A stretch of 64,000 nt of DNA from Streptomyces sp. NBC_01276 (lineage in GTDB: Bacteria; Actinomycetota; Actinomycetes; Streptomycetales; Streptomycetaceae), in the NCBI RefSeq assembly GCF_041435355.1, contig NZ_CP108444.1, forward strand, positions 372,001 to 436,000, written 5' to 3'. The stretch's first letter is position 1. Every line of letters begins with the position of its first letter. The position numbers and the translations under genes are program-made. The notes beneath the pieces were generated by a model that had not been told where the DNA came from, ran no database searches, and worked only from the letters and a program-made list of their open reading frames with translations. Shown here one piece after another: positions 1-64,000 of this stretch.

Positions 1-3000
1 GGCCGGGGTGTTCGGTCTGCGCGGAGCGCAGCAGGCCCCAGGCTACGGCGGCGGCGGGGTCGGTGACGGACCCCGCGGGGCCGGCGTCGGTGGCGCCGTG
101 GGTGAGGACGGTGAGCCGGGCCCCTTCGGGCCGTTCGTCGGCGAGCCAGCGCTGGGCGAGGGCGAGCACGGCACGGCCCACGGCCTGCGGTCCGTCGGCG
201 CCGCGCGGGTCGGCCCGCAGGTCGGCGAGGACGTGGGCCGCCCCGGCCGGTACGGAGTCGAGGGCGCGGGCGAGGTCGCCGCCGGGGTGGTGGTGGACGG
301 AGGCGCCAGTGGCGGCCAGGGCGTCGGCCAGGGCGGGGGTGCCCGTACCGAGCAGGTGCCAGGCGGGGGCGGCGGGGCCGGCCGGGCCGGCGGGGAGCGG
401 GGTCCAGGCCGGCTGGAGCAGCGGGGTGCGGCCGGGGGCCGCGGCGGCGATCCGGTCGGTGGCGACCCGGCGCAGCGCGAGGGACGCGGCGCCGAGGACG
501 GGCCGGCCTTCGGGGTCGGTGGCGCTGACGGTGTAGGCGTCGGGGCCGGCCGGGGAGATCCGGACGCGCAGGGCGTCGGCGCCGCGGGTGTGCAGGGCGG
601 TACCGGTCCAGGAGAACGGGACGAGCCCGTGGGCGTCGGGCCGGGCGGCGGTGACGGCGTGCAGGGCGGCGTCGAGGAGGGCCGGGTGGAGTCCGTACGC
701 GGTGGCGTCGGCGCTCTCCTCCGGGCGCAGGGCGGCGTACGCGAAGACGTCCTCGCCGCGCCGCCAGACGGCCCGGAGTCCCTGGAAGGCGGGGCCGTAG
801 CCGATGCCGGCGGCGGCGAAGCGGGCGTACTCGCCGTCCAGGGCGACGGGTTCGGCGCCGACGGGCGGCCAGCTGCCGGTGAGGCCGTCGAAGGCGGCCG
901 CGTCGGGGGCGGTGGGGACGGGAGGCGCGGTGCGGCCGGTGGCGTGCGGGGTCCAGTCGGTGGTGCCGGCCGGGGCGGAGTCGACGCGGACGGTCCGGGT
1001 GGCGTCGGCGTCGGCGGGGCCGAGGTGGACGCGCAGGCGGACGGCGGCGTCTTCGGGCAGGACGAGCGGGTTCTCGAAGGTGAGCTCCGCGAGTGCGTCG
1101 CCGGCGGCCGCCGTGAGGGCGAGTTCGAGGAGGGCGGTGCCGGGGAGGACGGTACGGCCGGCGACGGTGTGCCCGGCGAGCCAGGGCTGGGCGGCGGTGG
1201 ACAGGGTCGCGGTCCACACGGCGCCCTGCGCGTCGGGCAGTTCGACGCGGGCGGCGAGCAGGGGGTGTCCGGCGGTGTCGACTCCGGCGGAGGCGAGCGG
1301 GGCCGCGGGCGCGGGGGCCGCGAGCCAGTGCCGGGTGCGCTGGAACGCGTACGTGGGCAGCTCGGCGGCGAGGCCGGTACCGGGGACGGGCTCGGGGGCG
1401 GGGGCGACGGGCAGGCCGTGGACGAACGCGGTGGCCATGGCACGGGCGAAGGTGCGGGCCTCGGGCTTGCCGCGGCGCAGCACGGCGAAGGCGGCCGGGG
1501 CAGGGGCCGGGGCCGGGGAGGCGGCGGTACCGGACGTGGTGGCGGACGTGGTGGCGGATCCGGTGCCGGCGCTCTGTTCCGCGTCGTCGTCGAGGACGGT
1601 GCGCGTCATGGCCGTGAGGACGGCGTCGGGGCCGATTTCGACGAAGGTGTCGATGCCCTCGGCGCGCAGCGCGCGGATCCCGTCGAGGAACCGTACGGGA
1701 CGGCGCGCATGGCGGACCCAGTGGTCCGCGGTGCGCAGGGCGTCGCCGGTGGCGAGCCGTCCGGTCAGGTTCGACATGACAGGAATCCTCGGCGGGTGGA
1801 ATTCGACGCCGCGAGCGATCGCCTCGAACTGTGTCAACATGCCGTCCATGTGGGGCGAGTGGAAGGCGTGACTGACGGTCAGGAGCCGTGCGGCGCGACC
1901 GCGGCTCTTCCAGTGCTCGACCAGCTCCGCCACGTCGGGCTCGTCCCCGGCGACCACGACGGCGGCCGGCCCGTTGACGGCGGCGAGGTCGATCCGGTCC
2001 TCCCGTCCGGCCAGCAGGGGGCGCACTTCCTCCTCTCCGGCCTGGAGCGCGGCCATGGCCCCGCCCCCGGGCAGTTCGTCCATCAGCCGGCCGCGGGCCG
2101 CGACGAGCCGGGCCGCGTCGGGCAGCGAGAACACCCCGGCCGCGTAGGCGGCGGTGAGTTCGCCGACGGAGTGCCCGGCGAGGACGTCGGGCCGCAGGCC
2201 CCTTGAGGTGACGAACGCGTACAGGGCGGCTTCGAGGGCGAACAGCGCGGGCTGCGTGTACCGGGTGCGGTCGAGGAGGGCTGCGTCGGGTGAACCGGGC
2301 CCGGCGAACATCACGGTGCGCAGCGGGCGCGGCAGGTGGGGGTCGAAGGCGGCGCAGACCTCGTCGAGGGCGGCGGCGAACACCGGTTCGGCGGCGTACA
2401 GTTCGCGGCCGGTGCCGGGTCGCTGGCTGCCCTGGCCGGTGAAGAGGAACGCGGTGCGGCGGTCCTCGGCCGCCTCCCCGGTGACGGTCGCCCCGGTGTC
2501 GGGGTGTTCGTCCCCGGCGAGGGAGCCGAGGCCGTGCAGCAGGGCGTCGAGGTCGTCCCCGAGGACGACGGCGCGGTGCGCGAAGGCGGTGCGGCCGTGG
2601 GCGAGCGCGGAGGCGACGGCGGCGGGGTCGGTACGGTCCGCGGGCCGGGCGGCGACGTGGTCGGCGAGGCGGCGGGCCTGGTCGCGAAGGGCGGACGGGG
2701 TCCGGGCGGAGAGCGCCCAGGCGAGGGGCCGTGGCTGCACGGGGTCCTCGGCGGACCGGTCGGGCTCGGCGAACCGGTCGGACCGGGCGAGCCGGTCGGA
2801 CCCGGCGGAAGCGGCGTTGGGCCCCACCGCCATCGGGCTCTGGGGCTGCCCGGCGGCCTGCGGCTGCTCGGCGGACTCCAGGATGACGTGGGCGTTGGTG
2901 CCGCTCGCCCCGAAGGCGGAGACCCCGGCCCGGCGCGGCCCGTCTCCCCGCTGTGGCCAGGGGGTGCGCTCGGTGAGCAGGGTGACGGCTCCGGCGGTCC

Positions 3001-4299
3001 AGTCGACGCGACTGGACGGGGTGTCGGCGTGCAGCGTCCGGGGCAGGACCCCGTGCCCCAGGGCCAGCACCGTCTTGATCACGCCCGCGACACCGGCGGC
3101 GGCCTGCGCGTGGCCGATGTTGGACTTGAGGGAGCCGAGGAGCAGCGGTTCTCCGGCGGGGCGGGCGCGGCCGTAGGTGGCGAGGAGGGCCTGGGCCTCG
3201 ATCGGGTCGCCGAGCCTGGTTCCGGTGCCGTGGGCCTCGACGGCGTCGACCTGGTCGGCGGTGAGCCCGGCCTGGCGCAGGGCGGCGCGGATGACGCGCT
3301 GCTGGGCCGGGCCGTTGGGGGCGGTCAGGCCGGCGCCGCCGCCGTCCTGGTTGACGGCCGAGCCGCGCAGTACGGCCAGCACGGTGCGCCCGTCGCGACG
3401 GGCGTCGGAGAGCCGCTGGAGCAGCAGCATGCCGGCGCCCTCGCCGAAGCCGGTGCCGTCGGCGTCGTCGGAGAAGGCCTTGCAGCGGCCGTCGGCGGCC
3501 AGGCCCCGCTGGCGCGAGAAGTCGATGAACATGGTCGGCGTGGACAGCACGGTGGCTCCGCCCGCGAGCGCGAGGTCGCACTCCCCGGCCCGCAGGGCCT
3601 GCGCGGCCAGGTGCAGGGCGACGAGCGAGGAGGAGCAGGCGGTGTCCACGGTGACGGCCGGTCCGCGCAGGCCGAAGGTGTAGGAGACCCGGCCGGAGGC
3701 GACGCTGCCCGCGCTGCCGTTGACGAGGTAGCCCTCCAGGCCCTCGGGGACGGCCACGCCCGGGGTGTGGGGGACGCGGGCGCCGTAGTCGTCGTACATG
3801 ACGCCCGCGTAGACGCCCGTACGGCTGTCGCGGACGTCTTCCCGGCGCAGCCCGGCGCGTTCGAACGCCTCCCAGGAGGTTTCCAGCAGGAGCCGCTGCT
3901 GCGGGTCCATCGCGAGGGCCTCGCGGGGCGAGATCCCGAAGAACTCCGGGTCGAAGTCGGCGCAGTCGTGGAGGAACCCGCCCTCGCGGGCGTAGCTGGT
4001 GCCGGGGGCGGCGCCGTCCGGGTCGTACAGCGCGTCGAGGTCCCAGCCGCGGTCGGCGGGCAGGCCGGAGATCGCGTCGGTGCCGGATTCGAGGAGCTGC
4101 CACAGCGCCTCGGGGGTGCGTACGCCGCCGGGGAGGCGGCAGCTCATGGAGACGATCGCGACGGGTTCGCGGGCGCTCTCCTCCACGGCCCTCAACTGTT
4201 CGCGGGTGCTGACGAGTTCGGCCGTGACCCGCTTGAGGTAGTCGCGGATCCTGGCCGAGTTGTCGTCGCTTCCGGCCGTGGGGTGCGGGGCGCTCTCCG

Positions 4300-4303
<4 letters not shown>
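1..4303 (-). CDS. Modular type I polyketide synthase, module 3 (5' part; runs off left edge)
   Basis: This is the next PKS subunit after the loading-module protein and would add one malonyl unit. The start is a GTG at 4303 that overlaps the TGA of the upstream PKS gene (GTGA), so the two are translationally coupled. About 1,434 codons lie in the window. A charged N-terminal docking segment (roughly residues 1-40) comes first. The KS follows, with active Cys near residue 223 in DTACSSS. The AT has GHSVG (Ser near 712) and HAFH, the malonyl-CoA signature. The DH has the HxxxGxxxxP motif (His near 1045). The start of a KR structural subdomain then reaches the window edge. In tylosin-type synthases module 3 is likewise malonyl-specific with DH and KR. 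The remaining domains and the C-terminus are not visible. Confidence 0.93.
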
Positions 4304-17415
<13,112 letters not shown>

Positions 17416-17548
17416 CGGTTCTCCATGGCCAGGGATGAACTGCGCCTTCCCCTGGAGGGGAATGCGCATGAAGTCGAAAGGGGCCGCGGTGGTGTTCCGC
17501 GGGAGCCGCGCGCGGGAAGGGGGGCGCGGGTGCCGGATGCCGGCCGGG

Positions 17549-18760
17549 TCACCAGGTGACGGGCAGTTCCACGAGTCCGCGGACGAGCATGCCCTCGTGC
17601 CAGGCGAGGTCCGGGGCCGGGACGGCGAGGCGCAGTCCGGGGAGGCGGGAGGTGAGGGCTTCGAGCGCGCACTGGAGTTCGGCGCGGGCGAGGGGGGCGC
17701 CGAGGCAGTAGTGGGGGCCCTGTCCGAAGGCGATGTGGGGGTTCGCGGCGCGGTCCAGGAGGAGTGCGTCGGCGTCCTCGAAGACGGTCTCGTCGCGGTT
17801 GGCGGAGGCGAGGGAGTAGATGACGGCCTCGCCGGCGCGGATGGTGACGCCGCCGATCTCGATGTCCTCGGTGGCGATCCGGGTGGGTCCGACGCTGGAC
17901 CACAGGGGAACCACGCGCAGGAGTTCCTCGACGGCGGTGGGGACGAGGTCGGGGCGGGCGCAGAGTTCCTCGTAGCGGGTGCGGTCGGCGAGGAGGAGCG
18001 CCACGTGGCCGGCGAGCTGTCCGGCGGTGGTCTCGTGGCCGCCGATGAGCATGCCGCCGGTGAGCATGAGGAGTTCGTCCTCGCTGAGCGCCTCGCCCTC
18101 GTCGTGGGCTTCGATGAGGGCGCTGAGCAGGTCGTCCTCGGGGTGGGCGCGGCGCAGTGCGACGTAGCCGCGCAGGTAGTCGGCGTACTCCTCGGCGGCC
18201 GCGGCGACCTGTTCCTCGGTGTAGCGGCTCGCGGACATCAGGGCCTCGGTGAAGGCGCGGAAGACGTGCCGGTCCTCGTGGGGGATGCCGAGCATCTCGC
18301 AGATGACGGCGGTGGGCAGCGGCAGGGCCAGGCCCTGGACGAGGTCGGCGGGGCCGCCGGCGGCCACGAGTTCGTCGATGAGCCGGTGGGTGATCTCGGT
18401 GATGCGGGGGCCCAGGGCCGCGACCCGGCGGGCGGTGAAGGCGCGGGAGACGAGCCGGCGCAGGCGGGCGTGGGTCTCGGGGGGCATGCCCATGAGGCCG
18501 ACGGAGTCCAGGGTGCGGGGTGCGGCGCGGGGGACGTCGCGGTCGGCTCCGGCGTGCATGCTCAGGCGGGGGTCGGCGGAGGCCTTCTTGATGTCGGCGT
18601 GGCGGGTGAGGAGCCAGGCGTCGCCGCCGTAGGGCATGCGGACGCGCACGACGGGATCGGCCGACCGCAGGGCGGCGTAGGCCGGGTCGAGTTCGAGGTC
18701 GACGCGGTCGCCGAAGGGGTACGTCCGGATGGTCCCGGCGGCGGCGTGAGGGCAGGTCAT
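17549..18760 (-). CDS. Cytochrome P450, macrolide-tailoring type
   Basis: A 403-residue class I bacterial P450, probably a macrolactone hydroxylase. The heme-binding loop reads FGQGPHYCLGAPLA, with Cys as the thiolate ligand. The I-helix GGHETT motif has the usual acid-alcohol pair, and the ExxR segment is EELLR. The C-terminus GLVELPVTW resembles P450s of 16-membered macrolide clusters such as TylI and MycCI. The ATG at 18760 has a GAGGAG ribosome binding site. It lies upstream of the PKS genes on the same strand with an 80-bp gap, so it probably heads that transcript. The position it oxidises cannot be read from sequence; a C-20 methyl hydroxylation as in TylI is a reasonable guess. Confidence 0.88.
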   Translation of the reverse strand: MTCPHAAAGTIRTYPFGDRVDLELDPAYAALRSADPVVRVRMPYGGDAWLLTRHADIKKASADPRLSMHAGADRDVPRAAPRTLDSVGLMGMPPETHARLRRLVSRAFTARRVAALGPRITEITHRLIDELVAAGGPADLVQGLALPLPTAVICEMLGIPHEDRHVFRAFTEALMSASRYTEEQVAAAAEEYADYLRGYVALRRAHPEDDLLSALIEAHDEGEALSEDELLMLTGGMLIGGHETTAGQLAGHVALLLADRTRYEELCARPDLVPTAVEELLRVVPLWSSVGPTRIATEDIEIGGVTIRAGEAVIYSLASANRDETVFEDADALLLDRAANPHIAFGQGPHYCLGAPLARAELQCALEALTSRLPGLRLAVPAPDLAWHEGMLVRGLVELPVTW

Positions 18761-19074
18761 GGCTGGATCTCCTCTGTACGCGGGCCCTGTCAGCCAACAG
18801 CAGCGCACGGCGGACACACCGCCGACAGTAAGAGGACTATGTCAACTCACTCCGAATTGGGCCGGAAATTCAAGCCCGAATTGAGTCGCGTTCAATGTCG
18901 TTTTGAGGAGACTCCGGAAGGGTCACGCGACGGCGAAGAGCGATCTCACACTATGTCAAGTCCGCACTTGCGCCAGCACTGTCGACCCCCGTAATTTCCG
19001 TGAGGTCGACCAGCAGGCCACAGCCCAGGCCCCACGCATTCTGTTTCGGTGCAAGATTCGAAAGGCTGCTCCCG
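18761..19074. promoter_or_regulatory. Divergent promoter region between P450/PKS and glycosyltransferase operons
   Basis: This 314-bp stretch has no gene and is less GC-rich than its surroundings. The 9-mer ctatgtcaa occurs at 18837 and 18951 (TTGACATAG on the minus strand, a good -35-like element). An inverted repeat GTCGACC/GGTCGAC sits at 18981-18987 and 19004-19010, shortly before the glycosyltransferase start. Two CCGAATTG-like direct repeats lie near 18853 and 18878. The region must drive both operons; the regulator is unknown. Confidence 0.5.
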
Positions 19075-20301
19075 ATGGCGCATATCGCCTTCTTTATCCT
19101 CCCCGCGGCGGGTCATGTGAATCCGACGCTGTCGGTGGCGCGGGAGCTCGTCGCGCGCGGTCACCGGGTCACGTACGCGCTCTCCGAGAACTACGGCGAG
19201 CGGGTGCTGGCGTCGGGGGCGGAGTTCCTGTCGTACCCGATGGACCAGGACCGGTTCCTGGCGACGATGGTGCCGCAGCAGGACTCGGCGTCGTACACGG
19301 ACCAGCAGGAGTTCCTGAACATGATGAAGTGGATGCTGGAGCTCACCCAGCAGACGCTTCCCTCGTTCGAGGAGCACTTCGCGGACGACCGGCCCGACGT
19401 GTTCGTGTGCGACCCGTCGTCCTTCTGGAGCGGCCACATCCTGGCGGCGAAGTGGGGCATCCCGGTCATCCGCAGTACGCCGACGTACGTGGCGAACGAG
19501 CACTGGTCGCTGCACCCGCCGGTGGACACCGCCGAGGAGCAGCAGGAGGACCCCGAGACGGGCGAGCTGTTCGCGGTGGTCGCTGGGCTGCTGGCGGAAC
19601 ACGGCGTGGAGAAGGGCATCGGCGAGTTCGCGGACGACGTGCACTCGGGGCCGGCGCTGGTGTACCTGCCGCGGGCGTTCCAGTACGCCGGGGAGACCTT
19701 CGGCGAGGAGGTCCACTTCGTCGGTCCGTGCACGGGCGCGAACAGCTTCCACGGTGACTGGGAGGCCCCGCGGACGGGCCGGCCGCTGGCGCTGATCACG
19801 CTGGGCACCCTGTACAACCGCCAGCCCGAGTTCTTCCGGGCGTGTGCGCTGGCCTTCGCGGACCTGGACTGGGACGTGGAGATGGCCCACGCGGGCGGTG
19901 TGCCCGACGGCGCTCTGGACCCGGTGCCGGAGAACGTCCGGGTGCACACGTTCGTGCCGCAGGGCGAGGTGCTCCGGCACGCGGCCCTGATGATCAACCA
20001 CGGCGGTACGAGCACCGTGCTCCAGGCCGTCTCCGAGGGCGTGCCGGTGATCTCGGTCCCGCAGATGGCGGAGCTGCACGCGACCGCGACGCGCGTCGAG
20101 CAGCTGGGCGTCGGCGCGAAGCTGCTGCGCAAAGACGTCTCGCCCGAGCGGATCCGCGAGACGGTCCTCGCCGTGGCGGGAGACCCGGACGTGCGGGACT
20201 CCGTGGCGCGGCTGCGCCGGGAGATCGAGTCCGCGGGCGGCCCGGTGGCCGCGGCCGACGCGATCGAGCGGTTGCTGGCACCCGTTCCCGCGGACGCCTG
20301 A
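19075..20301 (+). CDS. Macrolide-inactivating type glycosyltransferase (MGT/OleD-like, GT1)
   Basis: A 408-residue GT-B glycosyltransferase. The N-terminus MAHIAFFILPAAGHVNP matches the MGT/OleD/GimA group, which glucosylates the amino-sugar hydroxyl of macrolides inside the producer as self-protection. The donor-binding region reads HGGTSTVLQAVSEGVP. Transferases that attach TDP-deoxysugars to the aglycone (DesVII/TylMII type) have a different N-terminus and usually an adjacent P450-like helper without heme Cys, which is absent here. In known systems a secreted beta-glucosidase reactivates the drug; none is in this window. It heads the plus-strand sugar operon. An aglycone transferase role is possible but less likely. 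Confidence 0.75.
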   Translation: MAHIAFFILPAAGHVNPTLSVARELVARGHRVTYALSENYGERVLASGAEFLSYPMDQDRFLATMVPQQDSASYTDQQEFLNMMKWMLELTQQTLPSFEEHFADDRPDVFVCDPSSFWSGHILAAKWGIPVIRSTPTYVANEHWSLHPPVDTAEEQQEDPETGELFAVVAGLLAEHGVEKGIGEFADDVHSGPALVYLPRAFQYAGETFGEEVHFVGPCTGANSFHGDWEAPRTGRPLALITLGTLYNRQPEFFRACALAFADLDWDVEMAHAGGVPDGALDPVPENVRVHTFVPQGEVLRHAALMINHGGTSTVLQAVSEGVPVISVPQMAELHATATRVEQLGVGAKLLRKDVSPERIRETVLAVAGDPDVRDSVARLRREIESAGGPVAAADAIERLLAPVPADA

Positions 20302-20311
20302 CCCGGCACCG

Positions 20312-20383
20312 CCCCTCCCCTCCTCCCTCTCCCCTTCTCCCCTCCTCCCTCTCCCCTTCTCCCCTTCTCCCTTCCCCTCCCCT
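20312..20383 (+). repeat. 72-nt homopyrimidine tract with a 22-bp tandem repeat
   Basis: The spacer between the glycosyltransferase and the next P450 is pure C/T on the plus strand from 20312 to 20383. It contains two perfect 22-bp units (20321-20342 and 20343-20364) and a partial third. Such tracts can form triplex DNA and mutate by slippage. Confidence 0.9.
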
Positions 20384-20409
20384 GCTGAACCCGAGCTGAG
20401 GAAGCCGAC

Positions 20410-21663
20410 ATGACGACACAGACCACCGAGGCAGCCGAGGCGGCCGAGGCCATCGCGGCGGAAGAGGCCCCGCACCCGCTGGCACAGCCCGAGGCCGCCG
20501 ACGCACAGCAGCTGCTGGACTGGTTCGCGCGGGCCCGCGCCGAGGCGCCCGTCTTCTACGACTCGACGCGCTTCGCCTGGCAGGTCTTCTCGTACGAGGA
20601 CTACAACACCGTCTCGACGAACCCCCTCGTCTTCTCCTCCGACTTCTCGCCGGTCTTCCCGGTGCCCGAGGAGCTGGCGCTGCTGATGGGTCCCGGTACC
20701 TTCGGCGGCATCGACCCGCCCAAGCACGGCCCGCTGCGCCGTCTGGTCGGCCAGGCCTTCACCCCGCGCCGGATGGCGGCCCTGGAGCCGCGGATCGCGG
20801 AGATCACCCGGGAACTGCTCGACGGGCTCGGGGACCGTACCGACATCGACGTGGTCACGGACCTCGCCTACCCGCTGCCGGTCACGGTGATCGCCGAGCT
20901 GCTCGGGGTGCCGGCCGAGGACCAGGACCTGTTCCGCGAGTGGGTCGACGTCATCCTCAACAACGAGGGCATGGAGTACCCGAACCTCCCGGACGACTTC
21001 GCCGAGACGATGGGCCCCGCCATCAAGGAGTGGGCCGCGTACCTGTACGCGAAGATCGCCGAGAAGCGCGCGGTGCCGACGGACGACCTGATGAGCGGGC
21101 TCATCGAGTCCGAGGTCGAGGGCCGCCGGCTCACCGACGAGGAGATCGTCAACATCGTGGCGCTGCTGCTGACGGCGGGCCACATCTCCAGCGCCACGCT
21201 GCTGAGCAACCTGTTCATCGTGCTGGACCGCCACCCCGGGGCGCAGGCGGCGCTGCGCGCCGACCGTTCGCTGATCCCCGCCGCCGTCGAGGAGACGCTG
21301 CGCTTCCGCGGCCCGTTCAACAACATCTTCCGGCTGGTGACGCAGGACACCGACCTGCTGGGCGTGCCGATGAAGGCCGGCCAGATGGTGACGGCGTGGA
21401 GCGCGTCCGCCAACCGGGACCCGGCGCAGTTCCCGGACCCGGACACCTTCGACGTGCACCGGAGCTCCAACAAGCACATGGCGTTCGGCCACGGCATCCA
21501 CCACTGCCTGGGGGCGTTCCTGGCGCGGATCGAGGCGAAGGTCTTCCTGAACCTGGCCTTCGACGCGTTCGCCTCGTTCTCGGTCGACCACGACAAGGCG
21601 GAGTTCTACGAGGCCGACCAGCTGACCCCGCGTCATCTGCCGGTCTCCGTCGTCCGCGGCTGA
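20410..21663 (+). CDS. Cytochrome P450 with atypical I-helix
   Basis: A 417-residue P450 with an intact heme loop, FGHGIHHCLGAFLA. In the I-helix the usual AGxET(T/S) reads TAGHISSA: the acid is Ile and the conserved Thr is Ser. The N-terminal 30 residues are Ala/Glu-rich and probably disordered. It lies 108 bp after the glycosyltransferase, separated by a pyrimidine tract, and before the amino-sugar genes. A macrolide-oxidising role fits the context. Because heme Cys is present it is not a DesVIII/EryCII-type helper protein. The altered I-helix may mean substrate-assisted proton delivery, or a reaction other than plain hydroxylation. Confidence 0.85.
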   Translation: MTTQTTEAAEAAEAIAAEEAPHPLAQPEAADAQQLLDWFARARAEAPVFYDSTRFAWQVFSYEDYNTVSTNPLVFSSDFSPVFPVPEELALLMGPGTFGGIDPPKHGPLRRLVGQAFTPRRMAALEPRIAEITRELLDGLGDRTDIDVVTDLAYPLPVTVIAELLGVPAEDQDLFREWVDVILNNEGMEYPNLPDDFAETMGPAIKEWAAYLYAKIAEKRAVPTDDLMSGLIESEVEGRRLTDEEIVNIVALLLTAGHISSATLLSNLFIVLDRHPGAQAALRADRSLIPAAVEETLRFRGPFNNIFRLVTQDTDLLGVPMKAGQMVTAWSASANRDPAQFPDPDTFDVHRSSNKHMAFGHGIHHCLGAFLARIEAKVFLNLAFDAFASFSVDHDKAEFYEADQLTPRHLPVSVVRG

Positions 21664-21710
21664 GACGTCCGCGGCGCGTTCGGAGCGGGTCAACGAGGGA
21701 GCGGAAGCGC

Positions 21711-22157
21711 ATGGCGGTGGGCACCACCACAGAAACGAAGGTGGGCAGGATCAAACCCTGCGCCTTCATCGACTTGGAGCAGCACAACGACGAGCGCGGC
21801 AAGCTGTCGGTCGTCGAGTCCGGGGCGACGACCGGCTTCCCGATCAGACGGGTCTACTACCTGCACGACGCGGACGCCGGGGCCTCCCGGGGCAGCCACG
21901 CCCACCGGGAGCTGGAGCAGCTGGTCATCGCGGTCCACGGCAGTTTCACGATCACCGTGGACGACGGGTTCGGGCAGGCGTCGTACGTCCTGGACGACCC
22001 CGGCCGGGGCCTGTACATCGGGCCGATGGTGTGGCGGCAGCTGAGCGGCTTCTCCGAGGGCGCGGTCTGTGTCGTCCTGGCCTCGCTGCACTACGACGAG
22101 TCGGACTACCACCGCGACTACGAGGCCTTCCTGGCCGATGCGAGGAGGTGGCCGTGA
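21711..22157 (+). CDS. dTDP-4-keto-6-deoxyglucose 3,4-ketoisomerase (FdtA/Tyl1a-like)
   Basis: A 148-residue single-domain cupin. It is expected to convert dTDP-4-keto-6-deoxyglucose to the 3-keto isomer, the step before C-3 amination. Family features are present: an RGKL segment near the N-terminus, the RVYYLHD strand and the conserved His-containing RGSHAHREL stretch. The length fits FdtA, QdtA and Tyl1a (about 140-150 residues). The TGA overlaps the GTG of the following aminotransferase, the usual arrangement for this pair. It therefore belongs to a 3-amino-3,6-dideoxyhexose pathway such as mycaminose. Confidence 0.88.
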   Translation: MAVGTTTETKVGRIKPCAFIDLEQHNDERGKLSVVESGATTGFPIRRVYYLHDADAGASRGSHAHRELEQLVIAVHGSFTITVDDGFGQASYVLDDPGRGLYIGPMVWRQLSGFSEGAVCVVLASLHYDESDYHRDYEAFLADARRWP

Positions 22158-23293
22158 CGGCGCCGGCCGTGACGCGCGGGATCCGCGTGCCCTTCCACGA
22201 CCTGCGGGACCTGCACGCCCTGGACGGGCTCCAGGAGGAACTCGACGCGGCGGTGCTGCGGGTGACACGCAGCGGCCGCTACCTGCTCGGGCCCGAACTG
22301 GAGGCGTTCGAGGAGGAGTTCGCCCGCTACTGCGAGAACGGTCACTGCGTCGGCGTCGGCAGCGGGCTGGACGCCCTGGAGCTGACGCTGCGGGCGCTCG
22401 GGATCGGCGAGGGCGACGAGGTGATCGTCCCCGGGCACACCTTCGTCGCGACCTGGCTCGCGGTGTCGGCGACGGGCGCGCGCCCCGTCCCGGTGGAGCC
22501 GGAGCCCGGCTCCTGTCTGATCGATCCCGACCGGATCGCGGCGGCGATCACCGACCGCACCCGGGCGGTCATGCCGGTGCACACCTACGGGCACCCCGTG
22601 GACCTCGACGCCGTGGAGGCCGTCACGGCCCCCCGGGGCATCGCGGTGGTGGAGGACGCGGCCCAGGCGCACGGGGCCCGCTACCGGGGCCGGCGGATCG
22701 GCTCCCGGTACGCGGCGGCGTTCAGCTTCTACCCGGGCAAGAACCTGGGCGCGCTGGGCGACGGCGGCGCGGTGGTCACCTCCGACGCCGCCCTGGCGGA
22801 GCGGATCCGGCTGCTGCGCAACTACGGAGCCCGGGAGAAGTACCGCCACGAGGTCCGCGGCACCAACTCGCGGCTCGACGAACTCCAGGCGGCGGCGCTG
22901 CGGGTGAAGCTGCCGCGGCTGGACGCCTGGAACGCCCGCCGCCGGGAGATCGCCGCGCGCTACGGCGAGGGCCTCGCCGGCCTGCCGGGCCTGACCGTGC
23001 CGTCCGTCGCCCCGTGGGCGGAGCCGGTCTGGCACCAGTACGTACTGCGGACGCCGCGCCGGGAGGAGCTGCGCACCGCGCTGACGGACGCGGGGGTGGA
23101 GAACCTGGTCCACTACCCGGTCGCCGTGCACCGGTCCGATGCCTACGCGGGCACCGGAACCGGCCCGCTGCCCCACTCCGAGCGTCTGGCCGCCGAGGTG
23201 CTGAGCCTGCCCATGGGGCCGCAGCTGACCGCGAAGGACGTAGAGACCGTCATCACGGCGGTCCGTGACGCCACGGAGAGCAGCCATGATTGA
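22154..23293 (+). CDS. NDP-3-keto-6-deoxyhexose 3-aminotransferase (DegT/DnrJ/EryC1, TylB-like)
   Basis: A 379-residue PLP-dependent sugar aminotransferase. The Schiff-base lysine is present in FSFYPGKNLGALGDGG, and VVEDAAQAHGARYRG gives the Asp that contacts the PLP ring. Paired with the 3,4-ketoisomerase, it should install the amino group at C-3 of a 6-deoxyhexose. Start is GTG 22154, inside the stop of the ketoisomerase gene. The stop overlaps the next gene by 8 bp. The N-methyltransferase needed for mycaminose is not in this window and may lie beyond the left edge. Confidence 0.9.
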   Translation: MTAPAVTRGIRVPFHDLRDLHALDGLQEELDAAVLRVTRSGRYLLGPELEAFEEEFARYCENGHCVGVGSGLDALELTLRALGIGEGDEVIVPGHTFVATWLAVSATGARPVPVEPEPGSCLIDPDRIAAAITDRTRAVMPVHTYGHPVDLDAVEAVTAPRGIAVVEDAAQAHGARYRGRRIGSRYAAAFSFYPGKNLGALGDGGAVVTSDAALAERIRLLRNYGAREKYRHEVRGTNSRLDELQAAALRVKLPRLDAWNARRREIAARYGEGLAGLPGLTVPSVAPWAEPVWHQYVLRTPRREELRTALTDAGVENLVHYPVAVHRSDAYAGTGTGPLPHSERLAAEVLSLPMGPQLTAKDVETVITAVRDATESSHD

Positions 23294-24251
23294 GGTTCCC
23301 ACCCTTCCGACCGTGTCGGCGCTCGCCGCCCACGGGGCCCGCCGCCCGCTCAAGGGCATCATCCTCGCGGGCGGCAGCGGCACCCGGCTGCGGCCGCTGA
23401 CGGGGGCACTGTCCAAGCAGCTCCTCCCGGTGTACGACAAGCCGATGATCTACTACCCGCTGGCGGTGCTGATGCTCGCCGGCATCCGGGACATCCAGAT
23501 CATCTCGGCCGCGAACCACCTGGAGATGTTCCGGGCCCTGCTCGGCGACGGCTCGCAGCTCGGCATCGACCTTCGCTACGCGGAGCAGGAGGAGCCGCGG
23601 GGCATCGCGGAGGCCTTCCTGATCGGCGAGGAGCACATCGGCGACAGTCCGGTGGCGCTGATCCTCGGCGACAACGTCTTCCACGGCCCCGGCTTCTCCT
23701 CGGTGATCAACCAGGCGGCGATGCGCCTGGACGGCTGCGAGCTGTTCGGCTACCCCGTGCAGGACCCCCAGCGCTACGGCGTGGGCGAACTGGACTCCGA
23801 CGGGCGGCTGGTGTCGCTGGTGGAGAAGCCCGACCGGCCGCGCTCCAACCTGGCCGTGACCGGTCTGTACCTGTACGACAACGACGTGGTGGAGATCGCC
23901 CGCGGGCTGCGTCCCTCGGCGCGCGGAGAGCTGGAGATCACCGACGTCAACCGGGTCTACCTGGCCCAGGGCCGGGCCCGGCTGAACGAGCTGGGCCGCG
24001 GCTTCGCCTGGCTGGACATGGGCACGCACGACTCGCTGCTCCAGGCCGGCCAGTACGTCCAGCTGCTGGAGCAGCGCCAGGGCGAACGGATCGCCTGCGT
24101 GGAGGAGATCGCCCTGCGGATGGGGTTCATCGGCCACGAGCAGTGCTTCGCGCTCGGCCGCGAACTCGGCGATTCGAGCTACGGCAACTACGTGCGCCAG
24201 CTCGCGGGCCGGGCCGCGGCGAGCACCGCGGCCGACTCCCCCGCCGCCTGA
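23286..24251 (+). CDS. rmlA: Glucose-1-phosphate thymidylyltransferase (RmlA-type)
   Basis: A 321-residue nucleotidyltransferase that makes dTDP-glucose from glucose-1-phosphate and dTTP. The signature GGSGTRLRPLT is followed by SKQLLPVYDKPMIYYPL, and the sugar-binding EKP motif is present (VEKPDRP). An N-terminal extension of about 20 residues precedes the usual KGIILAGG start. It starts at ATG 23286, 8 bp before the aminotransferase stop. It supplies activated sugar to every deoxysugar pathway in this region. Confidence 0.95.
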   Translation: MIEVPTLPTVSALAAHGARRPLKGIILAGGSGTRLRPLTGALSKQLLPVYDKPMIYYPLAVLMLAGIRDIQIISAANHLEMFRALLGDGSQLGIDLRYAEQEEPRGIAEAFLIGEEHIGDSPVALILGDNVFHGPGFSSVINQAAMRLDGCELFGYPVQDPQRYGVGELDSDGRLVSLVEKPDRPRSNLAVTGLYLYDNDVVEIARGLRPSARGELEITDVNRVYLAQGRARLNELGRGFAWLDMGTHDSLLQAGQYVQLLEQRQGERIACVEEIALRMGFIGHEQCFALGRELGDSSYGNYVRQLAGRAAASTAADSPAA

Positions 24252-24303
24252 GCGCCCCCGCCCCGCCCCCGCCCGCTCCCCTCCTCACGAAAGGTCCTTC
24301 GAG

Positions 24304-25293
24304 ATGCGCGTCCTGGTGACCGGAGGTGCGGGCTTCATCGGCTCACACTTCGTCAGAGAGCTGCTGGCCGGGGCCTACCCGGACCTGGGCGAGGGCGAGG
24401 TGGTGGTGCTGGACGCCCTCACCTACGCCGGGAACCTCGCCAACCTCGACCCGGTGAGCGAAGACCCCCGGCTGGAGTTCGTCCACGGGGACATCTGCGA
24501 CCGGGAGCTGGTCGCCGAGCTGATGGCGGACACGGACCTGGTGGTGCACTTCGCCGCCGAGTCGCACGTGGACCGGTCGATCGCCGACGCCTCCGAGTTC
24601 GTGCGCACCAACGTGCTGGGCACGGCCACGCTGCTCCAGGCGGCCGTCGCGGCGGGCACCGGCCGGTTCGTACACGTCTCCACCGACGAGGTCTACGGGT
24701 CCATCGAGACGGGCTCCTGGCCCGAGGACCACCCCCTCGTGCCCAACTCGCCCTACGCCGCCTCCAAGGCCTCCTCCGACCTGCTGGCCCTGGCCTTCCA
24801 CCGCACCCACGGGCTGGAGGTGTGCGTGACGCGCTGCTCCAACAACTACGGGCCGTACCAGTTCCCGGAGAAGGTCATCCCGCTGTTCACCACCAACCTG
24901 GTCGACGGCCTCGACGTCCCGCTGTACGGGGACGGCGGCAACAGCCGCGACTGGCTGCACGTGGACGACCACTGCCGGGGCATCGCCCTCGTCGCCGTCA
25001 AGGGGCGGCCGGGCGAGGTGTACAACATCGGCGGCGGCACCGAGCTGACCAACCTGGAGCTGACGGACCGGCTGCTGGAGCTGTGCGGGCGCGACGCGGG
25101 CGCCCTGCGCCGGGTCGCGGACCGGGCCGGGCACGACCGCCGCTACTCGGTGGACATCGACAAGATCTCCTCCGAGCTCGGCTACGCGCCCCGGGTGCCC
25201 TTCGACCGGGGTCTGGCCGAGACGGTCGCCTGGTACCGGGAGCACCGCGCCTGGTGGGAGCCCCTGAAGGCGGGCCACGTTGCGCATCGATGA
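24304..25293 (+). CDS. rmlB: dTDP-glucose 4,6-dehydratase (RmlB-type)
   Basis: A 329-residue extended SDR that forms dTDP-4-keto-6-deoxyglucose, the branch point for the deoxysugars. It shows the NAD-binding GGAGFIGSHF, the HFAAESHVDRS stretch, STDEVYG with the catalytic Asp-Glu pair, and the YxxxK motif YAASK. A GAAAGG ribosome binding site precedes ATG 24304. Its 3' end overlaps the next gene by 14 bp. Confidence 0.95.
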   Translation: MRVLVTGGAGFIGSHFVRELLAGAYPDLGEGEVVVLDALTYAGNLANLDPVSEDPRLEFVHGDICDRELVAELMADTDLVVHFAAESHVDRSIADASEFVRTNVLGTATLLQAAVAAGTGRFVHVSTDEVYGSIETGSWPEDHPLVPNSPYAASKASSDLLALAFHRTHGLEVCVTRCSNNYGPYQFPEKVIPLFTTNLVDGLDVPLYGDGGNSRDWLHVDDHCRGIALVAVKGRPGEVYNIGGGTELTNLELTDRLLELCGRDAGALRRVADRAGHDRRYSVDIDKISSELGYAPRVPFDRGLAETVAWYREHRAWWEPLKAGHVAHR

Positions 25294-25870
25294 GACGGAG
25301 CTGTCCGGCACGTTCCGGATCGTGCCCGAACGCTTCGAGGACGAACGCGGCCACTTCTGGGAGGCCGCCCGGCACAGCCGGCTGACCGAGGAGACGGGCC
25401 TGCCGTTCACCGTCCGCCAGGTCAACAACTCGGTGTCGCGCCGGGGCACGCTGCGCGGGGTGCACTGCAACGACGTGCCCGGTGACGCCGGCAAGCTCGT
25501 GACCTGCGTACGCGGCTCGATCCTCGACTTCATGGTGGACCTGCGCACCGGCTCCCCCACCTTCGGCCGGCACGTCATGACCCGGCTCGACGCCCGCGAC
25601 GGCATCGCCCTGTACATGCCGGGCAGCATCGGGCACGCCTTCCTCGCGCTGGAGGACGACACCTGCGTGAACTACCTGCTCGCCGCCGAGTACGTGCCGG
25701 GGGCGATGGTCGACGTCGACGCGCTGGACCCCGAACTGGCCCTGCCCTGGGGCCTGACCGGGCCCCCGGTCCGCTCCCCCAAGGACGCGGCCGCGCCCTC
25801 CCTGGCCGAGGTCGTGGCCTCCGGCCGGCTGCCCCGCCACACACCCCACGAGGAGCTGATCCGCCCGTGA
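25280..25870 (+). CDS. dTDP-4-keto-6-deoxyhexose 3,5- or 5-epimerase (RmlC-like)
   Basis: A 196-residue cupin epimerase. The catalytic His lies in RGTLRGVHC, and PGSIGHAFLAL is the second conserved block with the Tyr region before it. It begins with TTG at 25280 inside the end of rmlB. In antibiotic clusters this family includes true 3,5-epimerases and 5-epimerases (TylK, EvaD) that lead to L-sugars such as mycarose. The neighbouring 2,3-dehydratase and 3-ketoreductase make a 2-deoxy-L-sugar plausible. Sequence alone does not separate 5- from 3,5-epimerisation. Confidence 0.85.
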   Translation: MRIDETELSGTFRIVPERFEDERGHFWEAARHSRLTEETGLPFTVRQVNNSVSRRGTLRGVHCNDVPGDAGKLVTCVRGSILDFMVDLRTGSPTFGRHVMTRLDARDGIALYMPGSIGHAFLALEDDTCVNYLLAAEYVPGAMVDVDALDPELALPWGLTGPPVRSPKDAAAPSLAEVVASGRLPRHTPHEELIRP

Positions 25871-26643
25871 CCCCGCCCACCGCCACCCGCACCCCGGCCG
25901 TCGTCCGCGACGCCTGGCTGCGCCGCTACCGCCCGCTCGACGCCGCGGTCGTGCGGCTGGTGTGCTTCCCGCACGCCGGGGGCTCGGCCAGCTCCTACCT
26001 GGGTCTGGCCACCGCGCTCGCGCCCGCCGGGGTCGAGGTGCTCGCCGTCCAGTACCCGGGCCGCCAGGACCGCCGCTCGGAACCCTGCGCCACCAGCGTC
26101 GAGGAACTCGTCGAGGGGCTGCTGCCCGAGCTGCGGCAGTGGACCGGGGAACCGTTCGCGCTGTTCGGGCACAGCCTGGGCGCCACCCTCGCCTACGAGA
26201 CGGCCCGGCGGCTGGCCGACCTCGGCGAGCGGCCCGTCCACCTGTTCCTGTCGGGCCGCCGGTCCCCGACCGTGCCCCGCCGCGACACCGCCCACCTGCT
26301 GGACGACCGGGGGCTGATCGACCTGATCGCCCGGCTCCAGGGCACCGAACCGGCGCTGCTCCAGGACGAGGAGATGATGCGCATGGTGCTGCCCGCGATC
26401 CGCGGCGACTACCGGGCGGCCGGCGCGTACGTGCACCGCCCGGGACCGCCGCTACGGGTGCCGGTGACGGTGCTGACCGGCGACCGGGACCCCAACGTCT
26501 CCGTCGACGACGCGCTGCGCTGGTCGCAGGTGGTGGACGGGCCGTTCGGGCTGTGCGTGCTGCCCGGCGGGCACTTCTTCCTCACCGAGCGTGCCGAGGA
26601 CGTCCGCAGCATCGTCGAGGGGGCGCTGGACCGTGCGCACTGA
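25867..26643 (+). CDS. Type II thioesterase (PKS editing)
   Basis: A 258-residue alpha/beta hydrolase of the external thioesterase family. It removes wrongly loaded or decarboxylated acyl groups from PKS carrier proteins. It shows CFPHAGGSA near the N-terminus, the nucleophile elbow FGHSLGA, and the C-terminal GGHFFL catalytic His. GTG start 25867 overlaps the epimerase stop. TylO and PikAV are family examples in macrolide clusters. Confidence 0.92.
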   Translation: MTPPTATRTPAVVRDAWLRRYRPLDAAVVRLVCFPHAGGSASSYLGLATALAPAGVEVLAVQYPGRQDRRSEPCATSVEELVEGLLPELRQWTGEPFALFGHSLGATLAYETARRLADLGERPVHLFLSGRRSPTVPRRDTAHLLDDRGLIDLIARLQGTEPALLQDEEMMRMVLPAIRGDYRAAGAYVHRPGPPLRVPVTVLTGDRDPNVSVDDALRWSQVVDGPFGLCVLPGGHFFLTERAEDVRSIVEGALDRAH

Positions 26644-28063
26644 GACCCCGCCCAGGGCGGCCGCCGACCGGGCGGACACCGCACGCCGCCTGCTGCTGTC
26701 GGCGCGTACGCCCGACAGCGCGGTCATGCCCGTGCACCGGGTCGCCCCGTGGCTGGCCGAACGGACCCGGGCCGGCGACTTCCGGGTCACCCGGGTGCCG
26801 TTCGCCGAGCTGCGGGGCTGGTCGTTCGAGGAGGGGACCGGCAACCTGCGGCACGAGTCGGGCCGGTTCTTCTCCGTGGAGGGCCTGCACGTGCACGCCG
26901 ACGGCCTGCCCGTGCGCGGCTGGAAGCAGCCGATCATCGTCCAGCCCGAGATCGGCCTGCTGGGCATCGTGGCCCGGGAGATCGACGGCGTGCTGCACTT
27001 CCTGATGCAGGCCAAGATGGAGCCGGGCAACGTGAACACGCTGCAGCTCTCCCCGACCGTGCAGGCCACCCGCAGCAACTTCACCGGCGTGCACCGCGGC
27101 CGCGGCATCCCCCACCTCGACCTCTTCCTGGAACGCGGCCGGGCCCGCGTGCTGGTGGACGCCCTCCAGTCCGAGCAGGCCGACTGGTTCCTCGGCAAAC
27201 GCAACCGCAACATGGTCGTCGAGATCGACGAGGACATCGAGACCGGCCCGGAGTTCCGCTGGCTGACCTACGGCCAGTTGCTGCGGCTGCTGCGCCTGGA
27301 CAACGTCGTCAACATGGACAGCCGCTCCATCCTCGCCTGCCTGCCGACCTCCGGCGCCGGTCCCGAGGGGGCCGCCGCCGGCCCGGTGCTGCGCTCCTTC
27401 CACGATCCGTCGGCGCCCTCCGTACTGCGCACCCCGGAGATCCTCAGCTGGCTCACCGGGATCCGCGCCCAGCGGGAGCTGGTCCAGCGCCGGGTGCCGC
27501 TGGCCGAGGTGGCCGAGGACGGCTGGGTGCGTACCGCCGACGAGATCGGCCACGCGGGCGGACGCCGCTTCCGCGTCGTGGGCGCGGACATCTCCGCGAG
27601 CAACCGGGAGGTCGCCGCCTGGACGCAGCCCCTGATCCAGCCACAGGTCCCGGGGCTGATGGCGCTGGTCGTCAAACCGATCCGGGGGACCCTGCACGCC
27701 CTGGTGCAGGCGCGGGTCGACGTCGGCCACCTCGCCGTCGCCGAGCTGGCGCCCACCGTGCACTGCCGGCCCGCCGACCACACCGGGCCCGGACGCGCCC
27801 CGTTCCCGCCCTTCCTCGCCGACGTACTGGCCGCCCCGGACACGCGGATCCGCTACGACGCGGTGCAGTCCGAGGAGGGCGGCCGCTTCCTCCGCGCGGA
27901 GAACCGGTACACGATCGTCGAGGTCGGCGAGGAGTTCTCCGAGGACGTCCCCGAAGACTTCGCCTGGCTGACGTTCTCGCAGCTCACCGAGTTGCTGGCG
28001 TACGGGAACCACCTCGACGTCGAACTGCGCACCCTCGTGGTGTGCGCGCACACCCTGTACTGA
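26633..28063 (+). CDS. NDP-hexose 2,3-dehydratase
   Basis: A 476-residue enzyme with two tandem homologous halves (roughly residues 35-235 and 260-470), each with the W-QPxI/LIQPQ and VQSEQ/VQSEE-type blocks of the EryBVI/TylX3/SpnO family. It removes the C-2 hydroxyl of dTDP-4-keto-6-deoxyhexoses. The GTG at 26633 overlaps the thioesterase stop by 11 bp; the first ~25 residues are Ala/Arg-rich and a later start cannot be excluded. Together with the 3-ketoreductase just downstream it makes the 2,6-dideoxy intermediate. Confidence 0.9.
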   Translation: MRTETPPRAAADRADTARRLLLSARTPDSAVMPVHRVAPWLAERTRAGDFRVTRVPFAELRGWSFEEGTGNLRHESGRFFSVEGLHVHADGLPVRGWKQPIIVQPEIGLLGIVAREIDGVLHFLMQAKMEPGNVNTLQLSPTVQATRSNFTGVHRGRGIPHLDLFLERGRARVLVDALQSEQADWFLGKRNRNMVVEIDEDIETGPEFRWLTYGQLLRLLRLDNVVNMDSRSILACLPTSGAGPEGAAAGPVLRSFHDPSAPSVLRTPEILSWLTGIRAQRELVQRRVPLAEVAEDGWVRTADEIGHAGGRRFRVVGADISASNREVAAWTQPLIQPQVPGLMALVVKPIRGTLHALVQARVDVGHLAVAELAPTVHCRPADHTGPGRAPFPPFLADVLAAPDTRIRYDAVQSEEGGRFLRAENRYTIVEVGEEFSEDVPEDFAWLTFSQLTELLAYGNHLDVELRTLVVCAHTLY

Positions 28064-28082
28064 ACCTCCCCGAGGACGGACC

Positions 28083-29067
28083 GTGTCCCCCACCCCGCTG
28101 CGCCTCGGCCTCCTCGGCTGCGGCGACATCGCCGCCCGCCGCACCCTGCCGGCACTGGCCCGCACCCCCGCGCTCACGCTGGCCGCCGTCGCCGCCCGCG
28201 ACCCGGACCGGGCCGCCGCGTTCGCCGCCCGCTTCGGCGGGGAGCCCGTGGCCTCGTACGAGGAACTGCTGGCCCGCCCGGACGTGACGGCGGTGTACCT
28301 GTGCCTGCCCACGATGCTGCACGCCGCCTGGGCGGAGCGGGCGCTGCGCGCCGGCAAGCACGTCCTCGTGGAGAAGCCGCTGGCCACCCGGGGCGCGGAC
28401 GCGGAGCGGCTGTACGCGCTCGCCCGCTCCCGTTCCCTGGTGCTGCTGGAGAACTTCATGTTCCTGCACCACGGCACCCAGCGGACGGTGGCCGCCCTGC
28501 TGGAGGCCGGGACCCTCGGCACGCTCCGCTCGGTGTCCGCGGCGTTCACCATCCCGCCCCGGCCCGAGGGCGACACCCGCCACGACCCGGCGCTCGGCGG
28601 CGGGGCCCTGCTCGACAGCGGCGTCTACCCGCTGCGCGCCGCCCTGCGCTTCCTCGGCACGGGCCTGTCCGTGGCCGGGGCGGTGCTGCGCCACGACGAC
28701 CGCCTCGGGGTGGACCTGTCGGGTGCGGCCCTGCTGGCCGCCCCGGACGGGGCCACGGCCCAGCTGCGCTTCGGCATGGAGCACCACTACCGGTCCTGGT
28801 ACGAGATCCAGGGCAGCGAGGGCTCCCTGTCGGTGGAGCACGTCTTCACGACGGCACCCGCGCACGTCCCCGTCGTCCGGCTCGTCGTGGGCACGCGGCC
28901 GCGCGAGCTGCGCGTGCCGGCGGAGGACCACTTCGAGGCGGTGCTGCGGTTCTTCGCCGCCGCCGTCGCGGACCCGGACCGTACGCGGGGCGGCCTGCCG
29001 CTGCTCGACGCCGAGTCGATGCGGCAGGCCGCGCTGCTGGACGGGATCCGCGGGGCGGCGTCGCGCG

Positions 29068-29078
<11 letters not shown>
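28083..29078 (+). CDS. NDP-hexose 3-ketoreductase (Gfo/Idh/MocA family)
   Basis: A 331-residue NADPH-dependent oxidoreductase. The Rossmann motif is GLLGCGDIAARR, the conserved VEKPLA block carries the catalytic Lys, and LGGGALLDSGVYPL is typical of sugar 3-ketoreductases such as TylC1, SpnN and KijD10. It reduces the unstable 3-keto group left by the 2,3-dehydratase, and lies 19 bp behind it. It starts with GTG 28083. Its stop overlaps the convergent ABC-F gene by 11 bp. Confidence 0.88.
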
Positions 29079-30738
<1,660 letters not shown>

Positions 30739-30847
30739 GCTCCTGGTCGTGCGGGTGGGACAGTTGGCGTCCTCGCCGAGGATCCGGCCTTCACCTGCCC
30801 GCGGGGCTCGTCCTCGACCAGGTCCGGCCGGTCGCCGTTCGACCTTC

Positions 30848-30873
30848 TCCACCGTCGCTCGAGCGACGGTGGA
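30848..30873. promoter_or_regulatory. 26-bp perfect palindrome upstream of the ABC-F gene
   Basis: The half-site TCCACCGTCGCTC is followed directly by its reverse complement, with no spacer. It lies about 110 bp upstream of the ABC-F start and 56 bp downstream of the ABM gene. No T-run follows on the minus strand, so a simple terminator is unlikely. An operator, or one arm of a leader attenuator as known for several ABC-F genes, fits better. Confidence 0.6.
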
Positions 30874-30928
30874 CCGTGCCTGGAGTCCGGCCGGTCCCGG
30901 GGGGCGGGGCTCGCGGCGGGGGCGGGGG

Positions 30929-31243
30929 TCAGCGGGTGGCGTCGGCCGCCGCGGTGGGGGCGGCGTCGGTGACCGTCTCGTACAACGCCGTTTCGGGAGT
31001 GGCCAGTTCGGCCAGGTCCCGGGACAGGTTCCGGAAGCCCTCGCTGGTCACCGCGGCGCGGTGCGCGGCGGCGTCCCGCCAGACGGACAGCTCGACGTAG
31101 ACGTTCGCGGGGCCGACCAGGCGCAGGGTCTGGTGGCTGACGCAGCCGGGCTGGGCCCGGACGAACCGGGCGGCACGGGTCTTGACGGCGAGGAACTCCG
31201 ACAGGTCGCCGTGGACATCGAGCCTGTTGACGAAGGTCACCAT
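30929..31243 (-). CDS. Antibiotic biosynthesis monooxygenase (ABM), anthrone-oxygenase-like
   Basis: A 104-residue ferredoxin-fold protein of the cofactor-independent ABM family (ActVA-Orf6, TcmH, SnoaB; JadG and GilOII are more distant). Visible features are the N-terminal VTFVNRLDV strand and the ARFVRAQPGC segment. These enzymes oxidise aromatic polyketides to quinones or help open rings. It lies apart from the other aromatic genes, between the ABC-F and ccr genes. The last ~15 residues are Ala/Thr-rich. Confidence 0.8.
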   Translation of the reverse strand: MVTFVNRLDVHGDLSEFLAVKTRAARFVRAQPGCVSHQTLRLVGPANVYVELSVWRDAAAHRAAVTSEGFRNLSRDLAELATPETALYETVTDAAPTAAADATR

Positions 31244-31306
31244 GGGGCCGCTCCTCTACGGGTACGGGTACGACGGGTGCGCGGGCGTCCTTCCACCGTC
31301 CGCAAG

Positions 31307-31342
31307 GCCGGTCGAGGCGGCTTCGAAGGGCGCTCGACCGGC
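31307..31342. promoter_or_regulatory. Inverted repeat in the ABM/ccr divergent promoter region
   Basis: Ten-base arms GCCGGTCGAG (31307-31316) and CTCGACCGGC (31333-31342) are separated by 16 bp. They lie in the 228-bp divergent spacer between the ABM and ccr starts. TCGAG is also found in an inverted repeat at 36634-36659 in the other divergent spacer of this aromatic block, so a shared regulator is possible. Confidence 0.45.
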
Positions 31343-31471
31343 GCCGCCCAGGCTGCCGGAGACGGCGGCCCGCCGGCCGCGGACGCGTCGTCATTCCGAG
31401 ACCGGGGGCGCGCACGGCCGAGGTTACCGGCCGGTCCGACGGCGCCCCCGCCGATGCGCAAGGGAACTCAC

Positions 31472-32827
31472 GTGGACGAGATCGTCAATGCCCTGCTGTC
31501 CGAGGACACGGCACCGGCCGACTTCGCGGCGCTGGCCCTGCCCCCGTCCTACCGGGGCAACGTGGTGCGCCGGGACGAGACGGACATGTTCGAGGGGATG
31601 GCCTCGTCGGAGAAGGACCCGCGCAAGTCCCTGCACCTCCAGGACGTGCCGACGCCGCAGCCGGGTCCGGGCGAGGCCCTGATCGCGGTGATGGCGAGCG
31701 CCATCAACTACAACACCGTCTGGAGCTCGATCTTCGAGCCGCTGCCGACCTTCGGCTTCCTGGAGCGCTACGGCCGCCTGTCCGAGCAGACCAGGCGCCA
31801 CGACCTCCCGTACCACGTGCTGGGTTCGGACCTGTCGGGTGTGGTGCTGCGCACCGGGCCCGGGGTCAACCGCTGGCACCCCGGCGACCGGGTCGTGGCG
31901 CACTGCCTGTCGGTGGAGCTGGAGTCCGCGGAGGGGCACGACGACACGATGCTCGACCCGGAGCAGCGGATCTGGGGCTTCGAGACCAACTTCGGCGGCC
32001 TGGCGGAGCTCGCGCTGGTGAAGTCGAACCAGCTGATGCCGAAGCCGGAGCACCTCAGCTGGGAGGAGGCCGCGTCCCCGGGCCTGGTCAACTCGACCGC
32101 GTACCGCCAGCTGGTCTCCCGCAACGGCGCCGGGATGAAGCAGGGCGACAACGTCCTGATCTGGGGCGCCAGCGGCGGCCTCGGCTCCTACGCCACCCAG
32201 TTCGCGCTGGCCGGCGGTGCCAACCCGATCTGCGTCGTCTCCTCCCCCGAGAAGGCGGCCATCTGCCGGGCCATGGGCGCCACGGCGGTCATCGACCGCA
32301 ACGCCGAGGGCTACAGGTTCTGGAAGGACGAGCACACCCAGGACCCCAAGGAGTGGAAGCGGTTCGGCAAGCGCATCCGCGAGCTGACCGGCGGCGAGGA
32401 CATCGACATCGTCTTCGAGCACCCCGGCCGCGAGACCTTCGGTGCGAGCGTCTACGTCACCCGCAAGGGCGGCACCATCACCACGTGCGCCTCCACCTCC
32501 GGCTACATGCACGAGTACGACAACCGCTACCTGTGGATGTCCCTCAAGAAGATCGTCGGCTCGCACTTCGCCAACTACCGCGAAGCCTGGGAAGCCAACC
32601 GCCTGGTCGCCAAGGGCAGGATCCACCCCACCCTCTCCAAGGTCTACTCCCTGGAAGACACCGGGCAGGCCGCCTACGACGTCCACCGCAACCTCCACCA
32701 GGGCAAGGTCGGCGTCCTCGCCCTCGCCCCCGAGGAGGGCCTCGGCATCCGCGACCACGAGCTGCGCGCGCAGCACCTCGACGCCATCAACCGCTTCCGA
32801 CCCGGCGGTGGCCCCCTCGGTGCCTGA
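31472..32827 (+). CDS. ccr: Crotonyl-CoA carboxylase/reductase
   Basis: A 451-residue medium-chain reductase that reductively carboxylates crotonyl-CoA to ethylmalonyl-CoA, using NADPH and CO2. The nucleotide-binding block is WGASGGLGSYATQFA. The sequences SAINYNTVWSSIFEP and FEHPGRETFGASV are highly typical of CCR. The GTG start at 31472 has AAGGGA six bases upstream; ATG 31454 is a weaker alternative. Ethylmalonyl-CoA is the module 5 extender in tylosin-type macrolides, so this gene probably serves the macrolide PKS although it sits beside the aromatic genes. Confidence 0.95.
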   Translation: MDEIVNALLSEDTAPADFAALALPPSYRGNVVRRDETDMFEGMASSEKDPRKSLHLQDVPTPQPGPGEALIAVMASAINYNTVWSSIFEPLPTFGFLERYGRLSEQTRRHDLPYHVLGSDLSGVVLRTGPGVNRWHPGDRVVAHCLSVELESAEGHDDTMLDPEQRIWGFETNFGGLAELALVKSNQLMPKPEHLSWEEAASPGLVNSTAYRQLVSRNGAGMKQGDNVLIWGASGGLGSYATQFALAGGANPICVVSSPEKAAICRAMGATAVIDRNAEGYRFWKDEHTQDPKEWKRFGKRIRELTGGEDIDIVFEHPGRETFGASVYVTRKGGTITTCASTSGYMHEYDNRYLWMSLKKIVGSHFANYREAWEANRLVAKGRIHPTLSKVYSLEDTGQAAYDVHRNLHQGKVGVLALAPEEGLGIRDHELRAQHLDAINRFRPGGGPLGA

Positions 32828-32838
32828 CCCCCGCGCGC

Positions 32839-32876
32839 CGCGACCCCCGGCGCCGGTACCGGAGCCGGGGGTCGCG
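32839..32876. terminator. Bidirectional hairpin terminator between ccr and CLF
   Basis: A 13-bp perfect stem (CGCGACCCCCGGC with its complement, arms 32839-32851 and 32864-32876) has a 12-nt loop. It sits in the 60-bp gap between two convergent genes. Confidence 0.8.
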
Positions 32877-32887
32877 CGAGGTGCCGT

Positions 32888-34165
32888 TCAGGGGGCGCGG
32901 ACCACCATGGCCGCGTTGAACCCACCGCGTCCCCGGGCCAGGACCAGGGCCGTACGCAGCCGCTCCGGGCGCCGCAGGCCGGTCACCAGGTCGACCGGGC
33001 AGTCCGCGGCGGGCCGGCCGGTGTGGACGGTCGGCGGGATGACCCCGTCGCGCAGGGACAGCAGCGCGGCGGCCAGGTCGAGGGCGGCGCCGCCCGCCCC
33101 GAGGCGGCCCGTCATGGTCTTGGGCGCGGTCACCGGGACCCCGTACTCCCCGAAGAGGGAGGCGATCGCCCGCGCCTCGTCGCGGTCGGCGTCCCGCCGG
33201 CCCGCCGCGTCGGCGAAGACCACGTCGACCTCGTCCGGGGCGGCGCCGGCCTCGCGCAGGGCCTGGCGGGCGGCGTCGCCGAGCCGGGGGGCGCCGCCCG
33301 AGCCGGGCCGCGGGTCGAAGGTGGCGGCGTACCCGGCCACCGTTCCGTAGCCGGTGGCGCCGCGTTCGCGGGCGGCGGCCGCGTCCTCCAGGATCAGCAG
33401 GGCGCCGCCCTCACCGACCACGTGCCCGTCGGCGTCGGCGGAGAAGGGCAGGTAGGCCCGCCGCGGGTCCTCGCGGGTGCTGAGTTCGCCGCCGGCGAGG
33501 TGGGCGGCCCAGCCCCAGGGGCAGAGCGAGGAGTCCATGCCGCCGGTGACGAGCAGCCGGGTGCCCTTGCGGAGCTGGCGTCGTGCCTGGGCCACCGCGT
33601 CGAGGCCGCCGGCCTGCTCGCTGACCAGGACGCTGTTGGGGCCGCGCAGGCCGTTCCTGATGGAGATCTGGCCGCTGTTGACGGCGTAGAACCAGGCGAA
33701 GGACTGGTAGGCGCTGACGTACTGGCTGCCCTTGCTCCACAGCGCCTGGAGCTCGCGCTGGCCGAACTCGTAGCCGCCCGCGGAGCTGGCGGTGATGACG
33801 CCCGCCGCGTAGTCGGGCAGGGCGGCCGGGTCCACGCCGGCGTCGGCGAGGGCCTCGTCGGCCGCGGTGAGGGCGAGCCGGGTCACGTGGTCGGTCTGCG
33901 GCAGGAGCCGGCCGGGGAGGTGGTCGGCGGCGTCGAAGTCGCGGACCTCGCCGGCCAGCTTGGCCGGGTACCGGTCGGCCTCGAAGCGGGTGAGCGGGCG
34001 GATGCCGCTCTCGCCGCGCAGCACCGCGGCCCACCAGGCCTCGGTGCCCAGCCCGTTGGGGGCGGTGACGCCGATGCCGGTGACGACGGGCGCGGCCGGC
34101 CCGGTCCCGGGCCCGGCGGCGGGGGCGGCGGCGGTCCCGGGGGCGGTGACGGTGTCCGTGGTCAT
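32888..34165 (-). CDS. Type II PKS chain length factor (KS-beta), first set
   Basis: A 425-residue ketosynthase-like subunit. The active-site Cys of KS-alpha is Gln here (SEQAGGLD), the hallmark of a chain length factor, which decarboxylates malonyl-ACP and shapes the cavity that sets polyketide length. The [18 protein letters not shown] and [13 protein letters not shown] blocks are typical. ATG 34165 overlaps the KS-alpha stop (ATGA). The first ~25 residues are an Ala/Pro/Gly-rich extension. A paralogue lies at 61843-63057. Confidence 0.93.
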
Positions 34166-35433
34166 GCGGCATCTCCCAGGCGCGGGCGGGTCAGGATCAT
34201 GGCGCTCTGGAAGCCGCCGAAGCCGCTGCCGACGCTGAGCACCGTGTCGGTGCGGTGCTCCCGCGCGGTCAGCGGGACGTAGTCCAGGTCGCACAGGGGG
34301 TCCGGGGTGCGCAGGTTGGCGGTCGGGGGGACCGTGTGGTGCGCGATGGCCAGGGCGCTGGCGGCCACCTCCAGGGAGCCGATCGCGCCGAGCGAGTGGC
34401 CGATCATCGATTTGATGGAGCTGACCGGGACCGCGTGGGCGTGCTCGCCGAGGGCGCGCTTGAAGGCGGCCGTCTCGTGGCGGTCGTTCTGCTTGGTGCC
34501 GGAGCCGTGCGCGTTGACGTAGTCGACGGCGGTGGGGTCGAGGCGGGCCTCGTCGAGGGCGACGGTGATCGCCTCGGCCATCTCGACGCCCTCGGAGCGC
34601 AGCCCGGTCATGTGGTAGGCGTTGCCGCGGCTGGCGAAACCGGCGATCTCCGCGTAGACGGTCGCGCCGCGCCGGCGGGCGCTCTCCAGTTCCTCCAGGA
34701 CCAGGACGGCCGAGCCCTCGCCGAGGACGAACCCGTTGCGGGTGGCGTCGAAGGGGCGGGAGGCGGTCTCCGGGTCCTCGTTGTTCGGGGAGGTGGCCTT
34801 GATGGCGTCGAAGCAGGCGACGGTGATGGGGGAGACGGGGGCCTCGGTGGCCCCGGTGACCATCACGTCGGCGCTGCCCTCGCGGATCAGCTCGACGGCG
34901 TGCCCGATGGAGTCCAGCCCCGAGGTGCAGCCGGTGGAGACCAGGGCGACGGGCCCCTGCGCCGACACCCGCCAGGCCACCTCGGCCGCGAGCGAGCTGG
35001 GCACGAAGTAGTCGAACAGGTGCGGGACGGCGAGGGTGTGGTCGACCTGCCAGGTGGATCCGCCCCGGCTGACGGCGTCGTACTCGGTGTCGAGGCCGGT
35101 GGTGCAGCCGACGGCGCTGCCCAGGGAGACCCCGGTACGGGCCGGGTCCAGCGCCGCGGTGTCCAGGCCGCTGTCGAGGAGGGCCTCGTCGGCGGCGACG
35201 AGGGCGAACTGCGCGGCCCGGTCCAGGCGCGCGGCCTCCTCGGGGGTGAACCCGTGGGCGAGCGGGTCGAAGTCGACCTCGGCCGCGATCCGGGAGCGGT
35301 ATCCGGTGGCGTCGAAGAGGCTGATGGCGCGGGTGGCGGTGCGCCCGGAGGTGAGCCGGGCCCAGAACTGCCCGGTGCCCACTCCCCCGGGCGCGACGAC
35401 GCCGATCCCGGTGATGACGACGCGGCGGCTCAT
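34162..35433 (-). CDS. Type II PKS ketosynthase KS-alpha, first set
   Basis: A 423-residue beta-ketoacyl synthase that builds the poly-beta-ketone chain with its CLF partner. Active-site Cys lies in [10 protein letters not shown]; the two His residues are in [12 protein letters not shown] and [16 protein letters not shown] 35433 overlaps the stop of the upstream aminotransferase-fold gene, and its own stop overlaps the CLF start, so the three are co-translated. No ACP gene follows within this block; the nearest canonical type II ACP is at 61459-61728. Confidence 0.94.
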
Positions 35434-36608
35434 GGGGTGTCCTTCACGGTGAGTCCTTCTTCGGTGCGGTGCCGGGCCCGCACCGACGCGCGCAGGGCGT
35501 CGGTGACGGTGCGTACGTCGGCGTCGGTCAGACCGGGGTGCAGGGGCAGGCGCACGGTGCGGTCGACCGCCCAGTCGCAGGAGGGGAGCGTGGCCGGCGC
35601 CTCCACGGGGTCGTCGGCCGGGAACCGGTGCAGGGGGGCGTGGTGGGAGGTGGTGTAGATCTCCTCGGCGAGGAGGTCGGCGACGACCCCGGCGCGGATG
35701 GCCGGGTCCATCTGCACCCAGTAGAGGCACTCGGTGGACTCGTGGCCCTCGGGCAGCGGCGGCGGCGTCAGCAGCCCCTCGGTCCCTTCGAGCAGCCGGT
35801 CGTACCGGCCCGCGATCTCCTTGCGCCGTTCGATCATCTCCGGGAGCCGGCGCAGCTGTACGGAGCCGATGGCGGCCGTCAGGTCGTTGCCGAGGATGCC
35901 GCGGCCGTATTCGGGCAGGTCCGGTTCGCCCGGCCCGCAGGGCGGCGTGCCGTGGCCGAAGCCGCTGGCGCGGACCAGGCCGTGGCGGGCGAGGTGGCGG
36001 GTGCGCGCGGCCCGCTCGGGATCCTTGGCGTAGACCATGCCCCCGTCGCCGGTGACCAGGACCCGGCCCGCGTCGAAGCTCCAGACGGCGAGGTCGCCGA
36101 AGGTGCCGGCGGGGCGGTCGCCGACCTTGGAGGCCAGGGAGCAGGAGCCGTCCTCGATGAGGACGACGCCGAGTTCGCGGCAGCGGGCGGCGATCCGTAC
36201 GACGTCGCCGGCCCGGCCTCCGTAGTGCAGCAGCAGCACCGCCCGGGTGCGGTCGCCGAGGTGGACCTCGATGTCCTCCAGGGAGGGGTTGAGGCCGCGC
36301 CGGTCCACGTCGCAGAAGACCGGCCGGCCGCCGCGCGCGGCGATGGCCTCGGCGGTGGCGGGGACGCCGATGGAGGGCAGGACGACCTCGTCGCCGGGGC
36401 GCAGGCCGAGGGTCTCCATGGCCAGGTGCAGGGCCGTGGCGCCCGAGCTGGTGAACACGGTGTGGCCCGTGGGGACGCCCAGGTGGGCGGCGAAGGCCGC
36501 CTCGAAGGCCTCGGTGCGTCGTCCGTTGCCCAGCCGCCGGTCCTCGAACACCCCGGCGACCGCGTCGAGTTCCTCAGCTCCGACCTGCGGCTGGAAGAGA
36601 TTGATCAT
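35430..36608 (-). CDS. DegT/DnrJ/EryC1-fold protein with the PLP lysine replaced by Arg
   Basis: A 392-residue member of the sugar aminotransferase fold. The usual SFxxxKN block reads [18 protein letters not shown]: Arg (CGG) occupies the position that normally holds the PLP Schiff-base lysine. The ring-contacting Asp is present ([11 protein letters not shown]). Dehydratase relatives such as RfbH, SpnQ and ColD have His here, so Arg is unusual. It is the first gene of the CLF/KS-alpha operon, with a GAGAGG site before ATG 36608. It may bind PLP or PMP without a Schiff base, act as a structural partner, or be degenerate. No specific function is assigned. Confidence 0.75.
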
Positions 36609-36829
36609 GGTCGCCTCTCGCGTGCGGTGTCGCGTCGAGCTTGTGAACACCCGCTCGACCCCTGATGGAGAGCCGGTGGTCCGGCGGCCGTTCGCGGGGG
36701 CGCTCGGGGCGCCGGCGCGGGTCCGGCCGGGGCCGGTGCGCACCGGGTACCAGGGCCCTTCGAGCCCCCCTCCACCGCCGTACCGGAGTCTCCGCGTGCG
36801 CCACCCGTCGATTTCGCCGAGGAGTTCTC
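36609..36829. promoter_or_regulatory. Divergent promoter region of the first aromatic PKS block
   Basis: A 221-bp non-coding spacer separates the minus-strand KS operon and the plus-strand KR/cyclase operon. It has a 7-bp inverted repeat, GTCGAGC (36634-36640) and GCTCGAC (36653-36659). The TCGAG core resembles sites bound by ActII-ORF4-type SARPs, but the two copies here are inverted. No clear -10/-35 pair stands out. Confidence 0.45.
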
Positions 36830-37615
36830 ATGCCGGACCAGACCAAGCGTGTTGCCGTCGTCACCGGGGCGACCAGCGGAATCGGGCTGGAGGTGGCCCG
36901 TACGCTCGCCGCTTCGGGGCACCGGGTCTTCATCGGTGCCCGGGACGCGGACAACGTCGAGCGCACCGTGAAGGAGCTCACCGCCGAGGGCCTGGAGGTG
37001 GACGGCGCGAGCGTCGACGTCCGCAGCGGCGAGGGCGTCCGGGCGTGGATCGAGGCGGCCGTCGCCCGGTTCGGCACCCTCGACGTCGTCGTCAACAACG
37101 CCGGGCGCTCGGGCGGCGGGGTCACCGCCGACCTCGCGGACGAGCTGTGGAACGACGTCATCGAGACCAATCTGACCAGTGTCTTCCGGGTCACCCGGGA
37201 GGCCCTGAACACCGGTGGCCTGCGGGCCAAGAACCGCGGCCGCATCATCAACATCGCCTCCACCGCGGGCAAGCAGGGCGTGGTCCTGGGCGCCCCCTAC
37301 TCGGCGTCCAAGCACGGCGTGGTCGGCTTCACCAAGGCGCTGGGCAACGAGCTGGCCCCGACGGGCATCACCGTCAACGCCGTCTGCCCCGGCTACGTCG
37401 AGACCCCGATGGCCGAGCGCGTGCGCCAGGGCTACGCCGCCGCCTACGGGACCTCCGAGGAGGCGGTGCTGGAGAAGTTCCAGGCGAAGATCCCGCTCGG
37501 CCGCTACTCGACCCCGCAGGAGGTCGCCGGACTGGTGGGCTACCTCGCCTCCGACACGGCCGCCTCCATCACCTCGCAGGCCCTCAACGTCTGCGGCGGC
37601 CTCGGCAACTTCTGA
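36830..37615 (+). CDS. Type II PKS ketoreductase (ActIII-like)
   Basis: A 261-residue SDR expected to reduce the C-9 keto group of the nascent aromatic polyketide. It has the NADPH motif TGATSGIG, NNAG, the catalytic YSASK, and the C-terminal NVCGGLGNF characteristic of ActIII-type reductases. The length equals that of ActIII. A GAGGAG ribosome binding site precedes ATG 36830. It is the first gene of a two-gene operon with the aromatase/cyclase. Confidence 0.94.
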   Translation: MPDQTKRVAVVTGATSGIGLEVARTLAASGHRVFIGARDADNVERTVKELTAEGLEVDGASVDVRSGEGVRAWIEAAVARFGTLDVVVNNAGRSGGGVTADLADELWNDVIETNLTSVFRVTREALNTGGLRAKNRGRIINIASTAGKQGVVLGAPYSASKHGVVGFTKALGNELAPTGITVNAVCPGYVETPMAERVRQGYAAAYGTSEEAVLEKFQAKIPLGRYSTPQEVAGLVGYLASDTAASITSQALNVCGGLGNF

Positions 37616-37687
37616 GCCCCGTCCCCGCACGCCCGCGCGTGCGGCCGGACGCACCGATCACGAACCCCGATTCCGAGGAGCACGACC

Positions 37688-38665
37688 ATGCCGCAGCCCG
37701 GCCCCCGCGAAGTGGAGCACGAGATCACGGTCTCCGCCCCGGCCGCCGCCGTGTACCGCCTGATCGCCGAGGTCCGCAACTGGCCGCGGATCTTCCCCCC
37801 GACCATCTACGTGGACCACACCCCGCTCGGCGGGAACGAGGAGCGCATCCGCATCTGGGCCACCGCCAACGGCGAGCCCAAGAACTGGACCTCCCGGCGG
37901 ACCCTGGACCCGGAGCGGCTGACGATCACCTTCCGCCAGGAGGTCCCCGCCCCGCCGGTCGCCGCCATGGGCGGGACGTGGATCATCGAGCCGCTGTCGC
38001 CGTCCTCCTCGCGGGTGCGGCTGCTGCACGACTACCGGGCCGTCGACGACGACCCGGAGAGCCTGGCCTGGATCGACCGGGCCGTCGACCGCAACTCCCG
38101 CTCCGAGCTGGACGCTCTCAGGACCAACGTCGAGCACGCCCATGCCACCGAGGACCTGACCTTCTCCTTCGAGGACACGGTGCGCGTCGAGGGATCGGCC
38201 TCGGACGTCTTCGACTTCGTCAACGAGGCGGACCTGTGGCCCGAGCGGCTGCCCCACGTGGCGGTCGTCCGGCTCACCGAGGACACCCCCGGCCTCCAGG
38301 AGCTGGAGATGGACACCCGCGCGAAGGACGGCTCGGTGCACACCACCAAGTCCTACCGGGTGACCTTCCCGTACGAGCGGATCGCCTACAAGCAGACGAC
38401 CCTGCCCGCGCTGATGAGCCTGCACACGGGGTACTGGACGTTCACCGAGGACGGCGAGGGCGGCGTCCTGGCCTCCTCCCAGCACACGGTCACCCTCAAC
38501 ACCGCCAACATCGCGCGGGTGCTGGGCCCCGCCGCGACGGTGGAGGACGCCCGCGCCTACGTGCGCACGGCGCTGAGCACCAACAGCACGGCGACCCTGC
38601 ACCACGCCCGGGACTTCGCGGAGGGCCGGGCCCGCCGGTTCGCCGAGCGCCGCGCCGGGGTCTGA
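37688..38665 (+). CDS. Two-domain aromatase/cyclase (BexL/ActVII type)
   Basis: A 325-residue protein with two START/Bet v1-like domains (about 5-150 and 160-315). They begin with EHEITVSAPAAAVYRLIA and SFEDTVRVEGSASDVFDFV. Didomain aromatase/cyclases act on C-9-reduced chains to close and aromatise the first ring, consistent with the adjacent ActIII-like reductase. GAGGAG lies before ATG 37688; the gap to the ketoreductase gene is 72 bp. Confidence 0.92.
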   Translation: MPQPGPREVEHEITVSAPAAAVYRLIAEVRNWPRIFPPTIYVDHTPLGGNEERIRIWATANGEPKNWTSRRTLDPERLTITFRQEVPAPPVAAMGGTWIIEPLSPSSSRVRLLHDYRAVDDDPESLAWIDRAVDRNSRSELDALRTNVEHAHATEDLTFSFEDTVRVEGSASDVFDFVNEADLWPERLPHVAVVRLTEDTPGLQELEMDTRAKDGSVHTTKSYRVTFPYERIAYKQTTLPALMSLHTGYWTFTEDGEGGVLASSQHTVTLNTANIARVLGPAATVEDARAYVRTALSTNSTATLHHARDFAEGRARRFAERRAGV

Positions 38666-38668
38666 AGG

Positions 38669-38694
38669 GGTCCGGGAGCCCGGTCCGGGAGCCC
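38669..38694. repeat. Tandem 13-bp repeat (two perfect copies)
   Basis: GGTCCGGGAGCCC is repeated head to tail at 38669-38681 and 38682-38694, right after the aromatase/cyclase stop. It sits between convergent genes and can fold into GC-rich hairpins. Confidence 0.8.
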
Positions 38695-38739
38695 GTGGGG
38701 CCGGAGTCCAGGCGGTCCGACCGTCCGGCTCCGGGCCGG

Positions 38740-39477
38740 TCACCAGCCCAGGCCGCCGTTGACCTCCAGGACGTGGCCGTTGACGTAGGAGGCGCCCGCC
38801 CCCGCGAGGTAGACGGCGGCGCCCGCGACCTCCTCGCCCCGGCCCATCCGGCCCACCGAGACCTTGGGCGCGTACCGGCTCCACACCTGCGGGTTCTGCT
38901 TCAGCCGCCGGCCCATGCCCTCGTCGATGAACCCGGGCGACAGGCAGTTGACGGTGATGCCCTTCGGGGCCAGCTCCAGCGCGGCCACCTTGCTGAACAT
39001 CTCCACCGCCGCCTTGGTGGCGCAGTACGAGGCGGCGCCCGGCGTGGGGCGGGAGGCCAGGGCGGAGGACAGGGCGATGATCCGGCCCGCCGGGCTGCGC
39101 TCCAGGTGCGGCACCGCCGCCTGGACGCAGTGGAAGAGGCCGCCCAGGTTGGTGTCGAGCGCCTCGGCCCAGTCGCCGGCCGACAGCCCCGCGAGGGGCC
39201 CGGGGCGGCTCACCCCCGCGTTGGCCACCAGGACGTCGATCCCGCCGAACCGCTCCGCGGCGCCGTCCATCAGCGCCCGGACGGACCCCGGGTCGCGTAC
39301 GTCGGCCCGGTGGAAGACGGCACGGTCCCCGAGGGGCGCCAGGGCCTCCCGCGCTCCCTCCACCCCCCGGGCGGCGACGACGACCCGGGCTCCCTCGGCG
39401 ACGAACGCCTCGGTGATCCTGAGCCCCAGGCCCTTCGTCCCGCCGGTGACCACGGCCACCCTGCCGTCGAGTTCCAC
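38740..39477 (-). CDS. SDR-family ketoreductase of the aromatic pathway
   Basis: A 245-residue classical SDR with TGGTKGLG, VANAG, the catalytic YCATK and a C-terminal VNGGLGW. It probably reduces a second keto group or a quinone of the aromatic polyketide. GTG 39477 gives a normal family length; GTG 39504 is possible. It is divergent from the flavin reductase gene, and the SoxR-type box between them could control both. Confidence 0.82.
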   Translation of the reverse strand: MELDGRVAVVTGGTKGLGLRITEAFVAEGARVVVAARGVEGAREALAPLGDRAVFHRADVRDPGSVRALMDGAAERFGGIDVLVANAGVSRPGPLAGLSAGDWAEALDTNLGGLFHCVQAAVPHLERSPAGRIIALSSALASRPTPGAASYCATKAAVEMFSKVAALELAPKGITVNCLSPGFIDEGMGRRLKQNPQVWSRYAPKVSVGRMGRGEEVAGAAVYLAGAGASYVNGHVLEVNGGLGW

Positions 39478-39600
39478 CCGTTGCCCCCGTTCCTTCTCCG
39501 ACACCCGTTGCGCGTCCAGATTCCGCCGGTGCCGTCTCGGGCCGCTGGAGGGACGGCGTGAGGGCCCGGTCCGGCGGCTCCGGACCCTTCCGCCCACCGC

Positions 39601-39631
39601 TTGACCTCAAGTCGACTTGAGGTCATACGTT
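39601..39631 (+). promoter_or_regulatory. SoxR-type promoter with 24-bp palindromic box
   Basis: A perfect palindrome with half-site TGACCTCAAGTC occupies 39602-39625. Its core CCTCAAG-N4-CTTGAGG matches the SoxR box. It fills the space between a -35 TTGACC (39601-39606) and a -10 TACGTT (39626-39631). The spacer is exactly 19 bp, as in MerR-family promoters that are activated by DNA untwisting. The flavin reductase start is 51 bp further on. Confidence 0.85.
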
Positions 39632-39682
39632 CTGGATCACCGGCCGCGAGGCCCCCAGTCACCCGGTGGAAGAGGTACTGCC

Positions 39683-40267
39683 ATGTCCGTCAGCCCGCTC
39701 AAGGTAGGCGTCCTGATCGCCAGCGTCCGCACCGGCCGCTTCGCCGACACGGTCTCCCGCTGGCTCCTCTCCGAGGCCGCCGGCCGCGAGGACATGGAGA
39801 TCCACGTCATCGACCTGGCCGAACCGGAACTCGTCGAGGAGCTCAGACTCACGCTCGAACCGCCGGCGCCCGGCCTGACCCCCCGCCTCGCCGAACGGGT
39901 CGCGGCCCTGGACGCGTTCGTGGTGGTCACCCCGGAGTACAACCACGGCTACCCGGCCTCGCTCAAGCTGGCCCTGGACCACGTCTACTCCGGCTGGCGC
40001 GCCAAGCCGGTCGGCTTCGTCTCCTACGGCGGGATGGCCGGCGGCCACCGTGCCGTCGAGCAGCTGCGGCAGGTCTTCGCCGAACTGCACGCCGTCACGA
40101 TGCGCGACACCGTCAGCTTCCACAACGCCTGGGAGAGGTTCGACGAGGAGGGCCGCCCCCACGACGAGGACGGCAGCGGCAAGGCCGCCTCCGTCCTGCT
40201 GGACCAGCTCGCCTGGTGGGGCGTCACCCTGCGCGAGGGACGCACCGCGCGTCCCTACGGAGGCTGA
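39683..40267 (+). CDS. NADPH-dependent FMN reductase
   Basis: A 194-residue flavodoxin-fold reductase. It shows the N-terminal VGVLIASVRTGRF phosphate loop, VTPEYNHGYPASLKLALDH and the SYGGMAGGHRA flavin-binding stretch. It could supply reduced flavin to tailoring oxygenases or detoxify quinones. In Streptomyces coelicolor a similar reductase belongs to the SoxR regulon, which responds to redox-active antibiotics; the SoxR-type box upstream suggests the same control here. ATG 39683 has a GAGG site. It converges with the SARP gene, leaving a 13-bp gap. Confidence 0.9.
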   Translation: MSVSPLKVGVLIASVRTGRFADTVSRWLLSEAAGREDMEIHVIDLAEPELVEELRLTLEPPAPGLTPRLAERVAALDAFVVVTPEYNHGYPASLKLALDHVYSGWRAKPVGFVSYGGMAGGHRAVEQLRQVFAELHAVTMRDTVSFHNAWERFDEEGRPHDEDGSGKAASVLLDQLAWWGVTLREGRTARPYGG

Positions 40268-40280
40268 GCCCGGCCCGCGG

Positions 40281-41084
40281 TCAGACCCCCGAGCGCGCCG
40301 GAACCGGCGCCGCGACCTGCGGCGGTACCTGCACCGGGGCCAGCAGCCGCGCCTGGAGCTGCTTGAGCTCCCGCGACGGCTCCAGTCCCAGCTCGTCGGC
40401 GAGGAGCCTGCGGACCTTCTGGTAGGCCTGGAGGGCCTCCGCACGCCGCCCGGCGGCGCCGAGGGTGCCGATGAGCCGACTGTGGAACCACTCGTTGAGC
40501 GGGTAGTCGTTGGTCAGCCGGCGCAGCTCGGGGATGGACTCGCGGTGCCAGCCCAGCTGTTCCTCGCAGGCGATGCGGATCTCGAAGGCCCGGATGCGCA
40601 GCTCCTCCAGGTGGACCACGTGGCCGCTCAGCGCGTCGCCGGTCGGGATGCCCGACAGGGCGGGCCCGCGCCACAGGTCGAGCGCCTCGCGGACGGTGCC
40701 CAGCGCCGTGAGGGGTTCGTCCGCCGCCAGCTCGGCCCGGGCCCGCGAGACGAGCTTCTCGAAGATCCGGATGTCGATCTCGTCGTCTTCCACCTGGATC
40801 GAGTAGCCGGGCGGGCTGGTGACGATCAGGCAGCGGCCGGCGGGTGCCAGTTCCTCCTGCGCGAACATCCGGCGGGCGTGGTAGACGTACGTCTGGAGCG
40901 TCGTGACGGCGCTGCGCGGAGGCGTCTCGCCCCACAGCTCCTGGATGAGCGCGTCGGCCGTCACGATCTCACCCGGCCGCGTCAGCAGCAGGGCCAGCGT
41001 CTGGCAGACCTTGGGGGTACCGGGCCGGTAGGTCCTGCCGTCGTCCGTGACGATCTCGAATGGTCCGATGAGCTGGAAACGCAT
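40281..41084 (-). CDS. SARP-family transcriptional activator
   Basis: A 267-residue Streptomyces antibiotic regulatory protein. The N-terminal winged helix (about 1-95) is of the OmpR/PhoB type, with PGTPKVCQTLALLL and the LWGETPPRSAVTTLQTYV block. A bacterial transcriptional activation domain (about 100-250) with TPR-like helices follows. A Pro/Ala-rich tail ends the protein. SARPs bind direct repeats with ~11-bp periodicity. Such repeats lie in its own promoter and upstream of the nucleoside-like cassette, so it may regulate itself and that cassette. Confidence 0.93.
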   Translation of the reverse strand: MRFQLIGPFEIVTDDGRTYRPGTPKVCQTLALLLTRPGEIVTADALIQELWGETPPRSAVTTLQTYVYHARRMFAQEELAPAGRCLIVTSPPGYSIQVEDDEIDIRIFEKLVSRARAELAADEPLTALGTVREALDLWRGPALSGIPTGDALSGHVVHLEELRIRAFEIRIACEEQLGWHRESIPELRRLTNDYPLNEWFHSRLIGTLGAAGRRAEALQAYQKVRRLLADELGLEPSRELKQLQARLLAPVQVPPQVAAPVPARSGV

Positions 41085-41175
41085 GGGTGATAACTCCTCG
41101 TCAGAAAGACGGCGGCAATTTCCGAACGGTCGTCGACGGAGTCGGCTATGCGGTGATGGGGGGCGGTCCGCCTGG

Positions 41176-41240
41176 ATTATAAGAAGTCTCTTCCAGTCCT
41201 CAGACGCACGTCAACCGGCCGGATGTCAGGGCGCCGTCAA
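41176..41240 (-). promoter_or_regulatory. SARP gene promoter: TATAAT and a three-part TTGAC/CTGAC repeat
   Basis: On the minus strand a perfect TATAAT (+ strand 41176-41181) lies 33 bp downstream of the start of the last TTGAC. The repeat reads TTGACG, 5 nt, CTGACAT, 8 nt, TTGAC (41240-41210). The same sequence parts with the same spacing occur at 51533-51503. The whole 279-bp region 41085-41363 has no gene. Confidence 0.65.
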
Positions 41241-41298
41241 CTTGCGTCAGAATTCGGAATGCTTTTCGCAGCTTCCTGCCGCACGCGTCCGGAAACGC

Positions 41299-41343
41299 AA
41301 AAAAAACGGCCGCCCCGCCGGATTTCTCCGACGGGGCGGCCGT
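41299..41343 (-). terminator. Rho-independent terminator of the NRPS gene
   Basis: A 12-bp perfect stem (arms 41306-41317 and 41332-41343, ACGGCCGCCCCG and its complement) is followed on the minus strand by eight T residues. It lies about 20 bp after the NRPS stop. Confidence 0.92.
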
Positions 41344-41363
41344 GTTCCGCTACCGGCTCTCCC

Positions 41364-44300
41364 CTACTCTCCGAGCAGGTACCGGATGTGCTTGACCAGC
41401 TCGCCGATGTCCGGGGTGCGGAGCAGGCTGTAGTGGTCGGCGTCGAGGTCGATGACCGTCGGCGGCTCGGCGGAATAGCCGTTGCTGTTCTCGATGAACG
41501 AGTAGTCGTCGCCGCGGGCCTTGAAAATGGTCACCGGCGCGTCGAGCGTGCGCTCGGCCAGCTCACGGAACGAGTACTCGAATTCGTAGGTCTGACCCAC
41601 GACCGAGATGATCCGCTTCGCCAGGTCGACGTCGATTCCCTTCAGCTCGCTGATGAACCCGGCGAAGGACTCCTCGTCCGTGGCGGATTCCAGGCACCTT
41701 TCCAGGTCCGGTCCCGAAATGGTGCCGGTGAACACCGAGAAGAGGATGGTCGTGTAGGCGCGGTTGGCGAAGGACGCCTCACGGCCGTACACCTTGCCGT
41801 TCTCGGCGCGCACGGTCGGCGAGCCCGGGGCGATCAGGAAGAGGTTGTCGACCTTCTCGCCCGCCTGCTCCAGCTGGTAGGCGGTCTCGAAGGCGACGCG
41901 GGCGCCGAAGGAGTAGCCCCACAGGGTGTAGGGGCCCTTCGGCTGGAGCTCCTTGATGGCCTCGATGTCGGCCTTGGCCATCTCCGTGATGGTCGCGTAC
42001 GGGGCCTCGCCCTCGTTGATCCCGTGCGCCTGGATGCCGTAGAACGAGCGGCCGAGGCCGATCTCGCCGGCCAGGGTGCGCAGGTTCATCGGGTAGCCGC
42101 CCAGGCCCGGCCAGCACAGCACCGGGCGGTCCTTGCCGGTCTCGGCGTGCAGGCGCACCAGGCGGGAGGACTCCTGCGCGACCTCGCGCTCAAGGCGGCG
42201 GGAGAGCTTCTCGACCGTGGGGGACTCCAGGACGGACTGCAGCGGCAGGGAGACGCCCAGGCGCGAGTTGAGCTCGCGGATCAGACCGACGGCGATCAGC
42301 GAGTTGCCGCCCGACTCGAAGAAGTCGTCCTGGACCGAGACGCTCTCGCGGCGCAGGGACTTGGCCCAGACCTCCGCGATCTCCTTCTCGGTCTCGGTGC
42401 GCGGGGCGACGAAGGGACGCTCCACGAGCTCGGCGTTGACCTGGTCGGAGACGGCGAGCGCCTTCGCGTCGATCTTGCCGTTGGCGGACAGCGGCAGCCG
42501 CTCGAACACCACGACCCGGTTCGGGATCATGTAGTCCGGCAGGAAGCTGACGAGGTCGTCACGGATCAGCTCCGCCGGGCCGCGCATGTGGACGCTGTCC
42601 TCGCGCATGCCCTCGTGGCCGAGCTGCTCGTCGCTGACCCGGCCGCCGACGAAGAAGTACGACGGACCGCTCTCGACGCCGTTGGCGTGCAGGACGGAGT
42701 CGATCCGGCGCGAGGCCGGCAGCGGGTTGCCGGTCTTCGAGCTGTAGCCCGACGACATGAAGCCCAGGCCGAGGCCGTTCATCATCAGGTGCTGCAGCTT
42801 CTTGCCGAGGGTGACGTAGTGCATCCACTCCTCGGGGGCGCGGCTGATCACCGAGATGCCGAAGCTGGCGGCCTGGTACACCGACTGGTTGATCGCGATG
42901 ACCTGCTTCTTGAGGACGATGTCGTCCGAGAAGCGGGTGAGCTTGCCGTCCGCGTAGCGGTACTGGCCCTCGGGGAGGGTCGCGACCTTGCTGCCGTGCG
43001 TCTGGACGTAGACCTCGGCGTGGTCCTCGCGCCGGCCCGCGTGCGGGACCAGCTCGAAGGTGCCCAGGTAGAAGTCCTCCTCGGGCACGTCCAGCAGGTC
43101 GCGGACGGCCGGCTCGTACGCCAGGTCGCGGATGTCGAGGCCGTAGGACGGCAGCACCTGCTCGAAGAGGCCGACGATGTGGCCGGTCTCGATCTCCAGG
43201 ACCTCCTGGATGTTGTTCTTGTAGACCGGCTCGATGCCGCCGCGCTTGCCGATGAAGTGGACGTGGGCGGTGGGCTTGCCGGTGGCGGCCTTCTCGCTGA
43301 TCAGGACCAGCTGGTGGCGCTGCGGCTGGTAGTAGTAGTAGCCCGGCTTCAGCCCGCCGACGCCCTCCAGCTCGAAGTACAGCTGCGTCGCGTACAGCGC
43401 GCCCGGGGAGGCGTAGCCGTACTTGGGCAGCAGCCGCTCCTCGCTGAGGTACTGGCCGAACCAGCGCAGGATCTGGCCCAGTTCGGCGGGCGCCAGGTCG
43501 GCGGCCTTGCGCGAGTAGGCCGCGGGGACCTGTCCGCCGAGGAGCGCCAGCAGGTCGGCCTCGGTGACCGCGCCGCCCTCGTAGAAGCGGTACGTCTTGC
43601 GGGCGAAGACGCGGCTGCGCTGCTCGGGGGTCGGCTCGGCACCCGGCAGGTCGTAGGCGGTGCGGCCGGCGAGGTCGGCGTCGTCGCGCAGGCCCGGGTT
43701 GGACAGCTGCGCCTTGACCTGGAGCTTGCTCTTCTTCGAGGCGTGGTGGGAGCCGTGGTTGCCCTGGTCCATCAGGGCGGCTTCCTTCTCGCTCAGCTCG
43801 ACGCAGGCGATGAGGTTCTGGAAGCCGGTGCGGCCGTCGTTCTTGACGATGACGGCGGCGTTGCGCACCCAGTCGTGGTTCTCGATCGCCAGGGATATCT
43901 CGTCCAGCTCGACGCGGTAGCCGCGCAGCTTGACCTGGTTGTCGGCGCGGCCGGCGAACTGCACGGTGCCGTCCGGGTTCCACTGGCCCAGGTCACCCGT
44001 CTTGTACAGGCGGGTGGGTCCGGCGCCCTCGGTGAGCTCGATCTCCAGGAAGCGCTCGGCGGTCAGGTCGGGGCGGTGCAGGTAGCCGCGCGCCAGTTGG
44101 CCGCCGCCGATGTACAGCTCGCCGATCTCCCCGATGCCGACGGGCTTGAGGTTCTCCTTGCCGAGGATGTGGTACTCGGTGTCGGCCACCGGGGCGCCGA
44201 TGGAGATGGACTGCGGTGCCTCGTCCAGCTCGGCGGGGTCGACCGCGTACGAGGAGGAGTTGATGGTGCACTCGGTCGGCCCGTAGACGTTGATCAGGGC

Positions 44301-45215
44301 GCGGCCGGGCATCTCCTGCGTGGTCTGGATCGCCAGGAGGCGCGAGAGGGCCTCGCCGCCGCTGAAGATCTGCTGCAGGGAGGTGCACTCGGGGAACTTC
44401 TCGGTGTCGAGCAGGCCCTGGAGCAGGGTGGGGACGCACTGCAGGGTGGTCACGCCGTACTTGACGATGGTCTCGATGAGGCCCTCGGGGTCGGCGTAGA
44501 CGCCGGGGGCGCCCATGACGACGGTGGCGCCGTTGGCCGGGGAGAGGATCTCCCACTGGGCGGCGTCGAAGCTCATCGGGGTCTTCTGCAGGATGGTCTT
44601 GCTGCGGTCGATGCCGTAGGTCTCGCGCAGCCAGCCGAGCTGGCTGACGATGCTGTGGTGCTCGATCATCACGCCCTTCGGCTTGCCCGTGCTGCCGGAG
44701 GTGTAGATGACGTAGGCGAGGCTGTCGGGGCGGGCGCCCTCGATGGCCGGGGCCACCCGGCCCTCGGGCAGGACGAACGCCTCGGACTCGCGCAGGGTGA
44801 CGACCGTGACGTCCTGCGGGGCCAGTTCGCGCAGGCGGGAGACCAGGCGCTGCTGCGCCAGGATGATCTTCGCCTGGCTGTTCTCGATCATGTAGCGCAG
44901 CCGGTCCTCGGGGTACTCCGGGGACAGCGGCAGGTAGGCGGCGCCGGCGGACAGGATGCCCCAGGCGCCGACCATCAGGTCGATGGACGGCTCGACGAAG
45001 AGGCCGACGCAGTCGTCCGTCGAGACCCCGAGGTGTCTGAGGTACTCGGCGAGGGCGGAGCTTCTGGACGCCAGCTCACGGTAGGTGAGCTTCTCGTCCC
45101 GGTAGGCGACGGCGGTCGCCTCGGGGTGCTCCGCGACCCGCTTCGCCAGCAGGTCGGGCAACGTGGTGGTGCCGCGCAGGGTGGGCTCGAGCACGCTGGT
45201 CTCCTGAAGAGTCAT
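41364..45215 (-). CDS. Single-module NRPS, indigoidine synthetase type (A-Ox-PCP-TE)
   Basis: A 1,283-residue synthetase nearly the size of BpsA/IndC (1,282). It activates L-glutamine in known members, oxidises it with a flavin domain and releases a cyclised product. The A domain has YIYTSGSTGKPKG and the YGPTECT core. The FMN-dependent oxidase domain is inserted in the A domain (about 550-900, SYYYYQPQ-like region GYYYYQPQRHQLVL). The PCP has FFESGGNSLI (Ser near 972). The TE has WGYSFGA (Ser near 1102). AAGGAAG precedes ATG 45215. Alone it would give indigoidine. With the PsuG-like and phosphoribosyl genes upstream, it more likely supplies the base of a C-nucleoside, as in minimycin and showdomycin. 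Confidence 0.93.
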   Translation of the reverse strand: MTLQETSVLEPTLRGTTTLPDLLAKRVAEHPEATAVAYRDEKLTYRELASRSSALAEYLRHLGVSTDDCVGLFVEPSIDLMVGAWGILSAGAAYLPLSPEYPEDRLRYMIENSQAKIILAQQRLVSRLRELAPQDVTVVTLRESEAFVLPEGRVAPAIEGARPDSLAYVIYTSGSTGKPKGVMIEHHSIVSQLGWLRETYGIDRSKTILQKTPMSFDAAQWEILSPANGATVVMGAPGVYADPEGLIETIVKYGVTTLQCVPTLLQGLLDTEKFPECTSLQQIFSGGEALSRLLAIQTTQEMPGRALINVYGPTECTINSSSYAVDPAELDEAPQSISIGAPVADTEYHILGKENLKPVGIGEIGELYIGGGQLARGYLHRPDLTAERFLEIELTEGAGPTRLYKTGDLGQWNPDGTVQFAGRADNQVKLRGYRVELDEISLAIENHDWVRNAAVIVKNDGRTGFQNLIACVELSEKEAALMDQGNHGSHHASKKSKLQVKAQLSNPGLRDDADLAGRTAYDLPGAEPTPEQRSRVFARKTYRFYEGGAVTEADLLALLGGQVPAAYSRKAADLAPAELGQILRWFGQYLSEERLLPKYGYASPGALYATQLYFELEGVGGLKPGYYYYQPQRHQLVLISEKAATGKPTAHVHFIGKRGGIEPVYKNNIQEVLEIETGHIVGLFEQVLPSYGLDIRDLAYEPAVRDLLDVPEEDFYLGTFELVPHAGRREDHAEVYVQTHGSKVATLPEGQYRYADGKLTRFSDDIVLKKQVIAINQSVYQAASFGISVISRAPEEWMHYVTLGKKLQHLMMNGLGLGFMSSGYSSKTGNPLPASRRIDSVLHANGVESGPSYFFVGGRVSDEQLGHEGMREDSVHMRGPAELIRDDLVSFLPDYMIPNRVVVFERLPLSANGKIDAKALAVSDQVNAELVERPFVAPRTETEKEIAEVWAKSLRRESVSVQDDFFESGGNSLIAVGLIRELNSRLGVSLPLQSVLESPTVEKLSRRLEREVAQESSRLVRLHAETGKDRPVLCWPGLGGYPMNLRTLAGEIGLGRSFYGIQAHGINEGEAPYATITEMAKADIEAIKELQPKGPYTLWGYSFGARVAFETAYQLEQAGEKVDNLFLIAPGSPTVRAENGKVYGREASFANRAYTTILFSVFTGTISGPDLERCLESATDEESFAGFISELKGIDVDLAKRIISVVGQTYEFEYSFRELAERTLDAPVTIFKARGDDYSFIENSNGYSAEPPTVIDLDADHYSLLRTPDIGELVKHIRYLLGE

Positions 45216-45482
45216 TTCCCGCTTCCTTACGTTCCGTTGTGGAGCAACGGGCGCGTACGAAACGCCCCCGCACCGGGCCCCGGTGTGTCGGTGAGCCCGC
45301 GATGCGACACCTCACCCGCGCGTGGAGAGCGGTTCCGCCGGGAGGCGGAAGCCGCGGCACGGTGGGCGTCGGAGGCCGGAACACTGTCCGGCCGGGAAAA
45401 CCGAAGAACGAGGGCGCGAGGCCGGAGCCTCACCACCCGGGATGACCGGAACGGCGCGGTGCGTGCGGCCGCCCTCCCCCAA
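45216..45482. other. Non-coding leader region of the NRPS gene
   Basis: No convincing gene is present between the NRPS start and the terminator at 45483. On the minus strand a small hairpin CCGTTG/CAACGG lies just before the NRPS ribosome binding site, and a larger GC-rich inverted repeat lies about 110 bp upstream. No TTGAC repeat like that of the SARP promoter is seen. Confidence 0.5.
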
Positions 45483-45516
45483 CGGACGGACGGGCCCCCG
45501 TCGGCCCGTCCGTCCG
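45483..45516 (-). terminator. Hairpin terminator after the PRPP synthetase gene
   Basis: A 13-bp perfect stem (CGGACGGACGGGC and its complement, arms 45483-45495 and 45504-45516) with an 8-nt loop begins 5 bp after the stop codon. No T-run follows. It separates the upstream operon from the NRPS gene. Confidence 0.75.
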
Positions 45517-45521
45517 GGCGT

Positions 45522-46481
45522 TCACCGGCTCTGGAGGAGCCGGGTCACTGATCCGTTCTCGAAGACCTCGCGAGAGGCTCCGGCGATGAGCGGGGCGATG
45601 GACAGGACGGTGACCTTGTCCAGTCCGAGCGCCCCGGGCACCGGCAGGGTGTCCGTGAAGACGAACTCGCTGACGCGGGAGTTCTTCAGCCGGTCCGCGG
45701 CGGGGCCGGAGAGCACCCCGTGCGTGGCCGCCACGATGACGTCCTTCGCCCCCTGGGCGAAGAGGGCGTCGGCCGCGGCGCAGATGGTGCCGCCGGTGTC
45801 GATCATGTCGTCGACCAGTACGCACACGCGGTCGCGTACGTCGCCGACCACCTCGTGGGCCGTGACCTGGTGGGCCACGTCCTTGTCGCGCCTCTTGTGG
45901 ACGATCGCGAGCGGTGCGCCCAGCCGGTCGCACCAGCCGTCCGCCACGCGCACGCGGCCGGCGTCGGGCGAGACCACGGTCAGGTCCTCGCGGTCCACCT
46001 TGGAGCCGATGTAGTCCGCGAGGACCGGCATGGCGAAGAGGTGGTCCACGGGGCCGTCGAAGAACCCCTGGATCTGGTCGGCGTGCAGGTCCACCGTGAG
46101 GATCCGGTCCGCGCCGGCCGTCTTGAGCAGGTCCGCCACCAGGCGGGCCGAGATGGGTTCCCGCCCGCTGTGCTTGCGGTCCTGGCGGGCGTACCCGTAG
46201 AACGGCAGGATCACGGTGATGCTGCGGGCCGAGGCCCGCTTCAGCGCGTCGATCATGATCAGCTGTTCCATGATCGACTTGTTGATCGGCGCCGTGTGGC
46301 TCTGGACCACGAAGCAGTCCGCGCCGCGCACGGAGGCGTGGTAGCGGATGTAGATCTCGCCGTTGGCGAAGTCGATCGCCTTCGTCGGGACCAGCGTCGT
46401 GCCCAGCTCGGCGGCGATCGCCTCGGCCAGCTCGGGGTGTGCGCGCCCCGAGAACAGCAGCATCTGCCCGGTCTCGCTCAC
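45522..46481 (-). CDS. prs: Ribose-phosphate diphosphokinase (PRPP synthetase)
   Basis: A 319-residue enzyme that makes PRPP from ribose 5-phosphate and ATP. Typical blocks are MLLFSGRAHPELA, FANGEIYIRY, PFYGYARQDRK and the PRPP-binding CVLVDDMIDTGGT. GTG 46481 overlaps the stop of the oxidoreductase gene. This is presumably a second copy beside the housekeeping gene elsewhere. Inside an operon with uracil phosphoribosyltransferase and TrpF-like genes it likely supplies PRPP or drains ribose 5-phosphate for nucleoside formation. Confidence 0.93.
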   Translation of the reverse strand: MSETGQMLLFSGRAHPELAEAIAAELGTTLVPTKAIDFANGEIYIRYHASVRGADCFVVQSHTAPINKSIMEQLIMIDALKRASARSITVILPFYGYARQDRKHSGREPISARLVADLLKTAGADRILTVDLHADQIQGFFDGPVDHLFAMPVLADYIGSKVDREDLTVVSPDAGRVRVADGWCDRLGAPLAIVHKRRDKDVAHQVTAHEVVGDVRDRVCVLVDDMIDTGGTICAAADALFAQGAKDVIVAATHGVLSGPAADRLKNSRVSEFVFTDTLPVPGALGLDKVTVLSIAPLIAGASREVFENGSVTRLLQSR

Positions 46482-47560
46482 GCCGCGCCGGCCTCGGCGA
46501 GCGTCGGGTAGTCGGTGTAACCGGTGTGGTCGCCGCCGTAGAACTTGCTCTGGTCGGCCTCGGCCAGCGCGGCGCCGGTGCGGATGCGCTCGGTCAGGTC
46601 CGGGTTGGCGAGGAAGGCCGAGCCGAAGGCGACCGCGCAGGCGACACCGGTCTCCAGCGCCTCGGTGGCGATCTCGGCCGAGACCGGGACGCCGTTCTCC
46701 GGGTGCGGGCACAGGATGATCGTGCCGGTCCACTGCGCGCGCAGGGCGGCGATGTGGTCGCGGTTGCCGCCCTCCAGGATGTGCAGGAAGGCCACCGGCG
46801 GGAGGGCCGCGACGAGCGCCTCGTAAAGGGCGTGGGTGTCGCCCTCGACGATGTCGTTGTACGGGTTCGACGGCGAGATGCGCACGCCGACGCGGTCGGC
46901 GCCGATGCGCTCGGAGACCGCCTCGATCACCTCGATCGCGAAGCGGACGCGGTTCTCGACCGAGCCGCCGTACTGGTCGGTGCGCTGGTTGCTGTTCTCC
47001 GCCAGGAACTGGTGGAGCAGGAAGCCGTTGCCCGCGTGGACCTCGACACCGTCGAAGCCGGCCTCGATGGCGAGCTCGGCGGCGTCCGCGTGCTCCTTGA
47101 CGACCTCGGCGATCTCCTCGACCGTCAGGGCGCGCGGCTCCGGGTAGTCCAGCGGACCCTCGGGGCCGTAGGCCTGGCCGGCCGCGGCGACGGCGGACGG
47201 GGCGACCGACTGGTGGCCGCTCGGGTACAGCGAGGGGTGGCCGATGCGGCCGGCGTGCATGAGCTGCACCACGATCTTGCCGCCGGCGGCGTGCACGGCC
47301 TCGGTGACGGGCTTCCAGGACTCGGCCTGCTCCTGGGTGTGCAGACCGGGGCTGTTGCCGAAGCCCTGGCCCACGGCGCTGGGCTGCGCCCCCTCGGTGA
47401 TGATCAGGCCGGCGCCGGCCCGCTGGCCGTAGTAGGTGGCCATCAGGTCGGTGGCCAGGCCCTCGGCGGTCGCCCGGTTGCGGGACATGGGCGCCATGAC
47501 CACTCGGTTGCTCAGGGCCAGCTTCCCCAGGGTGACCGGCTCGAACAGCTTCTCGGACAT
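46478..47560 (-). CDS. Old yellow enzyme family NADH:flavin oxidoreductase
   Basis: A 360-residue FMN-dependent (beta/alpha)8 barrel. Features are LFEPVTLGKLALSNRVVMAPM at the N-terminus, the FDGVEVHAGNGFLLHQFL active-site strand and RFAIEVIEAV. OYEs reduce activated C=C bonds, and some run in the oxidative direction. No role in a related C-nucleoside pathway is certain; reduction or oxidation of an NRPS-derived unsaturated lactam or pyrrole is plausible. It is co-transcribed with the PRPP synthetase through a GTGA overlap. Confidence 0.9.
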   Translation of the reverse strand: MSEKLFEPVTLGKLALSNRVVMAPMSRNRATAEGLATDLMATYYGQRAGAGLIITEGAQPSAVGQGFGNSPGLHTQEQAESWKPVTEAVHAAGGKIVVQLMHAGRIGHPSLYPSGHQSVAPSAVAAAGQAYGPEGPLDYPEPRALTVEEIAEVVKEHADAAELAIEAGFDGVEVHAGNGFLLHQFLAENSNQRTDQYGGSVENRVRFAIEVIEAVSERIGADRVGVRISPSNPYNDIVEGDTHALYEALVAALPPVAFLHILEGGNRDHIAALRAQWTGTIILCPHPENGVPVSAEIATEALETGVACAVAFGSAFLANPDLTERIRTGAALAEADQSKFYGGDHTGYTDYPTLAEAGAA

Positions 47561-47629
47561 GTGTCTCTCCAGACTGAGGTCAACGCGTGGTGCGGTGGTG
47601 GTACGGACAACGCCTGTGGGCGGGACGGA

Positions 47630-48574
47630 TCAGCGGCCCGCGAGTTCGGCGAGGTGGCGGGAGTGGGCGACGGCCAGCCGGCCGGCCGCCTCGGCGCAGG
47701 AGGCGAGGACGGCCATGTTGGCCTTGGCCGAACGGCCCTCGGTCGCCGCGTCGACGGCGCGCATCAGGTACTTGGTGATGGCCTGGCCCGACACCCCGTC
47801 ACGGGTGGCCTCGGCGACCGCGGCGCGGATGGCCGTGTCCACCTCGGTGGAGTCGATGGCGTCCTCCTCCCTGACCGGGGTGGTGATCAGGAAGGAGCTG
47901 TTGTTGCCGAGGGCCCAGTGGGCCTCGACGGCGCGGGCGATGACCTGCTCGTCGTCCAGGCGGTGGGGCGCCTTGTGGCCGCTCGTACGGCAGTAGAAGG
48001 CGGGGAAGTCGTCCGAGCGGTACGCGACGACGGGGACGCACTGCGTCTCCAGGTACTCCAGGGTCAGACCGAGGTCGAGGATCATCTTCGCGCCCGCGCA
48101 GACGACGGCGACCTTGGAGCGGGTGAACTGGATGAGGTCCGAGGACACGTCCCAGGTCTCCTGGGCGCCCCGGTGCACGCCGCCGATGCCGGCGGACGAG
48201 AAGAACGGGATCCCCGCGAGCTCGGCGGCGACGACGGAGGTGGCCACGGTGGTGGCACCGAGGCCGCCCTGCGCCAGTACGACCGGCAGGTCCCGGCTGG
48301 ACACCTTGGGGATGCCGGGCAGGGAGGCGAAGCGCTCGATGTCGGAGTCGCTCATGCCGACCCGGATCTCACCGGCCTCGATGCAGATCGTCGCGGGCAC
48401 CGCGCCACCGGCCCGTACGGCGTCCTCCACCTTGCGGGCGGTGGCCGCGTTGTCCGGGTAGGGCAGACCGTGCGTGATGACGTTGCTCTCCAGGGCGACG
48501 ACGGCCGCGCCCTCGTGGAGGGCCTCGCGGACCTCCTCGGTGTAGACGACGGGGATGCCGTTGCTTGCGCTCAT
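47630..48574 (-). CDS. Pseudouridine-5'-phosphate glycosidase family (PsuG/IndA), probable C-glycosynthase
   Basis: A 314-residue protein matching PsuG in length and motifs. It shows [14 protein letters not shown] with the conserved Glu, [24 protein letters not shown], and [12 protein letters not shown], whose Lys corresponds to the Schiff-base Lys for ribose 5-phosphate in E. coli PsuG. In minimycin, showdomycin and alnumycin pathways homologues run in the synthetic direction and join ribose 5-phosphate to a carbon acceptor. In indigoidine clusters the homologue is IndA. It sits 69 bp upstream of the OYE gene. A C-nucleotide-forming role is the best inference; plain nucleoside salvage is less likely here. 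Confidence 0.9.
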
Positions 48575-48584
48575 CGGGGCTCTC

Positions 48585-48818
48585 TCAACTCTCGTTCCAG
48601 TAGCCGGGCGCTTTGATCAGCTCGTCCCGGTGGGCCGCTATCTCGGCGAGGACCTGGCTCTCCCAGTCCTCCGGTGTGACCGGCTCAAGGGAGATCGAGA
48701 CGGTGTCCTCCCCGGTGGCGAAGGTGCTCGTCACAGCGGCGGTGACCGCTTCGTCGATGGCCCTGAGCTGCTCGTCCGTGAAGTTCCTCGGGTAGTGCCT
48801 GACGTGGACGTGGGGCAC
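48585..48818 (-). CDS. 4-oxalocrotonate tautomerase-superfamily protein (PptA-like)
   Basis: A 77-residue protein starting [10 protein letters not shown], so Pro becomes the N-terminal residue after Met removal, as required for catalysis in this superfamily. The end, [11 protein letters not shown], resembles E. coli PptA. GTG 48818 is the start that exposes Pro. It lies 10 bp before the PsuG-like gene. It could tautomerise a cyclic intermediate from the NRPS before or after C-glycosylation; this is inferred from context. Confidence 0.85.
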
Positions 48819-48879
48819 GGTCTCGGTCCTCTCACGGAGTGGTGCGCGTTCTGGTCTCTTGTGTGTGGGGGGGGTGGGC

Positions 48880-48913
48880 GGCACACCGCGGACGGGGGAG
48901 ACCGCGGTGTGCC
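48880..48913 (-). terminator. Hairpin between the exporter and tautomerase genes
   Basis: A 12-bp perfect stem (GGCACACCGCGG and its complement, arms 48880-48891 and 48902-48913) lies in the 170-bp gap. No T-run follows. It could limit read-through or protect mRNA ends rather than fully terminate. Confidence 0.55.
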
Positions 48914-48988
48914 ACCACCGCTCCCCGCCCGCGCCCGGGGGGAAGGGGCCCGGCGGCGGGGAGTCTCGGGCGGGAGGCCGTCGGGGCG

Positions 48989-49918
48989 TTAGGCCTCGAC
49001 GGATTCCCGCGGGGTCGGGCGGGCCGCCCCGGGCTCGGGCTCCGGCTCCGGCTTCTTGCGGCCGGGCCGCGGCTGGGCCAGGAACACCGCGCCGACGACG
49101 ATCAGCGCCCCGACGATCTGGAGCGGCGAGAGCGACTGGTCGAGGACGAAGTAGCCGAGCAGGGTGGCCGCCAGGGGGGAGGCGAAGCTCAGGAACGAGA
49201 CGGCCAGGGCGGGCAGGCGCTGCACGCCGCGGAACCAGATCGCGTAGGCGAACAGGGCCCCGATGATGCCGAGGTAGAGGAAGCCCCAGATGTTCTTGCC
49301 GGTGATCGCGTCGGGCAGGCCCTCGCCGATCAGCGCGATCGGGAGCAGGACCAGACCGCCGACGGTCAGCTGCCAGCCCGTGAAGGGGAGCAGGCCGACG
49401 CCCTCGGGGCGTCCCCAGCGCTTGGTCAGCACGATGCCGGAGGCCATGCTGAGCGCGCCCAGCAGGCCGGCGATGACACCGGTGGCGTTCAGCCCGGCGT
49501 TCGGCTGGAGGACGAGCAGCGCCACACCGGCCGCGCCGAGCGCACAGGCCGCCAGGTGGATCCGCTTGATCTTCTCCTTCAGCAGGACGGCGCCGAGCAG
49601 CAGCACGATCATCGGCTGGATGGACATCACCAGCGCGGCGACACCACCCGGCAGGTGGTAGGCGGCGACGAAGAGCAGGTAGAAGAAGGCGCCGATGTTG
49701 AGGACGCCCAGGACCAGGGCCCGCCACCACCAGATTCCCTTGGGCAGCGTCCGGCCGAAGAGCACCAGGATCAGGCCGGCGGGCAGGGCGCGGAGCACCG
49801 CCGCCAGCAGGGGGCGCCCCTCGGGCAGCAGTTCCGTGGTGACCAGGTAGGTCGAACCCCAGATCGCGGGCGCCAGCGCCGTGAGCGCGGAGTCCGCCAG
49901 GGTGCGGGAGCTCTTCAT
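48989..49918 (-). CDS. EamA/DMT-family transporter, ten membrane segments
   Basis: A 309-residue integral membrane protein with two EamA repeats and about ten hydrophobic helices. The C-terminal tail is basic and Glu/Pro-rich. DMT exporters of this type occur in small-nucleoside clusters (the minimycin cluster has one). ATG 49918 overlaps the stop of the uracil phosphoribosyltransferase gene, so the two are coupled. Export of the cassette product and self-protection is the likely role. Confidence 0.88.
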   Translation of the reverse strand: MKSSRTLADSALTALAPAIWGSTYLVTTELLPEGRPLLAAVLRALPAGLILVLFGRTLPKGIWWWRALVLGVLNIGAFFYLLFVAAYHLPGGVAALVMSIQPMIVLLLGAVLLKEKIKRIHLAACALGAAGVALLVLQPNAGLNATGVIAGLLGALSMASGIVLTKRWGRPEGVGLLPFTGWQLTVGGLVLLPIALIGEGLPDAITGKNIWGFLYLGIIGALFAYAIWFRGVQRLPALAVSFLSFASPLAATLLGYFVLDQSLSPLQIVGALIVVGAVFLAQPRPGRKKPEPEPEPGAARPTPRESVEA

Positions 49919-50583
49919 CGGGCGGCGCCCGAGTCGGTCGTACCGAAGAAGCGGTCACCGAAGTCGCCGATGCCCGGGATCATGAACGCGTGCTCGTTGA
50001 GGCGTTCCTCGACCGAGGAGGTGACGATCTTGACGGCCGGGTGCTCGCGGTGGACAGCGGCGATGCCCTCGGGGGCGGCGAGGAAGTTGACGAAGACGAT
50101 GTGCTCCTCGCGGACGCCCGCTTCGAGGAGCACGCCGATGGCGGCGTTGGCGCTGCCGCCCGTGGCGAGCATCGGCTCCAGGAGCAGGACGTGCCGGTCC
50201 GCGATGTCGGCCGGCAGGTGCTGGTAGAGGAGGTGCGGGAGCTTGGTGGTCTTGTCCCGCTGGATGAGGACCTTGCCGACGGGGATGTTCGGCACGACCT
50301 CGCGCAGTTCGTCCACCATGGAGTCACCGGCCCGGATCACGGGCACGGCGCACAGCTTGGGGCCGAAGGTGAGCCCTTCGTAGGTCTCGCCGACCGGCGT
50401 GACGACCTTCTGCTTGTCGAACGGCAGCTGGTCGAGGGCCGATTCGAGCAGGAGCCGGATGATGCGCCGGGAGTAGAACACGAAGTCCGCACGCGACGCG
50501 TCGCGATCGCGGATGATCGTGTGCATGGCCCGGAGCTGGTTGGTCTGCGGCAGCGGGTGGACGTTGTGGTGGCCGGTCGCCAT
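49915..50583 (-). CDS. Uracil phosphoribosyltransferase family protein
   Basis: A 222-residue phosphoribosyltransferase. The PRPP loop reads LLLEPMLATGGSANAAI and the C-terminus has the UPRT signature PGIGDFGDRFFGT. AVPVIRAGDSMVDELREVVP is also conserved. The family converts uracil and PRPP to UMP. In the minimycin cluster a UPRT homologue is also present. Here it could act on a uracil-like base, raise UMP to counter a toxic uridine analogue, or recycle material. It follows the TrpF-like gene after a hairpin. Confidence 0.9.
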   Translation of the reverse strand: MATGHHNVHPLPQTNQLRAMHTIIRDRDASRADFVFYSRRIIRLLLESALDQLPFDKQKVVTPVGETYEGLTFGPKLCAVPVIRAGDSMVDELREVVPNIPVGKVLIQRDKTTKLPHLLYQHLPADIADRHVLLLEPMLATGGSANAAIGVLLEAGVREEHIVFVNFLAAPEGIAAVHREHPAVKIVTSSVEERLNEHAFMIPGIGDFGDRFFGTTDSGAAR

Positions 50584-50619
50584 GAGAACCTGCTTCTCGT
50601 CGGTCGGTGGAGACGGGCT

Positions 50620-50657
50620 GCGGCCGGGCCCGGGGCCAGGAGGCCCCGGGCGGCCGC
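50620..50657 (-). terminator. GC-rich hairpin between the TrpF-like and uracil phosphoribosyltransferase genes
   Basis: CCCGGGGCC/GGCCCCGGG (50629-50637, 50642-50650) is extended by GCGGCC/GGCCGC after a bulge. There is no T-run, so partial termination or mRNA processing is possible. Confidence 0.55.
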
Positions 50658-50679
50658 AACCGCATGGTGGGTACCGCGG

Positions 50680-51369
50680 TCAGGAGCCCGCGATCTCGGC
50701 GAACGCGCGGCGCGACTCGGCCACGAACTTCGCGACCTTGGCGCGGTCCTTGCGGCGGTCGCTGCCCTCAAGGAGGCTGTGGGCGTCGACGGCGGCGGGC
50801 TTGACGAAGCGGATCGCGTCCGCGACGTTCTCCGGGCTCAGGCCGCCGGCCATCATCAGGGGCTTGGGCGAACGGCGCACGAGCTCGGCGCTGACGTTCC
50901 AGTCGTGGGTGAGGCCGGTGGCGCCCTTGGCACCGGTGGCCGGGTTGAAGGTGTCGGTGATGAACATGTCCACCACGTCCGCGACCTCGTCGACGAGCTG
51001 CAGCAGCTCCTCGGCGTTGTCCTCCTTCACGACCAGGCTCTTGAGCACGTAGAGGTCGGGGCGGTTGGCCTTGAGCTTGCGCAGCTGCTCCGGCTCGACG
51101 TCGCCGTGGAGCTGGACGGCCTTGACCCCGAGCTGGGTGGTGAACGCGCTGATCTCGTCGGCATCCGTCATGTAGCTGATGAGGACGCCCTCCTGAGGGG
51201 CGGTCAGGCCGGCGATGATCTCCGTGGCCGCGGCCTCGGAGATGTCGTCCTTGCCCGACGGGAGGCGGAGCGGGAAGCCGAACCAGTCGACGCCCTCCTC
51301 GGCCAGCAGCGCGGCCTCTTCGGCGTCGATGATGCCGGCGACCTGGACCAGGTCCTTCACGTCACTCAT
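50680..51369 (-). CDS. TrpF-like (phosphoribosylanthranilate isomerase fold) protein lacking the catalytic Cys
   Basis: A 229-residue (beta/alpha)8 barrel. The first strand, normally KxCGI, reads LVQVAGIID, so the general-base Cys is Ala (GCC). The general-acid Asp appears kept in FITDTFNPATGAKGATG, followed by the LTHDW block, and the phosphate-binding end MMAGGLSPENV is intact. It therefore probably binds a phosphoribosylated ligand but does not perform the standard Amadori reaction. It is the first gene of the cassette operon, behind the promoter region at 51370-51550. Function is unassigned; an isomerase or lyase acting on a C- or N-riboside phosphate is possible. Confidence 0.85.
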   Translation of the reverse strand: MSDVKDLVQVAGIIDAEEAALLAEEGVDWFGFPLRLPSGKDDISEAAATEIIAGLTAPQEGVLISYMTDADEISAFTTQLGVKAVQLHGDVEPEQLRKLKANRPDLYVLKSLVVKEDNAEELLQLVDEVADVVDMFITDTFNPATGAKGATGLTHDWNVSAELVRRSPKPLMMAGGLSPENVADAIRFVKPAAVDAHSLLEGSDRRKDRAKVAKFVAESRRAFAEIAGS

Positions 51370-51502
51370 GTGTGTTCCTTTTCGGGATGAATCTTATGAA
51401 TCAAAGCGAGTGCAGGCAGAACGAGGTGACGTGCCCCGGTATGACGGATTCGTTACACGTCTCGGGATGCTCACGAAAAGCCTCATTGATGCCGATCCAC
51501 GG

Positions 51503-51533
51503 GTCAACGGGCTTTATGTCAGATCCGCGTCAA
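51503..51533 (-). promoter_or_regulatory. Candidate SARP-binding element of the cassette promoter
   Basis: On the minus strand this reads TTGACG, 5 nt, CTGACAT, 8 nt, TTGAC, with the same spacing as the element in the SARP promoter (41210-41240). The 181-bp region 51370-51550 is markedly AT-richer than its surroundings and has no gene. A clear -10 at the equivalent distance is not seen. Confidence 0.6.
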
Positions 51534-51550
51534 CCTTGTTCAGGTATCGG

Positions 51551-52450
51551 TCAGGGCGTCGCCACGGGGGCGGCGAGGGCCGCGTCGCCGGCGAGCAGGC
51601 GCTCCTCCAGGAAGGCGAGGACCCGCAGGTGGTAGGTGCGGGCGGCCCAGCCGAGACTGATGTTATGGCCGGAATCGGGCTGGCGGACGGCCTCCGCGGC
51701 CCGAGGCAGCGGACTCAGGAGTTCCTCCAGAGCCGCGCCGTCGGTCCTCCACCACAGCTCCTGTTCCGCGAAGGTGAAGCGGACGGGGACCCCCACCCGG
51801 GCCGCGACGGCGGGATACATGTCCGGCCAGCGCATGGTCTCCCGGGCCTCCAGGACCGGCACCGGACGGATCAGTTCCGCGCCCTGCCGGAAGGCGTCCG
51901 GGGGGTAGAAGCGCAACGCCCCCCAGTGGCGGCGCCACTGACCCCTCAGGTCCGCCGCCCCGGGCAGCTCCCCGAGCTCCACGGCGAAGCGCCGGCCGAG
52001 CCCGCACAGGTCCACGCCGAGCGGCGCGAAACCGCCCCCGGCGCCCGCGGCGGACAGGGCGAGCCGGCCGCCGTTGGAGTGGGCCACGAGGAAGTAGCCC
52101 GCTCCGAGTTCGTGGCCGCGGGCGAAGTCCTCCAGGGCCGCGAGGAGGGTCTCGGTCTGCCCGGCGAGCTCCTGCCCCTCGGGCAGTGCCGCCGCCGACG
52201 CCCCGTAGCCGGGCCGGTCCAGGGAGAGGACGGTGTAGCCCAGGGAGGCGCCGAGTTCGAGCAGCGAGAGCCCGGGGCGGGCCCGGCTGTCGAAGTAACC
52301 GGCGCTCATGCCGGCGCCGTGCAGGGCCACCACGACGGCCCGGGGCACGGGCTGCGCCGGCAGGGCGAGCAGCCCCGACAGCGGGATCCCGCCCGCGTCG
52401 AGGGTGAGGGCCCGCACCCCGGGCGTGCCGGGCTGAGGCGAGGTGGCCAT
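51551..52450 (-). CDS. Alpha/beta hydrolase
   Basis: A 299-residue alpha/beta hydrolase. The nucleophile elbow is LVAHSNGGRLAL, the oxyanion region VVVALHGAGMSAG, and the catalytic His is in DSGHNISLG. The substrate is unknown. It is the last gene of the minus-strand aromatic block and may cleave a thioester, ester or lactone in that pathway. It ends 182 bp before the start of the TrpF-like gene and is not obviously part of the nucleoside cassette. Confidence 0.82.
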   Translation of the reverse strand: MATSPQPGTPGVRALTLDAGGIPLSGLLALPAQPVPRAVVVALHGAGMSAGYFDSRARPGLSLLELGASLGYTVLSLDRPGYGASAAALPEGQELAGQTETLLAALEDFARGHELGAGYFLVAHSNGGRLALSAAGAGGGFAPLGVDLCGLGRRFAVELGELPGAADLRGQWRRHWGALRFYPPDAFRQGAELIRPVPVLEARETMRWPDMYPAVAARVGVPVRFTFAEQELWWRTDGAALEELLSPLPRAAEAVRQPDSGHNISLGWAARTYHLRVLAFLEERLLAGDAALAAPVATP

Positions 52451-52483
52451 TCGGGTTCTCCTGGCGGATCGGGGGTCGGAAGG

Positions 52484-52762
52484 TCAGCGGCGCGCGGCCC
52501 GGGACCGGGCCAGGGCGATCCCCCAGGCCGCCCGGCGGCGCAGCAGCGTCGTCAGCGCGACGGACGGGAGGCGGCCGGCGGACGGCCGGCCCGGAACACG
52601 GGCCTGCGCGGAGTCCCGGCCCTGCGGGTGGGCACCGGCCGGCCCGGACGCCGGGGGCCGGGGGCCGGCCGCGGCGGGCCCGGAGCCCTCGTGCGGCAGG
52701 CCCCGCTCGCGGGCGGGCGCGTACGCGGGGACGAGGTATCCGGCGATGCGGACGGCGTTCAC
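52484..52762 (-). CDS. Small Pro/Arg-rich open frame, doubtful gene
   Basis: A 92-codon frame starting at ATG 52762, 7 bp after the SnoaL-like stop. The first 20 residues (VRIAGYLVPAYAPARERG) look ordered and faintly recall the N-terminus of FabH-like ketosynthases. The rest is Pro/Gly/Arg-rich low complexity. It may be a remnant or a non-coding spacer. If it is not a gene, 52451-52769 holds nothing else recognisable. Confidence 0.3.
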   Translation of the reverse strand: MNAVRIAGYLVPAYAPARERGLPHEGSGPAAAGPRPPASGPAGAHPQGRDSAQARVPGRPSAGRLPSVALTTLLRRRAAWGIALARSRAARR

Positions 52763-52769
52763 CGGGCGC

Positions 52770-53267
52770 TCACCCCCGGGCCCCGGCGAACTCGGGCAGG
52801 GGGTCGCCGGAGGACCACACGACGTGGAAGGCGACCTCGCTCAGCCGCCAGCCGTCCGCGGTCCGCACGGCCCGGGCGTCGTAGTAGCCGCCCACTTCGA
52901 ACGGCCGGGAGGACTCCGGATCCGCGTGGTGGACGTGGGTGGCGATCAGGTGGACGCGCAGCGCGGCCCCGTCCCCGTCGAGGGTGACGGAGTGGTTGGT
53001 GCTGAGGTGATGGGTCCGCGCCCAGCGCGTCCTGGCCTCCCGCTGGAAGGCGGTGAAGCCCTCGACGCCCCGGCAGCGGCCGATGGGGAAGAGGAAGGTG
53101 GCGTCCTCGGTGCAGAGGTCGGCGAAGGCGGCCTCGTCGTGGCCGGCTCCGCCGAGCGCGTCGAGGGCGAGGACGTAGCGGTCGAAGAGTTCCCGTAGCT
53201 CGATGCGGTCGCGCATGAGCCCCACCTGGGCGCGCAGGTCCGCGATGTCGTCGGGTTGCGTGGGCAA
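52770..53267 (-). CDS. SnoaL-like (NTF2-fold) protein
   Basis: A 165-residue protein with the SnoaL_4-type arrangement: an N-terminal helix with RIELRELFDRYVLALD, LCTEDATFLFP, HHLSTNHSVTLDGD, and a C-terminal DGWRLSEVAFHVVWSSG. The fold serves cyclases, hydroxylases and dehydratases in aromatic polyketide pathways. The TTG start at 53267 has a good AGGAG site; it is a rare codon but the only well-placed one. The exact reaction is unknown. Confidence 0.78.
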   Translation of the reverse strand: MPTQPDDIADLRAQVGLMRDRIELRELFDRYVLALDALGGAGHDEAAFADLCTEDATFLFPIGRCRGVEGFTAFQREARTRWARTHHLSTNHSVTLDGDGAALRVHLIATHVHHADPESSRPFEVGGYYDARAVRTADGWRLSEVAFHVVWSSGDPLPEFAGARG

Positions 53268-53340
53268 GGTCCGCTCCTGGTGAAGGACGTCTCGGGCGGG
53301 ATGCGGGCGGCTCGGCGCGGGACCACGGCGGTGTCGGCGG

Positions 53341-54645
53341 TCAGGACCGGCCGCCGACGAACTCCTTGACGGAGGCGATGACGTAGTCGAGCATCTCGTC
53401 GGTCAGGGCCGGGTACACGCCGATCCAGAAGGTCTGGTCGGTGATGATGTCGCTGTTGGTGAGGTCGCCGACGATGCGGTGGGGCTCACCGATGTAGGCG
53501 GGGTGGCGGGTGAGGTTGCCCGCGAACAGCCGCCGGGTGCCGATCTTCCGCCCCTCCAGGAAGTCCACGAGGGCGGCCCGGGTGTAGGGCGCCTCCGGGT
53601 CCACGGTGAGCGCGAACCCGAACCAGCTCGGGTCGCTGCGCGGGGTGGCCTCCGGCAGGATCAGGTACGGCAGGCCGTCGAGGCCGTCGCGCAGCCGTCG
53701 CCAGTTGCGGCGCCGGGCGTCGCAGAAGTCGTCCAGCTTGTCGAGCTGGGTCAGGCCGAGGGCCGCCTGGATGTCGGTGGCCTTCAGGTTGTACCCCACG
53801 TGGGAGAAGATGTACTTGTGGTCGTACCCCTCCGGGAGGGTGCCCATCTGGTAGTCGAAGCGCTTGAGGCACTTGTTGGTCTCGCCCGGCTCGCACCAGC
53901 AGTCCCGGCCCCAGTCGCGCAGGGACTCCACGATCCGCGCGAGGGCCAGGTTCGAGGTCAGCACGCAGCCGCCCTCGCCCATCGTGAGGTGGTGCGCCGG
54001 GTAGAAGCTCACGGTGGTGATGTCGCCGAAGGTGCCCGTCAGCTGTCCGTCGTAGGTGGAGCCGACGGCGTCGCAGTTGTCCTCGATGAGGAACAGGTCG
54101 TGTTCCTGGGCGAGTTGCGCGATCTCCGCGACCTCGAAGGGGTTGCCGAGGGCGTGGGCGATCATGATGGCGCGGGTCTTGGGTCCGATGGCCCGGGCCA
54201 CCCGTTCGGCCGTGGTGTTGTACGTGCCGAGCTCGACGTCGACGAAGACCGGGACGAGCCCGTTCTGGATGATCGGGTTGACGGTCGTCGGGAAGCCGGC
54301 GGCCACCGTGATCACCTCGTCGCCGCGCCGCAGCCGCCGGTCCTCCAGCAGGTGCGAGGTGAAGGCGGTCATGGCCAGCAGGTTCGCCGAGGAACCGGAG
54401 TTGGTCAGGTGCGCCTTGCGCCGCCCCAGCTTGCGGGCGAAGCGCGACTCGAACCGCCGCGAACTGGGTCCGGCGGCGATCCGCATCTCCAGCGCCGCCT
54501 CGACCAGCGCCGTACGGTCCCGCTCGTCCAGTACGGCCCCGGCCGGCCAGATCTCGGTCGTGCCCGGGACGAAGGGACGCTCGTCCTGCGCGTCCAGGTG
54601 GAACTTGGCGGTCTCGTCGAGGATCAGTCCCTTGTGGACGTTCAT
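53341..54645 (-). CDS. NDP-4-keto-6-deoxyhexose 3-dehydratase (RfbH/SpnQ-like)
   Basis: A 434-residue PMP-dependent enzyme of the DegT fold. In SFYPAHHLTMGEGG, His stands where aminotransferases have the PLP Lys, the signature of C-3 dehydratases. The Cys-containing WGRDCWCEPGETNKC stretch is the iron-sulfur segment found in CDP-sugar E1 and SpnQ-type enzymes. It removes the C-3 oxygen to give 2,3,6- or 3,6-deoxy sugars such as rhodinose or forosamine precursors. The 2-deoxygenation genes at 26-29 kb could feed it. ATG 54645 has an AAGGGA site. Confidence 0.92.
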   Translation of the reverse strand: MNVHKGLILDETAKFHLDAQDERPFVPGTTEIWPAGAVLDERDRTALVEAALEMRIAAGPSSRRFESRFARKLGRRKAHLTNSGSSANLLAMTAFTSHLLEDRRLRRGDEVITVAAGFPTTVNPIIQNGLVPVFVDVELGTYNTTAERVARAIGPKTRAIMIAHALGNPFEVAEIAQLAQEHDLFLIEDNCDAVGSTYDGQLTGTFGDITTVSFYPAHHLTMGEGGCVLTSNLALARIVESLRDWGRDCWCEPGETNKCLKRFDYQMGTLPEGYDHKYIFSHVGYNLKATDIQAALGLTQLDKLDDFCDARRRNWRRLRDGLDGLPYLILPEATPRSDPSWFGFALTVDPEAPYTRAALVDFLEGRKIGTRRLFAGNLTRHPAYIGEPHRIVGDLTNSDIITDQTFWIGVYPALTDEMLDYVIASVKEFVGGRS

Positions 54646-54786
54646 GGTGTATCCCTTTCCCGGCCCTCTCGGCCGGATGGTGGTCACGACGGTGCCCCGC
54701 CCCCGTACCGCCCGGGCGGGAGGCCGGGGCGGTACGGGGGCGGGGCAGGGACGGCGTGGTCGGGTGCGGCGGGGGAGCCGCGATCG

Positions 54787-54913
54787 GTACGGGTCCGGGC
54801 CGTACGGGTCCGGGCGTACGGGTCCGGGCGTGCCGGGGGCAGGGCCGTGCGGGGGGCCGGGCCGGGCGGGGCCGGCTCAGGCCGCCCGGCTCAGGCCGCC
54901 CGGCTCAGGCCGC
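54787..54913. repeat. Two short tandem repeat arrays running into the accE stop
   Basis: Three units of GTACGGGTCCGGG (starts 54787, 54802, 54816) are followed by three perfect 14-bp units CCGGCTCAGGCCGC (54872-54913). The last array contains the stop codon of the AccE-like gene. The rest of 54646-54904 has no gene. Confidence 0.85.
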
Positions 54914-55135
54914 CCCCGACGGTTCGTCACGCCGGCCGTGCGAGCCGGCGAAGGGGCGCGTCCGCGCCGAGGGGCACCGGCGCGCCAGCGCGGGCCCGCC
55001 GCCGGCGGTGCCGCCGTGCTGGCCCTCGTAGGCAGCCGCCCGGGCCAGGACCGCGGCGGTCAGCGCCGCCAGTTGCTCGGTGTCGGGCCGTCCCCGCACC
55101 AGACGCACGAGTTGGCCCTGCTGATGGGTGTCCAC
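54905..55135 (-). CDS. Acyl-CoA carboxylase epsilon-subunit-like small protein
   Basis: A 76-residue protein with the AccE/PccE core VRLVRGRPDTEQLAALTAAV. Epsilon subunits stabilise the alpha-beta complexes that make malonyl- or methylmalonyl-CoA in actinomycetes. GTG 55135 has GAGGAG 8 bp upstream. No carboxylase beta subunit is in this window. The C-terminal half is Arg/Gly-rich, and the stop lies in a 14-bp tandem repeat, so its length may vary among strains. It may boost malonyl-CoA supply for the aromatic PKS. Confidence 0.75.
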   Translation of the reverse strand: MDTHQQGQLVRLVRGRPDTEQLAALTAAVLARAAAYEGQHGGTAGGGPALARRCPSARTRPFAGSHGRRDEPSGAA

Positions 55136-55224
55136 GGACTGCTCCTCGGGTCGTGACCTCCCGTCGCGGCCGCCGCGGCGGGTCTGCGTGACTGCGGCCG
55201 CGGCCCCGCCCGGGGCCACGGCCC

Positions 55225-56175
55225 TCAGACGGGGGTGGGGGCGAGGGCGGCGAGCGTCCCGGCCAGGCCCTCGGCGGTGTGCGTGGCGTGGATCCGGGCC
55301 TCGGGCAGGATGCGGCGGACCAGCCCGCCGAGCACCTGTCCGGGGCCCACCTCCACGAACCGGTGGGTGCCCGAGGCAGCGAGCGTCCCGACGGCCTGGG
55401 TCCAGCGCACCGGGGTGGTGAGCTGGCTGCGCAGGGCGACGACGGCCTCGGTGGCGGTGGCCACCCATCCGCCGGTGACACCGGAGACGAGCGGCACGGC
55501 CGGATCGCGGAACTCCGTGGCGATCAGCGTCTCGGTGAACTCCGCCTCGGCCTCGCGCAGCAGGCTGGAGTGGAAGGGGCCGCCCGTGCGCAGCCAGGTC
55601 ACCCGGGCCCCGGCCGCGCCGGCCGCCTCCGCGACGTGGGCCACCGCCTGCGCCTCCCCGGAGACCACGGTCTGGCGGGGTCCGTTGTCCCCGGCCACCT
55701 CCACCACGCGGGAGGTGGCCGCGCGGGCCTCGGCGCACAGTCGCGCCAGGTCCGCGCGGCCCGGACCGCTGACGGCGACCGTGGAGCTGCCGATGCGGTC
55801 CCCGACCGTGGCGACGAGTTCGCTGCGCAGCCGGACGAGCCACAGCGCCTCGGTCCACTCCAGGACGCCCGCCGCCACCAGCGCCGCGTACTCGCCGAGG
55901 CTGTGCCCGACGACCGCGTCCGGCTCCACGCCCTCGCCGCGCAGCACCTCCAGTACGGCCAGGCTCGTCAGGAAGACGGCCGGCTGGGCCACCGCCGGAT
56001 CCTCGAACGCCCGGGCGGAGCCGTCCCGCAGGAGTTGCGAGAGCGGGATGCCGAGGATGTCGTCGGCGGTGCGGTAGTACGTGGCGGCGAGGTCCGGCCG
56101 CAGGGCGAGCAGCTCCGCTGCCGGACCGGCGTGGGCGGATCCCTGTCCCGGGAAGACGAAGGCGGTGCGGGTCAT
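55225..56175 (-). CDS. Discrete malonyl-CoA:ACP acyltransferase (FabD-like)
   Basis: A 316-residue acyltransferase with FVFPGQGSAHA, the active-site GHSLGEYAAL and GGPFHSSLL with the second catalytic His. It loads malonyl or a starter unit onto carrier proteins. Most type II PKSs borrow the fatty-acid FabD, so a dedicated copy suggests either extra malonyl supply or a special starter. It lies 5 bp after the phosphopantetheinyl transferase gene. Confidence 0.92.
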   Translation of the reverse strand: MTRTAFVFPGQGSAHAGPAAELLALRPDLAATYYRTADDILGIPLSQLLRDGSARAFEDPAVAQPAVFLTSLAVLEVLRGEGVEPDAVVGHSLGEYAALVAAGVLEWTEALWLVRLRSELVATVGDRIGSSTVAVSGPGRADLARLCAEARAATSRVVEVAGDNGPRQTVVSGEAQAVAHVAEAAGAAGARVTWLRTGGPFHSSLLREAEAEFTETLIATEFRDPAVPLVSGVTGGWVATATEAVVALRSQLTTPVRWTQAVGTLAASGTHRFVEVGPGQVLGGLVRRILPEARIHATHTAEGLAGTLAALAPTPV

Positions 56176-56179
56176 CCGG

Positions 56180-57025
56180 TCACGTCCCTATCTGCGGTCG
56201 GCTGGCGAGGACCGCGGGGAGCGGTCCGGGGGCGGTGGCCCCGCAGACCGCGTGGTCGGCGGAGAGCCAGTGGTCGGGCACCCACCGGACGTCGACCACC
56301 GCGGGGACCGGCCCGGTCACGGCGACCGCCGCGGCGTGGGTGGTGTCGGCGGGGACGCCGACCATGGTCCAGCCGTCGGGGTGACGGTCCTGGTCGGTGC
56401 CGAGGTAGTCCTCGGCGGGCGAACGGCTCAACCCTGTCCCGATGCCCTTGAGGAATGCTTCCTTCCGGGTCCAGATCTGGCCGAACAGGTGCCGCCGCTC
56501 CTCGCCGGACGCCGCCTCCGCGATCTCCAGCTGCTCGTCCGGGTGCAGTGCCCTGGAGCAGATGTCGACCGTCTCCGCGCCGGGCAGCTTCTCCACGTCG
56601 ACGCCCAGCGGCACGGTGGCGACACCGACCATGGCCACTCCCCCGCTGTGCGAGAGGGAGTAGTGAAGGGGCGGCGGCGGGGGCGACAGGGCGGGGCGTC
56701 CGTGCGGCTCTCCGCACCCGGGGCACGGCTCGCGCATGAAGCGGACGTCCGGGGGCGCGATGGCCGTGTACCGCCCGAGCAGGCGGCGCACCGCGACGTG
56801 CGCGGCGGCGTAGAGCAGGCCGTCCGACCTGCGGATGAAGGAGTCGGTGCGCTTGCGCTCCGACGCGTCCAGGTCGTCGAGTGCCAGGGCTTCGGCGTCC
56901 GCCCCGGTGGGGCGGCGGATCAGCCACAGGTCGACCCGGTCGGCGGACAGGGTGAACTCGGGGCGCGCGAGGTCGCGGTGGTTCACCACCGGGTTCGCGG
57001 CCGGCAGAAGGGTCGTCGTCGTCAT
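56180..57025 (-). CDS. 4'-Phosphopantetheinyl transferase (Sfp type)
   Basis: A 281-residue enzyme that converts apo-ACP/PCP to holo form. It shows YSLSHSGGVAMVGV, the Mg-binding GVDVEKL, and the IWTRKEAFLKGIG signature. ATG 57025 overlaps the stop of the upstream ACP gene (ATGA). It could serve the ACPs here, the modular PKS and the NRPS of the cassette. Confidence 0.93.
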   Translation of the reverse strand: MTTTTLLPAANPVVNHRDLARPEFTLSADRVDLWLIRRPTGADAEALALDDLDASERKRTDSFIRRSDGLLYAAAHVAVRRLLGRYTAIAPPDVRFMREPCPGCGEPHGRPALSPPPPPLHYSLSHSGGVAMVGVATVPLGVDVEKLPGAETVDICSRALHPDEQLEIAEAASGEERRHLFGQIWTRKEAFLKGIGTGLSRSPAEDYLGTDQDRHPDGWTMVGVPADTTHAAAVAVTGPVPAVVDVRWVPDHWLSADHAVCGATAPGPLPAVLASRPQIGT

Positions 57026-57399
57026 GCCGTCACCGCAGCCCCGTGCAGGTGGGCCTCGGGGCCGAGCTGGCCGGCGAGGCAGTCGATGAGTTCCTGCGCG
57101 CTGTTGGCCAGCAGCAGCCGCTGGAGGTTCACGTCGACGCCGAGGGTGGCCTCCATCCGGTACTGGAGCTCTATACCGGAGATCGAGCCGATCCCGAGGC
57201 AGCCCATGGGGCGGCCCGTGGTGTCGACGAGGTGCGGCTCGATCCCGAGGATGCGGCCGAGTTCCTCACGGACGTACTGCTCCAGGATCCGGGTGCGCTC
57301 GCGCAGCCCGGCCGTGGACAGGATCGCCATGTCGGGCCGGGTCATGTGGACCAGGCCGTTGTCTGTCTCGTATGTCTGTGACATGTGGAGTGTGTTCAT
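57022..57399 (-). CDS. Free-standing acyl carrier protein with atypical sequence
   Basis: A 125-residue carrier protein; the attachment Ser is in CLGIGSISGIELQYRM. It resembles ACPs of modular PKSs more than the ~90-residue type II ACP at 61459. About 35 residues precede the ACP helix bundle. It is translationally coupled to the exporter gene before it and the phosphopantetheinyl transferase gene after it. With the discrete acyltransferase it may carry a starter unit or a side-chain acyl group. Confidence 0.82.
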   Translation of the reverse strand: MNTLHMSQTYETDNGLVHMTRPDMAILSTAGLRERTRILEQYVREELGRILGIEPHLVDTTGRPMGCLGIGSISGIELQYRMEATLGVDVNLQRLLLANSAQELIDCLAGQLGPEAHLHGAAVTA

Positions 57400-58874
57400 A
57401 GTGCTTTCCGGGTCGGGACGGACGGGTGTCCCCGTCCGTCCGTGGTCGGGAGTGCCGGGTCGGGAAGACGAGGGGATCCCGGCACGGGAGGGTGACGGCC
57501 GCGCGCGGGCGCCAGCCCACCGAGGGCGACGCCCGCGCCGGCCAGGCCGACGAGGGTGACCAGCCAGAGTGCGGAGCCCCGGCCGGCCGCGTACAGCGCG
57601 GACGTCAGGGCCACGGTCAGGGCCGCCCCGAGCTGTACGCAGGTCTGGTAGAGCCCGCCCCCCGCCGCCTGGAGTCCGGGCGGGAGCGAAGCGGTGGCCT
57701 GGAGGTGCAGGGCGGTGAAGGCGAGCACGAACGCGACGCCCACGCAGGCGGTCGCGGGCAGCAGGTCGGTGTGGTGCACCGGCCCCCCGCCGGTGTGCGG
57801 GTAGAGGGCGTAGCCGAGCGGTGCGGCGGCCGCGCCCGCCGCGACGGCGCGGGCCGGGCCCAGCCGGGTGGCGATCCGCGCCGAGTGCAGGGCGCTCAGC
57901 GCGAGCGGTGCGGCGGCCGGAAGGAAGGCCACCGCGGTCTGCCAGGGGCTCCAGCCGGCCTCCCTCAGGTGGAGGGTGGCGATGAGCAGGAAGCCCACGT
58001 ACGAGCCGTTGAGCGCGGCCGCCCCCAGCGCGGAGCGCAGCAGCGGCGCGTGCCGCAGCAGCGCGGTCCGCAGGAGCGGGCGCGCGGCGGTGCGTTCGGC
58101 CCGTACGAGGACGGTGGCGCACACCAGTGCCCCCGCGAACGCGAGGGCCGCGCGGTGCCGTTGCCCGGCCGGAGCGCCGAGGCCGCTGAGTCCGTCCACC
58201 AGCAGCAGGACGGTCGCGGTCAGTGCGAGCGCGGCGGTCACCGCCCGCCACCGGTCCCCGGCGGCCGGGCGGGGACCGGGCCGGTCCCGGGGTACGAGCA
58301 CCAGGCCGACCGCGAACAGCAGCAGGGCGACGGGGGCCGGGAACGCGAAGGTCCAGCGCCAGCCGGAGCCGGTGAGCAGCCCCGACAGGAGCAGGCCGGC
58401 GCAGAACCCGGCGGCGCCGAAGAAGGAGTAGAGGGACACGGCCCGGCGGCGGGCCGGGCCGTCGGGGACGGCCGCCATGACGATGGCCAGGCCCGTGGGG
58501 GCGGTCAGCGCCACGCAGCCGCCCTTGACCACGCGGGTGACGGTCAGCAGGGCCGCGCTGTCGGTCAGCGCGCCCCCGAGGGAGGCGGCGGCGAAGACGA
58601 GGAGCGCGGCGAGGAAGACCGGGCGGCGGCCGAGGTGTTCGACGAGCCGGCCGCCGAGCAGCAGGAGCCCGCCGAAGCCCGCGGCGAACCCGCTGACGAG
58701 CCACTGCAGTTGGGGGACGGACAGTCCGAGGTCGGCGCCGACGGACGGCAGCGCCACCAGGGTCGCGGACACCTCCAATGCGTCGACCAGCATGTTCGCG
58801 GCGAGTACGGACACCAGGGCCGACCGGGCCCGGGGCCGCTCGCCGACGGGCGGGGTTCTCGTCGGGTACTGCAT
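57396..58874 (-). CDS. MFS drug exporter (DHA2-like, about 14 membrane segments)
   Basis: A 492-residue transporter. The motif A-like loop GGRLVEHLGRRPVF follows the second helix, and the helices are evenly spaced through the protein. The usual conserved Asp near helix 1 is within NMLVDALEVSATLVALP. Proton-driven export of the aromatic polyketide and self-resistance are likely. I chose ATG 58874; ATG 58937 is in frame but lacks a ribosome binding site. Confidence 0.88.
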   Translation of the reverse strand: MQYPTRTPPVGERPRARSALVSVLAANMLVDALEVSATLVALPSVGADLGLSVPQLQWLVSGFAAGFGGLLLLGGRLVEHLGRRPVFLAALLVFAAASLGGALTDSAALLTVTRVVKGGCVALTAPTGLAIVMAAVPDGPARRRAVSLYSFFGAAGFCAGLLLSGLLTGSGWRWTFAFPAPVALLLFAVGLVLVPRDRPGPRPAAGDRWRAVTAALALTATVLLLVDGLSGLGAPAGQRHRAALAFAGALVCATVLVRAERTAARPLLRTALLRHAPLLRSALGAAALNGSYVGFLLIATLHLREAGWSPWQTAVAFLPAAAPLALSALHSARIATRLGPARAVAAGAAAAPLGYALYPHTGGGPVHHTDLLPATACVGVAFVLAFTALHLQATASLPPGLQAAGGGLYQTCVQLGAALTVALTSALYAAGRGSALWLVTLVGLAGAGVALGGLAPARGRHPPVPGSPRLPDPALPTTDGRGHPSVPTRKAL

Positions 58875-59041
58875 GCTCACGTTTCGCCAGACGGTGGATA
58901 CGGAGGACTCGGGAACCGCGGGAGCCATGGGCGCCACGGGAAAGGGGAGGCGGGCCGCCGGGGAGGGATCCCCGGCGGCCCGCCCCGTCGCCGGCGCGGC
59001 GCGGGGTTGCGCCGGCGGTCTTCGGGCCGACGGCGTCCGGC

Positions 59042-59803
59042 TCAGCCGAGCAGGGTGCCGCCGGTGGCGTCGACGAAGGAGCCGGTGATCCAGCGGGCCT
59101 CGTCGGTGGCGAGGAAGGCCACCACGTCGGCGACGTCATCGGGCTCGCCGACACGGTTGAAGGTGGACAGCGCCGCCATCTGTTCGACGGCTTCGGGGAC
59201 GTCGAAGACCGGGTTGCCGTTGCGCGTGATGCCCGGCGCCACCGAGTTGATGGTGATGCCGCGCGGGCCGAGGGCCTTCGCGAAGTGCAGGGCGAGCTGT
59301 TCGAGGGCTCCCTTGCTCATCGCGTAGGCGATCTCGTCCGGGTTGGCGAACCGGGTCAGGCCGGAGGAGATGTTGATGATCCGGCCGCCGTCGGGCATGT
59401 TCCGCAGCGCCCGCTGGATCAGGAAGAACGGGGCCTTCGCGTTGACCGCGAAGATCCGGTCGAACTGGTCGGGGGTGATCGCGTCCGGTCCGACCCCGCC
59501 CATCACCCCGGCGTTGTTGACCAGGATGTGCAGGTCGGTGCTGCCGGTGCGGTCCAGCAGGTCCTGTTCCAGGAGGGCGAACAGCCCGTCCACGTCCCCG
59601 GGGACCCCGAGTTCGGCCCGTACCGCGAAGGCGCGGCCGCCGTCGCGTTCGACCGAGGCGACGACCTCCCGGGCGGCCTCCCCGTCGCTGGTGTAGTGGA
59701 CGGCCACGAGCGCGCCCTCCTCGGCCAGCCGGATCGCGGCCGCCCGGCCCATGCCCCGGCTCGATCCCGTGACCAGGGCCGTCCTGCCCGCGAGGCGCTC
59801 CAT
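59042..59803 (-). CDS. Probable nested gene: stand-alone SDR reductase from an internal start
   Basis: In the same frame as the hydroxylase-reductase fusion, ATG 59803 (MERLAGRTALVTG) lies exactly at the start of the SDR domain and has GGAG 7 nt upstream. This would give a 253-residue reductase. A nested reductase from an internal start is known for pgaM, where the extra subunit takes part in complex formation. Confidence 0.65.
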   Translation of the reverse strand: MERLAGRTALVTGSSRGMGRAAAIRLAEEGALVAVHYTSDGEAAREVVASVERDGGRAFAVRAELGVPGDVDGLFALLEQDLLDRTGSTDLHILVNNAGVMGGVGPDAITPDQFDRIFAVNAKAPFFLIQRALRNMPDGGRIINISSGLTRFANPDEIAYAMSKGALEQLALHFAKALGPRGITINSVAPGITRNGNPVFDVPEAVEQMAALSTFNRVGEPDDVADVVAFLATDEARWITGSFVDATGGTLLG

Positions 59804-61411
59804 GCCGTTGCTCCGTTCCCGTACCGGCGCCGCCGTCGGCGCGACCTTGACCGGGTCCCGGCGGGCGGGGCGGTGCGGGGTCCGCGCCGGTTCCGCCCCG
59901 AACCACCGTTCCAGGGCGGCCGTCAGGGCGGTGTCACCCGTCCCGGCCGCGTCCGTCCCGTCGGCGCCCGGCCCGGTGTCCGACCAGACCACGTGCCCGT
60001 CGGGCCGGACCAGCAGGGCGACACCGCCGGGCAGGTCCCGCCCGTCCGCCGCCGGGGCGGACGCGGCCGTCGCGACGCGCACCCGGCCCGCCCAGGGCCC
60101 CGCGGCCGCGCGCAGCCGCGCCCCGAGGGCCTCCTCGCCCGGCGCCAGCAGCAGCAGCCCCTGGCCCTGGCGCAGCAGCTCCGCGGTGGTGGTGGCCCCC
60201 TCTTCCCCGACGAGGTCGACGGGGGGCAGCCGCAGCCCGAGCAGCGGGCCGTCGCCCGGGCCGACCTCGTAGCGGACGTCGAGGCCCGAGATCATCCCGG
60301 CCAGGTGGGTGCGGACGTCCTCGTGACCGGTCAGTTCCGCGAACACCTCGCGGACCGCGTCGACCTCGGGTCCGCCCAGCAGCAGCAGCGCCTGTGTCCT
60401 GATGTTGCCCTGCACGGCCCGCCCGACAGCGTGCCGTTCCTCGTGGTAGCTGTCGAGGAGTGCCTCGCCGCCATGGCCCGTGACCGCGGCGGCCAGCTTC
60501 CAGCCCAGGTTGAAGGCGTCCTGGAGCCCGAGGTTGAGGGCCTGGCCGCCGACGGGCATCTGCTGGTGCGCCGCGTCCCCCGCGAGGAAGAGCCGGCCCC
60601 GGCGGTACCGGGCGGCCTGGCGGGAGGCGTCGTCGAAGGAGTTCACCCACAGCGGGGTGCCCGCGCCGATGTCCTCGCCGGTGATGCGCTTCCAGGTGTC
60701 GGCGACCTCCTCGAAGGAGGGGGCCGAGCCCCGGGGCCGCGCCCCGAACTCGTGCACCATCACCCGGGTCACCCCGTCGGGGCGGCGGGCCGCGACGACG
60801 AGTCCGCCCTCCAGCCGTTCGAAGCGGCGGGCGGGGACGTCGATGCCCGTCACGTCGGCCCGCAGCAGCTCGCGCCCGGCGTCGGTGCCCGGGAACTCGA
60901 AGCCGCCCAGCCGGCGCACGGCGCTGTTCTCGCCGTCGCAGCCGACCGCGTACGCGGCCCGGAAGGCCAGGGCCGTGCCGTCGGGGCCGCGCACCTCGGC
61001 GAGGACCCCGTCGCCGGTGTCGGACAGCCCGGTCAGCTCGTGGCCGCGCCGCACGTCCGCGCCCAGGTCGGCGGCCCACTGCCCGAGCAGTTCCTCCAGC
61101 CGGGCCTGCGGGACCTTCCACTGCCCGGGGTGGGGGCCCGGCAGGCCGAGGCCGAAGGGGATCCCCCCGAAGTGGCCGGCCTCCTCGCCCGGTACGTCAC
61201 CCAGGGCGTCCAGGAGACCCCGGCTGTCGAGGATCTCCATGGTGCGGGCGTGCAGGGTGGAGGCCCTGGATTCGGTGGTCGGCGCGGCGAGCCGGTCGAG
61301 GACCACCACGTCCGCGCCCGCGAGCCGGAGTTCCCCGGCGAGCAGCAGACCGACAGGGCCCGCGCCGACCACGATCACCTGGGATTCGGTGCAGTCCTGC
61401 TCGATGGCCAT
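59042..61411 (-). CDS. Fused FAD-dependent hydroxylase and SDR reductase (PgaM/UrdM-like)
   Basis: A 789-residue two-domain enzyme. Residues 1-500 form an aromatic polyketide hydroxylase: VIVVGAGPVGLLLAGEL (FAD), AVGCDGENSAVRRLG, and LFLAGDAAHQQMPVGGQ. A linker leads to an SDR (about 537-789) with TGSSRGMG, NNAG and catalytic YAMSK. This fusion is typical of angucycline clusters (PgaM, UrdM, LanM2), where hydroxylation and reduction of the prejadomycin-type intermediate are coupled. An internal start for the reductase is likely (see 59042-59803). Confidence 0.92.
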   Translation of the reverse strand: MAIEQDCTESQVIVVGAGPVGLLLAGELRLAGADVVVLDRLAAPTTESRASTLHARTMEILDSRGLLDALGDVPGEEAGHFGGIPFGLGLPGPHPGQWKVPQARLEELLGQWAADLGADVRRGHELTGLSDTGDGVLAEVRGPDGTALAFRAAYAVGCDGENSAVRRLGGFEFPGTDAGRELLRADVTGIDVPARRFERLEGGLVVAARRPDGVTRVMVHEFGARPRGSAPSFEEVADTWKRITGEDIGAGTPLWVNSFDDASRQAARYRRGRLFLAGDAAHQQMPVGGQALNLGLQDAFNLGWKLAAAVTGHGGEALLDSYHEERHAVGRAVQGNIRTQALLLLGGPEVDAVREVFAELTGHEDVRTHLAGMISGLDVRYEVGPGDGPLLGLRLPPVDLVGEEGATTTAELLRQGQGLLLLAPGEEALGARLRAAAGPWAGRVRVATAASAPAADGRDLPGGVALLVRPDGHVVWSDTGPGADGTDAAGTGDTALTAALERWFGAEPARTPHRPARRDPVKVAPTAAPVRERSNGMERLAGRTALVTGSSRGMGRAAAIRLAEEGALVAVHYTSDGEAAREVVASVERDGGRAFAVRAELGVPGDVDGLFALLEQDLLDRTGSTDLHILVNNAGVMGGVGPDAITPDQFDRIFAVNAKAPFFLIQRALRNMPDGGRIINISSGLTRFANPDEIAYAMSKGALEQLALHFAKALGPRGITINSVAPGITRNGNPVFDVPEAVEQMAALSTFNRVGEPDDVADVVAFLATDEARWITGSFVDATGGTLLG

Positions 61412-61458
61412 GGGCGTACTCCCTCTCTTGGGCCAGGCTGTACTGGGGACGGTCCGCG

Positions 61459-61728
61459 TCAGGCGCTGACGAGGGCCCGGAGGCTCTCGTTGACGGCCTC
61501 GACGAGCGAACGGGGGGTGCTGTGGTCGGAGAAGACGTCGTCGTCGAGGGTGATGCCGAACTCGCGCTCGATCCGCCCGCCCGTCTCCAGGAGGGCCAGC
61601 GACTCGTAGCCCAGCGACTCGAAGTCGGTGTCGAGGATGGGGCCGCCGAGGTCGACGCCCTCGTCGGCGCCCGCGCCCTCCAGGAGGATGCGCTTGAGGT
61701 CGTCGAAGGTGAACTGCTGCTTGGACAC
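61459..61728 (-). CDS. Type II PKS acyl carrier protein
   Basis: An 89-residue ACP of the minimal type II PKS. The phosphopantetheine Ser lies in LGYESLALLE, with Glu in place of the usual Asp before Ser. FGITLDDDVF is the conserved helix II-III region. GTG 61728 has AAGGGA 6 nt upstream; an ATG at 61743 is also in frame. It follows the CLF gene as is usual, with a 114-bp gap. It may serve both KS/CLF pairs of the window. Confidence 0.9.
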   Translation of the reverse strand: MSKQQFTFDDLKRILLEGAGADEGVDLGGPILDTDFESLGYESLALLETGGRIEREFGITLDDDVFSDHSTPRSLVEAVNESLRALVSA

Positions 61729-61842
61729 GGAGGGTCCCTTCATCGGTCTTCCGCGGCCGGCCAGTCGCGGCCGCGGGGTACGGGGAGCTCCCGTCCGGGC
61801 CGGACGGGGGCGGGGTGGGCGGACGCCGGTGGGCGGCGTCCG

Positions 61843-63057
61843 TCAGTCGACGGAACGCAGCACGACCGCGGAGTTGAAGCCGCCGCGGCCGCGGGCGAGG
61901 ACCAGCGCGGTCTCCACGGAGGCGGTGCGGGGCGACGCCGTGACCAGGTCGATGTCGTAGGCGGCGGACAGGGTGACGTTGGTGGTCGGAGGGATGAGCC
62001 CCTCGCGCATGGCCAGGAGCGCCGCGGCCACGTCGACCATCCCCGCACCGGAGTTCAGCCGGCCGGTCATCGTCTTGGGCGCGGTGACCGGCACCCCCCG
62101 GGGCCCGAAGACGGCCGTGATGGCCTCGGCCTCCTCCCTGTCGAGGCGGGGGGTGCCGGCGGCGTCGGCGAAGACCACGTCGACCTCGACGGGGTGGACA
62201 CCCGCGTCGGCGAGGGCCGCGTCGATGGCCCGGCGCAGACCGGGCTCGCGTCCGCTGCCCGGGCGGGGGTCGAGGGTGGAGGCGTGCCCGGCGAGTTCTC
62301 CGTGGATGGTGCGGGCCCCGCGGGCGCGGGCGCCGTCCTCGTCCTCCAGGATCAGCAGGGCCCCGCCCTCGCCCGGTACGTAGCCGGCGGCCGCCTCGTC
62401 GAAGGGCAGGTAGGCGCGCTCGGGTTCGGCGACGGTGGAGACGAGTCCGCCGGCCAGGTGCGCGGCCCAGCCCAGGGAGCAGAGGGAGGAGTCGAACCCG
62501 CCGGCGGCGATCAGCCGGGTGCCCTTGCGGAGCTGGCGCCGGGCGTGGGCGAGGGCGTCGAGCCCGCCCGACTGTTCGCCGACGACGACGCCGGCGGGGC
62601 CGCGCAGGTCGTGGCGGACGGAGATCTGCCCGCTGTTGACGGCGTAGAACCAGGCGAAGGACTGGTAGGCGCTGACGTGTTTGGCGCCGCGGCTCCAGAG
62701 GTTGTGCAGCTCCCGCTCGCCGAACTCCATGCCCCCGGAACCGGCCGCGGTGACCACGCCCATGTCGCAGGGGTGGATGTCCCCCGGTGCCAGGCCCGCG
62801 TCGGCGAAGGCGCAGTCTGCGGCGACGAGGGCGAGCTGGGTGACCCGGTCGGTCTGCGGGACGAGGCGTCCCGGCAGGTGCTCGGCGGGGTCGAAGCCGT
62901 GGATCTCCCCGGCCAGCCGGGCGGGGTAGGAGGAGGCGTCGAAGCGGGTCACGGGCGCGATGGCGTTCTTGCCGACCCGGGTCGCCGCCCAGAAGTCCTC
63001 CACCCCGAGCCCGCTGGGGGCGGCCACTCCGATACCGGTGACCAGGGTCCTGCTCAT
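61843..63057 (-). CDS. Type II PKS chain length factor (KS-beta), second set
   Basis: A 404-residue CLF. Gln replaces the KS Cys (GEQSGGLD). It shares long blocks with the first CLF ([27 protein letters not shown]), so they are paralogues. ATG 63057 overlaps the KS-alpha stop. Together with KS-alpha and the ACP at 61459 it forms a complete minimal PKS. Confidence 0.93.
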   Translation of the reverse strand: MSRTLVTGIGVAAPSGLGVEDFWAATRVGKNAIAPVTRFDASSYPARLAGEIHGFDPAEHLPGRLVPQTDRVTQLALVAADCAFADAGLAPGDIHPCDMGVVTAAGSGGMEFGERELHNLWSRGAKHVSAYQSFAWFYAVNSGQISVRHDLRGPAGVVVGEQSGGLDALAHARRQLRKGTRLIAAGGFDSSLCSLGWAAHLAGGLVSTVAEPERAYLPFDEAAAGYVPGEGGALLILEDEDGARARGARTIHGELAGHASTLDPRPGSGREPGLRRAIDAALADAGVHPVEVDVVFADAAGTPRLDREEAEAITAVFGPRGVPVTAPKTMTGRLNSGAGMVDVAAALLAMREGLIPPTTNVTLSAAYDIDLVTASPRTASVETALVLARGRGGFNSAVVLRSVD

Positions 63058-64000
63058 GCGGTCCTCCTGTCGGGGCGGGCCAGCACCATCGCGCTCTGGA
63101 ACCCGCCGAACCCGCTGCCGACGGTCAGGACGGCATCGGTACGGTGATCCCGGGCGACGAGCGGAACGTAGTCGAGGTCGCACTCGGGGTCCCGGGTGCG
63201 CAGGTTGGCGGTGGGCGGCACCACGTGGTGCTCCATCGCGAGGACGGACGCGGCGATCTCCATGGAGCCGATGGAGCCGAGCGAGTGCCCGATCATCGAC
63301 TTCACCGAGCTGATCGGGGTCCGGTAGGCGTGCCGGCCGAGGGCCAGCTTGTACGCGGCGGTCTCGTGGCGGTCGTTCTGCCGGGTGCCGGAGCCGTGCG
63401 CGTTGACGTAGTCGAGGTCGGAGGGGCAGAGCCGGGCCTCGTCGAGCGCCACCGTGACGGCCTCCGCCAGTTCGCGGCCGTCGGGGCGCAGCCCGGTCAT
63501 GTGGTGGGCACTGGACCGGGAGGCGTGGCCGGCGATCTCGGCGTAGAGGTGCGCGCCGCGCCGACGGGCGCTCTCCAGCTCCTCCAGGACGAAGACGGCC
63601 GCGCCCTCGCCGAGGACGAACCCCTTGCGGGTGGCGTCGAAGGGCCGGGAGGCGGCTTCGGGCCGGTCGTCGTAGGAGGTCGTGGCCTTGACCGCGTCGA
63701 AGGCCGCCAGGATGAGCGGGGTGATCGGGGCGTCGGTGGCTCCGGTGACCATGATGTCGGCGACGCCCTCGCGGATCAGGTCGGCCGCGTGGGCGACGGC
63801 GTCGATCCCGGAGGTGCAGCCGGTGGAGACCACCGTGGCCGGTCCCTCGGCCGCGGCGGCCCAGGCCAGTTCGGCCGCGAAGGAACTGGGCACGAACTGT
63901 TCGTACAGGTGCTCCGGCGCCCGGGTGTGGTCGACCTGGGCGAGGCGGCCGTCGTCGCCGGCCACCCGGTAGGCGCGGTCGAGTCCGCCGATCGCGCCGA
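63054..64000 (-). CDS. Type II PKS ketosynthase KS-alpha, second set (5' end beyond right edge)
   Basis: The C-terminal 315 codons of a KS-alpha. Active-site Cys is in [14 protein letters not shown]; His residues are in [12 protein letters not shown] and [13 protein letters not shown]. The reading frame stays open to the window end, so about 105 N-terminal residues are missing. It is very similar in layout to the first KS-alpha but clearly diverged. Confidence 0.93.
   Translation of the reverse strand, partial: GAIGGLDRAYRVAGDDGRLAQVDHTRAPEHLYEQFVPSSFAAELAWAAAAEGPATVVSTGCTSGIDAVAHAADLIREGVADIMVTGATDAPITPLILAAFDAVKATTSYDDRPEAASRPFDATRKGFVLGEGAAVFVLEELESARRRGAHLYAEIAGHASRSSAHHMTGLRPDGRELAEAVTVALDEARLCPSDLDYVNAHGSGTRQNDRHETAAYKLALGRHAYRTPISSVKSMIGHSLGSIGSMEIAASVLAMEHHVVPPTANLRTRDPECDLDYVPLVARDHRTDAVLTVGSGFGGFQSAMVLARPDRRTA

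Follow-up and report, generated by a model that had tools for sequence, protein, structure and literature searches.

A cassette with a TrpF-like gene, filed as indigoidine genes, appears to encode a not yet described branch of a pathway combining ribose with a glutamine-derived ring

Gene content of the cassette

The window, that is, the whole stretch of 64,000 nucleotides analysed here from Streptomyces sp. NBC_01276, holds at 41364-51369 a cassette of eight co-directional genes, all on the minus strand, just as an earlier sequence-only reading had it. Type II PKS genes lie on both flanks, and in 2-kb bins the GC content falls to 0.68-0.71 over the cassette from 0.73-0.76 on either side. In order of transcription, the genes are as follows:

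51369-50680, minus strand: TrpF-like (PRAI-family) protein, first cassette gene; 229 aa, Ala11 replacing the catalytic Cys, acid Asp139 kept
50583-49915, minus strand: uracil phosphoribosyltransferase (UPRT), MinD-like; 222 aa, Pfam UPRTase
49918-48989, minus strand: EamA/DMT-type exporter; 309 aa, TIGR00950 205.7 bits, below the cut-off of 230.2
48818-48585, minus strand: stand-alone tautomerase; 77 aa, Met-Pro N-terminus, Pfam Tautomerase 22.8 bits (cut-off 22)
48574-47630, minus strand: PsuG/IndA C-glycosynthase candidate; 314 aa, Pfam Indigoidine_A, Lys163
47560-46478, minus strand: OYE-family ene-reductase, N-ethylmaleimide reductase-like; 360 aa, Pfam Oxidored_FMN, HxGN at 175
46481-45522, minus strand: PRPP synthetase (PRPS), extra copy; 319 aa, GTG start, NF002844 553.7 bits, above the cut-off of 438
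45215-41364, minus strand: NRPS, indigoidine-type single module A-Ox-T-TE; 1283 aa, Pfam AMP-binding, PP-binding and Thioesterase

The UPRT and exporter genes overlap by 4 bases, as do those of the OYE and the PRPP synthetase. The NRPS carries DDFFESGGNS at 963 and GYSFG at 1100 and has no fused Tau domain; its oxidase region gave no separate Pfam match but, used as a 381-aa query, picked out NRPS genes at 65 other places within the genus. As judged from sequence, the cassette has the IndC/BpsA-type NRPS of indigoidine synthetase clusters. The UPRT, whose closest solved chain is 1upf, retains the GIGDFGDR motif, the pSA3239 homologue of the DMT exporter bears the EamA annotation, and the PRPP synthetase is 82% identical to the chromosomal copy found in an own-genome search. 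The tautomerase stays below the cut-off of PptA (71 bits, cut-off 83) and the OYE below that of NF007899 (331.8 bits, cut-off 403). The earlier remark that no HAD phosphatase was seen holds for a minimycin-type HAD within the window, where a profile search, of a kind that would miss very distant HAD proteins, gave none; no questin-oxidase (DUF4243) gene was matched in the window.

The TrpF-like protein shares the PRAI fold and the acid Asp with TrpF (phosphoribosylanthranilate isomerase), but has Ala in place of the Cys that acts as general base in PRA isomerase, and it scores below the cut-off of every NCBIfam TrpF model (13 of 13; best 110.7 bits against a cut-off of 215). The AF2 model has the fold and tells nothing of the reaction. 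In the alignment of TrpF-like proteins, Cys is changed to Ala in 50/50 rows and the acid Asp is kept in 50/50, the rows including the window protein (L003), the identical L016/L017 and, as separate rows, the same records L005/L045 and L027/L048. Ala also stands at this position in L047 and in the orphan relatives L041-L043, among which no common neighbour was found.

Recurrence of the cassette and placement of PsuG

Across Actinomycetota and Pseudomonadota, 48 separate loci carry a TrpF-like gene next to a UPRT gene (L005/L045 and L027/L048, being the same records, counted once each; the closely related Microbispora loci L033-L037 and L040 each counted singly), and at 22 of the 48 the TrpF-like protein is the cassette protein closest to its counterpart in the window. 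Since the gene set is found again across phyla, the cassette is no chance assembly, and on sequence comparison the TrpF-like gene is the mark of a widespread sub-type, not an oddity of a single strain. Likewise, the TrpF-like, tautomerase and OYE genes, which the sequence-only reading had set apart as extras, are instead recurrent parts of such clusters and not peculiar to the window cassette. The OYE itself is not required for the TrpF type, since L009 is without it and a WrbA-like protein replaces it at eight loci; the NmrA-like matches show 35-39% identity, leaving aside L047, the source of the query. This reductase tally is post hoc, the families having been picked after viewing the loci; three of the 48 (L014, L022, L028) stop short of the reductase region, and of the OYE in L012 just the first 30 residues are visible. 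There is no NRPS beside the cassette at L020 and L023. A phylum survey gave matches in 5 of 396 genomes: the strain's own, three that the genus survey had already covered, and one addition (G598).

In the genus survey, a cassette-type PsuG was present at 18 of 65 indigoidine-type NRPS loci, 17 of the 18 being readable. Eleven of these 17 have a TrpF-like gene and no HAD, and six a HAD and no TrpF-like gene; UPRT was found in all 17, against a UPRT fragment in one of the 47 NRPS loci without PsuG, none of which has a TrpF-like gene. A DUF4243 match occurs at five of the six HAD-class loci and at no TrpF locus in the DNA examined around the loci, and the cassette UPRT is 57-69% identical to the UPRTs of five HAD/DUF4243 clusters. 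Strict exclusivity of TrpF and HAD was rejected, as both are present in L026 (one of the 48 TrpF loci), where the HAD gene directly follows the OYE gene; the 291 bits of the HAD profile at this locus mean little, the profile having been built with L026 included, and the independent figure is a tblastn match of 33% over 211 residues. At L015 a HAD match lies on the other strand, about 5 kb from TrpF, and L050 has PsuG and UPRT with neither a TrpF-like gene nor HAD. The phylogenetic pair test yielded just two independent TrpF/HAD contrasts on supported branches, which puts significance out of reach and leaves exclusivity without statistical proof.

In each of two trees a 100/99 branch sets the cassette PsuG apart from the genus's salvage PsuGs, and the protein groups with the PsuGs of HAD/DUF4243-bearing NRPS clusters, which represent the minimycin side in place of MinB. 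The outcome named beforehand as refuting a C-nucleoside role, a position among salvage glycosidases, was sought as grouping with the chromosomal PsuG of the genus and YeiN, and the cassette protein does not group with them. The pair test was computed without L047 (long branch) and without 26 of the 31 salvage rows; the position of AlnA varies between the trees, lying on the salvage side in the first tree (88/96) and on the cassette side in the second (100/99). A salvage identity is ruled out by both trees together with a separate chromosomal PsuG in the strain's own genome, 41% identical to the cassette protein. The cassette PsuG was also aligned to 4gij and 4ex8, and the catalytic Lys ascribed to it corresponds to Lys163, which lines up with an Ala in PDB 4gim.

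Related plasmids and known systems

The auricin plasmid pSA3239 is a close relative, carrying all eight genes in unchanged order at the same site (95.9% identical DNA); the auricin paper describes them as indigoidine/pigment genes and as an unrelated interruption of aur1 (PMC10409956), and auricin abstracts give the auricin sugar as D-forosamine. The sister plasmid of NBC_00158 is without TrpF and OYE. The W1SF4 plasmid has the NRPS, tautomerase and exporter genes and the flanking polyketide and deoxysugar genes, and is without TrpF-like and PsuG genes over the whole plasmid and without UPRT, OYE and PRPS within the 19.6 kb of it that was searched for these three. This series of presences and absences indicates that parts of the cassette behave as modules, and we infer loss rather than gain of genes in the sister plasmids, a direction favoured by the UPRT fragment in L052.

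The minimycin (oxazinomycin) cluster minABCDT of S. hygroscopicus JCM 4712 is reported to encode MinA with a Tau domain, MinB, MinC (HAD + DUF4243) and MinD (UPRT), with indigoidine arising from the same intermediate (PMC8724604). Both have a glutamine NRPS, the oxidase and tautomerase functions that go with it, a PsuG-family C-glycosynthase, a UPRT and an exporter, whereas our cassette has a separate tautomerase, has no match in the window to the HAD and DUF4243 domains of MinC, and adds the TrpF-like protein, OYE and PRPP synthetase. The minimycin logic read earlier from the NRPS and PsuG is supported by an NRPS accompanied by a tautomerase (glutamine specificity predicted), a non-salvage PsuG next to a separate chromosomal one, and a UPRT of the MinD kind (PMC8724604). 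Showdomycin SdmA/SdmB and alnumycin AlnA/AlnB likewise share the PsuG-family C-glycosynthase, but both are described as paired with a phosphatase (PMC8724604), and a search of the window for such an AlnB-type HAD partner found none of the type looked for. The roseobacter (Leisingera) igi cluster has an NRPS and a 4-OT-type tautomerase in common with the cassette (PMC5014874), so that the tautomerase, with its further counterpart in the Tau domain of MinA, is hardly an extra; igi differs in its arylmalonate decarboxylase and hydroxyisobutyrate dehydrogenase, which are not among the window cassette genes and had no match in sister locus L045, and the igi locus (L046) gave no PsuG, UPRT or TrpF-like match. 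The black-pigment region of C. aurimucosum pET44827 (L047) shares the TrpF-like, UPRT, NRPS, tautomerase, PsuG and EamA genes, but no OYE or PRPS was found in it, and an NmrA-like gene stands at its end; the link to the pigment is its authors' inference from plasmid content (PMC2830990). The E. ulvae U95 cluster (L029) is also TrpF-type, and indigoidine peaks were reported there by HPLC/MS (PMC7989816), so the chemistry that these two sources publish for this type consists of indigoidine and of a black pigment yet to be characterised.

Proposed pathway and its meaning

From the observed gene content and order, recurrence, near-exclusive TrpF/HAD pattern, PsuG phylogeny, active-site changes and plasmid series, we infer the reactions, product and self-resistance of the cassette. 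L-glutamine and ribose 5-phosphate are probably combined by the minimycin front end into a C-nucleotide, which a tailoring branch peculiar to this family then modifies; the best reading is a minimycin-type front end with indigoidine as a shunt and a new TrpF/reductase branch. The NRPS would activate, oxidise and cyclise glutamine and release it as an aminopyridinedione monomer, the tautomerase, counterpart of the MinA Tau domain, would prepare this as a carbon nucleophile, and PsuG would couple it to ribose 5-phosphate, with escaping monomer dimerising to blue indigoidine. The TrpF-like protein, an isomerase fold that has lost the isomerisation Cys, and a reductase (here the OYE) may act in place of MinC. 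The UPRT, supplied by the extra PRPP synthetase, may protect the producer from a UMP-like product by enlarging its UMP pool, and the EamA protein may export monomer or nucleoside. Against this reading stand L026 with both a TrpF-like gene and a HAD, L050 with neither, the loci without an OYE or an adjoining NRPS, the statistically unproven exclusivity, and a published chemistry confined to pigments.

A more specific variant, offered as a long shot, is that the TrpF-like protein carries the C-nucleotide halfway through the PRA isomerase reaction, giving after reduction by the OYE an acyclic ribityl C-nucleoside. Asp would protonate the ring oxygen and the ribose would open, pushed by the electron-rich aminopyridone, to a conjugated exocyclic alkene; lacking the Cys base, the enzyme would make no Amadori step, and the alkene would be reduced by the OYE or, at other loci, by the WrbA-like or NmrA-like protein. 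This would account for the kept Asp, the lost Cys and the joint absence of TrpF and OYE in NBC_00158. We know of no characterised pathway to acyclic, ribityl C-nucleosides.

Alternatively, the cassette could be an indigoidine pigment cluster only, one that forms no ribosylated product and in which PsuG, UPRT, PRPS, TrpF-like protein and OYE help to balance precursors or to cope with oxidative stress. We regard this as doubtful: it has on its side the naming of the genes in the auricin literature (PMC10409956), the indigoidine peaks of E. ulvae, of the same type (PMC7989816), and the NRPS, tautomerase and exporter retained in W1SF4 without the other genes, but the 47 of 65 NRPS loci without PsuG, and with no TrpF-like gene, imply that an indigoidine NRPS needs no ribose genes. 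Moreover, the ribose genes co-occur and are jointly absent, and the TrpF-like protein is so often the best-conserved toward the window (22 of 48 loci). That most NRPS loci do without PsuG also argues against a repair or detoxification role, in which PsuG, UPRT and the TrpF-like protein would degrade or recycle phosphoribosyl adducts of a reactive NRPS monomer, and the closest PsuG relatives outside the TrpF type lie in clusters with MinC-type partners. Such a role is unlikely on balance, even though the PsuG family takes its name from glycosidase activity, the substrates of PRAI-family proteins are phosphoribosylated aromatic amines, and the acid Asp that would serve in ribose-ring opening is retained.

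Minimycin itself, with the phosphatase and DUF4243 oxidase encoded elsewhere in the genome, would suit the common front end and UPRT; it is very improbable, given a DUF4243 match at none of the TrpF loci against five of six HAD-class loci and, as a weak search in which control genomes gave none either, no PF14027 (DUF4243) match in the strain's own genome. Scarcely credible is the C-ribosylation of the adjoining auricin-type aromatic polyketide, which the sequence-only reading had entertained because AlnA is a PsuG homologue and which the flanking type II PKS genes would favour. Against it, the cassette recurs at many loci with its own NRPS, W1SF4 retains the polyketide and deoxysugar flanks and has no PsuG on the plasmid, auricin abstracts name forosamine, not ribose, and the auricin paper sees the genes as unrelated to aur1 (PMC10409956); recurrence and W1SF4 together disfavour it.

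To conclude, the cassette, so far filed as indigoidine genes, appears to encode a not yet described branch of a pathway combining ribose with a glutamine-derived ring. If this is true, indigoidine-filed clusters in auricin-type plasmids, in one marine roseobacter and in one corynebacterium would form a second family of glutamine-derived C-nucleoside pathways, in which a TrpF relative has been recruited to new chemistry. An overlooked nucleoside could then lie behind activities ascribed to indigoidine, for example those reported against bacteria and nematodes for the E. ulvae fosmid (PMC7989816). Relatives of minimycin, a reported RNA polymerase inhibitor (PMC8724604), would be of pharmaceutical interest. 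A ready-made comparison set is at hand in the plasmids with the full, the TrpF/OYE-less and the minimal gene set.

Cassette content, flanks and sister plasmids

The cassette comprises eight genes, which are co-directional, as the sequence-only reading had described them:

41364-51369, all minus strand: TrpF-like protein, UPRT, EamA exporter, tautomerase, PsuG, OYE, PRPP synthetase (PRPS) and indigoidine-type NRPS

The catalytic Lys predicted for PsuG is retained at position 163, the tautomerase has an N-terminal Met-Pro, and carrier and thioesterase motifs occur in the NRPS. The genome totals 9.37 Mb in five contigs, the window belonging to contig C3, and the GC content of the cassette is lower than that of both flanks, the left harboring genes for a SARP-type regulator, a ketoreductase and a polyketide cyclase, and the right genes for an acyltransferase, an MFS exporter and a ketosynthase. 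The proposed placement between two aromatic PKS blocks holds, and the site was already known, because the auricin plasmid pSA3239 carries a near-identical cassette (12.3-kb query spanning the cassette, 95.9% identity, 99% coverage, in two pieces) and a similar right flank (85.6% identity, 88% coverage); the accessible portions of the auricin literature on this interruption contain no discussion of the extra genes. Elsewhere in the window, a 4,389-residue reading frame at 4300-17469 (minus strand) lies in a stretch that matches type I PKS genes on other Streptomyces plasmids, is followed on its right by deoxysugar-type matches, and is apparently a separate cluster.

Two sister plasmids lack cassette genes in sets, which suggests that the cassette consists of nested modules: (i) a pigment core, (ii) a ribose module, and (iii) a TrpF/OYE module. 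In the plasmid of strain NBC_00158, TrpF and OYE are missing from two separate slots, the six other genes (PsuG, UPRT, PRPS, tautomerase, exporter and NRPS) all being kept. That of strain W1SF4 is without two blocks: PRPS-OYE-PsuG, at the junction of NRPS with tautomerase, and UPRT-TrpF, at the junction of exporter with hydrolase. Whole-plasmid searches gave no match to the TrpF-like protein in either plasmid and none to PsuG in that of W1SF4. Outside the sister-plasmid group TrpF occurs without OYE, and the coupling of the two is therefore not strict.

Gene content and phylogeny of PsuG-bearing loci

With the NRPS oxidase region as query, 62 of the 392 genomes searched in the genus gave matches, our own among them, and all 65 NRPS places outside our own genome, some cut by contig ends, were fetched and each tested for 13 genes. 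PsuG was present in 18 of them, of which 17 are readable and one (L081) is truncated where its contig stops; the NRPS match coordinates of L081 are those in the genome of L014, a locus whose contig carries a TrpF-like gene. UPRT occurred in all 17, and these divided into 11 with the TrpF-like gene and neither HAD phosphatase nor questin oxidase (DUF4243), and six with HAD and no TrpF-like gene, five of these six also having questin oxidase. Such a clean split has odds of 1 in 12,376 if the loci are independent, which they are not; a phylogenetic pair test left only two independent TrpF/HAD pairs on supported branches. Among the 47 NRPS loci lacking PsuG, none had the TrpF-like gene, one (L052) had an 85-residue UPRT fragment, and one (L068) had questin oxidase. 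In L068 this DUF4243-like gene (14537-15718) has NRPS and tautomerase genes nearby, and the stretch examined contains neither PsuG nor UPRT nor HAD.

The HAD loci resemble minimycin, whose MinC is a HAD and DUF4243 protein according to the accessible part of PMC8724604; this minimycin-like class was defined by gene content, the trees being without MinB, and rests on Pfam for L058 (HAD and questin oxidase), L061 and L069 (questin oxidase) and L056 (HAD), and on tblastn for the others. Within the genus, 83 of the 101 genomes searched carry a PsuG. A grouping of the cassette PsuG with salvage enzymes had been named as the outcome that would speak against a biosynthetic role; the cassette PsuG fell outside them, across a 100/99 branch, in both trees. 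In the 71-row tree, the 31 chromosomal PsuGs of the genus, YeiN (4gij) and 8k05 split off, AlnA joined their side at 88/96, and the cassette PsuGs of TrpF and HAD loci were intermixed outside this group; in the 44-row tree, AlnA instead sided with the cassette PsuGs, and support for the branch holding these alone was not firm (81/89). The HAD locus without questin oxidase, L109 (HAD at 13110-13760), also lacks TrpF-like and OYE genes, and its PsuG lies inside the auricin-type group, possibly reflecting a switch of branch.

Proposed chemistry and reductase partners

The front end would follow the same steps as minimycin, as far as these are set out in the accessible part of PMC8724604. All steps after the C-glycoside we infer. 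Since PsuG-type synthases use ribose 5-phosphate, not PRPP, PRPS would likely feed UPRT. Contig C1 carries another upp (35% identity to the cassette UPRT, in an alignment that spans one stop codon) and a further prs (82% identity), so the cassette UPRT and PRPS are extra copies. The cassette UPRT (49915-50583) scores 245 bits against the solved chains 1upf and 1bd3, and below 142 bits against 1i5e, 1v9s, 2ehj and similar chains.

Among the 45 TrpF loci whose flanks were readable, a post hoc tally found OYE in 29, a WrbA-like FMN reductase in 8, an NmrA-like protein in 7 (weak matches) and a nitroreductase alone in 1; the six HAD-class loci gave no match to any of these four. In the literature searched, subscription papers lying outside its coverage, "C-nucleoside" and "TrpF" did not occur together among the papers listed, and only PMC2830990 paired "indigoidine" with "phosphoribosylanthranilate isomerase"; in its accessible part, the authors guess that these genes activate the NRPS.

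Distribution of the TrpF-like family

Searching genome contigs with the TrpF-like protein yielded 40 loci, in 36 of which (L005-L040) UPRT adjoins the TrpF-like gene and, as far as contigs extend, the remaining cassette genes lie nearby in variable order, several loci being without DMT, OYE or PRPS. A HAD of the above type directly follows OYE in one of the 36 (L026). With 12 more (L047, L051, L053-L055, L060, L067, L082, L083, L088, L095, L103), the distinct TrpF loci number 48. The hosts include actinobacteria (Streptomyces, Kitasatospora, Actinoplanes, Rhodococcus, Microbispora and Glycomyces) and, among others, Agrobacterium vitis, Epibacterium, Amylibacter, Shewanella and Pseudoalteromonas. 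Two Kitasatospora loci (L020, L023) keep TrpF-like, UPRT, DMT, PsuG and OYE genes and lack NRPS and tautomerase; their genomes have a cassette-type NRPS at another place, around which the extracted DNA contains no further cassette gene. Many loci, as at L082:14769-15458, have a nitroreductase-family gene adjoining the TrpF-like gene, next to a divergent MarR-type regulator; it is absent from the window's cassette.

No cassette genes were found near the TrpF-like gene in L041-L044. L044 has the Cys, and the starts of its neighbours resemble trp genes; the other three share the changed active site of the cassette protein:

L041:9998-10669, TrpF-like gene, Ignavibacteria MAG
L042:5459-6184, TrpF-like gene, Chloroherpetonaceae MAG
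L043:1065-1721, TrpF-like gene, marine bacterium MAG

An older, separate role of the TrpF-like family is possible.
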